Under the pieces are notes generated by a model. That model saw nothing but the letters and a program-made list of their open reading frames with translations, did no database searches and was not told the DNA's origin. Shown here one piece after another: positions 1 through 64,000 of a stretch of DNA of 64,000 bases. Within the stretch, counting starts at the first letter, position 1, and each line of letters starts with the position of its first letter. This stretch comes from Deinococcales bacterium (GTDB lineage Bacteria > Deinococcota > Deinococci > Deinococcales > JAAFIG01). Position numbers and translations under genes: made by a program. The DNA lies in the NCBI GenBank assembly GCA_025352125.1, contig JANXTZ010000028.1, positions 186,001-250,000 on the forward strand, written 5' to 3'.

Positions 1-194
1 AAGGCGACATCCCCTGTTTGCCGACTTGCACCCTCGTTTAAACCATACGCCACCCGAACGCGGTTGAGGCAATCGCACCACTCTGAAACGCTGCGTATGC
101 CAGCCTCCACCGCCTCGGCTGGGGTTTTGAAGCTCGAGTTGGACAGGAACAAACGGGTCGCCTCGCGTAAATAGCTTGCACCATAATTTGCCAT
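1..194 (-). CDS. Partial unknown protein, runs off left edge
   Basis: An open frame on the minus strand runs from an ATG at 194 to the window edge, about 64 codons with no stop. It starts MANYGASYLREATRLF and has ordinary amino-acid composition. The frame stays open further upstream (a TTG at 221 and beyond), so the true start is uncertain, and no clear Shine-Dalgarno sequence precedes either codon. The family is not recognised. It is divergent from the phytase-like gene at 309. Confidence 0.45.
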   Translation of the reverse strand, partial: MANYGASYLREATRLFLSNSSFKTPAEAVEAGIRSVSEWCDCLNRVRVAYGLNEGASRQTGDVA

Positions 195-308
195 GAACCA
201 ATGATGCGACTCGAGTTTCAAGATTTCGTCAGGTGGTTTTGTCAGCCTTTTGTGAATTGCAAAACCCAGACACTCGAGCCGTAGATTCAAACCTCGGAGG
301 ATTCAATC

Positions 309-1565
309 ATGAAATCACGCTTGTTGGCTTTTGGTGCAATTGGTTTAAGTCTGGCGTTGGCGCAAGGCACGGTCAAAACCGAACTTGTTGGTTTTGCCAT
401 GCTGCCCGCCGACACTTTTAATGGCACTGTTCCCTCGGGGCAATTTACGGGCACAGGCGCGAAACTCGAGCAACCACGGTTTACAGGTCAACCCGTGCAG
501 GGCTTCAGCGCCATTCAGTTTGGTCCCAGCAAAGGCTCGTACTGGATGATGCCCGACAACGGGTACGGCGCAAAGTACAACAGTCCAGATTTCTTGTTGC
601 GAATTTACCAGATCACCCCAACCGCCAAAACCTCGAGCGGTGGCACGGGCGATGTCAAGGTTGGTACATTTATTCAGCTCCGTGATCCCGACAAGAAAAT
701 TCCGTTCCTGATCGTCAACGAAGCCAGCAGTGAACGTTTGCTGACCGGCAGCGATTTTGATATTGAATCGTTCGTGGTTGCCAAAGACGGCACCATCTGG
801 CTGGGCGAAGAATTTGGTCCGTTCTTGCTGCACATTGATGCCACGGGCAAGATGCTCGAGGCTCCGATTCCAACCCCAGATTTTGGCGCTGGTAAAGATG
901 CCAGCAAAGACCAGGTGCGTTCGCCGAACAACCCCAGCGTGCTCGCCAGCAGCCCAAATCCAGGCGCTGCCACGACTGCCAACCTGAATGCCTCCAGGGG
1001 CTTTGAGGGCATGGCGATCAACCCCAGCAAAACCAAACTCTATCCGATGCTCGAGGGAACGGTCTTGGGTGACACGCCAGGCACACTGCGAATTCACGAG
1101 TTTGATCTGGCGACCGAGAAATTCATGGGCGTGATCGGTCTTTACAAGCTCGAGGACCCAAGCTATTCCATCGGCGACCTGACGGTCATCAACGACAACG
1201 AATACCTGGTGCTCGAGCGCGATCAAGGCTCTGGCGACACCGCCAAATTCAAGCGCGTCTACAAGATTGACCTTTCCAAAAAAGACGCGGCTGGAATGGT
1301 GCAAAAAGAATTGGTCGTTGACCTGATGAACATCAGCGACGCCAGCAACCTTGCGCCCTCGAGCGTGAACGGCACGTTCAAATTTCCGTATGTGACCATC
1401 GAAGATGTGCTGGTGTTGGATGCAAACACGATCTTGGTGGCAAACGACAACAATTACCCTGGCACGGGTGGACGCGGCAAAGATGTCAAAGATGCCAACG
1501 AAATGATCTGGTTGAAACTCGAGAAACCACTGACGTTGGCGGCGGGTGTTGGCACGCCTCAATAA
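309..1565 (+). CDS. Secreted esterase-like/phytase-like family protein
   Basis: This 418-residue protein has an N-terminal signal peptide (about residues 1-19, ending LALAQG). The body resembles the 'esterase-like activity of phytase' family, a beta-propeller-type fold: GFSAIQFGPSKGSYWMM near residue 67, a WLGEEFGPFLLHID block near 167 and GFEGMAINPSKTKLYPMLEG near 232. It is probably exported and may act on phosphoester substrates, but activity in this family is poorly established. A GGAGGA ribosome site lies 7 bases before the ATG. A hairpin terminator follows at 1592. It sits beside a PHP phosphoesterase and a GDPD/ABC operon, which hints at organophosphate use. Family assignment is fairly secure; substrate is unknown. 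Confidence 0.8.
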   Translation: MKSRLLAFGAIGLSLALAQGTVKTELVGFAMLPADTFNGTVPSGQFTGTGAKLEQPRFTGQPVQGFSAIQFGPSKGSYWMMPDNGYGAKYNSPDFLLRIYQITPTAKTSSGGTGDVKVGTFIQLRDPDKKIPFLIVNEASSERLLTGSDFDIESFVVAKDGTIWLGEEFGPFLLHIDATGKMLEAPIPTPDFGAGKDASKDQVRSPNNPSVLASSPNPGAATTANLNASRGFEGMAINPSKTKLYPMLEGTVLGDTPGTLRIHEFDLATEKFMGVIGLYKLEDPSYSIGDLTVINDNEYLVLERDQGSGDTAKFKRVYKIDLSKKDAAGMVQKELVVDLMNISDASNLAPSSVNGTFKFPYVTIEDVLVLDANTILVANDNNYPGTGGRGKDVKDANEMIWLKLEKPLTLAAGVGTPQ

Positions 1566-1591
1566 ACCACTTGGGAGTTCCTCTTTTTTTG

Positions 1592-1624
1592 ACGCACAGG
1601 GAGTCGCTCCCCTGTGCGTTTCTG
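1592..1624 (+). terminator. Rho-independent-like terminator
   Basis: Ten-base perfect stem ACGCACAGGG (1592-1601) with CCCTGTGCGT (1610-1619), loop of 8, followed by a short T-rich run. It lies just after the phytase-like gene. Confidence 0.65.
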
Positions 1625-1668
1625 ATTTGGCTGACAGGACGCAGACGAAACCATAAAAGAATTGCCTC

Positions 1669-3033
1669 ATGCCCAATTTACTCGAGATCACTGGAACGGT
1701 TTCGCCCGAAACCACTGCCGCCTACCTGCGTCACAGCTTCAATGTTCCCGAGGGCATCAAACAATTGCGCGTCAGTTTGCGTTACGAAAAACCTGGAATC
1801 TGTCAATTGTACCTTTCCGTCTTTGGACCCAACGGTTATCGCGGCTCGAGGATGCTGCCTGGAGCGGTGGGTTTGATCGAGGAGGTTTTGGAGTTCGGTG
1901 AAGGTTTCGGTACTTTGGGGGCAATTGCAGGCGAGATCGAAGCTGGAAATTGGATTGCATTTCTTGACCTCGAGCGCACCGCCTACACCGTCGATTACAC
2001 CCTTACGGTTGAAGCCAGTCTTGAAGATGGTCTAAAATCCGAGCCTTTTTTTGCCACTGAAAATGGCAATGACGCGCCAGGTTGGTATCGCGGCGAGTTG
2101 CACTCGCACACGCATCACTCAGATGGTCACTCGAGTACGGCTGAACTGGTGGCGGCGGCGCGGCGTTACGGGCTGGATTTTCTGGCGTTGACCGATCATT
2201 TCACCACGGCGGCTTGGGCAGAACTGCATTCGCTTTCAGACGAAAAACTCTGCGTCATCACCAGCCTTGAGATGACGGGTCATCGTGGTCACGCCAATTT
2301 TCATGGTTTGCAAGACTGGATCAATCCGTTCGTGGACGAGTTTGAAACCTGGAGCATCAACGACGCGGCTCGAGCGGTCAGAGATCAGGGTGGCTTGGTC
2401 TGCGTCAACCATCCGTTTGCGCTCGATCTGGGCTGGCGCTATCACGAATTTGACTGGAATCTGTGCGATGCCATCGAGATTTACCATCACCTTGAAGGCT
2501 CGAGCAACACCGCCATGCTGACGCTCTGGGACGGCTTGTTGCGGGCTGGACACCGAATTACGGGCGTGGCGGGAACGGACTCGCACGATGCCGTGAAAGG
2601 TCGTCACAGGCTTGGGCAGGTCTTCACGGTCGTCAACTCGAGCGCCCTGCGGTCTGAGGCGATTCTGAAGGGTGTCAGGGCTGGCTGCGCTTATGTCACC
2701 CTTGGACCAACGCTGAATTTTTGGGCGACATCGGGCGCGAGTACGGCGGGCATGGGCGAGGAACTCGAGGTGAACCAAACCGTGACGCTCGAGGCTCGAA
2801 TCTCAAAACTTCAATTTCCAGCCCGGGTGATTGTCATGAAAAACGGGTTTTATCATGCGCACCAAGACATTGCCGCCAGTGAAACCGAAATCAAACTCGA
2901 GTTTGGTGACCAAAATCCGCAAGCTGGTTACTACCGACTCGAGGTTTTTGCAAAAGACGCACAACGACAAGACGGCGTTGGGCGCGAGTGGCAGAACACG
3001 CTGCTGCTTTCAAACCCGATTTACGTTCGTTGA
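1669..3033 (+). CDS. PHP-domain CehA/McbA-like metallohydrolase
   Basis: The 454-residue protein carries a PHP metallophosphoesterase domain from about residue 139. The metal-binding motif HSHTHHSDGHSS is near residue 144, LALTDHF near 170, and GTDSHDA near 302. The first 130 residues form a beta-rich N-terminal domain with no signal peptide. CehA/McbA-type PHP proteins hydrolyse esters or phosphoesters with bound metals. The start is supported only by a weak AAAGAA element; no better in-frame start is seen. It converges on the glycerophosphodiesterase gene, overlapping its end by 13 bases. Family call is good; the substrate is not known. Confidence 0.82.
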   Translation: MPNLLEITGTVSPETTAAYLRHSFNVPEGIKQLRVSLRYEKPGICQLYLSVFGPNGYRGSRMLPGAVGLIEEVLEFGEGFGTLGAIAGEIEAGNWIAFLDLERTAYTVDYTLTVEASLEDGLKSEPFFATENGNDAPGWYRGELHSHTHHSDGHSSTAELVAAARRYGLDFLALTDHFTTAAWAELHSLSDEKLCVITSLEMTGHRGHANFHGLQDWINPFVDEFETWSINDAARAVRDQGGLVCVNHPFALDLGWRYHEFDWNLCDAIEIYHHLEGSSNTAMLTLWDGLLRAGHRITGVAGTDSHDAVKGRHRLGQVFTVVNSSALRSEAILKGVRAGCAYVTLGPTLNFWATSGASTAGMGEELEVNQTVTLEARISKLQFPARVIVMKNGFYHAHQDIAASETEIKLEFGDQNPQAGYYRLEVFAKDAQRQDGVGREWQNTLLLSNPIYVR

Positions 3034-3746
3034 GGCTCAAGGCTCGAGAGCATCTCAATATGGTTGGTGGTGATGCCAGAAATTCCCATCTTGATCAGTT
3101 TTCGCATTTGCACGGGTTCGTCCACCGTCCAGGCGATCACCCGAATGCCACGGGCTTTCGAGGCTTTCAAAAACCCTGGCGTGACGGTTCGCCAGTAGAC
3201 CGTCAGCGCGTCCAAGAAATCGGCTTTGACTTTGGGATTCAGACCAAACGGAATAAATTCTGGAGTGTAAGACACGCCAATGCGCGGCTCGAGCAATTTT
3301 ATTTTTTGTAGGGTTTCAAAATAACCGCCGCAGACGACCACCGTCTCGAGTTCGGTTTTGTGCGTGCAATCAACAATTGCTTGTGCCAAACCGTCGGCTT
3401 TCAGGTCAACCAACAAACCGCAGTGTCCACGGACCATGTTCATGGCTTCCTCGAGCGTCACGAGTCTCGAGCCGTCTGGCAAACGAATTTTTTGCAGTCG
3501 CTCAAGACTGGTTTTGGCAATCTCGAGCTGCTGGTTTTCATTCTCGAGTTTGTCATCATGCCAGAGAATCAACTGTCCGTCGCTGGTGTAATGCACGTCA
3601 ATCTCGACCAAATCGGGTTGATGCTCGAGCGCCGCCAGAATGGCACGATCTGAATTGTCAATGCCAAAACTGGGTGCGCCACGGTGGGCGATTCTCAAAT
3701 AGCCTCGAGTCTCGAGGCTGGCTTCAAGGGCTGGCGGAAGTGGCAT
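3021..3746 (-). CDS. Glycerophosphodiester phosphodiesterase
   Basis: 241 residues, the normal length for a cytoplasmic UgpQ-type enzyme that hydrolyses glycerophosphodiesters to glycerol-3-phosphate and an alcohol. The HRGAP motif near residue 20 and EIDVHYTSDGQLILWHDD near 48 hold the catalytic histidines and metal-binding acids. ITTNHIEML near the C-terminus replaces the usual TDxP ending. It is the last gene of the ABC operon (start overlaps the ATPase stop by one base), which suggests the transporter imports a glycerophosphodiester or related organophosphate. No signal peptide is present, so it acts inside the cell. Confidence 0.87.
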   Translation of the reverse strand: MPLPPALEASLETRGYLRIAHRGAPSFGIDNSDRAILAALEHQPDLVEIDVHYTSDGQLILWHDDKLENENQQLEIAKTSLERLQKIRLPDGSRLVTLEEAMNMVRGHCGLLVDLKADGLAQAIVDCTHKTELETVVVCGGYFETLQKIKLLEPRIGVSYTPEFIPFGLNPKVKADFLDALTVYWRTVTPGFLKASKARGIRVIAWTVDEPVQMRKLIKMGISGITTNHIEMLSSLEPQRT

Positions 3747-4825
3747 TAAATAACCTCAATTTTGCCGTGCGGTTCGGCAATCAGTTCGGTCAAAAGTTTG
3801 TCGCCAGCGTAGACGAGCGCCCGACGCAACCACAACCGCGCATCGCTGGCAGCTTCAGGCGTTGCCCCTCGAGCGGCAAAAACGGTTAGATTCGATTGAC
3901 CCGTTTTGACCCGCAAAGAGCGGTAATGCCCCAATTCGGTCACGCCCTCGAGTTTGGCGCTGACGTTATCCAAAGCGAGTTGATGAGCAATTGCAAACTC
4001 GAGGTCTTCTGGACGCACCGCCAGCGTGATGCTTTGAGCCTCGAGGTTTGGAACTGGAATGCGAAACGCGCCAGCCTCGAGCCAGCCACCCGCAATGCGC
4101 CCCGAGATCAGGTTCATGCTGCCAATAAATTGTGCCGCAAACAAGGTTGCGGGTCTGGCGTAGAGTTCATCGGGCGCGGCGTATTGCTGCAAGACGCCCT
4201 CGTTCATCACGGCAATTCGGTCGGACACCGCCAGCGCCTCCTCCTGGTCGTGGGTGACAAAAACGGTGGTGATGCCGAGCTGGCGCTGAATCGCCTTGAT
4301 TTCCTCGCGCAGGTTCACGCGCAACCGCGCATCCAGGCTCGAGAGCGGTTCGTCCAAGAGAAGCACCTGCGGTTCGACCACCAACGCCCTGGCGAGGGCA
4401 ATGCGTTGTTGCTGTCCGCCCGAGAGTTGCGCGGGATAGCGTTTTTCAAAATCTGGCAAACCCACCAACTCGAGTATCCTGGCGACCCGATCACGGATTT
4501 TTTGCGCCTCGAGTTTGCGAAGTTTGAGTCCAAACGCGACGTTGTGAAAAATGTTCATGTGCGGAAAGAGTGTGTAGCGCTGAAAGACCATCGCCGTGGG
4601 TCTGACCTCTGCGCCCAAACCGAGAACACTTTTTCCTGCCAGTTGAATGTCACCCGCATCAGGCTCGAGAAAGCCCGCCAGCATTCTTAAACTGGTGGTC
4701 TTGCCGCAACCCGAAGGTCCGAGCAAACTGACAAATTCGCCGCTCTTGATCTCGAGGTTCAGCTTGTCCACGGCGGGCTTGCCAGCATAGAATTTGGACA
4801 CATCGATAAAGTTGATTTGACTCAT
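3746..4825 (-). CDS. ABC transporter ATP-binding protein (PotA/FbpC type)
   Basis: 359-residue ATPase with all motifs intact: Walker A GPSGCGKTT (36-44), signature LSGGQQQR near 135, Walker B LLLDEPLSSLD near 157, and the histidine loop VFVTHDQEEA near 191. A C-terminal TOBE-like domain (about 280-345, containing AVRPEDLEFA) is typical of importers for polyamines, iron or phosphorus compounds. It overlaps the upstream permease by 4 bases and the downstream GDPD by 1, so these genes are translated as one operon. It powers import by the two permeases. Confidence 0.93.
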   Translation of the reverse strand: MSQINFIDVSKFYAGKPAVDKLNLEIKSGEFVSLLGPSGCGKTTSLRMLAGFLEPDAGDIQLAGKSVLGLGAEVRPTAMVFQRYTLFPHMNIFHNVAFGLKLRKLEAQKIRDRVARILELVGLPDFEKRYPAQLSGGQQQRIALARALVVEPQVLLLDEPLSSLDARLRVNLREEIKAIQRQLGITTVFVTHDQEEALAVSDRIAVMNEGVLQQYAAPDELYARPATLFAAQFIGSMNLISGRIAGGWLEAGAFRIPVPNLEAQSITLAVRPEDLEFAIAHQLALDNVSAKLEGVTELGHYRSLRVKTGQSNLTVFAARGATPEAASDARLWLRRALVYAGDKLLTELIAEPHGKIEVI

Positions 4826-5646
4826 TTGAACCCCGCCGCCAGATAGCCAGAAACCAAGAATTTCCGTGCCAGCACCAATAAAACAAGCGATGGAATGGTC
4901 AGCAAAATACTGAAGATTGCGCCGACGGGTTCGGGGTAATTGCCGACCAGCGTGTACATTTGCACGGGCATGGTGATGATGTTTGGCGCACCAATCAACA
5001 GTGTGGCTTGCGCCTCGTCGAGCGAACCCAGGAACACCAGAATCATGGCGACAATCACGCCAGGCATGGCTATCGGCAGCGTGACCGCAAAGAACACCCG
5101 CAAGGGACTCGCGCCCAAATCCCGTGCCGCCTCCTCGAGTTCACGTGGGACGCTCGAGAAACCTGCGGCGGGAATCCAGGTCATGGTGACGAGGGTGTTG
5201 ATGAGTTGCACCAGCACCACGCCCCAGAACGTGCCGATCAATCGGAACTGAAAGAACAAGGCGGCGATGGCAATGTACAGCCCAAGTTTTGGGAAGGCGT
5301 TCGAGGCGAGCAGCGCCACGTACAAAAATCGTTTGAACGGGAATTCAAAACGGGCAAACGCATAGGCGGCAGGCAAACAGATGACCGCCGAAAGCAGCGT
5401 CACGGTCGGCGCGATCATAAAGCTCCACTTTGCGGCTTTGGTGATGTCGGTGTTCTCGAGAATCCAGCCCCACCATTTGAAACCCCAAACCTGCGGCACG
5501 AGGTTGGGGAAAAACCAGCGGTCCGCAAATGCCCAGAGCAGCAATGTGATAAGCGGCATAATCAGGAACGCACCAAACGCCAGCACAAAAGACAACATCA
5601 CCGCACGCCTTAGCGCGGGATGCTCGAGAAACCAGGTCAGTTTCAT
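4822..5646 (-). CDS. ABC transporter permease (PotC-like)
   Basis: 274 residues from the ATG at 5646, which overlaps the stop of the preceding permease as ATGA; the longer open frame to 5952 is rejected for that reason. Six membrane segments are visible. The EAA loop (EAARDLGASPLRVFFAVTLP, about residue 165) docks to the ATPase. It is an inner-membrane subunit of the importer encoded by 3746-7710. The PotC/FbpB-type family transports polyamines, iron or phosphonates; the ligand cannot be read from sequence. Confidence 0.9.
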   Translation of the reverse strand: MKLTWFLEHPALRRAVMLSFVLAFGAFLIMPLITLLLWAFADRWFFPNLVPQVWGFKWWGWILENTDITKAAKWSFMIAPTVTLLSAVICLPAAYAFARFEFPFKRFLYVALLASNAFPKLGLYIAIAALFFQFRLIGTFWGVVLVQLINTLVTMTWIPAAGFSSVPRELEEAARDLGASPLRVFFAVTLPIAMPGVIVAMILVFLGSLDEAQATLLIGAPNIITMPVQMYTLVGNYPEPVGAIFSILLTIPSLVLLVLARKFLVSGYLAAGFK

Positions 5647-6572
5647 GATTTTCGCCCTCGGGTGGTGGACCAGACGTAGAGCGCACCCGCAAAGGCGCAG
5701 AAAACAAAACTGACCACCGCCATCGCCACGGCTTGTTGCGGTTGACGAAACGCTCCAAAATTGAGCGCCATGCTGACCCCCAACATTTGCGGGGCGCTCG
5801 GTCCGAGCATGTACGGGACAGTGTAACTGCCGAACACGCCAATGAACGAGAAAGTCATGACGATCAACAAGGGCACAATGTTTAAGGGCAAAAGAATGCG
5901 CCAGAACACCACCCAGGCGTTCGCGCCCTGATCTCGAGCCGCCTCGAGACATTCATTCGAGATGCCGTCCAGTCCGCTCGAGAGCATGAGCACCGCAAAC
6001 GGCACGCCGACCCAGACGTGACCGAGCACAATGCCAGCCTCTTGACGAATCACCGAATGGTACGGAATGCCGACCGTGCCAAGAATCGCCTCGAGCCAGC
6101 CGTTGTCGCCAAAAAAAGTGATCAGCGCATAGGTGGCGATCACCACGGGAACGAACATCGGCAGCAGGTACAGGACCCGAGCGACCCCCGCCAGCCTGCC
6201 GCGCCCAAAACGGGCGAACAGCGCCAGTGGGTAACTGACCAAGACCAGCAGCGCCACCGAAACAAATGACACCCGCAAGGTCAATGCCAAATTGCTCGAG
6301 AAGAACGAGCTGGCAAAAAGTTTTTTGAAGACCTCGAGCGACCCCGTGTCGCTGTTCACCAGATCAAGACCGCTGGCATAGGCGGGATTGTCGGCTGGCA
6401 CAAATCCCAGCGAGAACCGCAGCGCCTCGAGCGCGGGGTACAAGACCAGCAGAATCAAAACGAAAATTGGCGGCAAGACCAGCAGCAAACCGAGCACATG
6501 TTCGCGCCAAGAACGAACTGACCGCCCGAATGTTCGGGCGGCTGGAGAGGAGGAAGAGGAGGCAGGATTCAC
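5643..6572 (-). CDS. ABC transporter permease (PotB-like)
   Basis: 309 residues with about six membrane segments and an EAA loop (CLEAARDQGANAWVVFWRIL, near 205). The N-terminus has a short Ser/Ala-rich cytoplasmic tail. It starts 19 bases after the solute-binding protein gene ends and overlaps the second permease by 4 bases. Together with 4822-5646 it forms the membrane channel of the importer. Confidence 0.9.
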   Translation of the reverse strand: MNPASSSSSPAARTFGRSVRSWREHVLGLLLVLPPIFVLILLVLYPALEALRFSLGFVPADNPAYASGLDLVNSDTGSLEVFKKLFASSFFSSNLALTLRVSFVSVALLVLVSYPLALFARFGRGRLAGVARVLYLLPMFVPVVIATYALITFFGDNGWLEAILGTVGIPYHSVIRQEAGIVLGHVWVGVPFAVLMLSSGLDGISNECLEAARDQGANAWVVFWRILLPLNIVPLLIVMTFSFIGVFGSYTVPYMLGPSAPQMLGVSMALNFGAFRQPQQAVAMAVVSFVFCAFAGALYVWSTTRGRKS

Positions 6573-6591
6573 GGTTTAACGCTGTGGTTGC

Positions 6592-7710
6592 TTAACGTTG
6601 AGGTTGCGGAGTGCCAGCGATTTTTTCGTACCACAGTCGGTTCATGTCCGCACCGAACTTGCTCGAGAAACCAAAGCTGAAGCTCTTGGCGATGGTGCCA
6701 AATTTCTTGCGCACGTCCGCAGGCATGGCGGCGATTTTGACGCCTGGATAGCCGTTCATCTTGTCCACGATCACGGCTTGGGCTTCCTCGCCCAGCACCC
6801 AGTTCAAAAATTTCAGCGCCTCGAGTTTGTTTGGGCTGTCTGCCGCGACGCCCAGGTACGAGCTGCCACCGCTGAACGGCGGATTGATCTGCACCAGCTT
6901 GATGTTTTCGGGCAGAATGCCTTGCTTGAGCGCCGACAGCCCCTGGTCTGACCAGACTGGACCCATGTTGATCGCGCCCTTGGCAAGCAATTGAATCGTC
7001 TCGGCGTTGTTCTTGGAATATTGACCGCCGTTGTACAAGTTTGGCGCGAGCTTCTTTAAAGTTTCAAAACCCTTGTCCCACTGGTTGATGAGCGCAGGTT
7101 CGTAACCCGACTCGAACGTGGTCGCGTCTTTGGTTTCAAGCCCCAATTTTAGAACCCGAGTCACAAAGGCATTGCCGCTCCCGCCGGTGTCGGGGGTGTT
7201 GTAGGTGAATTGCCCAGGGTTCTTTTGAATCCACTCGAGCAGCGCCTCGAGCGTCTTGGGTGGTTTGGACACTTTGCTGGCGTTGTACGCCAGCACCACA
7301 CTCGAGCCGCGATACGGCACGCCAAAACCCTTGGCTCGAGCCAGAACGTTGGCTTCGACGCGGCTGAGTCTTGAAATGTCTTTGCTTTTCACCGCAACCA
7401 GCAAGCCCGCCTCGCCCGCCTCCAAGACTGGACCCTCGAGCAGATCGATGCCCGAGGCTGCCCCCGCTTTTTTGGCGGCTGCCATGCGGTCAAGCGTCGC
7501 CTGGTTGCCCGTGCCGGACTGCGAGAAGATCAGGTCAAATTGCACGTTCGGGTTTTTCTTCTGGTACATTGGCAACAAATTTTGTTCCCAAAGGTTCTTG
7601 ACGTTGACATCGCCGCTCGAGTAAAAACTGAGCTTGACGGGACCCTGCGCGAGAATCGTGGCGCTCAAACCGAGCGCACCGAGAACCAAAACAGTCGCAA
7701 AACGTTTCAT
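6592..7710 (-). CDS. ABC transporter solute-binding protein
   Basis: 372 residues with a signal peptide (about 1-21, ending TILAQG) and no lipobox. The body is a type-II periplasmic-binding fold of the PotD/AfuA group: LSFYSSGDVNVKNLWEQ near 28, WLGEEA-like VLGEEAQAVI near 305. A GGGGGA ribosome site sits 7 bases before the ATG. It heads the five-gene operon down to the glycerophosphodiesterase at 3021, making an organophosphate ligand (glycerophosphodiester, phosphonate) an attractive inference; iron or polyamine are alternatives. A PHO-box-like element lies 80 bases upstream. Confidence 0.88.
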   Translation of the reverse strand: MKRFATVLVLGALGLSATILAQGPVKLSFYSSGDVNVKNLWEQNLLPMYQKKNPNVQFDLIFSQSGTGNQATLDRMAAAKKAGAASGIDLLEGPVLEAGEAGLLVAVKSKDISRLSRVEANVLARAKGFGVPYRGSSVVLAYNASKVSKPPKTLEALLEWIQKNPGQFTYNTPDTGGSGNAFVTRVLKLGLETKDATTFESGYEPALINQWDKGFETLKKLAPNLYNGGQYSKNNAETIQLLAKGAINMGPVWSDQGLSALKQGILPENIKLVQINPPFSGGSSYLGVAADSPNKLEALKFLNWVLGEEAQAVIVDKMNGYPGVKIAAMPADVRKKFGTIAKSFSFGFSSKFGADMNRLWYEKIAGTPQPQR

Positions 7711-7782
7711 GATTGTTCCCCCATAATGTGATCCGTACCCATCCCAAAAACTCGAGTGTCAAACTGCCGCCAAGAACCCGAT

Positions 7783-7801
7783 GGCAGTCATCATGACAGT
7801 G
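7783..7801 (-). promoter_or_regulatory. PHO-box-like element upstream of ABC operon
   Basis: Read on the minus strand, CTGTCAT is repeated imperfectly 12 bases later as CTGCCAT. The 11-mer CACTGTCATGA is found again at 9910-9920 before the PhnP-like gene. It resembles E. coli PHO boxes (tandem CTGTCAT with an 11-base period), but the period here is 12. It is a candidate PhoB-type operator, not proven. Confidence 0.4.
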
Positions 7802-7918
7802 CGATTTCATGGCGGTGTCAGGTGATGACCACAGACAAGCGCGAGACTGAAAGCCATGTGACTCGAGTCTGCCAGCAAACAAACAGTGCCAGTAAAAGAG
7901 TGGTAATTTAATTTTGGA

Positions 7919-8872
7919 ATGTTGCACCGCTACCAAACCACCGGCACCCAAATGCTGCGCCTCACCGCGCTGACAGATGCCGATGCCAGCCCATCAAACA
8001 CCAGTTGGATCGACGCGATCAAACCCAGCGAACCCGAACTCGAGATTCTACGCCTCGAGTACGGCGTGCCAACCGAATTTTTGACCTATGCGCTCGATCC
8101 AGACGAGCACCCGCGTTTTGAACAATCGGACGGGTTTACGCTGATTGTCGTGCAAGCTGCCCACTGGCTCGGTGAGGGCGCTGGCGTGCCTTACGACACC
8201 GTACCTCTGGCGATCATCCTCGCCCCAAACAATGTCATCACGGTTTGCGAGCATCGGCACACGGTCATGTCTGACCTTCGATTCGGGCGATTGCCCGCCG
8301 CTGACAGCCTCGAGCGAACCGATTTTACCCTGCACCTGCTCTTGCGGGTCGCGCAGCGTTACTTGCAAAATCTGCGCAGCATCAACCGCACGGTCGAGGC
8401 GCTCGAGAATCACCTCGAGAGCAGCACCCAGAACCGTGAGTTGCTGCAATTGATGCGGATAGAAAAGAGTCTTGTTTACTTTCGCACCGCGCTGCGGGCA
8501 AATGCGACCATGCTCGAGCGCATTCGGCGCAACAACATTCTGGCGTTGAACGAAAGCCAAGCCGATCTGCTCGAGGATATTCACACGGAAATGATTCAGG
8601 CGCTCGAGATGACGGATGTCGAATTGAACATTCTTTCGACCATGATGGGTGCGTTCGCGTCGATCATCAGCAACAATTTGAATGTGGTCGTGCGGGTTTT
8701 GACGGTGGCAACTATTTTGGTGGCGGTGCCCACCTGGATTACGGGCGTGTTTGGCATGAACGTCTCGATCCCAGGCATGAACAGTCCGTGGGCGTTTCCG
8801 CTGGTGCTGATCTTGTGCCTGGTCGTGGTCTGGTGGTTGCTGGCGCAATTCAGAAAACGCCGTTGGCTGTAA
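7919..8872 (+). CDS. corA: CorA-family magnesium/cobalt transporter
   Basis: 317 residues ending in two membrane helices. The signature GVFGMN (near residue 279) followed by MNSP lies at the end of the first helix, as in CorA Mg2+ channels. The large N-terminal cytoplasmic domain contains the long helix stretch typical of the family. An in-frame ATG at 7952 (MLRLTALTD) is an alternative start. No Shine-Dalgarno sequence is seen, but an AT-rich TAATTT box a few bases upstream could give a leaderless transcript. It converges with the PhnP-like gene, overlapping by 23 bases. Confidence 0.9.
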   Translation: MLHRYQTTGTQMLRLTALTDADASPSNTSWIDAIKPSEPELEILRLEYGVPTEFLTYALDPDEHPRFEQSDGFTLIVVQAAHWLGEGAGVPYDTVPLAIILAPNNVITVCEHRHTVMSDLRFGRLPAADSLERTDFTLHLLLRVAQRYLQNLRSINRTVEALENHLESSTQNRELLQLMRIEKSLVYFRTALRANATMLERIRRNNILALNESQADLLEDIHTEMIQALEMTDVELNILSTMMGAFASIISNNLNVVVRVLTVATILVAVPTWITGVFGMNVSIPGMNSPWAFPLVLILCLVVVWWLLAQFRKRRWL

Positions 8873-9848
8873 GCTCGCGTTCTGGCTCGAGCGCAATTGA
8901 TTGCCCAATCGTTGGAACATCAACACTTCCACTCAAAGCCGCTTCGCTCCAGGCATTTTTGGCGTTGCGCCGCCAGGTGGCATCATCCCAGCCAAAGCCA
9001 CTTCCTGGCTGGTCTTCATGCCCGCTGAGGTGCATCAACCAAGTCTGTTTCGGCTCGAGGATTCTGGCAAAACGGCGCACGATGGCATTTGAGAGATGGC
9101 TGGCGGGTCGCCCAAGTTTGTTCTGGTCGTACAGCCAGGTGTTGCTGTCAATGAACAAATGATCCACGCCGCGCAGACGCTCCAACGTCTCGAGGTTTTG
9201 CGCGTTCGGATGCTCGAGCCAGGTGTTGTTAACATCCATGTCCCACAGGAGTGCCACCCGCACCCCGTTTAAAAACTCGAGCAGATAACCACAGCAACTT
9301 GGAAAATCTTCATTGCCACCACTGGGTGAAATATCGGCTGAAGAGTGCGAGATCGTGACGGGCGTGACCCACATTCCAGCCCAACCCACCGGCACCGCCT
9401 CGAGCAGCACGCCACTCGGCTCGAGATGCCCAAAAGATCGAAATTCTAGCGGTGCTTTCTCGGGCAAGTTTTTTTGTAACCACCGTTCACTGCCATAACG
9501 ACACCAAACTGGAATTGGCGCAAGGGTTTTGCCCTCTCGGGCGCGTGACCGTGCCAGCGTGACCGCCAGATGCGTCAACTCGCAGGTGTGGTCAACGTGC
9601 CAGTGGGTCAACAGCACGCCGTCCAGGACAAAATTGTGACGAAGTACCGCGTGCGACATCAGACTCTCGCGGATACCCGCACCCGCATCAACCAGCAAAT
9701 GACCTTTCACCGTGCCGTTCGGCAGCGTCTCCAGAATCGAAACCGAAGTGTTGGCGGCTCGAGTTTGACGCTGGCAACGCTCGCATTTGCAGCCCAACTC
9801 GCGGATGTAAGCGTTGTCCAGACCGTTCACCACAATTGAATAAGGCAT
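8850..9848 (-). CDS. PhnP-like MBL-fold metallohydrolase
   Basis: 332 residues from the ATG at 9848, chosen because GGAG lies 6 bases upstream; a TTG at 9860 is less likely. The metallo-beta-lactamase motif THWHVDH covers residues 81-87. Cys20, Cys22 and Cys25 (GCKCERC) match the structural zinc site of PhnP, the cyclic ribose-phosphate phosphodiesterase of phosphonate breakdown. A phosphodiesterase role is therefore likely, but no phn C-P lyase genes are here. It shares an 11-base upstream element with the ABC operon. Cytoplasmic. Confidence 0.75.
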   Translation of the reverse strand: MPYSIVVNGLDNAYIRELGCKCERCQRQTRAANTSVSILETLPNGTVKGHLLVDAGAGIRESLMSHAVLRHNFVLDGVLLTHWHVDHTCELTHLAVTLARSRAREGKTLAPIPVWCRYGSERWLQKNLPEKAPLEFRSFGHLEPSGVLLEAVPVGWAGMWVTPVTISHSSADISPSGGNEDFPSCCGYLLEFLNGVRVALLWDMDVNNTWLEHPNAQNLETLERLRGVDHLFIDSNTWLYDQNKLGRPASHLSNAIVRRFARILEPKQTWLMHLSGHEDQPGSGFGWDDATWRRNAKNAWSEAALSGSVDVPTIGQSIALEPERELTANGVF

Positions 9849-9902
9849 GACAGGCTCCAATCAAACGTGTTTCTTATCCAAACATTTGCCATAAGGTGAC
9901 AT

Positions 9903-9920
9903 GTTTTCGTCATGACAGTG
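9903..9920 (-). promoter_or_regulatory. PHO-box-like element upstream of PhnP-like gene
   Basis: CACTGTCATGA on the minus strand (9910-9920) is identical to the element before the ABC operon, about 60 bases upstream of the ATG. A second ATGTCAC half-site follows 16 bases downstream. Confidence 0.35.
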
Positions 9921-10057
9921 TTTGTCCACCCTGGGAACAATGCTCGAGCGTTGACCTGTTCAAGCCATTTCGGGTTTGATGCCCGAATGTGAAATGCCAG
10001 ATTGGGAAAGTTTTCCAGCGTGTGTTCGGAATTCTGAGGATACATCCCGAGTCTTTA

Positions 10058-10123
10058 TTTGATAGATTTGATACAAGTTAACTTTTTAAGATTTTTGTAA
10101 GAATCGTATGCTATAGTTTGGGC
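10058..10123 (+). promoter_or_regulatory. Leaderless promoter with tandem TTTGATA operator
   Basis: Tandem TTTGATAGA/TTTGATACA (10058-10075) lies upstream of a -10 box TATAGT (10112-10117), which is 6 bases before the ATG at 10124. There is no consensus -35 box, so activator dependence is likely. The second TTGATA begins 44 bases before the -10 box and 56 before the start codon, exactly as at 13688 and 48422. Confidence 0.72.
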
Positions 10124-11365
10124 ATGAAAACCAACAGCCCCCGAAATCAATCAACAAAAGCCCTTCATCTTTGCGTGGTCAGCGCCTTCCCACCCAGTCG
10201 AGGCTCGTTGACCGAATACGGCGAGCACCTGGTCAAAGCCCTGCTCGACTTGCCACAGGTCGCCAAGGTCACGGTTCTGGCAGACACCACCAACCTGCCA
10301 GAAAGCATTCACCATCCAAAACTCGAGGTGAAACGCGTCTGGCGTTTCAACGACCCGCTCAGCCTGTTTAAAATTCAAGCCGCGCTGCGCCAATGCCGTG
10401 CCAGCAACGTGCTTTACAATCTGCAATTCGCGTCCTTTGGCGACCAAAAAATTCCGGCGGCACTCGGTCTGCTCGCGCCAATGGTTTCCCGGGTGCTGGG
10501 AACACCCAGTATTTCGCTGCTGCACAACATCATGGAAACCGTGGATTTCAAACAAGCCGGTTTTGGTCACAACCCAGTCATGGAAACCATCACCCGAGCG
10601 GCGGGTTGGCTGTTCACCAAAGCGCTGTTGGGCAGCAGCATGGTCGGCACGACCATGCCCAGGTACGTCAAAATTCTTGAAGGGAAATACGCCGCCAAAA
10701 ACGTCTTTCACTCACCGCACGGCGCATTCTCGATTCGGGTTCCAAAACCACTGCCAAACACCCGAACAGTCATGACTTTTGGAAAATTTGGAACCTACAA
10801 AACCATTGATAGCCTGATCGAAGCCCATCAGATTTTGCTGGGTTACGACCCTCAGATTCAACTGGTGATTGCGGGCAGCGACTCGCCAAATGCTGCCGGA
10901 TACCTCGAGCGCACCCGTCAAACCTACAAACGCGTTCCCAACATCACCTTCACGGGTTACGTTCCAGAGGAACAGGTCGCAGAGATTTTTGAGCAATGCA
11001 GCGTGGTCGCCTTTCCCTACAAAAGCACCACCGGCTCGAGCGGCGTTCTGCACCAAGCCGGCGAGTACGCCCGCGCCGCCGTGATGCCACAAATTGGCGA
11101 TCTGGCAGATTTGATCAAGGACGAGGGCTATCAGGCAGAATTCTTCGAGCCAGACAACGCCGAGAGCCTGGCACAGGCACTGTGGCGGGTGCTCGAGCCA
11201 GCCGGACGCGCCCACGATTTGGGAATTGCCAACTACCGAGCCGCAACCGACATTCAAATTTCTGATGTCGCCAGCAATTTCGTTCACCTGTTTCAAAGGC
11301 TCGGGCTTGCAACACCGGCTCGGGTGGCGGCACACGTGCGAAATTCAACCGTGACACTCAGGTAA
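10124..11365 (+). CDS. Glycosyltransferase family 4-like (GT-B)
   Basis: 413 residues with a Rossmann-type N-terminal half (SAFPPSRGSLTEYGEHLV) and a GT4-type C-terminal half (TFGKFGTYKTIDSLIEA, then VAFPYKSTTGSSGVLHQAGEYARA, the donor-nucleotide-sugar loop with its acidic region downstream). It probably adds a sugar to a lipid-linked exopolysaccharide intermediate on the cytoplasmic face. The ATG at 10124 is preferred over the in-frame TTG at 10118 because the -10 box sits 6 bases upstream, giving a leaderless message. It is followed by STAS and phosphohexomutase genes in an apparent operon. Confidence 0.83.
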   Translation: MKTNSPRNQSTKALHLCVVSAFPPSRGSLTEYGEHLVKALLDLPQVAKVTVLADTTNLPESIHHPKLEVKRVWRFNDPLSLFKIQAALRQCRASNVLYNLQFASFGDQKIPAALGLLAPMVSRVLGTPSISLLHNIMETVDFKQAGFGHNPVMETITRAAGWLFTKALLGSSMVGTTMPRYVKILEGKYAAKNVFHSPHGAFSIRVPKPLPNTRTVMTFGKFGTYKTIDSLIEAHQILLGYDPQIQLVIAGSDSPNAAGYLERTRQTYKRVPNITFTGYVPEEQVAEIFEQCSVVAFPYKSTTGSSGVLHQAGEYARAAVMPQIGDLADLIKDEGYQAEFFEPDNAESLAQALWRVLEPAGRAHDLGIANYRAATDIQISDVASNFVHLFQRLGLATPARVAAHVRNSTVTLR

Positions 11366-11431
11366 AAAGTCTTCAACATCGGCAGAAACTCGAGCCAGAC
11401 CGCCATCATTCAATCCTTTAAGGAGGACATC

Positions 11432-11827
11432 ATGTTCCCAGTTCAAACCCTTCACAACAACCAACACCTTCTCAACCTCGAGGGACGGTTCGATGCACAC
11501 CGCGTCAATCAATTTCAGGACAACTTGAGCACCGACCAAGCCACGTTTATCGACCTCAGCAAGGTCAGTTTCATCGACCACTCGGGCATTGCCGCCCTGC
11601 AAAGCGCCCAGGACCGATTCCGCGACGCCAACCAAGAGTTTTGCATCACGGGCGTCTCCGACACCGTGCGTTTGATCCTCGAGTTGACGGGTGTGGTGAC
11701 TTCGATGGCGATAGTCTTCGCCGACGAGAGCGTCGACCGCGCCAAACCCGCATTCAATTCCGTCAAACAACCCGCCCAAGCCCCACGTCAACCGATGTTC
11801 ACGGGCAAGCTTTTGATGAAGGCTTGA
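11432..11827 (+). CDS. STAS-domain anti-sigma-factor antagonist-like protein
   Basis: 131 residues consisting of a single STAS domain of SpoIIAA type: FIDLSKVSFIDHSGIAALQ around residue 45, in which the serine of DHSG (near residue 49) is at the position phosphorylated by anti-sigma kinases. A C-terminal tail of about 30 residues is added. The AAGGAGG ribosome site is strong. It lies between glycosyltransferase and phosphohexomutase genes. Partner-switching control of polysaccharide synthesis or export is plausible, but no anti-sigma kinase or phosphatase is visible in the window. Confidence 0.82.
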   Translation: MFPVQTLHNNQHLLNLEGRFDAHRVNQFQDNLSTDQATFIDLSKVSFIDHSGIAALQSAQDRFRDANQEFCITGVSDTVRLILELTGVVTSMAIVFADESVDRAKPAFNSVKQPAQAPRQPMFTGKLLMKA

Positions 11828-11858
11828 AGGCGACATTTCAAACCCAAAGGAATCAACC

Positions 11859-13274
11859 ATGAATGTGATCAAATTTGGAACGGACGGCTGGCGAGCCTTG
11901 ATCGCCCAGGACTTCACCACCGCCAACGTGGCACTGGTGGCACAAGCCCATGCCCAGTATTTAAAAAAGCAATCTCTCAAAAAACAGGGCAACCCTCGAG
12001 TCGTCATCGGTTACGACACCCGTTTTGCGGGTCGAATGTTTGCCGAAACCGCCGCTCGGGTCATGGCAGCCAACGGGCTTGAAGTGTTTTTGACCAACAG
12101 TTTTGTGCCGACGCCCGTGCTGTCCCACGCGGTCAAACACTTGAAGGCTGGCGGCGGCGTGATGATCACCGCCTCGCACAATCCGGCGGGTTACAACGGT
12201 TACAAAATCAAGGGCGATTACGGCGGCAGCGCCACACCAGCCATCGTCCAAGCCATCGAAGCCGAACTCGAGCGACTCGAACCGACCCCAGAGTTTGACG
12301 CCGCGCTTCACCGCATTCAAAACCTCGAGCCTGACGCGGCATACTTTACAGACATTGCCAAATTGCTTGACCTGGACGTGTTGCGCGGTTTTACGGGCAC
12401 ACTGTTTCATGACGCCATGGGCGGTGCGGGTGCGGGTTATCTCGAGCGTTTTGTACAATTTGCCAATCTGAAATTGAAGGTGACAAACGTGCGCGGCGTC
12501 GCCGACCCGATGTTCTACGGCGTCAACCCAGAACCGATTGTCCAAAACCTGGACGTGCTGATGCGGCTCATGCAATCTGAGCCGAGCCTCAGTGTGGCAA
12601 CCGTCACCGACGGCGACGCCGACCGCGTTGGGGCGGTGCTGCCTGGCGGTGGCTATTTTAGCAGCCACCAGATTTTTTGTGTGCTGCTTGACCATCTGTA
12701 CCGCAAAGGTTTGCGTGGACGGGTCGTGAAAACCGTCTCGACCACCCAGATGATTGACCGCATGGCAGCCATTCGGGGGCTTGAAGTGCTCGAGACGCCG
12801 ATTGGTTTCAAGTACATCACCGACGCGATGCTCGAGGGAAATGTCTTGATGGGCGGCGAGGAATCCGGTGGTCTGGGCGTGCAGGGACACATTCCAGAAC
12901 GTGACGGTTTATTAAATTCACTGCTGTTGCTCGAGGCGGTGGCGGCAAGCGGTAAAGGTTTGGGCGAGATTTTTGCCGATCTCGAGCGCGAGTCGAACAC
13001 GCTTCACGCCTATGACCGTGTGGACTTAAAATTGACCCAACCGATCAGCAAGGCAGACCTGGATTGCAAACTCGAGGGATTAAAAGAATTCGCGGGTCAC
13101 AAAATTCAGAGCCGCTCGAGCAAAGACGGCGTGAAACTCTCACTCGATGACAACGCCTGGGTCTTGTTCAGGGCTTCGGGAACCGAACCCGTTTTGCGGC
13201 TTTACAGCGAGGCGTTGAACGCTGGGGTGGTGGCTGGCATTCTGAAAGAGGCGCAGGGATTGTTCAGGGTTTGA
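11859..13274 (+). CDS. Phosphoglucomutase/phosphomannomutase
   Basis: 471 residues, the usual length for the alpha-D-phosphohexomutase family. The catalytic serine motif TASHNPAGYNGYK is near residue 104, the metal loop DGDADR near 250, the sugar loop GGEESGG near 330, and the phosphate-binding RASGTEP near 440. It interconverts hexose-6-P and hexose-1-P, supplying mannose-1-P or glucose-1-P for nucleotide sugars. With the GDP-mannose enzyme at 31367 it would complete synthesis of GDP-mannose. An AAAGGA site precedes the ATG. Mannose or glucose specificity cannot be decided. Confidence 0.92.
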   Translation: MNVIKFGTDGWRALIAQDFTTANVALVAQAHAQYLKKQSLKKQGNPRVVIGYDTRFAGRMFAETAARVMAANGLEVFLTNSFVPTPVLSHAVKHLKAGGGVMITASHNPAGYNGYKIKGDYGGSATPAIVQAIEAELERLEPTPEFDAALHRIQNLEPDAAYFTDIAKLLDLDVLRGFTGTLFHDAMGGAGAGYLERFVQFANLKLKVTNVRGVADPMFYGVNPEPIVQNLDVLMRLMQSEPSLSVATVTDGDADRVGAVLPGGGYFSSHQIFCVLLDHLYRKGLRGRVVKTVSTTQMIDRMAAIRGLEVLETPIGFKYITDAMLEGNVLMGGEESGGLGVQGHIPERDGLLNSLLLLEAVAASGKGLGEIFADLERESNTLHAYDRVDLKLTQPISKADLDCKLEGLKEFAGHKIQSRSSKDGVKLSLDDNAWVLFRASGTEPVLRLYSEALNAGVVAGILKEAQGLFRV

Positions 13275-13678
13275 GGCGCAAAACACAAGGTCAACAGGCT
13301 CGAGGAACTCCTGATGTTTTGGGGGTTGCGCGAGCTTTTTGATTGATCGTGTAAATGTGGTTTCTTTGGCTGGACATCAGAAGCCAATACTTCTGCCACC
13401 CTCATCCCTGACCCTTCGGTTTTCCTCGAGAAGCGATCATGTTCGAATCAGTCCGTTTGTCAGGCGCATGTTTCGGATTGAGGCAGGTGAATTTTTTGCG
13501 CCTCGAGCCAAATTTTAACCCTCTCCCGCTTGGCAACCATGCCCGTTAGGTGCATTTTATGGTCAAGAACGGGAGAGGTGGCGCGTAGCGGCGGGTGAGG
13601 GCTTCAAGTGCAACCAGAATATTTTCGTTTGTGGCACAGCCTCAATTCAGATTGCGCTGCCATATCTCGAGTTTAAAT
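13275..13678. other. Intergenic region with inverted repeat
   Basis: A 400-base non-coding stretch after the mutase gene. It holds the inverted repeat listed at 13520 and a small hairpin (AGAAG/CTTCT) near 13380. No convincing reading frame is seen. Confidence 0.5.
13520..13578. repeat. Intergenic inverted repeat, REP-like
   Basis: Nine-base arms CCTCTCCCG (13520-13528) and CGGGAGAGG (13570-13578) flank 41 bases. A GGCGGGTGAGGG tail follows at about 13590, echoing the CCTCACCC hairpin at 52879. It could be a dispersed small non-coding repeat; with only one full copy visible this is tentative. Confidence 0.4.
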
Positions 13679-13743
13679 CTGATATATTTGATAGAAGTAT
13701 GTTTTTTACTCTTTGTGCGAAAATCACGTGCTAAAATTTGGTC
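13679..13743 (+). promoter_or_regulatory. Leaderless promoter with TTTGATA operator
   Basis: TCTGATATA/TTTGATAGA tandem (13678-13695) and -10 box TAAAAT (13732-13737), 6 bases before the ATG at 13744. Spacing from TTGATA (13688) to the -10 is 44 bases, identical to the promoters at 10058 and 48413. Confidence 0.72.
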
Positions 13744-13797
13744 ATGGAAACGACCACCGCTCGAGACTTCAAAATAATTTCGGGAACTCAGCCATGA
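13744..13797 (+). CDS. Possible 17-residue leader peptide before MBOAT gene
   Basis: ATG at 13744 lies 6 bases after a -10 box and opens a 17-codon frame (METTTARDFKIISGTQP). Its TGA overlaps the ATG of the acetyltransferase gene as ATGA. This arrangement suggests leaderless initiation here with coupled translation of the large gene, which has only a distant GGGA. Alternatively the peptide is incidental. Confidence 0.4.
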   Translation: METTTARDFKIISGTQP

Positions 13798-15194
13798 GTT
13801 TTACCGTCTACAGCTTTCTGCTGCTGTTCTTGCCAGTCAGTCTGGCGTTGTACTTCCTGACCCCAGCCCGCCTGCGGGTTGTGCCACTATTGCTGTGCAG
13901 TTGGGTCTTTTACGGGCTTTGGAATCCGTGGTTTCTGGCGCTCTTGATTGCTGTGACCGCCAGCGCCTACACTTTTGGTCGTCTGATCTCGAGTGCCACC
14001 AGCCCAAGCGCGAGACGCGGCTTGCTGACAGTGGGCGTGGTGCTGAACCTGGCTGCCCTGGCGTATTTCAAGTACGCCCAATTTGGTCTCGAGACGCTGA
14101 ACGGACTTTTTAACCTTTTTCAGCTCGCGCCATTAAACGCCAGCCTTCAAGGGTTGCTGCCCGTGGGCTTGAGTTTTTATGTTTTTAACGCCGTCGCCTA
14201 CCTGGTCGATGTCTCGAGAAAAGAAGTCACAGCCTCGAGCGACCCGCTGCGCTTTGCCGCCAGCTTCGCGTTTTTCGCGTCCTTACTGAATGGTCCGTTG
14301 TTGCGCCAAGCGCAAATTGCACCGCAACTCTTGGCACCGCAGGTCAGCCTTCAAGGATTTGGCACGGGGGCAATGCGTTTTATGGTCGGGTTTTGCAAAA
14401 AACTCTTGATCGCCGACACGCTCTCACCGTTGGTGCAGGGCTGTTTCGCCTCGAGTGAGCCAAGCTCTGCCGCCAACGTCTGGCTTGGTGGACTGGCGTA
14501 CACGGTGCAGTTGTACTACGACTTCAGCGGTTACAGCGACATGGCAATTGGTGTGGCAGCCATGCTCGGCATCAGATTGCCCGAAAATTTCAACCATCCG
14601 TACACCGCCCTCAGCATCACCGAATTCTGGACACGCTGGCACCTGTCACTCTCGAGTTTTTTAAAACGCTACGTCTATTTTTCGCTTGGCGGCAACCGTG
14701 CTGGCGACACCCGCACCTACCTAAATCTGCTGGCAACCATGCTGATCGGTGGTTTGTGGCACGGGGCAAACTGGACGTTTGTACTCTGGGGCGCTTGGAA
14801 CGGCGGGTTTTTGATGCTCGAGCGTTTCTTGAAAGATCGCTTTAAACGCCCTGCGCCACCAGCTTGGTATGCGCTGCCCAAAATGATGGCGGTCGTGATT
14901 TTAGGGCGATTCTTTTTCATCTCGAGCGACGCAGGGCAGGCGCTCGAGAAGTTCGCGGCGGCGTTTGGTCTGCGCGGTTGGGAACTGACGCACAATGCCG
15001 CGCTGGCGGTCACGTTTGAGCGTTTGACCGCCCTCGGCGTTGGTCTGGCGCTCTGTTACATCGCGCCGCAGTGGCACAAACTCGAGTTTCGTATTGCTAC
15101 TCTCAGCCGCAGTCTGTTGCTGCCCGTGTTCTGGCTGGCGCTGGCGGTCGTCGCGGCACGCAGCGCCTCACCATTCTTGTATTTTCGTTTCTAG
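13794..15194 (+). CDS. MBOAT O-acyltransferase, AlgI-like
   Basis: 466-residue polytopic membrane protein. The conserved block EFWTRWHLSLSSFLKRYVY (near residue 280) and the putative catalytic histidine in GGLWHGANWT (near 322) identify the MBOAT/AlgI family, which moves acetyl groups across the membrane for polysaccharide acetylation. About ten membrane helices are visible. The ATG at 13794 overlaps the stop of a short upstream frame; a longer frame to 13713 is rejected. Downstream AlgX/J- and AlgF-like genes complete an acetylation set that presumably modifies the polymer made by the neighbouring glycosyltransferases. Confidence 0.9.
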   Translation: MSFTVYSFLLLFLPVSLALYFLTPARLRVVPLLLCSWVFYGLWNPWFLALLIAVTASAYTFGRLISSATSPSARRGLLTVGVVLNLAALAYFKYAQFGLETLNGLFNLFQLAPLNASLQGLLPVGLSFYVFNAVAYLVDVSRKEVTASSDPLRFAASFAFFASLLNGPLLRQAQIAPQLLAPQVSLQGFGTGAMRFMVGFCKKLLIADTLSPLVQGCFASSEPSSAANVWLGGLAYTVQLYYDFSGYSDMAIGVAAMLGIRLPENFNHPYTALSITEFWTRWHLSLSSFLKRYVYFSLGGNRAGDTRTYLNLLATMLIGGLWHGANWTFVLWGAWNGGFLMLERFLKDRFKRPAPPAWYALPKMMAVVILGRFFFISSDAGQALEKFAAAFGLRGWELTHNAALAVTFERLTALGVGLALCYIAPQWHKLEFRIATLSRSLLLPVFWLALAVVAARSASPFLYFRF

Positions 15195-15203
15195 GAGGTT
15201 GTC

Positions 15204-16361
15204 ATGTCTTATTCAAATCCTGTTTCTCAATTTCCATTCCTCTCGAGTCCCGAACTTGCACCCAAGACAATGCCCTCCACCATCGAGGCTCAAGGCTCGG
15301 GTTTCAACCGTCTTTTCGCCGTCGGTTTTGGTTTGACCTTGACCGTCGGGCTTGTGCTGGGTGGTTTGACCCTGCGCGGCATGGCTGCGGGCACGCCTCA
15401 AGATTTCAACTCGAGGTTTGCCGACGCCCTGCCGATTCGTCAGAGCCTGATCCAAACCGTTGATGCCCTGCGTTACCGGTTTCTGGGAAGCAGCGACGAT
15501 GTCGTTCAACTCGGGCGGGACGGCTGGCTGTATCTGACCCAGGATGTCCAGCAACCCGTCAATGCGACCGCCGCCTGGCAGACCCGAGCGGCGGCAGTCA
15601 TTCGCCTGTCGATTGCCCTGCAAGCCAGAGGTGTCAAACTGGTGTTGGCGGTCAGCCCGAGCAAAGCCCGCATTTATCCCGAACATCTGCTGGGCACAAC
15701 ATTGTCCAGTGACATGCAGGCAGGTTATGCGGGATTTACCAATACCCTCGAGCGGGGCGGGGTCAGCGTGGTTCACCTCGAGACGGCACTCGGCGCAGCC
15801 GCGAAAAAACAACAGGTCTATTACCGCACCGACACCCACTGGAACATGGCGGGCGCTCGAGTTGCGGCGCGGGCGCTGGCACAGACGGTTCGCAAGCTGG
15901 GCATTGATCTTCCCAGCGCCAGTTTCAAGACCAGCAAAGCCAGCCGCCAAGAACGCAGCGGCGATCTGATTCACCTGATGAGCCTGGACGCCCTCCAAAG
16001 CCCGTGGCGACCCGCCAGCGACATCGAGGCAACAGAACAGACCAAAAGCCTGGAGGCAGCCAATCAGGGCTTGCTGGGCGCACCCAGCACCGAGGTTGTA
16101 CTGGTTGGGACTTCGTACTGTCTGCGCGGCAATTTTCACGGGGCGCTGCAAGAATCTCTGGGCACAACAGTTCTCAACCTTGCCAAGGAAGGTTCGGGCT
16201 TTGAGCGCCGCATGAGCGCCTACTTGAACGACCCAGCTTTTAAAAATACGCCGCCCAAGATTTTGATCTGGGAATTCAACGAACGCTTTTTGTACCAACC
16301 CATCGACGCTGATTTACCAAATTTAAACCCAAGTACCGTGGCAATACATCAATCCAAGTAA
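15204..16361 (+). CDS. AlgX/AlgJ-like SGNH acetyltransferase
   Basis: 385 residues with an N-terminal membrane anchor (about 33-56, LFAVGFGLTLTVGLVLGG). The catalytic DTHWN motif is near residue 210 and GTSYC, the serine-bearing motif of AlgX/J proteins, near 302. It should take acetyl groups delivered by the MBOAT partner and esterify the polymer outside the membrane. A GGAGG site overlaps the end of the MBOAT gene, whose stop lies 9 bases upstream. A second, larger AlgX/J-like protein is at 17014. Confidence 0.83.
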   Translation: MSYSNPVSQFPFLSSPELAPKTMPSTIEAQGSGFNRLFAVGFGLTLTVGLVLGGLTLRGMAAGTPQDFNSRFADALPIRQSLIQTVDALRYRFLGSSDDVVQLGRDGWLYLTQDVQQPVNATAAWQTRAAAVIRLSIALQARGVKLVLAVSPSKARIYPEHLLGTTLSSDMQAGYAGFTNTLERGGVSVVHLETALGAAAKKQQVYYRTDTHWNMAGARVAARALAQTVRKLGIDLPSASFKTSKASRQERSGDLIHLMSLDALQSPWRPASDIEATEQTKSLEAANQGLLGAPSTEVVLVGTSYCLRGNFHGALQESLGTTVLNLAKEGSGFERRMSAYLNDPAFKNTPPKILIWEFNERFLYQPIDADLPNLNPSTVAIHQSK

Positions 16362-16405
16362 ATCAACCATCTCGAGCGGCACAGCAACAAACCAAGGGGA
16401 AAAAC

Positions 16406-17014
16406 ATGAAAAAATTATGGTTACTGGCATTTTTGAGCGGCACGGCACTGGCAGCGCCACCCCTCTACACTCCCGCCCCTCCAGCAGATTCGGCGTTCGT
16501 GCGTTTCATCAACGCGACGCCAAACGCAAGTTCTGCCGCCATCGATGACGCACCGTTGGCAGAACAACTCAAACCCGCCCAAGCCGGCGCGTACCGAATC
16601 TTCAAACAGGGCAGTCACGTCCTGGTCAGCGGCGCAACCAAGACCAAACTGACGCTCGAGGCGGGCGGGTTTTACACGGTGGCGTTGCTGGCTGGGCACT
16701 GGTGGATCAATGCGGATCGCAGCGCCTCGAGCTTGACCCAATCGCGCCTTTCGGCGTACAACCTCTCCAAAGTTGATGTGGCAATCAAGACCAGCGACGG
16801 CAAGCTTGCCGTCTGGAACAGGCTGCAACCCGAGCATTACGACATGATGGCGGTCAATCCGGTCAAGATCAAACTTGCCGTCAACACTGGCACGCAAAGC
16901 CTGCCACTGCCCGAAACCCAACTCGAGCCTAACGTGGCGTACAGCGTGATCGTCGTTGGGAACGCCAAAAACTTGCGCACGACCTGGGTGCGCAACACCA
17001 CGGAGGCACGCTGA
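16406..17014 (+). CDS. AlgF-like secreted acetylation protein
   Basis: 202 residues with a clear signal peptide (MKKLWLLAFLSGTALA). The body is beta-rich with FVRFINATPNASSAAIDD near residue 32 and VLVSGATKTKLTLEAGGFYTVALL near 72, resembling AlgF, the periplasmic adaptor of alginate acetylation, and the related DUF4397. Placement between two AlgX/J-like genes supports this. Its stop and the next ATG share one base. Confidence 0.7.
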   Translation: MKKLWLLAFLSGTALAAPPLYTPAPPADSAFVRFINATPNASSAAIDDAPLAEQLKPAQAGAYRIFKQGSHVLVSGATKTKLTLEAGGFYTVALLAGHWWINADRSASSLTQSRLSAYNLSKVDVAIKTSDGKLAVWNRLQPEHYDMMAVNPVKIKLAVNTGTQSLPLPETQLEPNVAYSVIVVGNAKNLRTTWVRNTTEAR

Positions 17015-18711
17015 TGCGGCGCTCTGGTTGGCTGGTCGGGTTGCTCTTTGGCGGTCTGGCACTGGCTGGAACATTTGGGCAATTTCAGGAAACCGGCGTG
17101 GCGATGGGCAAAAACGGTTGGTTGTTTCATGTCGCCGAATACGGTGCGTACCAGAATGAAACTTTGAGTGACATGACCGAGAAAATAAACCTGATCGGCG
17201 CAGCCAGCGCCATGTTCAAACAAAAAGGCATTCAATTGGTGGTGGCGCTCGTGCCTGCAAAACTGCACGTTTACGAGAGCGAACTGCCGAGCGAATTTCC
17301 ATTGACCGACACCATGCGCAGCCGTTACGCGCGGGCGCTCGAGGCGCTGCGCAGCCAGGGTGTGAACGCCGTGGATTTGCTGACCCCACTGGTCAACGGC
17401 AAAAAAGCCAAGGAGGAAAGCCAGTACCCCGTGTATCAGAGGCTCGATCATCACTTCTCGAGTCGGGGCGCGTTGATTGCCGCCAAAGCCGTGGCGGATG
17501 TGGTGCGGAAATCTGTAAACATGAACGACCTGCCGAAAGCCAGTTTCAAGCTTCGCGCCATGCCGCCCGAAACCTATCAAGAATCCAGCCTCTTGCGGCG
17601 ACTGCCCGCAGCGGAACAGGCAAAGTTCAAGCCCGAAGTCTTCATCCCTTACGAACTCGAGCGACTGTCTGGCGGCAAGGCGGGGTTGCTCGGCGGCAAC
17701 GATGCCAAGGTGGTGCTGGTCGGGTCTTCGGCTTCCAAGGGCGGGCGGCAGTGGCCATTCGAGTACGGCTTGCCGTTTGACCTGTCCACCAATGTCATCA
17801 ATGCGGCGCAGGTTGGGCGCGGTCCGTGGTTGCCGATGGAAGATTATTTGCGCGACCCGAGTTACCAGACCTCAGCGCCCAAAGTGGTGATCTGGCAACT
17901 GTGGGAGGCGTTCTTGCTCGATGTCGATCAGTCGGCACTGCCCCAGGACTGGGCGCTCACCCTGGGTGGTCTGATCCAGGACGGTTGCAAGGATGCGGCT
18001 TTAAAACCCGTCGCAGGTGGCGGCTATCAGGAGTTTGTCTTGGGTGCCAGCAGCAACCCGACCAACACCCTGGTGGTTGATCTGGCCAGCCCCAAGCTCG
18101 AGAAATTGCGTTTTGAAGTGATTGGCGCGACGAGCCGCAAAACCATGACCTCGCGCCTGGGTTTGATCGGCAAAAATTACCGCCTGAAAATTCCACTGGC
18201 GCTGGACGGAGACATCCCGCAACGCGTGCGTTTGTACGCCGAGGGCAAAGCTTTGAAGGTCACTGCCGCCAACAATTGCGCCTTGCCTGCCGCCGCCGCC
18301 AAGCTGCTCGAGCCAAACCCTGGAACGAAATCCTTGACGGCTCGTACCGAACGGCTCGAATTGAAGGGTTTTGCTGACATTGAAACCAACGGTGTGCGCT
18401 GGGCACTTGGGCAAGAGACCAGCGTCGGTTTCTGGCGCTCGAGCACCAAGCCTGTGCAACTCAATCTGGACGTGTTCAACCCAATCGAGGGGCAGGAGAT
18501 CACGGTTTTCTTGAACAACCAGCCGCTCGAGGTTTGGTCGGGTTTGCACGCGGGCGAAAACCAGAAGCATCAGTTGACCCTAACGCCGATTCGTGGTCGC
18601 AACATCCTGGCATTGCGGGTCAAGTCGTTTAATGGTGCTGGCAGCGACTTTGCCAAAGACGATGTCAGACCGTTGTCGGTGATGTTCAACCAATTTGATC
18701 TGGGATTCTAA
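17014..18711 (+). CDS. AlgX/AlgJ-like acetyltransferase with extra C-terminal domain
   Basis: 565 residues. An N-terminal signal anchor precedes an SGNH-like AlgX/J domain containing NGWLFHVAEYGAYQN (near 33), DHHFSSRG (near 145, the Asp-x-His pair) and GSSASKGG (near 238, serine). Residues from about 330 to 565 form a beta-rich extension with no obvious catalytic motif, possibly for carbohydrate binding as in AlgX. A GGAGG site lies 7 bases upstream. It is the last gene of the acetylation operon and is followed by a strong terminator. Confidence 0.8.
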   Translation: MRRSGWLVGLLFGGLALAGTFGQFQETGVAMGKNGWLFHVAEYGAYQNETLSDMTEKINLIGAASAMFKQKGIQLVVALVPAKLHVYESELPSEFPLTDTMRSRYARALEALRSQGVNAVDLLTPLVNGKKAKEESQYPVYQRLDHHFSSRGALIAAKAVADVVRKSVNMNDLPKASFKLRAMPPETYQESSLLRRLPAAEQAKFKPEVFIPYELERLSGGKAGLLGGNDAKVVLVGSSASKGGRQWPFEYGLPFDLSTNVINAAQVGRGPWLPMEDYLRDPSYQTSAPKVVIWQLWEAFLLDVDQSALPQDWALTLGGLIQDGCKDAALKPVAGGGYQEFVLGASSNPTNTLVVDLASPKLEKLRFEVIGATSRKTMTSRLGLIGKNYRLKIPLALDGDIPQRVRLYAEGKALKVTAANNCALPAAAAKLLEPNPGTKSLTARTERLELKGFADIETNGVRWALGQETSVGFWRSSTKPVQLNLDVFNPIEGQEITVFLNNQPLEVWSGLHAGENQKHQLTLTPIRGRNILALRVKSFNGAGSDFAKDDVRPLSVMFNQFDLGF

Positions 18712-18736
18712 AAAAATAAAGTGCAAGTAAGCTCGA

Positions 18737-18778
18737 GCCTCGCCAAATTCTTCAGATAAGAATTTGGCGAGGCTTTTT
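18737..18778. terminator. Strong bidirectional terminator
   Basis: Sixteen-base perfect stem (18737-18752 with 18758-18773), 5-base loop, then TTTTT on the plus strand. It separates the acetylation operon from the convergent HD-GYP gene. Confidence 0.9.
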
Positions 18779-18801
18779 GAAAAACAAAACCCAATTCGCG
18801 C

Positions 18802-21537
18802 TCAAACGGTGTTTTCAAGCTGGGCTTGAATCCTCGAGTCGCGCATGATGCGCAAAAAGACTTGAATCATCTCGGGGTCAAAATGCGTGCCAGCAAACTC
18901 GATCAGGTAATTTAAGGTTTTTTCTGATGTCCAGGCTTTGCGGTAAGGTCGGTCGGAGATCAGGGCGTCGTACACGTCAACAATGGCAAAAACCCGGGCA
19001 GAGAGCGGTATCTCCTGGGCTTTGAGTCCGAGCGGATAACCGGTGCCGTCAAAGCGTTCGTGATGGGCGTAAGGAATCTCGAGCGCGGGGCGCAAGAACG
19101 GAATTTTTGAAAGCCATTCGTGTGCCAGCACGGGGTGTCGTTTCATCAGTTGCCATTCTGCGTTGTCGAGCTTGCCAGGTTTTAAGAGCACACCGTCCGA
19201 AATGCCCAATTTACCAATGTCGTGCAGCAACGCGCCGCGACGCATTTGCAGGGTTGCGTTTGCGTCCAAACCCAGTTCTTTTGCCATTTCGACCGTCAAC
19301 AAGGTCACCCTTTGGCTGTGACCCTCGGTTTCGTGATCGCGCAGGTCAATGGCTGCCGACAAGGCTTCGATGGTGGCGTCGTAGGCGTACTCGAGTTCCT
19401 GGCTCGCGGCTTGCAGGTCGGTGTAGAGCCTCGAGTTTTCGATGGCGATGGCGGCTTGAACGGACAGGGCTTGCAAAAAGGTTTCCCAGTTGCTGCCAAA
19501 ATCTGTTGTGGTGCGGCTGAACAATTCCAGGATGCCCTGCAAACCGTGACTCGACCAGAGCGGAATCGACCAGCACGAGACAAAGTGCTCAACCGCCCAG
19601 TGCGGCTGGCTTTGGGTCTCTTGGCTGCGATTGTTGAGGTCGTTGACCTGCGTGATTTTGCGGTCGAGCGCCACCAGTCCCGGGCGACCCTCACCAATCT
19701 GAAAAGTGGTGCCTTGCGGGTCGTGTCTAAAACCATTGGACGCGACGTACTCGAGTTGATTGCTTAAAGGACGGTACAAGACCACGGTTGCGGCGTCCAC
19801 GCCCAACTGGGTCACGCATTCTTTTAAGAAGTACGCCAGCACACTCTCGAGGTCAAGGCTGTTGGTGATTGCCAGGTCAATGTCGCGCAGCAATGAGAGT
19901 TGCCCAACCTGATCTTCGACCTGTTTGCGCAAGCCGAGCCGTCTGATGGTGTTGGCTGCCAATTCTATCGCCCGTTCAAGCATCGTGACCTCACGGCTCG
20001 AGACCACTCGAGGATGGGGCACCGCGACGTTCAAGACCCCCAGCATTTCCCCGCCCGCCTGGATTGGAATGGTCGCACCAGCCCAGTTTTTGGGAATCAA
20101 TTCTCGGGACGCCTCGAGAATTTTTGAGTTGTTGTAAAGGTCTGGGATGAGCTGACTGGTTTTGGATTGCATGGCTGTGGTCGCCACGCTCGGTCCTGGA
20201 CGGTCTGAAACTTTGGGCAGTTGCGCCAGCCAGCCCAGCGAACTCGAGACCATCAACTTGTTGTTTTCAGGGTCAAACAGCACGATGCTGCCCGAGTCGG
20301 TCTTGAGGTTGTGCAGCACCTCAAACAGCAGATGGTCGGTCAGTTGTTGAATGTCATCGGTTTCGCGCAAACGCCAGGCAATGTTTTGAATCAATTCCAG
20401 TTCGCGTTGGTGCTCTTCGGCTTCGGTCACGTCTTGTTTGATCGCAATAAAATGCAATGTTGCGTTCATGTCGTCTTTGACTGGCGTGATGGTCATCTCT
20501 TCACAGTATTGGCTGCCATCCTTGCGCTGGTTGATCAGTCGCCCGTGCCAGACTTGACCGCCCTGAACGGTGGTCCACAACTGATCGTAGAGGGTTTCAG
20601 ATTCGTGTGAGCGCAAAAAATTGAGGTGCTGATTTTTGGTCTCTTCAAGGCTGTAGCCAGTCAGGAGGGTGAAGGCTGAATTCGCCCACTCGATCAGACC
20701 ATTTTTGTCGGCAATCACAATGGCGTTCGCGGCAGACTCGAGGACGACGGCTTGAAGTTTTAATTGGGCTTGTGCCCGGTAGCGTTCGGTCACATCATGA
20801 ACAATCGAGTACAGCAGGGCGCGACCATCCACGGTGATCGGTCCGCTGTAAATTTCGACATTTCGGATTTCTTGGTTTCTGAGGCGATGTTGGGTTGGGA
20901 AAAAGTCGCGTTCGCCAGTAAAAGCATTCTGAACATCCAACTCCAAGGCTTTGGCGGACAGGGTATGAATATCGGAGAGTTTGAGCTGAGTGAATTCCTC
21001 GAGCGAGTAGCCGTAAAATGCGCAGGCGGCAGGGTTGGCATCGACAACGTCCATGGTGACAGGATCGATAAAAAGCATTAACGCATGATTGGAGTAAAAC
21101 ATTGAACGGTAACGCCACTCGCTCTCTTGCAGTGCCACCTGGGTCGTCTCAAGGGTTTTGCGCTCGCCCTTGTGAGCCAGTGCTCGAGTGACTGTGGTGG
21201 CAAGTTGTGCCAGGTGTTTTGGGGTTTTCAGAATGTAATCTTCCATGCCAGATTTCATGGCTTGAACCGCAATCTCCTCGCTGCCGGTCAAGCTGAACAT
21301 GACCACCGGGCAATCGGGGTAAAGCGTTTTGATGCGGTTTAGAACATCAATGCCGGTGGTGAATCCAAGATGATAATCGGTGATGACCAGATCAAAACCA
21401 CCCCGCGCAATGGCATCCTCGAGCAATGCCGCGCTCGAGGCTTCAATGGTTGAGAGATCTTCAAACGATTGGCGCAACGTTCGCCTGATCATGAAAAGAT
21501 CGTCCAGGTTGTCATCTACAAGCAGAATGTTTGGCAA
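18802..21537 (-). CDS. Receiver-PAS-PAS-GAF-GAF-HD-GYP c-di-GMP phosphodiesterase
   Basis: 911 residues. Order: receiver domain (1-120, VDDN and phospho-acceptor TDYHLG), two PAS domains (about 135-375), two GAF domains (about 385-700) and HD-GYP (about 720-900). The catalytic HD is in LLHDIGKLGIS and the signature HHERFDGTGYP is intact, so it should hydrolyse c-di-GMP to pGpG/GMP. It lies 49 bases downstream of a receiver gene and the ten-PAS kinase, likely its phosphodonor. Cytoplasmic. Confidence 0.9.
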   Translation of the reverse strand: MPNILLVDDNLDDLFMIRRTLRQSFEDLSTIEASSAALLEDAIARGGFDLVITDYHLGFTTGIDVLNRIKTLYPDCPVVMFSLTGSEEIAVQAMKSGMEDYILKTPKHLAQLATTVTRALAHKGERKTLETTQVALQESEWRYRSMFYSNHALMLFIDPVTMDVVDANPAACAFYGYSLEEFTQLKLSDIHTLSAKALELDVQNAFTGERDFFPTQHRLRNQEIRNVEIYSGPITVDGRALLYSIVHDVTERYRAQAQLKLQAVVLESAANAIVIADKNGLIEWANSAFTLLTGYSLEETKNQHLNFLRSHESETLYDQLWTTVQGGQVWHGRLINQRKDGSQYCEEMTITPVKDDMNATLHFIAIKQDVTEAEEHQRELELIQNIAWRLRETDDIQQLTDHLLFEVLHNLKTDSGSIVLFDPENNKLMVSSSLGWLAQLPKVSDRPGPSVATTAMQSKTSQLIPDLYNNSKILEASRELIPKNWAGATIPIQAGGEMLGVLNVAVPHPRVVSSREVTMLERAIELAANTIRRLGLRKQVEDQVGQLSLLRDIDLAITNSLDLESVLAYFLKECVTQLGVDAATVVLYRPLSNQLEYVASNGFRHDPQGTTFQIGEGRPGLVALDRKITQVNDLNNRSQETQSQPHWAVEHFVSCWSIPLWSSHGLQGILELFSRTTTDFGSNWETFLQALSVQAAIAIENSRLYTDLQAASQELEYAYDATIEALSAAIDLRDHETEGHSQRVTLLTVEMAKELGLDANATLQMRRGALLHDIGKLGISDGVLLKPGKLDNAEWQLMKRHPVLAHEWLSKIPFLRPALEIPYAHHERFDGTGYPLGLKAQEIPLSARVFAIVDVYDALISDRPYRKAWTSEKTLNYLIEFAGTHFDPEMIQVFLRIMRDSRIQAQLENTV

Positions 21538-21586
21538 GGAGTCACCGAATCGGGAATGGGGGCTTGAAGCTTGGCGGGTGATTGAT

Positions 21587-21991
21587 TTACGGGATGTGAT
21601 TCCATTTGAGCCAAAAATCGCTCGAGGCTTGGGTGATGGCTTGCATGTCCTCGGGCTGGCTGGGTTTTTCCAGATAACCGTTCGCGCCCAATTCGTAGGC
21701 GCGTTGCAAATCCTTGGGTTCGGTGCTCGAGCTGAAGATCACGACGGGCACGTGCTTTAATTCTGGGTGTTGTCGAATCCAAGCCAAGACCTCGAAACCC
21801 GAACGTTTTTGAAGCTTCAGGTCAAGCAGCACCAGTCGCGGACGAATGTTATTGGGATTCTGAAAATAATCAATTGCGGCGTCTCCGTCGGTCACAACCT
21901 CCAAAAGATGGTCAAGCTCGAGCTTGATAAATGCCCGTCTTAAAAGAAAAAGGTCGTCTGGCGAGTCTTCCACAATCAATATTTTGCTCAT
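21587..21991 (-). CDS. Stand-alone response regulator (CheY-like)
   Basis: 134 residues from the ATG at 21991, chosen because GGGAG lies 5 bases upstream and the codon overlaps the kinase stop as ATGA. The single receiver domain has VEDSPDD, the acceptor Asp in LVLLDLKLQ, and the conserved Lys in YLEKPSQ. There is no output domain. It resembles Rcp1-type receivers that pair with large phytochrome or PAS kinases. It probably relays phosphate from the 1591-residue kinase. Confidence 0.9.
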   Translation of the reverse strand: MSKILIVEDSPDDLFLLRRAFIKLELDHLLEVVTDGDAAIDYFQNPNNIRPRLVLLDLKLQKRSGFEVLAWIRQHPELKHVPVVIFSSSTEPKDLQRAYELGANGYLEKPSQPEDMQAITQASSDFWLKWNHIP

Positions 21992-24900
21992 GATGTCTCC
22001 CTGGGTTGATTCAGTGACAACCAAAAATGGCTGCCTTTACCTAGGCTCGATGTTACAACAATTTGCCCACCCATACGCTCTATTCCACGTTTAACAAAAG
22101 CCAGACCGATACCGCTGCCTGGGTATTCGCTGACCCCGTGCAGCCGCTCGAAGGGTTGAAAGATGCGTTCCAAGTCTCGAGTCTCGATGCCAATGCCGTT
22201 GTCTTGAACATGAATTTTGACTGTCTTGGATGTTTGCTCAATCTCAGCCCAAATGGTGATCTCTGGACTGACATCGCTCCGAGAGAATTTGAGGCTGTTG
22301 CCGACCAAATTGATTAAGATTTGGCGCAGGATGGTTTCCCTTGCCAGCACCACTGGGAAATTCCCTTTGAGCGAAATGGTGGCGTTGTACCGTTGGCTCT
22401 CAATCTCAAATTCGTGAACCAGATCGAGCAGCAGTGGCGCGAGCGCGATTGGGGTCAGAATGATTTCGGCTTTGCTCAGGCGGCTGTACTGCAACAAATC
22501 GGTGATCAAAACATCCATGCGCCCCGCCGCGCCCACGATGCGGTTGACAAAATCTTGTCCTGCGGTCGGTGTGGTGTCGCTGTAATCTTCCAAAAAAGCC
22601 CGTCCAAAACCCTGAATCACATTCAACGGGCTTCGCAGGTCGTGCGAGACGCTCGAGGTGAACGACTCGAGTTCCAGGTTGACCTCAAATAAGCGTTTTG
22701 TGCGTTCCTGAACGCGTTCCTCGAGTTCGGCGTTCAGTTTTTCCAAAGCTTCCTGGGCGATTTTGCGGCTTGTCACATCGCGCATCGTTGACTGAATCTC
22801 ACGCAACTCTTTGGTTTGCGGGTCATAAATTAATTTGGAGAGTGTCTCGATCCAAACATAATCGCCGTTCTGATGCCGCAATCGAATGGTCGCGCTAAAA
22901 TGGGATTTGTGTTTTTCAATGGCATCTTGACGAATTGCCGTGTAAGAAGCCTGGTCATCGGGATGGGTGGCATTAAGACTCAAGACCGTACCTATTTCAT
23001 CAGGACTGTAGCCCAAAACAGAGCTTGCCGACGGTGAAACGTAACGAATTTTCCTGTCGGTGGTCGAAACGACAATGACATCCTGGGCGTTTTCGGTGAT
23101 GGTGCGGTACAAGCGTTCGCTTTCCTCGAGTTTTTTCAGGGCAACAACCCGTTCACTAATATCACGAAGGGTAGATTGAAGCTCTATTATTGCTCCTGTA
23201 TCTCTATCTCGAATCAATTTTGCTCTGGACTCAATCCAGACATAATTTCCATTTTTTTGACGTACACGATAAGTTGATTTGAAATCTTCTTTATGGTTTT
23301 CAATTGTTTCCCGACGAATTTTAAGATATTCATCTTTATCTTCAGGGTGCATGGTAGCAAAATTGGAAAATTCATCGAATTCGATGTCGTCATAACCCAA
23401 AACCGATTTTGCAGACGGCGACAAAAACTGAACTTTACCATCGGCATTCGAGATCACAATCACGTCCTGGGCATTCTCGGTGATGGTACGGTACAAACGT
23501 TCGCTCTCCTCGAGTTTTTTCAGGGCAACAACGCGTTCACCAATATCACGCACCGTTGCTTGAATCTCAATTAATGCTCCAGTTTTGTTGTCTCGAATCA
23601 ATTTAGAGGTTGATTCAACCCAAATATAATGCCCGTTCTGATGGCGAACTCTAAAATTTGTCGTAAAATACTCTTGCTGGTTGTCAACGGCTTGCTGACG
23701 AACGGCAAGGTAAGCCTGCAAATCTTCGGAATGAATAAAATCAACACCCAAAACCCTGTCAATTTCAATTTTGTTATAGCCGAAAATTGCTGTTGCCGAT
23801 GGAGACACGTAACGAATTTTGCCATCGATTGCAGTAATCATAATGACTTCATGTGCATTTTCGGTAATGGTACGGTAAAGCTGTTCACTGGATTCCAATT
23901 TTTCTTGGGCAATAACCCGTTCAGTCATGTCACGTGAGGTCACTTGTAATTCTTGAACCTGACCGTGTTGATCGCGTTTGATTTTTAAGATCGATTCGAC
24001 CCAGATATACCGACCATCTTTGCGACGCAAACGGCTTTCAGAACGAAAAACGTCCAAACCCTTTTCAAAGGCTTCTCGGCGACTTTTCAGATGCTGTTGC
24101 AAGTCTTCTGGATGAAAGTAATCCATGATCGGCGTCCGCACCATCTCCTCTGGTTCAAAACCAGAAAGTGCCTTGATTGACGGCGAGACATACAAAATGA
24201 TGGCATCAAAATTGGTAATAAATGTGACATCGTAAGAATTTTCGGTAATCGCACGGTACAGTCGTTCACTGGTCTGAAGTTTTTCTTGTGCAATCACTTG
24301 TTCATTGATGTCACGCAACGTGATTTGAAGTTCTTTGACATTGCCAGCCGTATCACGAATAATCTTGACGACCGATTCGGTCCAGATGTAATCACCATTG
24401 TTACAACGCGTTCGGGCTTTTGAACGAAAAACATCTTGACCATTCTTAATGGCCATTTGACGGTCCGCAAGGTACGGCTCGAGATCATCGGAATGAATGT
24501 AACTGATGGCTTGGGTCTGTTTTATTTTTGCTGGATCAAAACCAAGAATTGTTTTGACTGCCGGTGAAACATATTGAATTACTGAATCCAAATCAACAAT
24601 CAAGGTCACATCATGCGAATTTTCGGTGATCGTGCGGTACAACTGTTCACTGGCTTCCAGTGCCTGCTGGGCTTGGATTTTGTTGGTGATGTCTCGAGTC
24701 GAGGTTTGAATTTCGTCCATCTGGTTCGTGATTGGATTCATGACCATCCGAGCCGAAACTTCGAGCCAGATGATTGCCCCATCTTTTCGACGGGCGCGGT
24801 AACGGTCTGTTTCCAGGGTGCTTTCACCGCAAAGCAATCGCCTTTGGGTTTCGCGCGATCTTTGCGGGTCATGGTCGAGCTTCCAGTCGGACGGAGATAA

Positions 24901-26763
24901 GGTTAAAAATTCTTCAACGCTGTAACCGAGTATCTGATTGACCGCAGGCGAAACGTATTGCTTGACCCCTTGAAGATTGGTAAGTGAAATCATGTCGCTC
25001 GAGTTCTCAGAGATCAACCTGAACATTTTCTCGCTCTGCTCGAGCTTCAAGCTGTCTTGCTTGCTTTGGGTCAGGTCCACAATTGACCCAAGATAGCCGG
25101 TGACCGTGCCCTCAGCATCCCTTAGTGGTTCTGCCAGCCCGTAAACCCAACGCACCGTGCCATCGTCGTGTTGAAAACGGTACTCGTGCGAGAACAGTTT
25201 TTGTTCGGTCAAGGTTTTACCCCAGGCGGCATTGAATCCTTCTCGGTCTTCTGGATGCAGTAGGTTTCTGCTCCAATCGTTGTTCACCGCAAGAAGTCGG
25301 CTGTAACCCGTAATCTCTTGCCAACGTTCGTTGACATAAACAATCTCGCCCTTGCTGTTGGTCTCAAAAACGGCGACTGGAGACGCCTCCATCAGTTTCA
25401 AATAACGTTGATTGCTGGTTTTTAACGCCTGTTCAATGGATTTGAACGACTGAATATCAATCTGCGTTCCCAGCATCCTTGCAGACCGACCCACCTCATC
25501 AGGCTCGAGAATCGCACCCTGCGAAAGTTTCCAGCGCCAAGTGTCGTCCGCCATCTTCCAACGGTATTCGACCCAGTATTCGGCTTTGTCGCCAGAAACG
25601 AAAGCGTCCAGTTCCTCTAGAACGTGTGCACGGTCATCTGGATGAATTTGATTCTGCCAATCTTCGAGTGACTGCCGAACACTTGTTTTTTGAACGCTGG
25701 CAGCCAAACCAGAAACCTGGTCCACGTCGGTTGTGACTGTGCCGACGCGCAAATCAATTTCAAAAAAGTGTTGCTGACCTGCCAGCAACACCATTCGCAG
25801 ACGTTGTTCACTGATCCGAATTGCCTCCTGCACCTGACGCTTTTCGGTCACATCCGAATAAAAAATCAGTATTCCATCTGGACTCGGGTAAATTCGATTC
25901 TCGAGCCAACGCGCCGATGTCGATGAGGGATCAGCAATGATCGAGCTGATGTTTTGCTCCATTGCCTGTTGACAAGCCCGTCCAAAGTCACTGTCCAGCG
26001 CCGCAGGGAATTCTTGCCAAATATTTTTACCAATCAAATTGGACGTGTCGCGTTCCAAAAGTTTTGCACCGTTGGAGTTGATAAAGACAAAACGCCAATC
26101 TTTGTCAATCACAATCAGACCCTCGCTCATGGATTCGATCATGCTTTTAAAACGTTCATTCCCGCGACTGCCGCTCAGGTTGCGGGTCACGACCAAATAC
26201 GTTATCTGCCCATCAGCCAACTTGATTCTCTCAAAGATCACCTCACCCCAGTAACGAAACCCATCCTGACGGGTCAACCAACCCAAATGGGCTGCCCGAC
26301 CCGACAACTGGGCTTGTTTGAACAATTGTTCGGGATGCCAAGCTTCCTGATGGACAAAGCAATCAGCCACAGGTTTGTTTAAGATTTGATTGCCCGTCAA
26401 ACCGTGCATTCGGGCGGCTTCGGCATCCCAGGTGCGTACCAAACCACACGCATCCAAACTAAAGATGGCGTATTCAATCGTTCCAGCAAAAAACCGTTGA
26501 AATTCGTTCAGATGCTCGAGTTCACGCGATGCCATCTGGTCCTGGGTTTGGCGCGATTGAAGCATCAAGGTGTAAATCAAGGTTGAGCCGATCAAGGCAA
26601 AGGCAATATCGATGAAGATGTCCAGTCGCTCGAGTGCATTTTGTCCAAAAATACCCAATAAAATTCGGTGAGAGAACAAAAACCATAAAATTGCAAATGC
26701 CCCGTACACCAAAGCCACACGTAATTCTGGTTTTAGGGAACGGAATGGATTTTTAGGCATCAT
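21988..26763 (-). CDS. Giant sensor histidine kinase with ten PAS domains
   Basis: 1591 residues. Two N-terminal membrane helices (about 15-65) are followed by four dissimilar PAS domains (about 85, 205, 318, 445) and then six tandem, closely related PAS-PAC units of about 127 residues starting near 578, 706, 834, 961, 1089 and 1216 (each with a TENxxD and YVSPS-type block). HisKA follows (SVSHDLRSP, His near 1372), then an HATPase domain with DNGIGIE and GSGIGLAFV. Orthodox catalytic residues are all present. The AAAGG element is far (14 bases) from the ATG. It forms an operon with a receiver and an HD-GYP protein. Confidence 0.92.
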   Translation of the reverse strand: MMPKNPFRSLKPELRVALVYGAFAILWFLFSHRILLGIFGQNALERLDIFIDIAFALIGSTLIYTLMLQSRQTQDQMASRELEHLNEFQRFFAGTIEYAIFSLDACGLVRTWDAEAARMHGLTGNQILNKPVADCFVHQEAWHPEQLFKQAQLSGRAAHLGWLTRQDGFRYWGEVIFERIKLADGQITYLVVTRNLSGSRGNERFKSMIESMSEGLIVIDKDWRFVFINSNGAKLLERDTSNLIGKNIWQEFPAALDSDFGRACQQAMEQNISSIIADPSSTSARWLENRIYPSPDGILIFYSDVTEKRQVQEAIRISEQRLRMVLLAGQQHFFEIDLRVGTVTTDVDQVSGLAASVQKTSVRQSLEDWQNQIHPDDRAHVLEELDAFVSGDKAEYWVEYRWKMADDTWRWKLSQGAILEPDEVGRSARMLGTQIDIQSFKSIEQALKTSNQRYLKLMEASPVAVFETNSKGEIVYVNERWQEITGYSRLLAVNNDWSRNLLHPEDREGFNAAWGKTLTEQKLFSHEYRFQHDDGTVRWVYGLAEPLRDAEGTVTGYLGSIVDLTQSKQDSLKLEQSEKMFRLISENSSDMISLTNLQGVKQYVSPAVNQILGYSVEEFLTLSPSDWKLDHDPQRSRETQRRLLCGESTLETDRYRARRKDGAIIWLEVSARMVMNPITNQMDEIQTSTRDITNKIQAQQALEASEQLYRTITENSHDVTLIVDLDSVIQYVSPAVKTILGFDPAKIKQTQAISYIHSDDLEPYLADRQMAIKNGQDVFRSKARTRCNNGDYIWTESVVKIIRDTAGNVKELQITLRDINEQVIAQEKLQTSERLYRAITENSYDVTFITNFDAIILYVSPSIKALSGFEPEEMVRTPIMDYFHPEDLQQHLKSRREAFEKGLDVFRSESRLRRKDGRYIWVESILKIKRDQHGQVQELQVTSRDMTERVIAQEKLESSEQLYRTITENAHEVIMITAIDGKIRYVSPSATAIFGYNKIEIDRVLGVDFIHSEDLQAYLAVRQQAVDNQQEYFTTNFRVRHQNGHYIWVESTSKLIRDNKTGALIEIQATVRDIGERVVALKKLEESERLYRTITENAQDVIVISNADGKVQFLSPSAKSVLGYDDIEFDEFSNFATMHPEDKDEYLKIRRETIENHKEDFKSTYRVRQKNGNYVWIESRAKLIRDRDTGAIIELQSTLRDISERVVALKKLEESERLYRTITENAQDVIVVSTTDRKIRYVSPSASSVLGYSPDEIGTVLSLNATHPDDQASYTAIRQDAIEKHKSHFSATIRLRHQNGDYVWIETLSKLIYDPQTKELREIQSTMRDVTSRKIAQEALEKLNAELEERVQERTKRLFEVNLELESFTSSVSHDLRSPLNVIQGFGRAFLEDYSDTTPTAGQDFVNRIVGAAGRMDVLITDLLQYSRLSKAEIILTPIALAPLLLDLVHEFEIESQRYNATISLKGNFPVVLARETILRQILINLVGNSLKFSRSDVSPEITIWAEIEQTSKTVKIHVQDNGIGIETRDLERIFQPFERLHGVSEYPGSGIGLAFVKRGIERMGGQIVVTSSLGKGSHFWLSLNQPRETS

Positions 26764-27353
26764 TTTATTTGTTAAAACCTTTCACAAAACCCGTGAATCA
26801 AAAAATGTTCGGCTTTCAGAACAAAGGTGCAAACCTTATGGTGACAACCAGCATAGTTTAAAAAGACTTAACACTTTATGACAAATCAACAGCATCATCA
26901 TTTCCCAGAAATCCAATCGTTTGTAAGGAGCGCATTATTTTAAAAGGATCAAAAAGTGATCTTTCAAAATTGCAATCCGATTGGGTTAAATAATTTAAGG
27001 TAAACTTTGTGATCAAACTTACTTGTGTCAATTGGCATCAATCACGACTTCAAACCAATTCTCGAGCGAAAACCCACCTTATTGAATCACTTTTTATTCG
27101 GTCATTTCTTTAATTTCACCGTCACTTCTGTCAAAACCTAAACGATCAGTATGAACCTTTAATGAAAAAATCGTGTCTTGATGGGGTTTATCGGCGTGCT
27201 GCAACATTTGTCATCGGTACAACCTTGCCCTGGTTTTTTGCAGACACCAACCAAAAAATAACCATGGCAACTCAAAGTCATTGCTCTTTAACCATTCCCC
27301 AAACAAATTGCAAAAAGAAGCATAAATTTTGAGCGCTGAACAGACAATGAACA
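26764..27353. other. Long AT-rich intergenic region
   Basis: About 590 bases between the kinase start and the peptide-gene terminator. It is AT-richer than its surroundings and has only one CTCGAG (near 27061). No convincing gene or hairpin is seen; the kinase promoter must lie near 26790-26880. Confidence 0.5.
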
Positions 27354-27387
27354 ACAGTCTGGACTCAATAAATTGAGTCCAGACTGT
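27354..27387 (-). terminator. Long palindromic hairpin after peptide genes
   Basis: A 16-base perfect stem (27354-27369 with 27372-27387) and a minimal loop. It lies downstream of the two small minus-strand peptide genes and probably ends their transcript, although no long T-run follows. Confidence 0.6.
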
Positions 27388-27434
27388 CCATTTGAAACTC
27401 GAGTTGAACAGAAAATTTTTATGTCTTGGCGGGG

Positions 27435-27553
27435 TCAGGGGCGTGCACTTGCGCCACCACTGCCAAGACCAGTCGAATATGGATCGGCATGGGCAATTGA
27501 ATGCGTGCCAAAAAGGGCGATCAGAACCAAAAAACCTGAACAAATTTTTTCAT
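27435..27553 (-). pseudogene. Frameshifted twin of the small exported peptide gene
   Basis: Reading from the ATG at 27553, the frame begins MKKFVQVFWF and stops early. Restoring one T in a T6 run (the intact neighbour has T7) gives a 39-codon frame: the same signal peptide, cleavage region SIAHA, and a tail DPYSTGLGSGGASARP. The length is 119 bases versus 120 in the intact copy, so exactly one base differs. It may be a decayed duplicate, a phase-variable allele, or a base-calling error. An AAGAGAA ribosome site is retained. Confidence 0.7.
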
Positions 27554-27664
27554 GACCATTCTCTTTGATGATTCACAAACAAAGGATTTTTGGCATTGAA
27601 CACTCAAAGGGCATCGGTCATCGGAACACGAGCCAGTCAGAAACGAAACTGGACGGGTTGGTGC

Positions 27665-27784
27665 TTATGGATGTGGTGTAATGCTGCCACCACCACTACC
27701 ACAACCGATTGGATCGGCATGGGCAATCGAGAGCGTGCCAAAAAGGGCGACCAGAACCAAAAAAACCTGAACGAATTTTTTCAT
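27665..27784 (-). CDS. Tiny exported peptide precursor (39 residues)
   Basis: The ATG at 27784 has AAGGAG about 8 bases upstream. Residues 1-23 are a textbook signal peptide (MKKFVQVF, hydrophobic core, ending SIAHA), and cleavage there would leave DPIGCGSGGGSITPHP, a 16-residue Gly/Ser-rich peptide with one cysteine. It is divergent from a TPR-SARP-type regulator with only 57 bases between start codons, and is followed by a frameshifted twin. This is the layout of peptide-pheromone systems such as Rgg-SHP, although no sequence similarity is claimed. Alternatives are a small envelope peptide or a bacteriocin-like product. Confidence 0.72.
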   Translation of the reverse strand: MKKFVQVFLVLVALFGTLSIAHADPIGCGSGGGSITPHP

Positions 27785-27841
27785 GACTATTCTCCTTGGT
27801 GACTTGCCCGTAGAGAATAAATTTGTGGTACTGACAGGCTG

Positions 27842-29782
27842 ATGAGATGTACACTGAACAACTCGGTGGGGGTGAAAAACGTGCATCCTATTTTGAAACA
27901 TTTACTGGCTGGTGATGAAACCGCTGCGTGGCTGTTGTACCAAAGTATCGATAGACCCTCAGCGCAGGAAGATCGCTTCGCTGGCTGGGCACTCATCAAT
28001 TTAGAGCGGCATCTCGAGGCACAAGATTTGTTGACTCGAGCTGTGCAACGGGGTTGCATTGAAGCCCGAATCGAATTAGCCACTGTTCAGCGTTCACAAG
28101 GAAGTTTTCAAGATGCGCTTTTGACACTGAACGCGTTGGAACATCTGTCTTTTCAAACTTCGTTTGATGAAGCCTTGTACTGGCGTGAAAAAGGGATGGT
28201 CTATTTTTCACTGAGTCAATCACAATTCGCATTGATGGCATTAAATGCCTCGTGGGACATCATTCAGCGCGAACCTGATTTGCAATGTCTGCGTGCGGCG
28301 GCAGTTCAAAGTCTGGGCATGTTTTTTTTATTTCAACGTCAATACCAACGAGCGGTACATTATTTTTCCGCAGGACTCGAGGGGCTTGTTGTTCTAAGTC
28401 GAGAATTGAGAATTCGTTTACAGCGAGCCAGATGCCAGGTTTATCTTGGCGCGTTCTCAGATGCCAAAATGGATTTCGATTTTCTTGAACAGCACCTTCC
28501 TGCCCACCCAGCCTTGCGAGGAGAGGTGCAGTACAACCAAGCGCTGTTGTTCCGTGCCACCGAAGCCTGGTCGGATTCAGAAGAACTTTTTTTGAGTGCC
28601 GCCAAACTGGCTCGAGCCGCCGAAGAACCCGAACTGGCGTTTTACGCCGAAATCAATGCCGCCACCGTCATGGTCATGCAAAACAAACTCGAGCAGGCAA
28701 GAATTTTGCTGGTTCGAGCCAAAAGTATTGCCAGAAGCCCCAGAGACCATGCCACCTGGAACTGGCGGCAAGGCTATTACCTGCTGCATTCCAGACCCCT
28801 GGAAGCCATGCCACTGCTCGAATCTGCCGCCACAGCCTTTGCGGACATGAATTTACCCCGAGAGACGCTTGCCTGTTGGTTGAACCATGCCGAGGCAGCC
28901 AGACGCGCGGGATGGCTCGAGCGGGCAAAGCAATCTTTGCAAACGGCGGTGGATGTGACCAGTACCGCCGATGATGCGTTTGCGGCGATAGAACTGGCGT
29001 TGCTGCCCGATTTGAAAACCTGGTTGACCGAGCTACCAGTCTGGCAAAACATTTTGCTGCCCGCCATCATGGACTCGAGCGTGCAGGTGCTCGAATTGGT
29101 GACGCTTGGCAAGTCTCAATTGCGCGTCAACGGCAGGGCGGTCAGCTTGCGCATGACGCGTACTGTCGAGATTCTGGCGTTTTTGTTGAAAAAACCGAAT
29201 CGAACCAAATCCGATATTCTGGTGGGTTTGTTTCCGGACAGCGATCCCGAACAAGCCATCAATTATTTTCACAAAGCCAAACAACTGCTGACCCAAGCCG
29301 TCCCGAGCTTGACGATTGCCTTTGATCCCAAGCGCAAAATGTACAGTGTGAAATGTCAATCCGAATTGCAGTGTGATTTTTTACACTTTCAGTATCTGCT
29401 CAGTGGGCACCATTATGCTGATGTTCTGGATGTACTGAATGCCTACACGGGGGCATTTTTGCCCGAGGCGAACAGCCAATGGGCGAGTGAGGAGCGCGAA
29501 GCTTTGGCTTGGAACGTGGTGAAAATTGGTTTGGAGACGCTTCAGCAATGGTTTGAGGCGGGTGAGGATCAGAAGTGCTTGTCGTTGGCGGTTCGGTTGC
29601 TGGACATTGAACCGTACAATCCAGCCCTTTCGGAGTACCTCGTCACCGTTACGTTAAGGCTCGAGGGTGAGGTGGCGGCAAAACGCGAGCTGCAACGGGT
29701 GAATCAAAAGTTCTTGGTCGAACTGGGTGAAGTGCCCATGGAGTTGCGTCAGTTGGGTCAAAATTTGCTTCAATTGAACTGA
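27842..29782 (+). CDS. TPR-rich SARP/BTAD-type transcriptional regulator
   Basis: 646 residues. Residues up to about 410 are helical repeats of TPR type. A winged-helix DNA-binding domain follows (about 413-500, LGKSQLRVNGRAVSLRMTR and EILAFLLKKP), then a BTAD domain (about 510-646, ending in TVTLRLEGEVAAKRELQRV). This reverses the usual SARP order, where the winged helix is N-terminal. A later start, GTG at 27881 with GGGGGTG 6 bases upstream, is possible. TPR domains commonly bind ligands or peptides. The divergent exported-peptide gene suggests it may respond to, or control, that peptide. Confidence 0.8.
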   Translation: MRCTLNNSVGVKNVHPILKHLLAGDETAAWLLYQSIDRPSAQEDRFAGWALINLERHLEAQDLLTRAVQRGCIEARIELATVQRSQGSFQDALLTLNALEHLSFQTSFDEALYWREKGMVYFSLSQSQFALMALNASWDIIQREPDLQCLRAAAVQSLGMFFLFQRQYQRAVHYFSAGLEGLVVLSRELRIRLQRARCQVYLGAFSDAKMDFDFLEQHLPAHPALRGEVQYNQALLFRATEAWSDSEELFLSAAKLARAAEEPELAFYAEINAATVMVMQNKLEQARILLVRAKSIARSPRDHATWNWRQGYYLLHSRPLEAMPLLESAATAFADMNLPRETLACWLNHAEAARRAGWLERAKQSLQTAVDVTSTADDAFAAIELALLPDLKTWLTELPVWQNILLPAIMDSSVQVLELVTLGKSQLRVNGRAVSLRMTRTVEILAFLLKKPNRTKSDILVGLFPDSDPEQAINYFHKAKQLLTQAVPSLTIAFDPKRKMYSVKCQSELQCDFLHFQYLLSGHHYADVLDVLNAYTGAFLPEANSQWASEEREALAWNVVKIGLETLQQWFEAGEDQKCLSLAVRLLDIEPYNPALSEYLVTVTLRLEGEVAAKRELQRVNQKFLVELGEVPMELRQLGQNLLQLN

Positions 29783-29871
29783 GTGTTCAAAATCTAGGGC
29801 GTGTTCAGTGTTTTTTCGTTTTTGAGGGCTTATTTCTGTCACGAATTGACCCGCAACTTCTGGCACAAGGC

Positions 29872-30501
29872 TCAGTTGATGCGCTGAGACTCGCGTTCGA
29901 CTTGGGGGGTTTGACTCAAGACCGACCAATTGCGGGTTTGCGTGCCCAGCGCCCGCTCTAAAAACGCCTCGACAATCTGCGGATCAAATTGCGTGCCGCT
30001 GTGCCGTTGCAATTCCTCGAGCGTCGAATGGATGCCCCAGGCTCGAGAGTACGAGCGTTGCGAGAGCAGAACGTCGTAAACGTCGCAGATGTTTAGAATT
30101 CTGGCTTCGATTGGAATGGCTTGCCCCGCAAGGTTGCCAGGATATCCCGTGCCGTCAAAGCGCTCGTGATGGTGCAAGATGGCTTTGAGGGCGGTATCGC
30201 TGATGCCCGGAATTGCCTTTGCCAGCGTGTAACTCCAGTGCGAGTGGGTTTTCACGATTTCCCACTCGTTGAAGTCAAGCTTGCCTGGTTTGGTCAGAAT
30301 TTTTTCGGGAATCACCAGTTTACCAATGTCGTGAAGGTAGGCGGCTTGAGACAAAGCTTCCAGAGAATCGTCGTTTAAACCAAGCATCGTTCCGATGGAT
30401 TCGACCAGGTTGACCAAACGCCGCGTGTGACCGACGGGTTCGATGCCCCGTTCCTCGAGTTCCAGACCGAATGCACAAATCGTATAAATATCGGGCAGCA
30501 T
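29872..30501 (-). CDS. HD-GYP domain protein
   Basis: 209 residues, nearly all HD-GYP domain. The metal ligands in YLHDIGKLVIP (near 54) and the HHERFDGTGYPG signature (near 111) are intact, as are the DVYDVLLSQRSY residues. It should hydrolyse c-di-GMP but has no sensor domain, so it may be constitutive or rely on a partner. AAAAGGAG lies 7 bases before the ATG. It is downstream of the HTH-receiver gene at 30665, with a 160-base gap. Confidence 0.87.
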   Translation of the reverse strand: MLPDIYTICAFGLELEERGIEPVGHTRRLVNLVESIGTMLGLNDDSLEALSQAAYLHDIGKLVIPEKILTKPGKLDFNEWEIVKTHSHWSYTLAKAIPGISDTALKAILHHHERFDGTGYPGNLAGQAIPIEARILNICDVYDVLLSQRSYSRAWGIHSTLEELQRHSGTQFDPQIVEAFLERALGTQTRNWSVLSQTPQVERESQRIN

Positions 30502-30664
30502 AAATTTCTCCTTTTAAAACGGTGGCGGTTGAGGGTGGGTGGCGAGCTTCTGAATGGTTTGGGTGGGGCACTCGAGATTCAAGGTCTTAAAATTTCAATA
30601 AAAGCCCGAACCGGTACGTGTACGGTTGTCTGACTGGCACTGATTTTGAAAGCGCAGTTGGGGT

Positions 30665-31276
30665 TTATCGTCCCTTGGGTTGAATAAAATTGAGTTTGGC
30701 TTCGATGCGCTCGCGCAGTTGATCAAACGGTATCGGTTTGGGCAACAACAACACGCTTTCGGGCAAGCCGCCCTTGGCTTCAATGTCCTCTGGGGTCATG
30801 CCGCTGACGGTGACGATATCGGTGTTCTCGAGGTCGGGCATACTGCGCAGGGTGCGAATCAGGGCGAAACCGTCCATGCCTGGAATGCTGAGGTCAAGAA
30901 TCAAGAAATCTGGTTTTAAAGTGCCAATCTCCATCAGGGCGCGAAAACCGTCGTTGGCAATGCTGATCTCGAGCGGCAACTTCCAACTGGTAATCACCAT
31001 TTGATAGAGCTTGACCAAATCTGGGTCGTCCTCGGCAATAAAAACCCTGAAGGTGCGCCCTTCGACTTCGGTACGGCGTTGGCTGAGCAAACGGTCCACG
31101 GATGTCCGCACCACGCGGCGGTGTCCTCCGACGGTGCGGTAGGCTTGCAGTGCGCCCTGCTCGACCCATTGTTGTACGGTGCGAAGCGACACACCTAGCA
31201 AATCGGCGGCTTCCCTGGTGGTGATGACCGCGTCGCGTTCCAATGATCCGACTGTTTGATCTGCTGAATGATTCAT
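30665..31276 (-). CDS. HTH (excisionase/MerR-like)-receiver fusion regulator
   Basis: 203 residues. An N-terminal helix-turn-helix of the excisionase type (TREAADLLGVSLRTVQQWVEQG, with the first wing GGHRRV, residues 19-56) precedes a receiver domain (about 75-195) with EDDPD, the acceptor in LILDLSIPGMDG and the Lys in LLLPKPI. DNA-binding ahead of the receiver is the reverse of ordinary response regulators. It could be a phosphorylation-controlled DNA-binding protein for neighbouring c-di-GMP or polysaccharide genes. No kinase is adjacent. Confidence 0.85.
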   Translation of the reverse strand: MNHSADQTVGSLERDAVITTREAADLLGVSLRTVQQWVEQGALQAYRTVGGHRRVVRTSVDRLLSQRRTEVEGRTFRVFIAEDDPDLVKLYQMVITSWKLPLEISIANDGFRALMEIGTLKPDFLILDLSIPGMDGFALIRTLRSMPDLENTDIVTVSGMTPEDIEAKGGLPESVLLLPKPIPFDQLRERIEAKLNFIQPKGR

Positions 31277-31366
31277 TTCATCTACTTTGAGGGTCTCGAG
31301 GAACTTCTGTCAAGGGCTGCATGGTTGATAAACGTGGTTGATAAAGCCGTCTGGATCAATAAAACC

Positions 31367-32428
31367 TCAGGTGTACTGACGCCATTGCGGGTCGGCTTTG
31401 ATCTGAGCCACCAGCATCTTGATATCCTGGCTTCGGTCTTTGCGGGCAACCAGGGTCACATCGCCGTCACGAACAATCAAAACGTCTTCCAGACCAAGTG
31501 TGACCAGCAAACCGCTCTGGTTGTTGTTGTAGACCATCGTTCGGGTCGAATCGACATTCAAATGCTGACCGATGGCGACGTTATCGCTTTGATTTGAGTG
31601 CAACCTCGCCAGCGCGTTCCAATCTCCAAGATCGTCCCAGTCAAACTCGGACGGAATCACCAGCACATTCTGGGCAGGCTCGAGAATCGCGTAATCGACT
31701 GAGGTCTTGCGCACCCAGCCGTAGGCGTCATTCAGACCCTGGCGGGTGGTAATCAGTGCCATGCTCTCGAGAATATCTGGGGCGTGCTCTGCGAACGCTT
31801 CCAGCATGACTGAAGCCCGAAACACGAACATGCCGGCGTTCCAGAAATAGTCGCCACGCTCGAGGTAACTTTGCGCGGTGCTCAGGTTTGGCTTCTCGAC
31901 AAAACGTTGCGCCCTCCAGACATCGTTGTACTGCTCGAGCTGGCTTCCGGCTTGAATGTAACCGTAACCCGTGGCGGCGTGGCTGGGTTGAATCCCCAGG
32001 GTCACGATGACATCCTGGTCGTGGGCGGCTTGAATGGCAGTCTGGACTTTTTGTTGAAAGGCGGTGTTGTTGCCGATGCGGTGATCGCTCGGGAAGATGC
32101 CGACAATCGCGTCGCTGCCGTGGGTCTGGGCGACCCGCAAGACCGCGAACAGCACGGCGGCGGCGGTGTCCTTGGCGCAGGGTTCGACCAGCAAGTGCTC
32201 TAAAGGCATGTTGGGCAGTTGGTCGAGCACCAGGGCACGGTGGGTTTGACCGCAGACCACATGAATGTTGTCGGGTTCGCACAGGGCTTCGAGGCGGTCT
32301 GAGGTGGCTTGCAGCAGGCTGCGTCCGGTGTTCTCGAGGGTCAAGAATTGTTTGGGTTTGGCGTTTCTTGAGAGTGGCCAGAACCGGTCGCCACTGCCAC
32401 CTGCCAGAATAACGGGAATAAATTTCAT
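31367..32428 (-). CDS. manC: Mannose-1-phosphate guanylyltransferase
   Basis: 353 residues, the length of the single-domain enzyme without a phosphomannose isomerase part. The nucleotide-binding loop GGSGDRFWPLSR (10-21), KPKQFL (24-29), the FVEKP motif near 172 and DWDDLGDW near 280 are all present. It makes GDP-mannose from mannose-1-P and GTP in the cytoplasm, feeding the mannosyltransferases here. AAAGGAG precedes the ATG. A CRP-like site and -10 box lie 50-90 bases upstream. Confidence 0.93.
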   Translation of the reverse strand: MKFIPVILAGGSGDRFWPLSRNAKPKQFLTLENTGRSLLQATSDRLEALCEPDNIHVVCGQTHRALVLDQLPNMPLEHLLVEPCAKDTAAAVLFAVLRVAQTHGSDAIVGIFPSDHRIGNNTAFQQKVQTAIQAAHDQDVIVTLGIQPSHAATGYGYIQAGSQLEQYNDVWRAQRFVEKPNLSTAQSYLERGDYFWNAGMFVFRASVMLEAFAEHAPDILESMALITTRQGLNDAYGWVRKTSVDYAILEPAQNVLVIPSEFDWDDLGDWNALARLHSNQSDNVAIGQHLNVDSTRTMVYNNNQSGLLVTLGLEDVLIVRDGDVTLVARKDRSQDIKMLVAQIKADPQWRQYT

Positions 32429-32478
32429 GGTGATCTCCTTTTGACCTTGATTGCTCTGACCTTGCCTGGTCTAAAAAG

Positions 32479-32520
32479 AGTATAAACACAATTTTTGAAT
32501 CATCGTGTGAAAATTGCACA
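32479..32520 (-). promoter_or_regulatory. manC promoter with CRP-like site
   Basis: The palindrome TGTGAAAATTGCACA (32506-32520) is followed on the minus strand, 22 bases on, by a -10 box TATACT (32484-32479). Its centre lies near -41, the class II position of CRP-type activators. The same geometry is found at 43501 and 61643. Confidence 0.75.
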
Positions 32521-32629
32521 TTTGAAACTATTGAATCTATTGACTTGAACGTCCGTCAGATTTCAACGGCATTCAAACAGTCATTTTTGCGTCAAGCAAA
32601 CAAAAATAAGCAATAACGATAAAATCTTC

Positions 32630-32669
32630 AAGGCTCGAGCCTTCTGGACAAGCACGATCCTCGAGCCTT
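32630..32669 (-). terminator. Possible terminator hairpin
   Basis: AAGGCTCGAG (32630-32639) pairs with CTCGAGCCTT (32660-32669) across a 20-base loop, followed on the minus strand by a weak T-rich stretch. It would end the glycoside-hydrolase operon. The first arm is also a self-palindrome (32630-32643). Confidence 0.45.
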
Positions 32670-32691
32670 ACACCCTAAAAATTGGCGTCAT

Positions 32692-34308
32692 TCAATTTGG
32701 CTTTACCCGTTTTTGGCGCACAAGCCTGCGCCAAACCAACCAAACCACCAGCACGCCAGAACCGAGCCACAACACATAACGCAACGACAGGGCAGTGATT
32801 TTGGCAACAATGTCCTGAAGGCTCAAACCTGGGGCTTGCTCGCCCTGCAAGACCCGAGCGGCGGGTTTGAGCGTCCCATCGTCGCGCAGGACGCCCAGGA
32901 ACCGTTCGACCTCCCGATTGGCAGGCATCGCACCCTTTGGGAAATCGTGCAAGTTCCAGACCATAAAACCCGACTTTTGGGCTTTCAGCACCTCGAGCAC
33001 GGCGGCGTAATACCGCGCCTGATCGTTCTCCGAATGCGGGTCGGGCAGCTTGTCGAGTTGGCTGTGAAAACCAAATTCCTCGAGCAACACGGGTTTCCCA
33101 AGTTTCAGGGCATTTGAAAGGCGAACCGCCAGCGCACTGGGAGCGGCATAATGGTGCACGGTGGTGAAATCAAGCTGTCGGCTGAGGTCTGGGTCTGGGT
33201 CGCTCAAACCCGCCGTGATCGGCAAACCGGTCTGAAGGCGCAACCACTGGGCAAAAAATCCCAGAAAGACCCGAATGTGATCCCAGCCAGCCGATTTTGC
33301 ATCGCGTTCGGCTTCGTTCTTCAGGTCCAGCGCCAAGACCGCAGGCTGGCGCAAGATCGGAATCAACCTCGAGATTGCCGCAAATGCGCCTGGCAAATCC
33401 TCGAGCTTGTACTGGGTGTACGTATCGAGCAGCGTCACGATGACCTGAAGGTTGTTTTTTGCCGCCGCCTTCAAGACCTCGGGCAGATGTGTGTAAACCG
33501 CGTCGGGCGTCGGAAACGGGATAAAAATGCGGATGGTGTTGAATTTTAATTCCCTCGCCAAACGTAAACTCGAGCGCATTTCGCTGACATCAAAGTTTGT
33601 CCAGAATTGCCCAAACGGGTGTGAACGTCCGACGTAATTGACGCCGCGCACCTGCGAGAGCAAGAACGCCAGACCCGCGACCGGTTGGTGGGTGTCTGGC
33701 AAGATTTGACTTTGCAGCACCCGCCAGTGATGTACCCGCCAGTTGCCGTCGTCGAGTTTGAAAACCACATCCATCGTGCGTTGTTCGATGCGCGGGTCGA
33801 GCATCTGCAAGCCGCGGTCAATGGCTTGGGCTGTCCAGTAGGTGTCGGTGAAGGCGAGGGTCGCGCCGTCCGGGGCGTAAAAACGCAGGCGCAGATGATG
33901 ATCCCAGCTTGCCAAATTGGTTTTCTGAGCCGTCATGGCAAGGTTTGCGTCCTCGAGCGCCGGACCTTGAAAATACGAGCGCAACCCCGTGGTGTCGCCG
34001 CTGGCGTGGGCATAGGTCAACTCGTCGAATGCCAGCAAATATTCGCTGCTGACCTGATCGCGCCTGAAGGGTTCGAGCTGCCTGGGAACGGGATCATCGG
34101 GCAACCAGGTCAACACGCCCGCCCCCGCCTGACGCGCCTGAATCAGATTGAGGGCGGAATCGATTCGGGTGGCACGTTGAACCCTGGCAAAGCCGTCGCC
34201 AATGATCGGCAAACCGAAATAAAACCCCAACCCACCAAGAATCACAAATCCAAACCAGATCAGGGACTTCAGGGAAAAACGTGATGGGCTTGGGTTGGAC
34301 TTGCTCAA
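32692..34308 (-). CDS. Membrane-anchored glycoside hydrolase, cellulase-like (GH-A clan)
   Basis: 538 residues with an N-terminal helix (about 15-35) and a C-terminal helix (about 505-527), so the catalytic domain is anchored outside. A NTF2-like or beta region covers about 60-190. A TIM-barrel hydrolase follows, with acid/base in DLKNEAE (near 330) and nucleophile in LLEEFGFHS (near 409), as in GH5-like clan A enzymes. It starts inside the stop of the upstream gene (ATGA). Polysaccharide clusters often include such a hydrolase (e.g. PslG) for chain trimming or release. Confidence 0.78.
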   Translation of the reverse strand: MSKSNPSPSRFSLKSLIWFGFVILGGLGFYFGLPIIGDGFARVQRATRIDSALNLIQARQAGAGVLTWLPDDPVPRQLEPFRRDQVSSEYLLAFDELTYAHASGDTTGLRSYFQGPALEDANLAMTAQKTNLASWDHHLRLRFYAPDGATLAFTDTYWTAQAIDRGLQMLDPRIEQRTMDVVFKLDDGNWRVHHWRVLQSQILPDTHQPVAGLAFLLSQVRGVNYVGRSHPFGQFWTNFDVSEMRSSLRLARELKFNTIRIFIPFPTPDAVYTHLPEVLKAAAKNNLQVIVTLLDTYTQYKLEDLPGAFAAISRLIPILRQPAVLALDLKNEAERDAKSAGWDHIRVFLGFFAQWLRLQTGLPITAGLSDPDPDLSRQLDFTTVHHYAAPSALAVRLSNALKLGKPVLLEEFGFHSQLDKLPDPHSENDQARYYAAVLEVLKAQKSGFMVWNLHDFPKGAMPANREVERFLGVLRDDGTLKPAARVLQGEQAPGLSLQDIVAKITALSLRYVLWLGSGVLVVWLVWRRLVRQKRVKPN

Positions 34309-35531
34309 GGTTTTCCCAACTCGAGCCGCGAACTGAGTCCAGCCACACTGACCAGCACGAACTTCAAGCTTTTGGGCAACGGCGGAAAAACATACCCGAG
34401 CCTGCCGTTGGTGCTGACCAGACCGATGGTGTAGAGCGAGGCGGTGTCGCTGCGAAAATCGAGTTGAATCGGTGTGCCGTCATCGAGCAGAGCGCCCTGG
34501 GCGTCAATCAATGGTCCGACAAACATTTGCGGCTTGGGTTTGGACGAAAAGCGCACGGGCAAACCCTTCAGACTGACTGCCGCAACCGCCTGCAATGCCT
34601 GTGTGCTGCGCTGTAGGCTGTCCGCACGGGCGTTCAGACGGTAATTGCCAACTTCAAGTGCGCCAACCGTCAAATCCGATGTCCCGCGCACCGTGGCTCG
34701 GGTTCCAAACAAGGTCAGGCGGCTGTTGAAAAGTTCAAGCCCAAACTCGGTGGCACTGCCATTGAGCGCCGCGTTGCCGAACGCGTCGGTGGCGTTGGCA
34801 AAATGAATTTTCCAGACATCTCGAGGGTTTAACGTGATCTTGGATTGCTCGAGCTTGATGTCGGCACTGGCAACCACCCCAGGCATGACATCGACCTCAC
34901 CGCGCTCGCCTCGAGCCGCCAGGCTGCCGGCGCTGACCCGCAACGTGCCAGTGCGGCTGCCCGTGCTGAGCCAAGCCCAAGCCAGCAGGTGCTTAACCGC
35001 AATACTCTGCACCGAACGGCTGTCGTCTGGACGCTCGAGCCGCAATGTGACGGGGGCAAGGCTGACGTTGCCCTGTGCATCGAGCGGGTGAATCACGAGT
35101 GCGGGCGGACGCTGGGTGTCCACCCGCGCCGCCCGAGCACCGACCTCGAGTTGAAGCGGGGTGATCGGCGCACCAGGCTGACGGTTGAGTTTGCCCTGAA
35201 AATGAAATTGTCCCGCACTGACCAGATACGGCGTCAGTCCGGCGCGACGGTACGCCAGCACCAGCTTGGCGTTTGGCTTGGTCAATCCCTGGGCGATCAC
35301 CAGTCCTGCGGGCGTGAACAGGCTGACCCGCCAAGGCACGTTCAATTTCAGACCTTTGGGATCGGTCAAATTGAATTCCAGCGTATCGGCTCGCTGGGTG
35401 ATCTCGAGTTTGGGTTGACGGGAAAACACGGCTGCGGTCTTGGCACTGGGTTTGAAGAAAAACCAGCCGAGTAGCGACAGCGCCAAAACCAAAGCCGCCA
35501 ACAGCGCCTTCCAACTTGCCAACCATTTCAT
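34305..35531 (-). CDS. Unknown membrane-anchored beta-rich protein
   Basis: 408 residues: a single N-terminal membrane helix (about 7-28, ALLAALVLALSLLGWFFF) and then an all-beta extracytoplasmic region with hints of Ig-like repeats (PWRVSLFTPAGLVIAQG, PVTLRLERPDD, DAFGNAALNGSATEFGLELF). The family is not recognised. It is locked between the giant membrane protein and the glycoside hydrolase by 4-base overlaps on both sides, so it should belong to the same envelope machine, perhaps as a scaffold or glycan-binding subunit. Confidence 0.75.
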   Translation of the reverse strand: MKWLASWKALLAALVLALSLLGWFFFKPSAKTAAVFSRQPKLEITQRADTLEFNLTDPKGLKLNVPWRVSLFTPAGLVIAQGLTKPNAKLVLAYRRAGLTPYLVSAGQFHFQGKLNRQPGAPITPLQLEVGARAARVDTQRPPALVIHPLDAQGNVSLAPVTLRLERPDDSRSVQSIAVKHLLAWAWLSTGSRTGTLRVSAGSLAARGERGEVDVMPGVVASADIKLEQSKITLNPRDVWKIHFANATDAFGNAALNGSATEFGLELFNSRLTLFGTRATVRGTSDLTVGALEVGNYRLNARADSLQRSTQALQAVAAVSLKGLPVRFSSKPKPQMFVGPLIDAQGALLDDGTPIQLDFRSDTASLYTIGLVSTNGRLGYVFPPLPKSLKFVLVSVAGLSSRLELGKP

Positions 35532-38500
35532 GGTTCGCTCTCGAATGCCTGAGCCTGCACCGCAAAACGCAAACCTTTGGCTCTGGACAGGGTAACCGCT
35601 GTACTGACGAGCGCTGTGCTGAAGGTCGGCGGAGGCTTGACGCGGTTGGAGTCAAACACGACACTGGCGCTGGTGGCGCTGCGCTGCGTGCGCTCGAGTC
35701 GGTAGCCAAACGGCAAACCAGAGTTGACCAGGGTGCTGCGCCTTTGGCGCGGGGGAACGCTTTCCAAACCAAAATCGGTCTCGAGCCAGGCGATGCCCGC
35801 AGCATCGTAATAACTGACCAGCACCTGCGGAACCTGGCTCTCGACCGTTCCGACGTTGACGAGCGTTAAATCCAGCAGATTGCCGCGCTGGGCAGCCCAG
35901 ACCGCCAAAGGTCTGTCAAGGTTGCGCTGGGTCACCACGGCTTTGGCAAAAACCTCAAAATCGCGGACTCGAGCAACATCGACGGGCGCGTTGGTCGCAT
36001 CAAAATCGATCCGAAACGCCGAACGCTCACCCGGCAGAAGCTTGTGCAGCATCTCGAGTCCCGCGTTGTTGCGTTGCAACTCCTTGCCAAACTTGTCGCG
36101 CAGCACTGCCGTCACGGTCACGTCGGCGGGGCGGGCATCAATGTTCCAGAGTTCACCGACCACGCTGTAAATCCGTTGTTGTACAAAGCGTGGCGGGTCG
36201 GTCGAATACTTTCCGGGCAACTGCACCCGCATCAAACTCGAGACCAGACGGCTTTTTGCCAGCGTCAACTGAGGACGGTCGAGCACATCGCCCGCCGCCG
36301 AGACATCGGTGGTCAGACGGCGCGGCGCATGGTAATACGAGACGCTGCTTTCTTCTGCAAAGCGGTCTCTGGGGCGCACGAGTTGCAGCGGTCGAATTTC
36401 AATTTTCCAACCGTCCCTGGTTAACTCGAGTTCCTGCGTCACCGTTTCACTCAGGCTTTTCAAACTGGTTTCCCAGCTCAGTTTGGTGCGCACCAGGGCG
36501 TGTGTTGCATCCCTGGCAATCACGCTGGGTTCGATTCGGTCAAGTTTGGCGTAACCGCTGCGCAAGCCTCCCTGCACGGAAAGGTCGAGCAGGTAACGCG
36601 GGAAGGTCAGTCCCTCGAGCGGTAAAAGTTCGCTGAAAGCAGCTTTGAAGCGTTTGAAATCGACATGGTCCCAGTATGCCAGGACGGTCCGTTCTGGGGT
36701 CAGTATCGGGTGCGTGACACGCCACAAGCCCAAGCCCAGCAACAAAGCCGCAACTGCCAGCGCCCCAACCCGCACACCGCGCAGCCACAAGGGCTTGCGG
36801 CGAAAGTCGAGCAACGTCTCGAGCGGTCTTGACCAGCCGCGCCAGGGTTGCCAAACCCCAGCCGCCTGAGGCTCGAGGGCATCTTCACGCAACAGGCGCA
36901 ACAATTTGCGCCCCAGTTTAGAAAGTTGAAAGCGTCTGATTTTTGAGGCGCGAACGGGCACGGCAAGTGAAAAGAACGCCATCAGCATGGCGAGGGGTGG
37001 CAATGTTCCCCACATCAGGCGTTGATAGAGTGGCATGGTCTTGCGCGGCAATCGTTCCGGCAGGGGCGGAATGTCCTCGCGCTCCCAGACGACGATGCCG
37101 TTTTCCAGGCGGCTCAGACGATGCCAGCCCGAGAAAAACAGGAGCGGGTCGTAAAACGCATCGTTGGAAAAAATAAATTTCAGGTTGTACTTTTCGGGCA
37201 CGGTCACAAATTGATGCAGGCTGCCGATGCCCGCCAGACTGGTGTACTTTGCACCGTCCAGACGCTCGACCGGCGTGGTGGTCAGTTCGATCAAGCGCCG
37301 TGCCGAGTGGTAATTGCCGTCTGGCGTCAGCGCCCTGGTGTTCGCCGAGAGCCACGCCATCTGATCGCCGAAGCCCAGGGTCAAATAACGGTAACGCCAG
37401 TGCTCGTCTTTCTCGAGAAAATTGACGATTGGCTCAACCGCTATCGGTTCGGGTTGAAATTTGCGGGCGCGGGTCAGACTGGAAACCGCTATCGCAATCA
37501 CGATCAGGCTCAGACACAGACCGCCCAGCAACACAATCCGAATGCGCTGCCCCAGATTCGCCTCGAGGTATTCTCGAGCGCGTCCGTACAACAAACTCTC
37601 AAACGCCATGCCAACAAAAGGGATCATCAGCATGGTTGCCCAGAAGGTGAAACGGTCCAGGGTCAGAATGTCAAAGCTGCCGCGCAGCAACAATTTGGGA
37701 ATTGGGGTCGTGCCGCCCGTGCCGAGCACAAACAAGATCAGCAAACTGAGCGCCACGGGAAAACGCCAACTGCCCAGACCCTTGTAGATGGCAAACGGCA
37801 AGAACGCAACCGTCGAAAGCCAGGGGATGACAAAGAACATCAAACCAGCGGCGGTGTTGACCAGAAAATTGTCGCGGCTGGCGTGGGGAATGCTGACCTG
37901 GGTGATCGGGTCGCTGCGGTTCCAAATCCAGAACGGAAACACCACCAGCAAGAGCGCCACGCCGGTCAGTCCACCAAACAAGATAGAGCGGTAAACTCGA
38001 GGTAAAATGCGGTAGAAGCGGCGGCGCACCTTTGACCTAAAATCTTCCCCGTGCGGCTCGAGCGGACGCGGGCAACGAAAAGCCTCCAGGACGCTGACCA
38101 GCAAGACTGGAATCGCAAAGAACACCGTTCCGAACAGCGTGGTGACATGGTGCGCGGCGGTGGTGGCGGCAACAAAACTGACTGCTTTCAGCAATTCGGC
38201 TTTGTGACCAGTTCGCACATAGCGCACCGCGAACACCAAACCGTTCAGCAAAAATGACAGCGACAAGGTGGTTGGCAACTGCCCGAAGACATGCACCGTC
38301 TCGACCAGCGAACTCGAGATGCCCAGAAAGAGCGCCGCCATGCCTGCGGCGCGGGGCGAGGTCAGCAAGCTCGAGAATCGGTACATGCCGACGGTCAGAT
38401 TGAGGAGCGCGAACAACTGCACCAGGGCGAATGCCGGTTTTAAACCGACCAGAAACGACAACACGGCGATCAGTTGGTGCGACAACGGCGGGTAACTGAC

Positions 38501-38725
38501 CGTCAAAAAACCGGTGTACCAGCGCGGCTCCCAGGGGTCAAACCAACTGCTGGCGTAATGCGCCCCAAAAAAAATATGAATCAGGGCATCGTAGGTGCGA
38601 ACAAAACTCTGGGAAAACAGCAGCGCCCCGTGAAAGACAAGCACCAAGCCAAGGGCTGCTGCCAACCACAGCAGTCCTTGGCGATGCTCGAGCGGACTAA
38701 ATTTTTGAGAGGGTGAATCTGTCAT
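35528..38725 (-). CDS. Giant GT-C-like membrane protein (PTPS-related family)
   Basis: 1065 residues. The first 600 or so contain about 12-14 membrane helices with TYDALIHIFFGAHYASSW near residue 40 and PRWYTGF near 60, a loop pattern seen in the '6-pyruvoyl-tetrahydropterin synthase-related' membrane family, distant relatives of GT-C glycosyltransferases. After another helix (about 620-650) the C-terminal third is extracytoplasmic and beta-rich. It may polymerise or transfer lipid-linked sugars. No good Shine-Dalgarno sequence precedes the ATG, and it lies 64 bases after the LruC gene stop. The family call is moderate and the function inferred. Confidence 0.7.
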   Translation of the reverse strand: MTDSPSQKFSPLEHRQGLLWLAAALGLVLVFHGALLFSQSFVRTYDALIHIFFGAHYASSWFDPWEPRWYTGFLTVSYPPLSHQLIAVLSFLVGLKPAFALVQLFALLNLTVGMYRFSSLLTSPRAAGMAALFLGISSSLVETVHVFGQLPTTLSLSFLLNGLVFAVRYVRTGHKAELLKAVSFVAATTAAHHVTTLFGTVFFAIPVLLVSVLEAFRCPRPLEPHGEDFRSKVRRRFYRILPRVYRSILFGGLTGVALLLVVFPFWIWNRSDPITQVSIPHASRDNFLVNTAAGLMFFVIPWLSTVAFLPFAIYKGLGSWRFPVALSLLILFVLGTGGTTPIPKLLLRGSFDILTLDRFTFWATMLMIPFVGMAFESLLYGRAREYLEANLGQRIRIVLLGGLCLSLIVIAIAVSSLTRARKFQPEPIAVEPIVNFLEKDEHWRYRYLTLGFGDQMAWLSANTRALTPDGNYHSARRLIELTTTPVERLDGAKYTSLAGIGSLHQFVTVPEKYNLKFIFSNDAFYDPLLFFSGWHRLSRLENGIVVWEREDIPPLPERLPRKTMPLYQRLMWGTLPPLAMLMAFFSLAVPVRASKIRRFQLSKLGRKLLRLLREDALEPQAAGVWQPWRGWSRPLETLLDFRRKPLWLRGVRVGALAVAALLLGLGLWRVTHPILTPERTVLAYWDHVDFKRFKAAFSELLPLEGLTFPRYLLDLSVQGGLRSGYAKLDRIEPSVIARDATHALVRTKLSWETSLKSLSETVTQELELTRDGWKIEIRPLQLVRPRDRFAEESSVSYYHAPRRLTTDVSAAGDVLDRPQLTLAKSRLVSSLMRVQLPGKYSTDPPRFVQQRIYSVVGELWNIDARPADVTVTAVLRDKFGKELQRNNAGLEMLHKLLPGERSAFRIDFDATNAPVDVARVRDFEVFAKAVVTQRNLDRPLAVWAAQRGNLLDLTLVNVGTVESQVPQVLVSYYDAAGIAWLETDFGLESVPPRQRRSTLVNSGLPFGYRLERTQRSATSASVVFDSNRVKPPPTFSTALVSTAVTLSRAKGLRFAVQAQAFESEP

Positions 38726-38789
38726 GAACGCGGTTTTTAGTTTAATCGCTTTGGCGTCTCATGTTGGGTCAACTCGAGCCTCGGTGGAC

Positions 38790-41093
38790 TTATTGCACTG
38801 GGTAGAGCTTGGAGGTGTCGCGGTAATTGGGCAGGTCACGAAACCAATCTTTGCTCGAGACGCCCTTGCTCGAGACCCAACCGTTGAATTGAAGGTAGGC
38901 ATCGCGGATGTTGACGCCCAGACTGACCGAACCGCCTGGCTGGTCGAGCACTTCGTTCAGGTAAGTAAATTTGGTCGGCAAGTTCATCGCCCAGGGACGG
39001 TCGTTGCTGTCCAGGTAGTAACGCCCAGTCGAAATGTTTGAGGTGTCCTGAAAGGTATTGAACAAGCCCAGATCGGCTTTGTCGGTCGGTGGCATTCCAG
39101 GCAAGTGAACCTCGGTCTGGCGACCCCAGTACAGACCGTTGGTGATCAAAAATGGGTTGTAGGGTGCTGCTCCAAGTGCACTGACGCTGAGGGGCTGTGC
39201 CAGTTTCAGACTGACCGTGACCCGACCTGGAATGTGACGGGGTTCACTTGCCACGACGTTTGAGTAATAAGGGCGAGTCTCGAGCGACGGTGTCAAAAGA
39301 TCGTAGGCATCATCGAACATGATCACCACGGCTTTGGTCTGTCCCGCCTCGAGTCCGTTCGCCAGTCGGTCGCTGGTGTAACGCACCGGTGGCGCTCCCG
39401 CTTGCACCACGCCATCTTTTTCCCAACTGTAACTGACGCTGGCGACCTGGCTGGGGGTCAACTGGGTCGAGAAACCAAAACCGCTGTGGAAACCGCCACC
39501 CAGCGCCTGCACCACGTACTCCGCTTGAATCTCGACCACTTGATTGCTGGCATTGGTGATTTGTTTGATCTTGTAATCAAAAACATCGTCGTTGAAGTCG
39601 TAATCACCAAGTTTGGGCCACAGGTCTTCAAACACCAGCGTTCCGTAATCGTCCACCGACGGAAAACTGCTGACGAAGGCTTTGGTTGGGTCGTTCGGAA
39701 AGGCATCAAATGGGTCGGTCACGCCGTCTTTGTCCGAATCCTGGGCTTTTGGATCATCGACGGGTCCAATCGATGCCGAAAAGGTGATGGTCGGGTCAAT
39801 GGGGTCGCGCTTGACGATTCCGCTGGTTTGCACAGCCGTAAAAGGTGTGACATCGACCAGCATGACTGCATCGTTAAAGTCCTGATCGCTGGCGTGGTGA
39901 CGCAAAATATCTTCCATGCCCAAGACCAGGGTTTGATTGACGGGGTCGATCAACAGCACCGTCTGCGCACTTTGCTCCACGGTCATGCCCTGCGAGTGAT
40001 AGGTCTGGTAGTTTAAAACTGGATCGGAGAAAACGGTTTGCTCGTAACTGCGCTCAACTACGCCGACACTCGAGCCGCGCCAGCCGTTGGACGCCAGAAA
40101 CCAACCAACGCCCGTGCCCGCCGGAAAGGTGTTGCTCCAGGTGTTGTTGCTGGCATCAAAATATTTGAGTTGCAGTCGGTTGCCGCTCTGCATCGCGCCG
40201 CCACCGTTCTGATAGGAAAAATTGGGGTACGCCACGACCATGCGTTGACTGATTTCATTCACCGAGCTGGGTGGATTGTTGGCGGGATAGGTGTAATATC
40301 CAACGGCGTTCAAGTAGCCCGCACCCTCGTGAACAAAGGTCAGGAAGACCTCGCCCGCCTGCTTCAAGACCAAATTCGCACCCGCATCTCGAGCGATGTA
40401 ATGCTGGTGAACAGGGTGGGTCGGAACGGGTTGACGTTCTGGCAGGGTGGCATTGAGCGCTATGAGCATGTCTGAGGTCACTTTGCTCGAGTTGCCCAGC
40501 AAGGTGTTGGGTTTGCCCAGGCTGTTCCAATTGCCAAAACCGTTCAGGTATTGGTAGGTGTAATTGACGCTTCTGGTGCTGGCTCTGGTGGGCAAAGGGC
40601 TGCTTGGGGTCACGACGTTCAAGACTTGGGCGTTGGTGTCGTCAAAACGTGCTCTGGCGTTGCCGTTTTTGATGTCCACCTTGATGGGTTCGCTCAAAAT
40701 TCCGATGTAATCGACCCGAACGGCGACGCTGGTCAAGTCTATTGGCAGGGTCAGGGCTGCCTGGTAAACGCCATTGCTGTCCGTGGCACCCGTTTGCAGC
40801 AAACCGTCTTCGTTGAGGCTGCCGTCGGGGTTAAAACCCTGAAAGACCGAAATGGTGGCATTTTTGACGGCGCTGCCCTGGGCAAATGTGGTGATCTCGA
40901 GTTGAACATTTTGGGTGGTTTGGTAGGTGAAAGTCGGTGCGGGCGTGGGTGCAGGTGTCGGTGCGGGCGTGGGCATCGGTGCGGGAGTGGGCGTCGGTTC
41001 CGGCGTGATACCGCCAGTGGTGTTGCAGGACATCAGGCTCAACGCCAGGCTGACGAGCAGGGAAACGACGATGGGTTTGAAAAGGCTTTGCAT
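38790..41093 (-). CDS. LruC-domain lipoprotein (DUF4114 + LruC)
   Basis: 767 residues with a lipoprotein signal (lipobox LSLMSC, Cys near 23) and a Pro/Thr/Ala repeat linker (about 31-55). A transthyretin-like beta domain (about 60-150) follows, then a DUF4114-like block (GVGWFLASNGWRG near 325, DILRHHASDQDFNDAV near 387), a Ca-binding stretch DSDKDGVTDPFDAFPND near 450, and the LruC domain (EDLWPKLGDYDFNDDVFDY near 487). AAGGAG lies 10 bases upstream. A surface role near the polysaccharide machine is inferred. It is a paralogue of the next gene. Confidence 0.82.
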   Translation of the reverse strand: MQSLFKPIVVSLLVSLALSLMSCNTTGGITPEPTPTPAPMPTPAPTPAPTPAPTFTYQTTQNVQLEITTFAQGSAVKNATISVFQGFNPDGSLNEDGLLQTGATDSNGVYQAALTLPIDLTSVAVRVDYIGILSEPIKVDIKNGNARARFDDTNAQVLNVVTPSSPLPTRASTRSVNYTYQYLNGFGNWNSLGKPNTLLGNSSKVTSDMLIALNATLPERQPVPTHPVHQHYIARDAGANLVLKQAGEVFLTFVHEGAGYLNAVGYYTYPANNPPSSVNEISQRMVVAYPNFSYQNGGGAMQSGNRLQLKYFDASNNTWSNTFPAGTGVGWFLASNGWRGSSVGVVERSYEQTVFSDPVLNYQTYHSQGMTVEQSAQTVLLIDPVNQTLVLGMEDILRHHASDQDFNDAVMLVDVTPFTAVQTSGIVKRDPIDPTITFSASIGPVDDPKAQDSDKDGVTDPFDAFPNDPTKAFVSSFPSVDDYGTLVFEDLWPKLGDYDFNDDVFDYKIKQITNASNQVVEIQAEYVVQALGGGFHSGFGFSTQLTPSQVASVSYSWEKDGVVQAGAPPVRYTSDRLANGLEAGQTKAVVIMFDDAYDLLTPSLETRPYYSNVVASEPRHIPGRVTVSLKLAQPLSVSALGAAPYNPFLITNGLYWGRQTEVHLPGMPPTDKADLGLFNTFQDTSNISTGRYYLDSNDRPWAMNLPTKFTYLNEVLDQPGGSVSLGVNIRDAYLQFNGWVSSKGVSSKDWFRDLPNYRDTSKLYPVQ

Positions 41094-41165
41094 GATTCAA
41101 AAATCTCCTTAAAGCATTGGTGAAAGCTGGCGTGAATGGTTGAGAAAGTAAAATCCACTCGGGCT

Positions 41166-43421
41166 TTACTGGGCTGGATACAATTTGGAGGTGTCGCGGT
41201 AATTGGGCAGGTCACGGAACCAATCCTTGCCGGACACGCCGCTGCTCGAGACCCAACCGTTAAATTGCAGGTAGGCATCGCGCAAATCCAGCCCCAAGCT
41301 GACCGATCCGCCTGGCTGGTCGAGCACTTCGTTCAGGTAAGTAAATTTGGTCGGCATGTTCATCGCCCAGGGACGGTCGTTGCTGTCCAGGTAATAACGC
41401 CCAGTCGAAACGTTTGAGGTGTCTTGAAAGGTGTTGAACAAGCCCAGATCAACCTTGTTGGTGGGTGCCATGCCTGGCAGGTGAATCTCGAGCGCACGAC
41501 CCCAGTACAAACCGTTGGCAATCAAGAATGGATTGAACGGGGCTGTGCCAACAGCGCTTGCACTGACGGGTTGGGTCAGTTTCAGGCTGACCGTGACCCG
41601 ACCTGGGGCGTGTTGAGGTTCGCTTGCGACAACGTTGGCGTAATACGGGCGGCTGGTCAGGGAGGGTGTCAGCAGATCGTAGCCGTCGTCAAACATGATC
41701 ACCACGGCTTTGGACTGATTCGCCTCGAGTCCGTTCGCCAGTCGGTCGCTGGTGTAACGCACCGGTGGCGCTCCAGTTTGCACCACGCCATCTTTTTCCC
41801 AACTGTAACTGACGCTGGCGACCTGGCTTGGAGTCAACTGGGTCGAGAAGCCAAAACCGCTGTGAAAACCGCCACCCAAGGCTTTGACGACATATTCGGC
41901 TTGAATCTCGACCACTTGGTTGCTGGCATTGGTGATCTGTCTGATGTTGTAATCGAAGACTGCGTCATTGAAGTCGTAATCGCCAAGTTTGGGCCACAGG
42001 TCTTCAAACACCAGCGTTCCGTAATCGCCGACGGCTGGAAAGCTGCTGACAAAGGCTTTGGTTGGGTCGTTCGGGAAGGCATCGAACGGGTCGGTCACAC
42101 CGTCTGCGTCAGAATCTTGGGCTTGTGGGTCATCGACGGGTTTGATTGAAGCCGTGTGGGTGGTGGCAGGATCGACCGGATCGCGGGTCACAATGCCGCT
42201 GGTCTGAATTGCGCTGAAGGGTGTGACATCGACCAACATGACGGCGTCGTTAAAGTCCTGGTCGCTGGCGTGGTGTCGCAAAATGTCTTCCATGCCCAGC
42301 ACCAGGGTTTGATTGGTGGGGTCGAGCAACAAGACCGTCTGGGCGCTTTTTGCCACGGTCATGCCTTGGGACTTGTAAGTCTGATAATTTAAAACCGGAT
42401 CGGAAAAAACGGTTTGCTCGTAACTGCGCTCAACTACGCCGGTGCTCGAGCCGCGCCAGCCGTTGGCTGCCAGAAACCAGCCGACGCCCGTGCCTGCCGG
42501 AAACGTGTTGCTCCAGGTGTTGTTGCTTGGGTTGTAGTATTTGAGTTGCAGACGGTTGCCGCTCTGCATCGCGCCGCCGCTGTTCTGGTAGGAAAAGTTG
42601 GGGTACGCCACGACCATGCGGCTGCTGATGTCGCTGACCGAACTGGGTGGGTTTGCGGCGTCGTAAATGTAATAGCCCACGCTGTTCAGGTAGCCCGCGC
42701 CCTCGTGAACAAAGGTCAGGAAAATTTCGCCCGATTGGTTCAAGACCAGGTTGGCGCTTGAATCCGGCGTGATGTAATGCTGATGAACGGGGTGGGTCGG
42801 GACGGGTTGACCCTCTGGCAAGGTGGCGTTGATAGTCGCCAGCATTGATGTCGTGACCTTGCTCGAGTTGCTGAGCAGGCTGCTGGGTTTGCCCAGGCTG
42901 TTCCAGTTGCCAAAGCCGTTCAGGTATTGGTAGGTGTAATTGATGCTTCTGGTGCTGGTTCGGGTTGGTGTGGGGGTGTTTGGGGTCACGACATTCAAAG
43001 CCTGGGCGCTCTGGTCATCGAATCTGGCTTTGGCGCTGCCATTTTTGATCTCGACACGGATGGGTTCACTGATGATGCCGATGTAATTGACTTTGACCAC
43101 AAGGCTGGTCAGGTCGGCGGGCAGCACCAGAGGAGCGCGGTAAAGACCATTTTTGTCGGTGATTCCTTTTTGAAGCAGGCTGTTTTCTTGAATCGTGCCG
43201 TCGGGATTGAAGCTTTGAAACACCGAAACTGGTGCGTTTGCCACGGCGCTGCCCTGAACCGAGGCGCTGACCTCGAGTTGCACGTTTTGGGTGTTTTGGT
43301 AATTAAACGTTGCTGCTGGTATTGGTGTTGGGGCGCTGGTTGTGTTGGTGTTGCATGAAATCAGGCTCAGTGCCAGACTGGTCAGCAAAACGGCGGCGAT
43401 GGGTTTGGTGTTGTGTTGCAT
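41166..43421 (-). CDS. LruC-domain lipoprotein, paralogue
   Basis: 751 residues from the ATG at 43421, supported by AAAGGAG 8 bases upstream; the longer frame to 43541 would read through the promoter. Lipobox LALSLISC. It has the same domain order as 38790-41093, with DYDFNDAVFDY in the LruC domain and high identity throughout except for the linker, where the Pro-rich repeat is missing. It heads a likely five-gene operon ending at 32692. The function of LruC proteins is not established; Leptospira LruC is an outer-membrane lipoprotein. Confidence 0.84.
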   Translation of the reverse strand: MQHNTKPIAAVLLTSLALSLISCNTNTTSAPTPIPAATFNYQNTQNVQLEVSASVQGSAVANAPVSVFQSFNPDGTIQENSLLQKGITDKNGLYRAPLVLPADLTSLVVKVNYIGIISEPIRVEIKNGSAKARFDDQSAQALNVVTPNTPTPTRTSTRSINYTYQYLNGFGNWNSLGKPSSLLSNSSKVTTSMLATINATLPEGQPVPTHPVHQHYITPDSSANLVLNQSGEIFLTFVHEGAGYLNSVGYYIYDAANPPSSVSDISSRMVVAYPNFSYQNSGGAMQSGNRLQLKYYNPSNNTWSNTFPAGTGVGWFLAANGWRGSSTGVVERSYEQTVFSDPVLNYQTYKSQGMTVAKSAQTVLLLDPTNQTLVLGMEDILRHHASDQDFNDAVMLVDVTPFSAIQTSGIVTRDPVDPATTHTASIKPVDDPQAQDSDADGVTDPFDAFPNDPTKAFVSSFPAVGDYGTLVFEDLWPKLGDYDFNDAVFDYNIRQITNASNQVVEIQAEYVVKALGGGFHSGFGFSTQLTPSQVASVSYSWEKDGVVQTGAPPVRYTSDRLANGLEANQSKAVVIMFDDGYDLLTPSLTSRPYYANVVASEPQHAPGRVTVSLKLTQPVSASAVGTAPFNPFLIANGLYWGRALEIHLPGMAPTNKVDLGLFNTFQDTSNVSTGRYYLDSNDRPWAMNMPTKFTYLNEVLDQPGGSVSLGLDLRDAYLQFNGWVSSSGVSGKDWFRDLPNYRDTSKLYPAQ

Positions 43422-43500
43422 GGGTAAAACTCCTTTGGGTGTGGCGGTCGAGATGGCGTAATGGGCTTGCGAAAACTTAAAACTGAAAATATCTAAAAAA

Positions 43501-43542
43501 AGAATAAACTGATAAATCTGAAACTTGTGTGATTTTTGCACA
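43501..43542 (-). promoter_or_regulatory. LruC-operon promoter with CRP-like site
   Basis: TGTGATTTTTGCACA (43528-43542) followed on the minus strand, 22 bases on, by -10 box TATTCT (43506-43501) with a T-run and TTAG that match the manC promoter. Class II geometry. Confidence 0.75.
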
Positions 43543-43583
43543 CCGCAAATTTAATCTTGGTGACATGATGAATTTTAGAAACC

Positions 43584-44726
43584 ATGAATTACTTTCTGAC
43601 CCTCATCACCCTGATCCTGCTGAATTTTGGAATTGAGGCACTGACGGCTCCACCCAGCAGCCGTCACAGCCAAAACATTGCCCTTTTCGAGCCGTTTGAA
43701 CGCCCAGAACTCGACTGGCACACCCTGCGTGGCAACTGGGTCATCAAAGACGGCTGGCTCGAGGCACAAGCCCCCAACAACCTCAGCCTTGCCCCGATCA
43801 ACGCCCCAACCCAGCCGTATCGCCTCCAGACCAGACTCGAGATTCAACCAAAGGCAAAAATGGGTTTGATCTTCAATGCCCAGTTTCCCGAGCGCCTCGC
43901 GGCGGCACAAGCCGTACAACTCGAGCAGATTGGGCAGAGTTTGATGGTGCGTTGTGGGTTTTTTGATCAGACAGGACTCTGGCAGTTGCAAGATGAGGTC
44001 AAGATTCGGTCAACGACAAGCCAGTACAAGCTGTCCGTCAGTGTTGACGCGTTTGATTACAGTGTTTCACTGAACGGCACAACCGTCTTAAAACAGCAAC
44101 CCCTGCGTTACCGTGGCGGCTTGCCAGGGTTGATGGCAACCCGTAAAAGCCGTTTTGACAACCTTCAACTCGAGCCAAGCAACACCCAAACAAACGTGGT
44201 TGCCGGTGACTCGAGCCTCTGGACGACGGTGGGTGGTGCGTGGCAGATCGAATCGGCACTGATTCGCCAGCAATACCCGCAAGGTTATGACCGCAGCCTG
44301 ATGTTCAACCCCCAAAGTTTTGCGCCCAAACGACTGCGCCTGCGACTGCGCCACACCCAGGGGAACGGCGCTGGACTGATCTTCAATGCAAGCAACGACT
44401 TTACCCTGACCAACGCCCAGATGGTGCGGTTTGACGAGACGGGCAAACGCCTTTTTTGGGGTTATTTCCCCACTGATGGCGAGTTTGTCGGTCAGGGCGC
44501 GGCAAATGTGCCATTGGCTGGCATGACCCCGCATCAAATTCAAATCGAGTTGCAACACGATACGTACAGCGTTTGGCTCGATGGTCAACTTCTGGCGCAG
44601 CATCTCAAACTTCATTCACTCGAGGGTTACGTCGGCGTGACCACCTCCAAGAGTGCCGCGCAATTCAGCGTTCTGGATGTCAGCACCAGTCAAGGCATCA
44701 AGCATTTGATCGGGGCAACACCATGA
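43584..44726 (+). CDS. Secreted protein with two LamG/DUF1080-like domains
   Basis: 380 residues with a signal peptide (MNYFLTLITLILLNFGIEALTA). Two concanavalin-like jelly-roll repeats are visible, at about 38-205 (LDWHTLRGNWVIKDGWLEA) and about 210-370 (WTTVGGAWQIESALIRQQYP), each with a MGLIFNA or GAGLIFNA strand. Such domains usually bind glycans. It is divergent from the LruC operon and overlaps the start of a mannosyltransferase by 4 bases. A binding role toward the exopolysaccharide is inferred. Confidence 0.65.
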   Translation: MNYFLTLITLILLNFGIEALTAPPSSRHSQNIALFEPFERPELDWHTLRGNWVIKDGWLEAQAPNNLSLAPINAPTQPYRLQTRLEIQPKAKMGLIFNAQFPERLAAAQAVQLEQIGQSLMVRCGFFDQTGLWQLQDEVKIRSTTSQYKLSVSVDAFDYSVSLNGTTVLKQQPLRYRGGLPGLMATRKSRFDNLQLEPSNTQTNVVAGDSSLWTTVGGAWQIESALIRQQYPQGYDRSLMFNPQSFAPKRLRLRLRHTQGNGAGLIFNASNDFTLTNAQMVRFDETGKRLFWGYFPTDGEFVGQGAANVPLAGMTPHQIQIELQHDTYSVWLDGQLLAQHLKLHSLEGYVGVTTSKSAAQFSVLDVSTSQGIKHLIGATP

Positions 44727-45835
44727 CCGCCAGCCATTCCAAACCTGCCTTCAAGCTGGGTCAATCCGCCTCCTGGCGCGTTCCCGTGCTTGCCTGGCTC
44801 GCCAGCCGCCTGCTGATCGCTTTGGTCACGCTCGTCAGCCTGCACCTGAACCCCAAACGCCACTGGCTTGAGGTCTTCACGCAGTGGGACAGCAATTTTT
44901 ACCTCGAGATTGCCCGTCAGGGTTACACCTGGACGCTCGGGCAGGCTTCGAGTGTGGCATTTTTTCCGTTGTACCCGACGCTGATGGCACTGCTGCATTT
45001 GCTGATTCCAGATTTGCTGGTCTGCGGCATGGTGCTCAGTTTCGGTTTTTTTCTGGCGGCACTGATCGTGCTGCACAAACTTTGCGTTCACGAATTTGAT
45101 GTGGTGGTTGCAAACCGCTCAATCTGGTTGCTGGCATTTTTCCCGAGCGCGTTGTTTTACGGGGCAATTTACACCGAAAGCCTGTTCCTGTTCTTGACCG
45201 TCAGCGCCTTTTATTTTGCCCGAACCAGACAGTGGGCGTGGGCGGGTTTGATCGGTCTGCTCGCCTCGAGCACCCGCATCAACGGCGCGACCCTGCTTGT
45301 GCCATTGCTGATTCAATTCCTGGTCGATATGTTTCAAAACCCAAAAAAGACCCGCGTCGGCACTGTATTGTGGTTGTCGCTCGTGCCGCTCGGTCTGGTC
45401 TCGCACATGTTGTTTCTCGAGCGTCACTTTTCTGACCCCATCGCCTTCTGGACGGTGCAGAGCACCTTCGGACGGATGGGTTGGAATCCTCTGGAAGCCG
45501 TCTCTCGAGACATCGCTCCGGTGATGGCGGGTCACTGGCAGAGCGCCTGGAATGTGCCTGTGGATTTGAGCGCCTTGCTGCTGGCGGTCATTACGGGTTT
45601 GATGGCGCTGCGATACCTGGGCGTCGCTTACGGGGTCTGGGTTTTGCTCGGCGTCCTGATTCCAGTTTTGAGCGGTACAGGCAGTTTGTTGCGTTATACT
45701 TCTGTTTTGTTTCCAATCTTCATGGTGCTTGCCCTAAAATTAAACCTCTGGTTTTACCATTTGTTCAAAGTTTTGTTTGGTTTGGCATTGATTGCGGTTG
45801 CTTTTTTGTTTGCCTCAGGAATATTTATAGGTTAA
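44723..45835 (+). CDS. PIG-V-like mannosyltransferase family protein
   Basis: 370 residues from the ATG at 44723, which overlaps the preceding stop (ATGA); a longer frame to 44573 is rejected. About nine membrane helices. The loop QWDSNFYLEIARQGY near residue 55 and FFPLYP near 83 match the bacterial mannosyltransferase family related to eukaryotic PIG-V, a GT-C type using polyprenyl-phosphate donors. It likely adds a mannose to a lipid-linked glycan on the outer face. GDP-mannose is supplied by manC nearby. Confidence 0.8.
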   Translation: MTASHSKPAFKLGQSASWRVPVLAWLASRLLIALVTLVSLHLNPKRHWLEVFTQWDSNFYLEIARQGYTWTLGQASSVAFFPLYPTLMALLHLLIPDLLVCGMVLSFGFFLAALIVLHKLCVHEFDVVVANRSIWLLAFFPSALFYGAIYTESLFLFLTVSAFYFARTRQWAWAGLIGLLASSTRINGATLLVPLLIQFLVDMFQNPKKTRVGTVLWLSLVPLGLVSHMLFLERHFSDPIAFWTVQSTFGRMGWNPLEAVSRDIAPVMAGHWQSAWNVPVDLSALLLAVITGLMALRYLGVAYGVWVLLGVLIPVLSGTGSLLRYTSVLFPIFMVLALKLNLWFYHLFKVLFGLALIAVAFLFASGIFIG

Positions 45836-45885
45836 TTTGGTTGACCATTAAACCCTAAAATCTTGACGTACAAGGAAAAAATACA

Positions 45886-47952
45886 TTGTCATATCCACCA
45901 AAATTTACAAAAATATTTATGATTTCAATAGCCATCTTTTTTTCAGGGCTTTTTTTTGCCGTGTTGCTGGTGTTTTTGCAGCCTTCAAATGATATTTTGC
46001 TCGAGAAAACCCAGCAAATCTTGCAAGAATCGGTGCGTTTAGAAGATTTGATCTCGGCGAACAACGCACAGCCCAAACTCGAGCGGGCGCTCACGGCGTT
46101 GCAATCAACTGGCGAAACATTGACCGATTTGAAAATTGATGCCCCGAAGTTCGAGAGGGCGCTCGGTCAAGTGCGACGGTTGACGCCTGACGCATTGCAG
46201 ACTGACTCGGGTCGAGCAACGCTAAAAGAGGTCACTCGAGAAGCCCTGGTTGCGTATCAAAATTTTTCGGCAACAAACGCCAGAAACCTGAATCGCCTGA
46301 AGACTGGGCTGTTGATCGTCGCGTCAATCTTGATCGGTCTGGTGTTGTTCGTGTTTTCTTGGGCGCAGCGCGAACCACGCGAGGTCAAGCGCGAAGAAGG
46401 GTCACAAATTTCAAGGGGTGAAACCGACATCACCCTGGTCGATGCCACCCGCGTCGAACTCGAGAAGGTTGCCGTGGCGCTGCGCGAGAGCAAAGCCCGC
46501 AACCTGGCGATCACCAGTGCGGCACTGGACGCCATCATTGCCGTCGATGGGTTCAATCAGATCACCGAATTCAACCCTGCGGCGGAACAAATTTTTGACA
46601 TTCCCTTTCACCTGGTGTTGGGACGCAAACTCTCGGAAGTCATCTTTCCCGAGCAACTGCGTGCCAGTTACGATCACCGAATTGCGGGGCTGATTCGGGA
46701 TGGTCAAACGCTGGTCTCGGGCGAGAGGCTCGAGATGACGGCGGCACGGGTGGGCGGCAAGGAATTTCCGATTGAATTCTCGATTGTTCAACTCGGGGAC
46801 GACCCGCCAACCTTTGCCAGTTTTATCCGTGACATCACCGAACGCAAAGCCGCCGAGGAACGCTTGAAGGAACGCACCAGCCAACTCGATTCGGTGTTCA
46901 ACGTCTCGCCGGACGGTTTTTTGATTTTTGATGCGAACGGCAAAGCCATCGATGTCAACCCCGCTTTTCTTTCCATGACCGGACTCGAGCGCAACCTGGT
47001 GATCGGCAACAACGAGTACATGATCAGCGACGAGCACGAGATCAATTCGGTGCTCGAGTATTTGAGTGATCCAAACTTGCCATTCTTGAGTAGCCTTGAC
47101 GCCAGCGAATCACAGACCGATACCCTGACCCTGATCCGTCCAAATTTGAGGGTCTTGAAACGTACCTTGCGGGTCATGCGAAACCAGGACGTGACCATCG
47201 GACGCGTGATGTACCTGCGCGATGTCACGCACGAGACAGAGGTCAGCCGCATGAAATCCGAGTTCCTGGCGACCGCCGCCCACGAGTTGCGCACCCCAAT
47301 GGCGAGCATTTACGGTTTTGCCGAGTTGCTGATGATGCAAGATTTTGATGAGGCAACGCGCAAAGACCTGATCGAGACCATTCACCGTCAGGCAAACCGT
47401 CTGGTCAATCTGCTCAACGAACTGCTCGACCTGGCACGAATCGAGGCTCGGACGGGCAAGGACTTCAAGATTATGGCGCAACCCATTGCGCCCCTGATCG
47501 AGGCGACCGCCACCGCCTTCAGTCCGGCAGACCAACGCCAGCGACTCGAGATTGACTTGCCCTCAGATTTGCCGAGCATGGCGGTTGACGGGGCAAAATT
47601 TCAACAGGCGCTGGGCAATGTGATTTCCAACGCTTTCAAGTACTCGCCCAATGGCGGCGCGATCAAGCTCAGCATCCTCGAGCCTCAAGCTTTGGACGAC
47701 CTCCCAAGTCCGTTTCAACTGGGCATTTCGGTGCGCGATCACGGTTTGGGACTGACGAATGAGCAGTTGTCACGTGTCTTCGAGCGTTTTTACCGAGCGG
47801 ATGATTCTGGAAACATTCCTGGCACGGGTCTGGGACTCAATCTGGTCAAGGAAATCATTGAGCGCCACGGCGGACAGGTCGAAATTCAAAGCCAATTCGG
47901 TGAGGGGACTGAAGTGATTCTGTGGTTTCCCAGGCTGGCGGTGAAGGCTTAA
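45886..47952 (+). CDS. PAS-containing sensor histidine kinase
   Basis: 688 residues from a TTG codon with AAGGA 9 bases upstream. Two membrane helices (about 8-30 and 138-160) flank a 105-residue external sensor. Two PAS domains (about 205-320, 330-450) precede HisKA (AAHELRTPM, His near 465) and HATPase (DHGLGLTNEQ, GTGLGLNLV). It is orthodox and should autophosphorylate. A receiver gene follows 17 bases later. The external domain is unlike any I recognise, so the signal is unknown. Confidence 0.88.
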   Translation: MSYPPKFTKIFMISIAIFFSGLFFAVLLVFLQPSNDILLEKTQQILQESVRLEDLISANNAQPKLERALTALQSTGETLTDLKIDAPKFERALGQVRRLTPDALQTDSGRATLKEVTREALVAYQNFSATNARNLNRLKTGLLIVASILIGLVLFVFSWAQREPREVKREEGSQISRGETDITLVDATRVELEKVAVALRESKARNLAITSAALDAIIAVDGFNQITEFNPAAEQIFDIPFHLVLGRKLSEVIFPEQLRASYDHRIAGLIRDGQTLVSGERLEMTAARVGGKEFPIEFSIVQLGDDPPTFASFIRDITERKAAEERLKERTSQLDSVFNVSPDGFLIFDANGKAIDVNPAFLSMTGLERNLVIGNNEYMISDEHEINSVLEYLSDPNLPFLSSLDASESQTDTLTLIRPNLRVLKRTLRVMRNQDVTIGRVMYLRDVTHETEVSRMKSEFLATAAHELRTPMASIYGFAELLMMQDFDEATRKDLIETIHRQANRLVNLLNELLDLARIEARTGKDFKIMAQPIAPLIEATATAFSPADQRQRLEIDLPSDLPSMAVDGAKFQQALGNVISNAFKYSPNGGAIKLSILEPQALDDLPSPFQLGISVRDHGLGLTNEQLSRVFERFYRADDSGNIPGTGLGLNLVKEIIERHGGQVEIQSQFGEGTEVILWFPRLAVKA

Positions 47953-47969
47953 ATGACTCGAGGATCAAG

Positions 47970-48341
47970 ATGTTAAATACCATTTTGATTGTTGACGACA
48001 ACGCCGATTTGCGCAAGTTGGTGCGCCTGACCCTGTTGCGTTCGCCATTTGGGTTGATTGAAGCCGCCAGCGGCGATGAAGCCTTGCCGATGATTCAAGA
48101 ACTGCGACCCCAGATTGTGGTTCTGGATGTGATGATGCCCGGTCAACTTGACGGTTACGACGTGTGCCGGATCGTCAAGACCGATCCCGAACTCGCCGCC
48201 ACCAAAATCATGTTGCTGACCGCCAGGGGACAACAGGCAGACCTCGAGATGGGCAGACAGGTTGGGGCGGACGAGTATCTGGTCAAGCCGTTCAGCCCCG
48301 CAGAGTTGCTTCGTAAAATCAATTTGTTTGGTATCGCCTGA
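47970..48341 (+). CDS. Stand-alone response regulator
   Basis: 123 residues from the ATG at 47970 (GAGGA 6 bases upstream). One receiver domain: VDDNADLRK, acceptor Asp in VVLDVMMPG, Thr in LLTARG, Lys in YLVKPFSP. It has no output domain. It follows the kinase at 45886 and presumably receives phosphate from it, then acts by protein contact. Confidence 0.9.
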   Translation: MLNTILIVDDNADLRKLVRLTLLRSPFGLIEAASGDEALPMIQELRPQIVVLDVMMPGQLDGYDVCRIVKTDPELAATKIMLLTARGQQADLEMGRQVGADEYLVKPFSPAELLRKINLFGIA

Positions 48342-48412
48342 GCCTCAAGAACCCGAACTCGAGTTGAGTACAGAATTTCTTTGCATTGAGATTGAGGCTC
48401 AAGTGTCTCAAA

Positions 48413-48477
48413 ATGTATAAATTGATACATGTGATAAAAAAACATCTTTTGTCAAAAATATGTTTTATATTAAATAC
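48413..48477 (+). promoter_or_regulatory. Leaderless promoter with TTGATA operator
   Basis: Inverted repeat ATGTAT-N6-ATACAT (48413-48430) contains TTGATA at 48422. The -10 box TATATT (48466-48471) is 6 bases before the ATG at 48478. Spacings match the promoters at 10058 and 13679 exactly. Confidence 0.72.
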
Positions 48478-49689
48478 ATGACCGCTCGAGCATCCCTGAC
48501 AACCCACCCAATCCGCAGCATCAGCACGCTTTTTGTCGCCATGCTGCTGGTCAACGGACTCAACTACGCCAACAACCTGATCCTCGGACGGGTGCTCGAG
48601 CCAGCCCTGTACGGCACGTATGCAAGCTTCACCGCCGTTTTCCTGGTCATCAGTTTGCTCCCCAGCGCCATGCAGCAACTGGCGGCTCGAGACAGCCAGA
48701 TCGCTCATGCCAGCGCCAGTCATCGCCTCGCGCTGCAATGGGGTTTGATTGCCGCTGTGTTCCTTGGCATTCTGGGTCAACTTGCCGCCAACACCTTTCA
48801 ACTGCCCAGCCTCTGGCTGCTGGCACTGGCAGCATTGATGCCCGGCTACGCCCTGTTGGGGGCGCTGCGCGGTCAACAACAAGCCAAGAGCGGTAGCCTG
48901 CTCAGCCTCAACCTGATCCTCGAGCACGGCAGCAAAATCGTCATCACGCTCGGCTTATGGGTATTGATCCCAGGTTTGAGCGCCGCCGTGTTCGGCTTGC
49001 TGGGGTCGTTGCTGGTCGCGCTGACCTTCGCCTGGTGGCAACTCGGCAAACCCCAGCTTCAAAACACCATTCAAACCGACCAAACCCAGACCCTCGAGTT
49101 ACGACGTTTTGCCCTGTCTGCCATGCTCGGAATGTTGGCACAGGCACTGATCAACAACAGCGACATTCTGTTGGTGCGGGCGCTGCTGCCCGCCAATATT
49201 GCGGGGCAATACGCCGCCATCGCCATGATCGGACGGGTGATCTTTTTTGCCTCGTGGGCGGTCACGGCAACCCTGTTCCCAATGGTCGCCAAACGCCATC
49301 AAGCCGCGCAAGAACACGCGTCGTTGCTGCACTTTGGGGTGATTGCCGTTGCGGGTCTGAGCCTTGGCATGGTGCTGGTTTGCAGCCTTTGCAGTCCACT
49401 GGTGGTTCAGGTGCTGTTTGGCAGCGCCTACCAAAGCGGCGCAGCTTGGCTGCCCTGGTACGCCCTGGCGAGCGGTCTGTATGCCACGGGCAATGTCATG
49501 GTCAGCCACGCCCTGGCGACCGGAAAGAAGTCCATCAGTTGGCTGGTTTTTGCCGCCGCAATTTTACAGATTGTTTTGATTGTTGCGTTTCACCACTCGG
49601 TGCTTGAAGTGATTCAAGTCCAAGTCATTGCCATGAGCATTTTACTGTCCGCCCTCGGTTTCGCAGCCTTCAAATTCTCGAGCAAATAG
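48478..49689 (+). CDS. Polysaccharide flippase (Wzx/MOP-like)
   Basis: 403 residues with about 12 membrane helices. The N-terminal NGLNYANNLILGRVLEPALYGTYAS is typical of oligosaccharide flippases of the MOP/MATE superfamily, which move lipid-linked repeat units across the membrane. The ATG at 48478 is preferred over an upstream in-frame codon because the -10 box is 6 bases away. A GT2 gene follows in the same operon. Control by the TTGATA operator links it to the GT4 and acetylation operons 35-38 kb away. Confidence 0.86.
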   Translation: MTARASLTTHPIRSISTLFVAMLLVNGLNYANNLILGRVLEPALYGTYASFTAVFLVISLLPSAMQQLAARDSQIAHASASHRLALQWGLIAAVFLGILGQLAANTFQLPSLWLLALAALMPGYALLGALRGQQQAKSGSLLSLNLILEHGSKIVITLGLWVLIPGLSAAVFGLLGSLLVALTFAWWQLGKPQLQNTIQTDQTQTLELRRFALSAMLGMLAQALINNSDILLVRALLPANIAGQYAAIAMIGRVIFFASWAVTATLFPMVAKRHQAAQEHASLLHFGVIAVAGLSLGMVLVCSLCSPLVVQVLFGSAYQSGAAWLPWYALASGLYATGNVMVSHALATGKKSISWLVFAAAILQIVLIVAFHHSVLEVIQVQVIAMSILLSALGFAAFKFSSK

Positions 49690-49710
49690 GTTTAACCCAA
49701 GGAGATCAAG

Positions 49711-50496
49711 ATGTCATACCTCGACTTTCAAGCATGGAACACCCACCCAAGCCAAAAACCCGTCCTCTCCATCGTCATCCCCGCCTACAACGAAGCCCAG
49801 CGCATCCTGCCGACCCTCGCCGCCATGGCGGTTTCAGTCTCGAGCCTGACGCTGAACTGGGAATTGATCGTCTCCGATGACGGCAGCCGCGACGAAACCG
49901 TCGCCCTTGCCGAGAGCCTGGGCTGGCAAAACCTGCGGGTGCTGCGTCACGCCAACACCGGCAAGGGCGGCGCGGTCAAGCGCGGCGTTCTGGCAGCCAA
50001 AGGCGAGATGATCCTGTTCGCCGACGCCGACAACAGCACCCCCATCGAAGAGGTCGCCCGTTTGATGGCAGAACTCGGGCGCGGTCACGCCATCGCCATC
50101 GGCTCGAGGGCTGCCGAGGGTGCAGTCGAAGAGAACAAAAGTCGCTTGCGTCACCTCGTCTCGGGCATCCTGCGCACCGTGGTGCGCGTCGTCAGTGGGG
50201 TACAGGTCAAGGACACGCAGTGCGGTTTCAAGCTGTTCAGCCGTCAAGCCGCGCTCGAGTTGTTCTCCAAGCAACAGGTTTCGGGTTTCTCGTTTGACCT
50301 CGAGTTGCTGTATCTGGCTCGCAAATTTAATTTAAAAGTTGCTGAAGTTCCCGTGCGCTGGTACGACGCGCCAGGCTCCAAGGTCAATCCCGTGTCTGAC
50401 AGCCTCAAGTTCTTGCGCGACCTGGTACGGATTCGGCGCGATGACCTGCTGGGGGTTTACAACCGTCCACCTTACGGTCACGTCACCATGAATTGA
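49711..50496 (+). CDS. Glycosyltransferase family 2, dolichyl-phosphate glucosyltransferase-like
   Basis: 261 residues. IVIPAYNEAQRILPTL (near 22), VSDDGSRDET (near 54), FADADNSTP (near 98) and QCGFKLFSRQAA (near 169) are the GT2 signatures of Alg5/DPM1-type enzymes, which make polyprenyl-phosphate-linked glucose or mannose in the cytoplasm. AAGGAG 7 bases before the ATG. This could supply the lipid-linked donor for the GT-C-like proteins at 35528 and 44723. Confidence 0.87.
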   Translation: MSYLDFQAWNTHPSQKPVLSIVIPAYNEAQRILPTLAAMAVSVSSLTLNWELIVSDDGSRDETVALAESLGWQNLRVLRHANTGKGGAVKRGVLAAKGEMILFADADNSTPIEEVARLMAELGRGHAIAIGSRAAEGAVEENKSRLRHLVSGILRTVVRVVSGVQVKDTQCGFKLFSRQAALELFSKQQVSGFSFDLELLYLARKFNLKVAEVPVRWYDAPGSKVNPVSDSLKFLRDLVRIRRDDLLGVYNRPPYGHVTMN

Positions 50497-50562
50497 TTTT
50501 GATTCTGGCGGCACGAAGCTCGAGCTGTAACCACAAAGTACATTTAAAGAGGGTAAAAATCC

Positions 50563-52776
50563 ATGAAAACCCAATCGGCTCCTCAAAATCTGGCGGTCAT
50601 CGTTGATCGCAACGGCACATACCAATCGGCAGTTCTGGCTGGGGTCAAAGATTTTTTGCGAACGGTTGGTTGGTCCCAAACCCTTTTCTACGGGCAAGAA
50701 CTCAATTTTCAAAGCAGGGCGCATTCCAATGCCAGCGAGATTTATTCGCTGATCAATCCAAAGAACCATGCCGGCATTTTGTTTCTGGCGGGAACCGTCG
50801 GCAACAATTGTTCAGACCCTCAACTGCTCGAGTTTCTTCAGGGTTTTCAACCCTTGCCCGTGGTCAGTTTTGGTCGGAAACTGCCGCAAATTCCATCGAT
50901 CTTGACCGACACCAAACACGGAATGCGCGAATTGATGGAACACCTGATTCTCGACCTCGGTTTGAAACGCTTTTGCTTTGTTCGAGGTCGCTTGAACAAC
51001 CCGCAATCTCAAGAACGTGAGTTGACCGTTCGCAACAGCCTGGCAGAACATGGTCTGAGCCTGCCAGAAGATTTCGTGCTGACCGGAAATTTTGAAGCCC
51101 ACACGGCACAAAAAGTGTTCCTCGGGTTTTTAGGGCTTCATCCAAACAGTCTTGACTGCGTGATCTGCGCCAATGACGACATGGCTCAAGCCGTCATCAA
51201 AACCCTGGGCGAGCAGGGGATTCGGGTTCCCGAAGACATTGCCGTGACCGGATTCGATGACGTTTCTGAGAGTCAGTACACCCTGCCACTCTTGACCACG
51301 GTACGACAACCACTGTTTGAACAGGGCGTGGCGGCAGCCAGAATTTTGTACAACATCGTTCACGGACTTCCCCACGAGACCGATTTGACCGGCAACAGTG
51401 CGCTGGTGGTGCGCGAATCTTGCGGTGCGGCGCTCAGCCTTCAGGAGCAAGATTTCTTGCTGCCAAAATTTGCAGAACTACCGCTTCGAGAACGCGATTT
51501 GTACCAACAATTGGTCTCGAGCTTGAATCAAAGCGACCTTGCTTTTGTGCGCCAGATGAAAAACCATTTTGAATCCGACCTGAGACAAAACCAGGAACTT
51601 GAGGTCTGGTACAGCATTTTGCAAACCTGGCGGCGGCAAGCCGCACTGGAATTATCACCCGAAAACCTGGCTAAATTTGATGCCACAAGCAGCAGGATTG
51701 GCGGCGTGCTGGTCAAAACCATGCAGACCGCCACCAGGCTCGTCAAAGCCGAACGCCAAGTCCACACGACCAACAACAATCAAATTGCCATGTCTCTCAG
51801 TGGTCACGAGACGCTCGAGACACTGATGCAAGACTTGCAAACCAACCTGAACGGACTTGGTTTGAACAATTACATGGTGGCATTGTACGAAGAATTTGGA
51901 CTGCGTCCGTCAACAAACGCTCGAGTCTGGATTCAAAAATCGAGCAGCAATCCAGACATGGGACGAACCTTCAAAACGCTTTCACTGTTGCCCGAATCGA
52001 TGCTCGAGCTTCTATCCGAGGGCACTTGCAACGTCTACCCCTTGTGCATCCACGAAGAACATTATGGTTACATGATGTTAAACCATCCAGACCAGTGGGG
52101 TTACGACGGCGAACGCCTTGCGTACCTGGTGGCTCAAGGCATTCACCGCGTGGTCAAAACCCAAGCCTTAAAACAATACTCCGAGCGGCTCGAGCAACAG
52201 GTCAGAATTCGGACGGAGCAAATCGAACAAGCCAATCTGGAACTCAAACGCTCGTTGCTGCTGGACGGCTTGACCGGAATTTACAACCGCAGCGCCTTCG
52301 ATGATTACCTGCACCGCATGTGGCAACAACACCACAAATCCCAAGAAAGTTTGAGCCTGCTGATGTGCGATGTCGATTTTTTCAAAAAATACAACGACCG
52401 TTACGGTCACTTGCAGGGCGATCACTGCCTGCAAGTTGTCGCCAAAGCGATTGCCGAATCCGCACCGCGTCCCAACGATTTTGTCGCCCGTTACGGCGGC
52501 GAAGAATTTGTGGTGGTGCTGCCCGAAACCAATGCCATCGGCGCAATGCGGGTTGCCGAACGAATCCAAAAGCAAATCGCCCAGTTGTGCCTTCCACACC
52601 AAGGCTTGGAAAGGTTTGACATTGTGACCTTAAGCATTGGGATTCAGACCATGATTCCGAGTGACCAAACCTCCATGCAAGATTTGATGCAGAGTTCAGA
52701 CATGGCGCTGTATGCCGCCAAACAAAACAGAAACCAGATTGTTGCCAGTCGCACCTGGGGAGTGCAAACAAATTAA
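50563..52776 (+). CDS. LacI-type ligand-binding domain fused to GGDEF diguanylate cyclase
   Basis: 737 residues. Residues 8-290 are a LacI/GalR-type periplasmic-binding fold (ICANDDMAQAVIKTLGEQGIRVP, VTGFDDV) without the N-terminal DNA-binding helix or a signal peptide, so it should sense a small molecule, probably a sugar, inside the cell. A helical and GAF-like stretch covers about 310-545, then a coiled coil and GGDEF (about 560-735). GGEEF near 645 is intact, with the RPND I-site five residues before it, so product-inhibited c-di-GMP synthesis is expected. Confidence 0.88.
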   Translation: MKTQSAPQNLAVIVDRNGTYQSAVLAGVKDFLRTVGWSQTLFYGQELNFQSRAHSNASEIYSLINPKNHAGILFLAGTVGNNCSDPQLLEFLQGFQPLPVVSFGRKLPQIPSILTDTKHGMRELMEHLILDLGLKRFCFVRGRLNNPQSQERELTVRNSLAEHGLSLPEDFVLTGNFEAHTAQKVFLGFLGLHPNSLDCVICANDDMAQAVIKTLGEQGIRVPEDIAVTGFDDVSESQYTLPLLTTVRQPLFEQGVAAARILYNIVHGLPHETDLTGNSALVVRESCGAALSLQEQDFLLPKFAELPLRERDLYQQLVSSLNQSDLAFVRQMKNHFESDLRQNQELEVWYSILQTWRRQAALELSPENLAKFDATSSRIGGVLVKTMQTATRLVKAERQVHTTNNNQIAMSLSGHETLETLMQDLQTNLNGLGLNNYMVALYEEFGLRPSTNARVWIQKSSSNPDMGRTFKTLSLLPESMLELLSEGTCNVYPLCIHEEHYGYMMLNHPDQWGYDGERLAYLVAQGIHRVVKTQALKQYSERLEQQVRIRTEQIEQANLELKRSLLLDGLTGIYNRSAFDDYLHRMWQQHHKSQESLSLLMCDVDFFKKYNDRYGHLQGDHCLQVVAKAIAESAPRPNDFVARYGGEEFVVVLPETNAIGAMRVAERIQKQIAQLCLPHQGLERFDIVTLSIGIQTMIPSDQTSMQDLMQSSDMALYAAKQNRNQIVASRTWGVQTN

Positions 52777-52806
52777 AATACCCTCCAAACGCCGTGTTTC
52801 ATCATA

Positions 52807-52851
52807 AATTCTGGGGAACAGTCAATTACCTTGAGACTGTTCCCCAGAATT
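52807..52851. terminator. Perfect 17-bp hairpin between convergent genes
   Basis: 52807-52823 pairs perfectly with 52835-52851 across an 11-base loop. No T-run follows directly. It probably ends transcription from the PBP-GGDEF gene and the convergent GGDEF-EAL gene. Confidence 0.75.
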
Positions 52852-52878
52852 CGTGTCGTCTTTTCAAAAAGCCATTTC

Positions 52879-52917
52879 CCTCACCCGAGCCAGATGAATT
52901 GTTTGGCTCGGGTGAGG
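52879..52917. terminator. Second hairpin, CCTCACCC type
   Basis: CCTCACCCGAGCCA (52879-52892) pairs with TGGCTCGGGTGAGG (52904-52917). A 14-base perfect stem on the gene side of the first hairpin. It may be a terminator for the minus strand or a dispersed repeat like the one near 13520. Confidence 0.6.
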
Positions 52918-53000
52918 AAGAGAGTATTGAGATGTGACTGAAACCAGAACACAGCATCCGCTCGGGTTATTGATTTCGGTGGATGCTCGAGATTTTTACT

Positions 53001-54536
53001 TTAGGCAAAAGAAGGTTTGCAGGCTTGCAAGTGGCTGTTTTCGCCGTTGACGGTTTGGCGAATCAGGTTTTCGGTATCCAGGGTTTTCAAGGGTTTTGCC
53101 AGATAATAACCCTGCACAAAACCGCAGCCCAGCGAACGCAATTGATTGAGTTGATCTATGGTTTCGACACCTTCGGCAATGACCTTCAACTGCAAGGCTT
53201 GCGCCATGGCGATCATGGTTTTGACCAATTCGGCACTCTCGAGGGCATGGAGTTTTTGAATAAAAGACCGGTCAATTTTGAGCGCATCGATAGGCATTTG
53301 TTGCAGGTAACTGAGCGACGAATAGCCGGTGCCAAAGTCATCAATGTGCAACTGAATTCCGGTTGCCCGAAGCCGTTCAAAATTGTTCATGACGTGCGGC
53401 GCAATTTGAATCAAAATACTTTCGGTGATTTCCAGACGCATTTGCTTGGGGTTAAAACGGCAGGCTTTCAAGGTTTGTTTGATGCGTTCGTGCAGGTTGG
53501 GCTGGTTAAAATCTTTGCTCGAGAAATTGACGTTCAGCGACAAACGACCAAGCTCTGGAAATTGGGTTTGCCACAAATTGACTTGACGCGCCGCCGTCTC
53601 CATCACCCACAAATCAATCTCGGCGATCATGCCAATCTCTTCTGCCACCCCAATAAACTCGAGCGGCGCGATCAAACCCTTGGTCGGATGCTGCCAGCGA
53701 ACCAGTGCCTCAAAACCAACAATGCAATTGTCGGTTGCCGAGACAATCGGTTGGTAGCAGACAAACAATTCCTGATGGGCAATGGCGAGCCGCAAATCAG
53801 TCTCGAGTTCATTGCGGGTCAGAATGGTTTGACGCATGTTCAGATCAAAGACCACATTTTGCGCCCGTCCAGCCGATTTGGCGTGATACATGGCGATGTC
53901 CGCATCGCGCAGCACATCCTGCGCCTCGAGGTAATCCATGTTGCTGGTCACAATACCAATGCTTGCAGAGATGTGAATCTCGAGGTCACCGATCCAGACC
54001 GATTGCAGCAAGGATTTTTGCAGTCGGTCGGCAACCAACATGGCGTCGCTAAGGTCCTGAACCTCGTCGAGCAAGATCGTGAATTCGTCACCGCCCAGAC
54101 GCGCCACGGTGTCCGAGGCACGGACGCCCTCGAGCATTCGCTTGCTCAGTTCGATCAGCAAGGCATCACCGACAGCGTGACCCAGAGAATCGTTGACTGA
54201 CTTAAAGCGGTCTAGATCGATAAACAACAGGGCAAAATGCCGCTCTGGACGGCGCTCGCGCAGGGCAATCACCTGACGCAACCGTTCGAGCAACAGCGGA
54301 CGGTTGATCAAACCAGTCAAGGCATCGTGCGAAGCCTCATGCTGAAGTCTGGTCAGCAGCTCACGCAACTCCATTGACGAGATGGCTAAAGACCGCTCGA
54401 GCAACTCACGGTCACGGTCATGGTCTTGGTAGGTTTGATTGACTCGAGTCAACAGCGCGTTCCAGCTCTTCTCATCTGGCGTCGTTGTTTGGTTTAAACC
54501 CATTTTGTGAAGCTGGCGTTCTAAGACCCTGTGCAT
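53001..54536 (-). CDS. GGDEF-EAL bifunctional c-di-GMP protein
   Basis: 511 residues from the ATG at 54536; a TTG at 54554 would overlap the upstream FIST gene. A short coiled coil (about 25-75) is followed by GGDEF (about 80-235, motif LGGDEF near 146, RASD I-site present) and EAL (about 250-500, FEALVRW near 274, DDFGTGYSS, KIDRSFI, EGVET). All catalytic motifs look intact, so both synthesis and breakdown of c-di-GMP are possible. Its stop-to-start gap from the FIST gene is 7 bases, so the FIST protein is the likely sensor input. Confidence 0.9.
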   Translation of the reverse strand: MHRVLERQLHKMGLNQTTTPDEKSWNALLTRVNQTYQDHDRDRELLERSLAISSMELRELLTRLQHEASHDALTGLINRPLLLERLRQVIALRERRPERHFALLFIDLDRFKSVNDSLGHAVGDALLIELSKRMLEGVRASDTVARLGGDEFTILLDEVQDLSDAMLVADRLQKSLLQSVWIGDLEIHISASIGIVTSNMDYLEAQDVLRDADIAMYHAKSAGRAQNVVFDLNMRQTILTRNELETDLRLAIAHQELFVCYQPIVSATDNCIVGFEALVRWQHPTKGLIAPLEFIGVAEEIGMIAEIDLWVMETAARQVNLWQTQFPELGRLSLNVNFSSKDFNQPNLHERIKQTLKACRFNPKQMRLEITESILIQIAPHVMNNFERLRATGIQLHIDDFGTGYSSLSYLQQMPIDALKIDRSFIQKLHALESAELVKTMIAMAQALQLKVIAEGVETIDQLNQLRSLGCGFVQGYYLAKPLKTLDTENLIRQTVNGENSHLQACKPSFA

Positions 54537-54543
54537 GTTCAGC

Positions 54544-55710
54544 TCAACTTTCAAAAAGCGTGGTTAAGGTCATGGTTTGATTGTGAAAATCACAATGCCC
54601 ACTGGCATGTGGTGATATTTCGCCGTAAGAATAAAACCCAACCTGCTGTGCCCCAAACGGTAAAGCCTCCAACGTGGCTTCCAGTTCGTCTTCAATGTAT
54701 TCGCCCAGCACCAGGCGGCGTCCGACACAACTGATGGCGATGCACAGCATGGTTTGTGACACCAAATCTTTGGTTAAAAACTGAGATTGAACTTCCATCG
54801 CCGCCGAGCTTGCCCCTTCAATCAAACGACCAAAATTGGCTTTCATCAATTGCACCATCGACCTGAAGGGAATGTCACCGGCAAAGGTCATGCTCTGCTG
54901 GTCTTCATCGACTGCCAGAATCGTTCTGACCACACTTTCGCCGTCTTTTGTCCTGAGCGACAGTGGGAAGTGCAAGGCTGATGCCGGAAGCCCGTCTGCC
55001 TGATTTCCCAGATATTTTTTGTACAGCTCGAGTGCCGGTTTGCCGTCCAGCTCGAACAACACGTTTCCCTGCGAACGGGTGACTTCACGCTCAGGTCCAA
55101 AGATATCCCAGCCGCCCTGGCAACCATGATTCATGTTCAGGTCATCGCCGTACAGACCCACCGCCGATACCATTCCCGATTTGGGTAAGCCAGAATCAAT
55201 CGTCCAGGTTCGTTTAAAGGCTGTGCCATCTCCGGCTAAACCGCCAGAAATAACCACCGATGGGGGCAGAATAGAATTTAACCCCGCGATCAGTTCAGTA
55301 CCATTGACCAGCAATCCGTCAGAAAACAAGAGAATGCCTCGAAGCCCACTTTCAGGCTCGAGCGTTAACTTTTGGGCAATCAACTGACCCACCTTGAATG
55401 CGTTCAAACCATTGTTGGCGTCCAGGGAGAGGCTGATGTTTTTGAGATGGGTCTTTTGAAAACGAATTATTGCCACGGACAGGCTGTGGTCAAACAAGGA
55501 GGCACCGTGAATTTCACCCGAGGTTGAACAACCCAAAACCTGCGATTTGGGAAAGGCTTGCACCAGTTCTTCTATCGGTTCTGGACAATCCAAGTAATTG
55601 GAGGCACCAAACACCAGAATCAGGGTTTGACTGGAATCGAGGTGTAGGGGAAAGGTTTTTGACCAACCACTGGTATCTAAAAACATCAAGCTTTCAATTT
55701 GCGAAGCCAT
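54544..55710 (-). CDS. FIST-domain sensor protein
   Basis: 388 residues with FIST_N (about 25-220, VLGCSTSGEIHGASLFDHSLSVA) and FIST_C (about 225-365, ending in GFYSYGEISP). FIST proteins are small-molecule sensors, thought to bind amino acids, usually linked to signalling partners. AAGGAGG precedes the ATG. No membrane or catalytic domain is fused, so it probably acts by contact with the GGDEF-EAL protein encoded next. Confidence 0.9.
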   Translation of the reverse strand: MASQIESLMFLDTSGWSKTFPLHLDSSQTLILVFGASNYLDCPEPIEELVQAFPKSQVLGCSTSGEIHGASLFDHSLSVAIIRFQKTHLKNISLSLDANNGLNAFKVGQLIAQKLTLEPESGLRGILLFSDGLLVNGTELIAGLNSILPPSVVISGGLAGDGTAFKRTWTIDSGLPKSGMVSAVGLYGDDLNMNHGCQGGWDIFGPEREVTRSQGNVLFELDGKPALELYKKYLGNQADGLPASALHFPLSLRTKDGESVVRTILAVDEDQQSMTFAGDIPFRSMVQLMKANFGRLIEGASSAAMEVQSQFLTKDLVSQTMLCIAISCVGRRLVLGEYIEDELEATLEALPFGAQQVGFYSYGEISPHASGHCDFHNQTMTLTTLFES

Positions 55711-55883
55711 GGGCTTGGACCTCCTTGATGGGTCTTTTAAAACAATAGCCCAACAACTCTTTATAAATTCTTACATATTTGTATAAAATGCAACTTTTGA
55801 ACTTTAAGGGAGCCGTTCGTGTTCAACCCTGTGTTGTCCCAAGATTTCACTTTTATCTGGCAAGTCGATTCACCTTGCCAGGC

Positions 55884-56762
55884 TCAAAAATTGTTGATGT
55901 CCTCGATGTGCCCAACCAGCTCGAGCGTGAAATTTCCAAAAGCGCTGTTGTGTTCAAAGTTCTTTGCCGGTGTCATCAGGGCGCCCTGCACTTGGAACTC
56001 CAACAGGGTACCCGAGGCTTGGCTCAGCGTCAGAATCCCGTCACTCGTGTCCCAAAACATGCCTGCGGCATTGGTCGTGCTGTCGCCCGCATGGTCGAGT
56101 TGTTCAAAATAGGTCAGCAGGGCAGTCCCTGGAGTACCAAAATGTACGGCATCCACGAGTTTGTAATGGCGTCCCGTTTCATAAGGTGCCGTCAGGCAAA
56201 CTTCAACGTTGCGCCTGTGGTCGCTGCTCATGATTTGACATAAACTGCCTTTGAAATTGGCGTAACCAATTTGCGCCTGGTAATCGGTCAAATTCGCGTT
56301 GGTCGCAGCTTGATTTAAAAACGACGCCAAAATATTGCTTTTGTCGTGCCCAACATCAATTGGTGTCCTCAATAGCTGCAAACGCGTCTCGCCCTTGGCA
56401 AAGCTTGTGGCAGCCGACACGGTTGCAAAAGAGGCGCTGTAAGATTTGTAAGATTTTGATATTCGCAACTCGAGTTGCGCCTGATCGGCATTTTCGGCGA
56501 TGGTCACGGGTTGAGCTTGGACTCCGGCGGGAAGGTTGTCCACGTAGACAAGAATCGCTGGGTGTGCTTGACCAGAATCTTCGAGTTTGACCGTAATGCC
56601 AACACTCGAGTTGGCTTCCAGGTTCAATTCTTTGGGAAAGACTGAAATCTGAAATTCCTTGCTCAATGCAGGGTCTTGCGAGGATGGAACAGTCATCGTG
56701 GGACAGGCTGTCAGTAACCATGCCAAACCAATAGAAACGACCAACAATTGAATATTTTTCAT
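55884..56762 (-). CDS. Putative lipoprotein, unknown function
   Basis: 292 residues from the ATG at 56762 with AAAGGG 7 bases upstream; the frame to 56801 lacks this. A lipoprotein signal with lipobox LLTAC puts the acylated Cys near residue 20. Residues 35-125 form an Ig-like beta domain (FPKELNLEANSSVGITVKL, then DNLPAGVQAQPVTI). The remaining 165 residues are not recognised. It is probably anchored outside the cell. It has no operon partner. Confidence 0.75.
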   Translation of the reverse strand: MKNIQLLVVSIGLAWLLTACPTMTVPSSQDPALSKEFQISVFPKELNLEANSSVGITVKLEDSGQAHPAILVYVDNLPAGVQAQPVTIAENADQAQLELRISKSYKSYSASFATVSAATSFAKGETRLQLLRTPIDVGHDKSNILASFLNQAATNANLTDYQAQIGYANFKGSLCQIMSSDHRRNVEVCLTAPYETGRHYKLVDAVHFGTPGTALLTYFEQLDHAGDSTTNAAGMFWDTSDGILTLSQASGTLLEFQVQGALMTPAKNFEHNSAFGNFTLELVGHIEDINNF

Positions 56763-57431
56763 GTCACTACCCTTTCTGGACAAAAGGGTAGACGGGTGCA
56801 TAAAACCGGTGACATTCAGTCTGAATGAGTTTGATTTTAAGCTTGGGTCGGTCGCACCACTCGCTCCATTTACCCGAGGTGCCCGAATTGCAGGGTAAAT
56901 CTCATCGCTTCCCGTTGCCGCTAATGTACTTTTAAAGATTAAATCATGTTCGCAAATTTGTCAAGCGTTTTTATCAATTATATCATTTATACTATTTAGT
57001 GATAGACTTGTAAGCGATCCCAAGCAAATCTGAGAATTCAAAATGGTCATTCACCAGTTTAATCGTGTCAACATGCGGAATCAGTTTCTCGAGCACCGCG
57101 TCTAGGGAAAATCATTTGCGCTCAGACTAAGCCACACGTTAATCAGGGCACATACCAAATCTTGAATCGTTTATCTTACAGTAATTTCAGTCTTTATTTT
57201 TACACTTCTATGGTATTGGATTTAAGAATTTCAGGGTTCGGAGGCGATAGTGATCTCTGTACTCGAGGATGGGTTGTTGATACACTCGAGCCTCCAGGCA
57301 ATGTCACCCCCGCAGCACTCGGTATATTCCCAGGAACACTCGAGGCAGTCACCGAATTCAAAGCTGGCAGCACAATGGAAACTGGAGCACTTAATGCGGT
57401 GAAACCCGAGGTTGTGGTTTGGGTTGGGGTG
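56763..57431. other. AT-rich accessory intergenic region
   Basis: About 670 bases with a short palindrome ATTCAGTCTGAAT at 56814-56826, a possible gene remnant at 56992-57103, and CTCGAG-rich sequence from 57260 that looks like decayed Ser/Thr/Pro-rich coding DNA on the minus strand. No intact gene is convincing. Confidence 0.5.
56992..57103 (-). pseudogene. Possible gene remnant
   Basis: A 36-codon stop-to-stop fragment reads naturally (LIPHVDTIKLVNDHFEFSD, then LLGIAYKSITK and stop) but has no start. It looks like the C-terminal end of a lost gene. The family is not recognised. Confidence 0.3.
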
Positions 57432-57541
57432 CCCGAGGGTGAAAGGTTGGTGGTCGTCACGCCGAAAGATGGAGTGCTAACGCTCGAGGGTTCGGTCACG
57501 GCGTTGGTGATGGCGGTACTCGAGCTTGGGGTTGGTTGCGC
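57432..57541. repeat. Diverged repeat, copy A
   Basis: About 100 bases similar to copy B at 58509-58611: both contain GAGGGTGAAAGGTT and, further on, CTCGAGCTTGGGGTTG-like ends. On the minus strand both encode FGVTTTNLSPS. They flank the two-gene module at 57622-58421. Confidence 0.6.
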
Positions 57542-57547
57542 TCAGAA

Positions 57548-57576
57548 TTGACAAATCATTCTTACAACGATAATGT
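57548..57576 (+). promoter_or_regulatory. Sigma-70-type promoter of the TA-like module
   Basis: -35 TTGACA (57548-57553), 17-base spacer, -10 TAATGT (57571-57576). It lies just after repeat copy A. Confidence 0.75.
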
Positions 57577-57621
57577 TGTGTCAACGCTCCCAGACTTCGA
57601 CCAAAACGGCAACCTTCCCCC

Positions 57622-58032
57622 ATGCAAACATGCTTGCACTTGGACTGCTTTGACCCAACATTTCGCCTGGAATACCCACCGCGCCATCATATCGGCGGAC
57701 TCCGCGCCGCCCTGACCAGCCTTCACACCTGTGGCTGCCAAACCGCTTGGATCGACGGAAGTTTCACCACCAGTAAAGACAAACCAGGCGACATTGACGT
57801 TTGCTACGACACCACCGACTTTGCAAAATTAAAACAACTCGAGCCAACACTACTGGATTTCACGAACGCTCGAGCCAGCATGAAACAAAAATTTAGTTGC
57901 GAATGCTTTCCTGCAAATTTACCCGCAGAACCAGGCGGACTCACGTTTCTCGAGTTTTTTCAAGTCAGTAAAAACCAAGAAGCCAAAGGTATCATTCGAC
58001 TGAACTTAAACAGCCTGGGGGTCACACCATGA
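57622..58032 (+). CDS. Nucleotidyltransferase-like protein of a toxin-antitoxin-like pair
   Basis: 136 residues. GSF (46-48) followed by KPGDIDV with Asp57 and Asp59 matches the GSx-DxD core of minimal nucleotidyltransferases, as in the DUF6932-type family often found with HTH partners. A typical third acidic residue is not obvious. No Shine-Dalgarno sequence is seen. It overlaps the HTH gene by 4 bases. A toxin role or AMP-transfer to a partner is inferred from such pairs. Confidence 0.68.
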   Translation: MQTCLHLDCFDPTFRLEYPPRHHIGGLRAALTSLHTCGCQTAWIDGSFTTSKDKPGDIDVCYDTTDFAKLKQLEPTLLDFTNARASMKQKFSCECFPANLPAEPGGLTFLEFFQVSKNQEAKGIIRLNLNSLGVTP

Positions 58033-58421
58033 TCGAGAATCAACGGCAGTACAACCTAACCAAAGCCAACCTCGAGCGTTTCAAAATAACCCTTTCATAC
58101 ATTGTGCAACAAGACATTTCAAAACTCGAGGTGCAAATTCAAAGGGACGCGGTGCAAAGTGAAATCGAGGTTTTAACCAATCAATTAAACGCTTTTGACG
58201 AATTGCAAAATGGACAAACCCAAGTTGAACTTGGGGCTTTTGAAGACATTGCCGAGAAATTGATTCAAGCTCGGGTCGCAAGAGGATTTACGCAAGCAGA
58301 TTTAGCGGCAAGATTGAAGATGAAACCGCAACAAATTCAACGTTACGAAGCTTCCAAGTACGCGAATGCAAGTTTAACCAGGGTGCTCGAGGTGGCAAGG
58401 GTTTTACAAAACGCGAAATGA
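58029..58421 (+). CDS. XRE-family HTH protein (antitoxin-like)
   Basis: 130 residues. The N-terminal half (to about 75) is helical; residues 77-125 are an XRE/Cro-type helix-turn-helix (ARGFTQADLAARLKMKPQQI, then RYE). The ATG overlaps the upstream stop (ATGA). In TA-like pairs the HTH protein binds the partner and its own promoter, here probably 57548-57576. Confidence 0.85.
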   Translation: MIENQRQYNLTKANLERFKITLSYIVQQDISKLEVQIQRDAVQSEIEVLTNQLNAFDELQNGQTQVELGAFEDIAEKLIQARVARGFTQADLAARLKMKPQQIQRYEASKYANASLTRVLEVARVLQNAK

Positions 58422-58508
58422 TCTCGAGCGAAAAAAATCTGAAAAACCAGCAGAAAGAACCCCGAGATTCTGAAAAGGTTTCTCGAGGTAAGTTTGAATT
58501 CCAAAATA

Positions 58509-58611
58509 GATGAGGGTGAAAGGTTTGTCGTGGTCACACCAAACGTTAGGGGGTTGACGCTTGAGATTAAGGCATTGGTAATGGCGACTCGAGCTTGGGT
58601 TGCTACGCGAC
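58509..58611. repeat. Diverged repeat, copy B
   Basis: Counterpart of copy A (57432-57541). Between here and 58790 the minus strand again reads as Ser/Thr/Pro/Asn-rich but frameshifted sequence (ATNPTPSSSIPTFTP). Confidence 0.6.
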
Positions 58612-58808
58612 TGGAAGGTTTGAACGGCTTGTGACGCAGATGGGGTGACGGCGCTAACGCTTGGAACACCCAGGTTTGTGCTGGTGGGGGTGACGGGGGC
58701 TTGAAGGGTCGTGATCGAGAAATCTGAATTTGCTGGAGTGAAGGTTGGGATACTCGAGGATGGAGTCGGATTGGTTGCGCTCGAGCTTTTCCGCGTATGA
58801 TGCGTCAA

Positions 58809-59717
58809 ATGGCAGAACCCAAAAGAATCGTCAGCGTTTCACTCGGATCAAGCAAACGCAACGCCAGCGCCCAGTACGACGTGCTGGATCAAAGTTTCCT
58901 GCTCGAGCGCATCGGCACGGACGGCAGCATGGAAAAAATGGCGGAACTCTTCCGCGAACTCGACGGCAAGGTGGCGGCGTTCGGTTTGGGCGGCACGGAC
59001 TTAAACATTGTCGCTGGCGATAAAACCTACAGTTTTAAGGATATCAAAGCGCTGGTTGCCAATGCCAAAATTACGCCTGTTCTTGACGGTGGCGGCTTGA
59101 AGCACACGCTCGAGCGTGAAGCGATTCGGCAACTCGAGCCACTGATTGGTTGGAACGGACGCAAAACCCTGATGGTTTCGGCGGTGGATCGTTTTGGCAT
59201 GGCAGAGGCGCTCTCCGAGGCTGGCGCGAACGTGTTGTACGGTGACCTCATCTTTGGTTTGGGTTTGCCGATTCCAATTCGTTCGATTGTCACACTCCGA
59301 ACCTTCGCGCAGATTTTGCTGCCCGTGATTACACAGTTACCGTTCAAATGGTTTTATCCGACGGGCGAAAAACAAGACAAGATCGAACGCGACGCTCGAG
59401 TCAAGCATTATGAATGGGCGGATGTGATTGCGGGGGATTTCTTGTACATCAACCGTTACCGCCCCGAGAAGTTAACAGGCAAAACGATATTGACCAACAC
59501 CATTACCGCCAGCGATGTCGAGGCTTTGAAAGCGGCGGGCGCAAAACGCCTGATTGCGACCACACCAAAATTGAACGGTCGCAACTTTGGCACGAACGTC
59601 ATGGAAGCGTTTTTTGTCGCGGCAAGCGGTAAAAATCGCGTGTTGACGTCGCAAGAATTGACCGAATTTATCAAACTGGTTGGTTTCAAACCCGAAGTTT
59701 ACGAATTGAACCCATAA
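58809..59717 (+). CDS. Quinate 5-dehydrogenase-like protein
   Basis: 302 residues from the ATG at 58809; an in-frame ATG at 58797 is an alternative. A TATGAT -10 box 7 bases upstream suggests a leaderless message, and no Shine-Dalgarno sequence is seen. The sequence has FGLGGTDLNI near 55, SAVDRFGMAEALSEAGANVLYGDLIF near 125 and KTILTNTITASDVEALKAAGAKRLI near 225, resembling a family labelled quinate 5-dehydrogenase in several genomes. A Rossmann-like glycine pattern is present but biochemical evidence for the label is unknown to me. It stands alone. Confidence 0.6.
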   Translation: MAEPKRIVSVSLGSSKRNASAQYDVLDQSFLLERIGTDGSMEKMAELFRELDGKVAAFGLGGTDLNIVAGDKTYSFKDIKALVANAKITPVLDGGGLKHTLEREAIRQLEPLIGWNGRKTLMVSAVDRFGMAEALSEAGANVLYGDLIFGLGLPIPIRSIVTLRTFAQILLPVITQLPFKWFYPTGEKQDKIERDARVKHYEWADVIAGDFLYINRYRPEKLTGKTILTNTITASDVEALKAAGAKRLIATTPKLNGRNFGTNVMEAFFVAASGKNRVLTSQELTEFIKLVGFKPEVYELNP

Positions 59718-59718
59718 T

Positions 59719-60933
59719 CTATTTTTTGACACTCAACCGTTGCGCCTCGAGCATCGAGGCTTTTGCATCCGCCCCACCAATCAAACAGCGCTCGAGTTGT
59801 CCCTCGAGAATCGCCCGCCAATCTTGAAAGTCAACCAAGTGCGGCAGGTTGTAACTGCGGTCCAGCGCCTCGAGTCCGGCTTTCATGACTGGATTGCTGG
59901 CAAAATCGCCCAGCAGCTTGACGGCGCTTTTGCGAACGGGCAGGTAATAACTTTGCTTGTCGAATTTGACAATGTTGTCGGGTTTGGTCAGGTATTGCCA
60001 GAATTCAAACGCGCCCTTGTTCTGCTCTGGCGGATTGCCTTTGAACGTCACCAATTGGGTTTCTCCGGCAATGGTCTTGCCTGGAAGCGCAACCGCGCCG
60101 ACTTGAAACGGGGCGCTCGAGGGCAGGAACGGGTAGGCACTGGTTGGCACGACCACCATGAAAGCTTTGGTGCGCAAAAAGTCAATCACGGCAAAATTGG
60201 CTTGCCCAAAGGTGCGAATGATCGCGTATTTGGGCGTCAAGTCTTTGATAAATTGCAGGGTGCTGATCGTGGTCGCCTCGTCAAAAGTGGGCAGGTTGTC
60301 CGAACCGAGCAGGTTACCACCTCGGCTCGAGACCATCGAACCAAAAATCCAGGCATCGGTGAAGAAGATCGCACCCTTGCTTGTGCGGTTGGTCAAGGCT
60401 TTGGCTGCTGTCGCAAATTCGTCCCAGGTTTTGGGTGGGGTTAAACCTTTGGCTCTGAAGGCATCGGCGTTGTAAAACAGCAACAAGGTGCTGGATGCCC
60501 ACGGTAAACCCAACCTCGCGCCAGAAACATTGCCGTTGTCCCAAAAGGTTGGAAAAAAATCTTGAGTTGTGCCTTTGGGAAGGCTTGCAATTTGATCATT
60601 CATGTTCTCGAGGACGCTGGGTTTGGTCAGCGCAAGGGTGCTAAAAAAAGCATTGTCCACCATTGCCATGCCTGGCAGTCCACCCGCGCGAAGCGCCGCC
60701 GTGACTTTGATTTGAATGGTTTTGAAATCGCCAATGTATTGCGGGTCGATCTGGTATTTGTTCTGGGATTTATTGAAATCCACCGCAAATTGATCCAGAA
60801 CGCTCGAGCCTGTCTCCTGACCCAGGTAATGCCAGAAGACAATCTTGGTGGGCGCTGCCAGGACATTGCCAAAACCGAGCACAATGGGCGCGAGCACGGC
60901 GCATAAAAAAGAGAAGAAAACTCGAGATTTCAC
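59719..60933 (-). CDS. Sugar-type ABC solute-binding protein, orphan
   Basis: 404 residues from the GTG at 60933, which lies 6 bases after a TATAGT -10 box; the longer frame to 60978 would include the promoter. Signal peptide (about 1-27) without a lipobox. The body is a family-1 extracellular binding protein: KIVFWHYLGQETGSSVLDQF, DAFRAKGLTPPKTWDEFATA near 150, KGAFEFWQYL near 310. Its resemblance is to sugar or glycerol-3-phosphate (UgpB) binders. No permease or ATPase is adjacent; partner subunits must lie elsewhere. Confidence 0.88.
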   Translation of the reverse strand: MKSRVFFSFLCAVLAPIVLGFGNVLAAPTKIVFWHYLGQETGSSVLDQFAVDFNKSQNKYQIDPQYIGDFKTIQIKVTAALRAGGLPGMAMVDNAFFSTLALTKPSVLENMNDQIASLPKGTTQDFFPTFWDNGNVSGARLGLPWASSTLLLFYNADAFRAKGLTPPKTWDEFATAAKALTNRTSKGAIFFTDAWIFGSMVSSRGGNLLGSDNLPTFDEATTISTLQFIKDLTPKYAIIRTFGQANFAVIDFLRTKAFMVVVPTSAYPFLPSSAPFQVGAVALPGKTIAGETQLVTFKGNPPEQNKGAFEFWQYLTKPDNIVKFDKQSYYLPVRKSAVKLLGDFASNPVMKAGLEALDRSYNLPHLVDFQDWRAILEGQLERCLIGGADAKASMLEAQRLSVKK

Positions 60934-60945
60934 ATGATTACTATA
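60934..60945 (-). promoter_or_regulatory. Leaderless -10 box for orphan binding protein
   Basis: TATAGT on the minus strand (60945-60940), then 6 bases, then GTG at 60933. No TTGATA operator is seen upstream. Confidence 0.55.
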
Positions 60946-61027
60946 GCCTGCGATTACTGAAAGCCTTGTGTGAAACAACCCAATGCATGTTCAGCGCAGG
61001 TCTCAATCAAGGCTTTGGTTTTGAATC

Positions 61028-61056
61028 AAAAAATCCCGATGATAAAATCGGGATTT
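61028..61056 (-). terminator. Terminator after merR-type gene
   Basis: AAATCCCGAT (61031-61040) pairs with ATCGGGATTT (61047-61056); on the minus strand the stem is followed by a T-run. Confidence 0.85.
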
Positions 61057-61076
61057 CCCTGACTGAAACTAAAGTT

Positions 61077-61406
61077 TTAAGCGTCGTGCATGATTTTATC
61101 GAGACGGTCAATCATGGTTTTGAAGGTGGTTGCGCGTTCGATCAGGCGACCACGGTGTTTTTCCATGCTGGCTTTGGCTTTTTTGGATTCGTGCAAAACC
61201 ACGCGAATGTCATCGAGCGGCATGTCCACCTCGCGCAAACTGCGAATGCGCTCGGCGGTTGGAATTTGCTTTAAGTCGTAATACCGATAACCAGTTTCGT
61301 TGTCTACGGTGTTGGGTTGCAGCAAACCCTCTGCGTCGTACAGGCGCAAGGCGCGAACAGAGAGTCCTGTGAGTTGAGAGAACCGACCTATTGGAACGAG
61401 ATTCAA
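61077..61406 (-). CDS. MerR-family transcriptional regulator
   Basis: 109 residues from a TTG codon with AAGGAGG 5 bases upstream; the frame to 61499 is an unlikely extension. HTH and wing (IGRFSQLTGLSVRALRLYDAEGLL, residues 6-29, and NETGYRYYD) are typical. The C-terminal helix is short, and no cysteine or metal motif is visible, so an organic ligand or none is likely. The palindrome at 61582-61597 beside a -10 box suggests autoregulation. No effector gene is adjacent on the same strand. Confidence 0.85.
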   Translation of the reverse strand: MNLVPIGRFSQLTGLSVRALRLYDAEGLLQPNTVDNETGYRYYDLKQIPTAERIRSLREVDMPLDDIRVVLHESKKAKASMEKHRGRLIERATTFKTMIDRLDKIMHDA

Positions 61407-61576
61407 GAGTGCCTCCTTCGTTTTCTTAAAACACGTTTTCAAACCAGGGCTTGAACACGCATTGCGAGATTCAATCAGGTCGATGTGCCTCTTTGACAAG
61501 ACATTCCAAAACGCAAATTCCCCAATCCGAATTTTGGTTTTTACACATTATTTCTGATTAAACATTTTGAGTCTGA

Positions 61577-61597
61577 AGTATACCCTAACGTAAGGGT
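61577..61597 (-). promoter_or_regulatory. MerR-type operator and -10 box
   Basis: Palindrome ACCCTAACGTAAGGGT (61582-61597, one pair mismatched) abuts a minus-strand -10 box TATACT (61582-61577). MerR proteins bind such dyads in the promoter spacer. A good -35 box is not evident. Confidence 0.65.
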
Positions 61598-61642
61598 CAA
61601 GCAACGGAACGTCTTGAAGAAGTTGGCTTGAACCTCAGAATA

Positions 61643-61683
61643 ACAATACTCTTCCAGGATAGATTTTGTGTGAATATTGCACA
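61643..61683 (-). promoter_or_regulatory. CRP-like site with -10 box upstream of merR-type gene
   Basis: TGTGAATATTGCACA (61669-61683), then 21 bases to a minus-strand -10 box TATTGT (61648-61643). Same geometry as at 32479 and 43501. The transcript would run through the MerR operator into the regulator gene. Confidence 0.6.
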
Positions 61684-61871
61684 TTTTAGCGTCTGTGATA
61701 GGGCTTTTGCGCTTGGAAAATTTCAAAAATACAATGGTGTTCTCATTTGAAGCCAAAAGTAATGAGGCTAGATTCGACAAAAGTATTCTCTGCGGTAAGG
61801 GTTTTTTAGGGCATTTGTGAACCTTATACAAGATGAAGAACCCTGACATTTCGGGTCCTGGTTCTTCGGGG

Positions 61872-62295
61872 TTTAAGTGAAAATTTCAAACAATTTGGCA
61901 ATCAATTCAAAATCGCTGCGCCCAATCTCGAGGTGTCCACGCAAAAACGGATAACCCCAACGTGCGGGGTTTTCGATGAACTCGAGCTTGGCAATCAAAG
62001 GTCGAATTGGCACAATTTGTGCAACCTCGAGAAACCTCACATCGCGTCGCCAGGGTTTAAAGTCGCCCAGGTCGGCTTGGTAGGTTGGGTGGGCTAGAAT
62101 TTCTCCGATGGCGGTGAAAGCTTGCAGCGTTTGGCTGTCTGGTGCAAGTTCTTGACGCGGCGAATAGTAAATAATCCAGTCCTTTGCCTGCATTTTCTCG
62201 AGCGCGGGTTTTTTGCCGTGTCCGAGTTGACAAAATCCGCCCTTAACGCCGTTCAGAACATGATCGTGAGAGGCGACGCCAATCCAGTAACGCAT
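61872..62295 (-). CDS. EVE-domain protein
   Basis: 140 residues, essentially one EVE (PUA-like) domain: WIGVASHDHV at the start, KPALEKMQAKDWIIYYSPR near 30, and NPARWGYPFLRGHLEIG near 110. EVE domains bind modified bases in RNA or DNA. Its ATG shares one base with the MarR-type stop codon upstream, so the two are co-translated. The stop codon is at 61873-61875. Function beyond base recognition is unknown. Confidence 0.85.
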
Positions 62296-62735
62296 TATTC
62301 CTCCAAAAGCGTTTGTAAAGTCAGTGCAAATTCCCGAGGTCGCTCGAGCTTGGAAAAGAAGCTCTTGTCGACCGCTTCAACGGCTTTGATGGCGATGTTC
62401 ACCAAAGCCAGACCTGTCGGAGTGATGGTTAACAGTTTGGCTCGAGCGTCCATCGGGTCGGTCTGGCGCATCAGATAACCCTTGGACTCTAAGGTTCTGA
62501 CCACCTGTGAGGTCATCATGACATCGGTGTTGGCGTGCTGCGCCAGCAACACTTGCGCAATGCCTTTGTCTTGCTTTGAAAGCCACGCCAGGCTTGCCAG
62601 CAGCACAAATTGCACGTGGGTCAAATCCAGAGGCTCGAGCGCTGCCCGAATTTGGCGTTGCCAGGCGTTGGTGACACGCCAGAGCAAAAAGCCTGGGTTG
62701 TCGTTGGGTTCGGAAAATTCGGTTTGAAGTGGCAT
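62295..62735 (-). CDS. MarR-family transcriptional regulator
   Basis: 146 residues from the ATG at 62735; the frame to 62969 is an N-terminal extension without family resemblance. Winged helix with DLTHVQFVLLASLAWLSKQ (near 36), VLLAQHANTDVMMTSQVVRT (near 62) and the wing DPMDARAKLLTITPTG (near 93). Only a weak AGGTAG precedes the start. MarR proteins usually repress efflux or stress genes and respond to small aromatic ligands; the target here is unknown. Confidence 0.88.
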   Translation of the reverse strand: MPLQTEFSEPNDNPGFLLWRVTNAWQRQIRAALEPLDLTHVQFVLLASLAWLSKQDKGIAQVLLAQHANTDVMMTSQVVRTLESKGYLMRQTDPMDARAKLLTITPTGLALVNIAIKAVEAVDKSFFSKLERPREFALTLQTLLEE

Positions 62736-62787
62736 GACAGATGCTACCTGACTCGAGCGAGATGAGGTCTCTTGAAAACGAACGCGA

Positions 62788-63606
62788 TTATTGCACCAAC
62801 AATTCAGCGATTTGTCGTTCGAGAATTTGTTTTTGCTCGAGGTTTGGAGCTTTGTTTTTGGCGCGTCGTAAAAACTCGAGGCTGCGAGGATCGTTGTACT
62901 CGAGCATGAGTTGACTGGCTTTGCGTAAGTGCTCGAAAGGTTCGGGAGCAGTTCTGGAAAGGTGAACAAGTTCTTGAAGATTTTTTAATTGATGCTTTAT
63001 GCGGCGGCATTCTGGACAATCTTGTAAAGTTGAATTAGCAGAAATAACAAAGGTTTCGTATGCCCAACGTTGCTGCCCTTTTGTGTAGGTAAAATCTTTT
63101 CGACAGGTTTGACAATTGATCTCGTAATCAAAATAGAAATACGGTGCTTTTCCCTCGCTACGATTGATAATGAAGACATTTTCAAAGTTAGCAATTTCAC
63201 TCTTTCCATTCAAGACACACGCGTCACAAGCCCACATTACAAAAGTTGGGAGTTGTCGTTTTCCCCAATTTTCCCCAATACGATTTTCATGAAATTGAAT
63301 GTTCTCAATATATTTTAAGCATAAATCAAGATAATACGGATATTTATTTTGATACATTTTATTCATTACGTTACTTACTACAAACCATTTTCGTTGAAGT
63401 TCAAGTAAATGCGTTTGATCTAAAATTTGAACTTTTGTTGAGCAACACGGGCAATTCAGCACATAATCTTCTCGGAAATATGAATGGCTTGGTTCAAAAG
63501 GTTGGAAATCTTCAGTAACGCTCGAGTTGAGCGCTTCCCGATAACGCATTCGCCATTCTTCAATCCAGCCTTGCTCCAGTAATTTTCGGTCTGATTTGGC
63601 TGACAT
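62788..63606 (-). CDS. Zinc-ribbon protein, unknown function
   Basis: 272 residues from the ATG at 63606 (a GTG at 63612 is possible); a TAGAAT box 7 bases before the ATG suggests leaderless expression. Three Cys pairs are seen: CPCC near 51, CDAC near 131, and a zinc-ribbon with CQTC near 169 and CPEC near 203 matching the probable zinc-binding family whose core contains FTYTKGQQRWAYE. The region 62903-63518 lacks CTCGAG and is AT-richer than its neighbours, suggesting recent acquisition. Function is not known. Confidence 0.7.
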   Translation of the reverse strand: MSAKSDRKLLEQGWIEEWRMRYREALNSSVTEDFQPFEPSHSYFREDYVLNCPCCSTKVQILDQTHLLELQRKWFVVSNVMNKMYQNKYPYYLDLCLKYIENIQFHENRIGENWGKRQLPTFVMWACDACVLNGKSEIANFENVFIINRSEGKAPYFYFDYEINCQTCRKDFTYTKGQQRWAYETFVISANSTLQDCPECRRIKHQLKNLQELVHLSRTAPEPFEHLRKASQLMLEYNDPRSLEFLRRAKNKAPNLEQKQILERQIAELLVQ

Positions 63607-63636
63607 AAACACAATTCTACTCGAGCTAAAACTGTT

Positions 63637-64000
63637 TTATTGTTCGGCGGCAAGTTTTGCCAGGTTGTCAACCGTGCTTGGCAGGCGTTTGGCAATACCT
63701 GCACCCAGAGTTTCAACGTATTTTTCCCACGCCTCGCCAACAATTTCGCAGTGGTGGGTGATGCGTGTGCCCTCAAAAGTTGGCTCGAGTGTGTGGGTGA
63801 AGACCACACTTGCGCCTGGCAGTTGGGTGCTGTCGGTAAATCCTTGGTTTGGTGTGACTTCAAGCAGGGTGAACGGCATTGGGGCGGGAGCGCCAACGGG
63901 ATGCAAGGTTCCGGTGCTGCCCGCCTCAAACGCGCCTTGCAGGGTTGTGGCGATCAGGTGGGTGTCCCAGCGTTTCCAGTTTGGGAAGTCGGCGTAGAGG
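63637..64000 (-). CDS. SRPBCC-family protein, partial
   Basis: About 121 C-terminal residues, running off the right edge. YADFPNWKRWDTHL followed by LQGAFEAGSTGTLHP and FTHTLEPTFEGTRITHH is typical of the SRPBCC/polyketide cyclase-like fold with a deep hydrophobic ligand pocket. These proteins bind or transform small hydrophobic molecules. The start is outside the window. Confidence 0.8.
   Translation of the reverse strand, partial: LYADFPNWKRWDTHLIATTLQGAFEAGSTGTLHPVGAPAPMPFTLLEVTPNQGFTDSTQLPGASVVFTHTLEPTFEGTRITHHCEIVGEAWEKYVETLGAGIAKRLPSTVDNLAKLAAEQ

Follow-up and report, generated by a model that had tools for sequence, protein, structure and literature searches.

Across the Deinococcota, a gene for a small exported propeptide stands divergent from the gene for a large TPR-containing regulator, and we propose, with a probability of roughly 0.7, that the two form a peptide-pheromone module which works much as the RRNPP systems do, on a receptor of different architecture and outside the Firmicutes. 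The pair is described here from the window, by which we mean the whole stretch of 64,000 nucleotides of Deinococcales DNA that was analysed. An original prediction had proposed peptide signalling on a SARP/BTAD regulator at this site, and that proposal gains support from the recurrence of the pair at homologous regulators, its absence at other SARPs, the conservation of the peptide at the codon level and the co-variation of peptide and regulator.

The gene pair in the window

The features of the region, with the basis on which each was called, are as follows.

27353..27388, minus strand: intrinsic terminator with a 16-pair perfect stem, closing the peptide transcription unit (sequence)
~27432..27548, minus strand: second propeptide copy, frameshifted (TGA inside a tblastn match; repeats D1 and D2)
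27665..27784, minus strand: exported propeptide gene, 39 codons (ORF, ribosome-binding site, related divergent peptides at homologous loci)
27785..27841, no strand: divergent intergenic promoter region with the shared block TCAGTGTACRYCTCA (comparison with the G003_C112 and G002_C12 relatives)
27842..29782, plus strand: regulator of 646 aa with TPRs, winged helix and BTAD-type region (Pfam, AlphaFold model)
29872..30501, minus strand: HD-GYP-type protein (PF13487), convergent with the regulator (Pfam)

The peptide ORF (27784..27665) begins with an ATG behind the ribosome-binding site ccaaggagaatagtcATG, which includes AAGGAG, and its 39 aa read MKKFVQVFLVLVALFGTLSIAHA followed by DPIGCGSGGGSITPHP. 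The strong ribosome site and the signal peptide originally ascribed to this gene are both found: the product opens with basic residues and continues into a hydrophobic core and an AxA site, and predicted cleavage between AHA and DPIGCGSGGGSITPHP would leave a mature tail of 16 residues. The signal-peptide calls for this peptide and its relatives come from a heuristic scan, not from SignalP. The window's peptide has no Pfam match, and eight peptides of the set have no NCBIfam match.

A further copy had been reported just downstream, but it is broken: a homopolymer on the coding strand is one base short, with 6 T in place of 7, so that the copy reads MKKFVQVFWF and then stops rather than forming a second intact gene; the tblastn match to it carries one TGA inside. 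Two intact peptide copies in the window are therefore ruled out. The repeats D1 and D2 of the two peptide units are 93% and 91% identical and cover the 5' part of the peptide gene, the residual tail frame of the second copy runs ...AHADPYSTGLGSGGASARP, with the tail reading DPYSTGLGSGGASARP, and the terminator stands after this copy on the same strand. The copy is a pseudogene, a phase-variable gene or an assembly slip.

The start codons of the peptide gene and the divergent regulator are 57 bases apart. The domains first read in this regulator, a TPR array, a winged helix and a BTAD domain, are confirmed by Pfam together with an AlphaFold2 model. In Pfam the protein matches TPRs (best TPR_12, 8e-6) and, weakly, BTAD, at an E of 0.0085 that falls short of the family's cut-off; the D. 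taeanensis orthologue passes that cut-off at 1.6e-7. In the model, built on an alignment of five relatives and with a mean pLDDT of 83, a TPR-like helical array spans residues 16-405, a winged helix follows at 416-511 and residues 512-644 form an all-helical region of BTAD type; it thus shows the SARP feature of an OmpR-type winged helix followed by BTAD. The true start of the regulator may lie 10-13 codons further in, at GTG 27872 or 27881, since alignments with homologues begin near residue 14, the model gives residues 1-12 a pLDDT under 50 and no ribosome-binding site precedes the ATG; start codons are uncertain for several regulators of the set. In profile comparison the TPRs match those of NprR (1e-6) and Rap proteins, with other TPR proteins matching better, and a Foldseek search of the PDB for a peptide receptor fold returned generic TPR superhelices only. 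PF01381 (HTH_3) has no match in the regulator. A phage or prophage origin was rejected, as no relatives turned up in the phage or viral collections.

Conservation of the pair across the phylum

Homologues of the regulator were gathered from 111 genomes of the Deinococcus-Thermus phylum, from named genomes and from Deinococcus plasmids. The named genomes (Deinococcales MAGs, Meiothermus granaticius) were found by scanning genome contigs with a profile made from a closer-subset alignment, and the Deinococcus sample consists of plasmid records only; some peptide systems of this type are carried on such plasmids. A small exported ORF diverges from 36 of the 46 homologous regulators whose upstream region could be examined, across six families, which are Deinococcus, Meiothermus and four more of the phylum. 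With strict automatic criteria (ATG, ribosome site, signal-peptide features), such an ORF appears at 24/44 regulators and at 1/171 other genes of the same stretches (Fisher p ~1e-18). None of 24 other BTAD regulators (SARPs) from the phylum has a genuine divergent exported ORF, the one hit being an antisense ORF inside a gene.

Gaps between peptide and regulator are 17-244 bp outside one subfamily, f3, for which they are 460-588 bp when measured to the first matched regulator residue and shorter to the start of the reading frame. Ten loci have no divergent exported ORF; one of them has an exported ORF 3' of the regulator, and the others may use leaderless peptides or may have lost the peptide. 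At the former locus (G063:C3; L048/L085) an exported ORF, ...ALADPANVGSGLGSAVSIPTGQSAPAPGGR, lies about 406 bases after the regulator stop, which suggests a relocated peptide gene.

Searching whole genomes for the f3 peptide gives matches in 11/39 genomes with at most one copy in each; nine of these 11 are beside the regulator, one stops at the edge of a contig and the last is a weak match in another place. The f3 peptide ORFs are under purifying selection: dN is 0.04-0.47 and dS mostly above 0.9, with substitutions mainly at third codon positions. These results bear on the alternative that a chance ORF sits beside the regulator and the likeness to signalling is coincidental. A single control gene among the 171 does show a small ORF with a hydrophobic start, so such ORFs do arise, but the control scans as a whole, the purifying selection and the genome-wide single-copy adjacency contradict this explanation and we give it almost no weight.

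Similarity between mature peptides correlates with similarity between regulators (Mantel test; 0/2000 permutations as high). This correlation is one of co-inheritance, compatible with ligand-receptor co-evolution and not proof of it. Orthologous regulators lacking any nearby small exported ORF, or peptides without conservation, had been named as findings that would count against the original prediction; instead, the ORF accompanies most regulators, the peptides are conserved at the codon level and their mature part tracks regulator relationships.

Peptides, promoters and neighbouring genes

The mature tails are short, typically 7-20 residues, and variable in length, and they fall into three groups that follow the regulator tree. 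The largest group, which holds the window's peptide, has Gly-rich tails with a [DN]P.TG.GGG flavour, such as DPGTGAGTGAGNGITTKP, APSGAGTF, NPGTGGFGG, GPGTGLGGGL and DPGTVGGGGLKIT... The f3 tails are 7-mers of the form GxxxSQR (GVHFSQR, GATYSQR, GAFASQR), and the f3 regulators have no BTAD. The third group belongs to relatives of the D. psychrotolerans regulator and has a DFG core. Several precursors carry the putative signal more than once: D. aetherius precursors hold GSKDFG twice or GGAHDFGQ twice, one precursor has LPSNDGWITIEGSQTV twice in full and a third time in part, and another contains SGATAFGGG twice. On the D. psychrotolerans plasmid NZ_CP034185.1 (L101) the DFG core occurs in three tandem leaderless ORFs of 10 codons (MNKAIKDFGN, MSKAIKDFGN, MNKAIKDFGN), each with its own ribosome site. 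They lie on the strand opposite to the regulator at 3011, some 130-370 bases upstream of it, and are followed by a terminator-like stem.

Other small ORFs were noted at plasmid loci. D. ficus pDFI1 (L099) has a divergent ORF of 67 aa at 3492-3695, without a signal peptide and annotated as hypothetical, in which YPVGSARLTG occurs twice. Two tandem small ORFs diverge from the regulator in Deinococcus sp. KNUC1210 plasmids (L104, 2625-2944; L105, upstream of 2983) and in L102 (2687-2952); the second of them ends in FGLE or YGLE (or DFGDR), and its product may be an additional signal or else an accessory protein.

These sequences also bear on what the peptide does. It could be an effector, whether bacteriocin-like, a RiPP precursor or a surface peptide, under a SARP-type regulator that does not sense it. 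SARPs commonly switch on product genes and some of the tails are Gly-, Cys- or Pro-rich, yet the genes expected around an effector are not consistently there: apart from HD-GYP, neighbours vary between loci, and modification, immunity or export genes are not consistently adjacent. The mature parts are sometimes of 7-10 residues only (GVHFSQR, APSGAGTF, NPGTGGFGG), precursors with tandem repeats and 10-mers without a leader are what one typically sees in signals, and peptide similarity follows receptor similarity, so that we hold an effector role to be unlikely, at something like one chance in six. Less probable still, by about half, is an envelope-acting peptide, that is, a small membrane or periplasmic modulator or a hydrophobic peptide like a type I toxin, beside a regulator that senses something else. 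A strong hydrophobic stretch is present in every exported form and import into a diderm cell means crossing two membranes, both of which speak for such a role; it fits poorly with the clear cleavage sites of AxA type, after which the tails are hydrophilic, with the leaderless copies in D. psychrotolerans and with the conserved tail motifs DFG, SQR and PGTG.GGG. The pheromone reading accommodates these features best in our judgement, and from it follow candidate signals that can be tested: for M. granaticius APSGAGTF, for D. aetherius the GSKDFG/GGAHDFGQ family, and also DPGTVGGGGLKITIPPSAPATSGW.

SARPs bind direct repeats with an 11-bp step. In the peptide promoters, direct repeats show their strongest enrichment at 11 bp among all spacings of 8-25 (36 loci, nine of them with p<=0.05). 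The M. granaticius promoter has an exact 11-bp repeat, ACCCAATACGC twice over, and its unit CCCAAYACGC also occurs in a distant f3 relative. In the window's own promoter no clear 11-bp repeat is present, and no sigma-70 promoter consensus was found in the window. The block TCAGTGTACRYCTCA is common to the window, G003_C112 and G002_C12 and partly overlaps regulator codons.

Enzymes of c-di-GMP turnover are the recurrent neighbours. Next to 13 regulator loci, the window's included, there is an HD-GYP gene, and two Meiothermus-type loci have a GGDEF-EAL neighbour, so that one or the other stands next to about a third of the loci; the density of HD_5 leads one to expect 0.016 per locus within 3 kb. 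The HD-GYP adjacency is partly shared synteny within clades, and when this is collapsed to about 4 independent associations in about 10 clades (a count made by eye) p is still ~1e-5. This adjacency suggests that the module would link peptide signalling to c-di-GMP.

Other genes close to these loci are recorded here as observations. Just beyond the peptide unit in the window lies a kinase of 1591 aa with many tandem PAS-like repeats as judged by eye (21988-26763, minus strand), and at 30665-31276 (minus strand) a MerR/HTH_17 DNA-binding domain is joined, unusually, to a response-regulator receiver domain. A histidine-kinase-like gene directly follows the regulator in G003_C112 and G002_C12. On Deinococcus gobiensis plasmid P2 (L096) an RNA-repair operon (polynucleotide kinase-phosphatase, Hen1; 1-3347) stands beside the peptide gene.

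Proposed working and comparison with known systems

Putting these observations together, we infer secretion, import, peptide binding, a direction of regulation and a c-di-GMP output as follows. The small gene would yield a Sec-exported propeptide, from which signal peptidase would free a short Gly-rich peptide (DPIGCGSGGGSITPHP in the window), perhaps to be trimmed further. An Opp-type ABC transporter could then re-import it; the window genome encodes 14 oligopeptide-binding proteins (SBP_bac_5). Inside the cell the TPR superhelix of the cytoplasmic regulator would bind the peptide, and this would alter how the regulator's C-terminal winged helix and BTAD engage the shared divergent promoter repeats. 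The regulator would in this way control the peptide gene, as feedback, and adjoining genes, often c-di-GMP enzymes. Autocrine or quorum-type sensing seems the most economical reading. A broader claim, to which we would give even odds, is that the Deinococcota possess a phylum-wide, independently evolved diderm class of pheromone systems in which SARP-like TPR-wHTH(-BTAD) receptors sense exported or leaderless peptides and set c-di-GMP through the adjoining HD-GYP or GGDEF-EAL proteins.

Signalling by TPR receptors and exported peptides of the RRNPP type (Rgg-SHP, PlcR-PapR, NprR-NprX, Rap-Phr, AimR-AimP) has been described in Firmicutes and in the mobile elements they carry (PMC10075063). The loci studied here resemble it in that the gene for a TPR regulator adjoins one for a small exported propeptide with a short mature peptide, and in that the heuristic scan finds a basic N-terminus and a long hydrophobic centre (Sec signal). 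The bounds used for RRNPP, a propeptide gene of 10-100 aa at -60 to 400 bp from the TPR receptor, take in the gaps of 17-244 bp seen outside f3. The divergent layout is as in Rgg-SHP, the leaderless short ORFs of one Deinococcus locus are like SHP, and the intragenic duplication of the signal matches a recognised RRNPP trait, propeptides with duplicated signal units (PMC10075063). The differences lie in the receptor. Instead of an N-terminal HTH_3 (PF01381) and C-terminal TPRs, the TPRs here are N-terminal and an OmpR-type wHTH and BTAD are C-terminal; receptor length is about 556-675 aa, outside the 285-473 aa of validated RRNPP receptors (PMC10075063); and TPR homology to RRNPP receptors is generic. 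The published RRNPP survey was confined to Firmicutes and viruses, admitted receptors of 250-500 aa and left out clusters whose TPRs are N-terminal (PMC10075063), so that TPR-SARP systems could not have been found by it, and its text does not contain 'deinococc'. No description of this pairing was found in open-access papers, though absence there is not proof of novelty. With Rap-Phr the loci share a Sec-exported pre-propeptide, a very short mature signal, a cytoplasmic TPR receptor and, in some hosts, carriage on plasmids; Rap, however, has no DNA-binding domain, and the sequence likeness of the receptors is limited to generic TPR.

Set beside regulators of the SARP/AfsR type (wHTH-BTAD, in many cases with ATPase and TPR), the regulator has the same OmpR-like winged helix followed by BTAD, and a further possible likeness is the enrichment of 11-bp direct repeats over the target promoters of the set, which the window's own promoter does not clearly show. 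It departs from them in placing the TPRs before the DNA-binding domain, in having no NB-ARC ATPase, in its paired exported peptide, which 24 ordinary BTAD regulators of the phylum do not have, and in one subfamily without BTAD. The comparison points to a module comparable to RRNPP that uses another class of regulator, in a second phylum whose members are diderm and among which Deinococcus and Meiothermus can be cultivated, and it gives a candidate signal role to small hypothetical ORFs, of which many carry no annotation.
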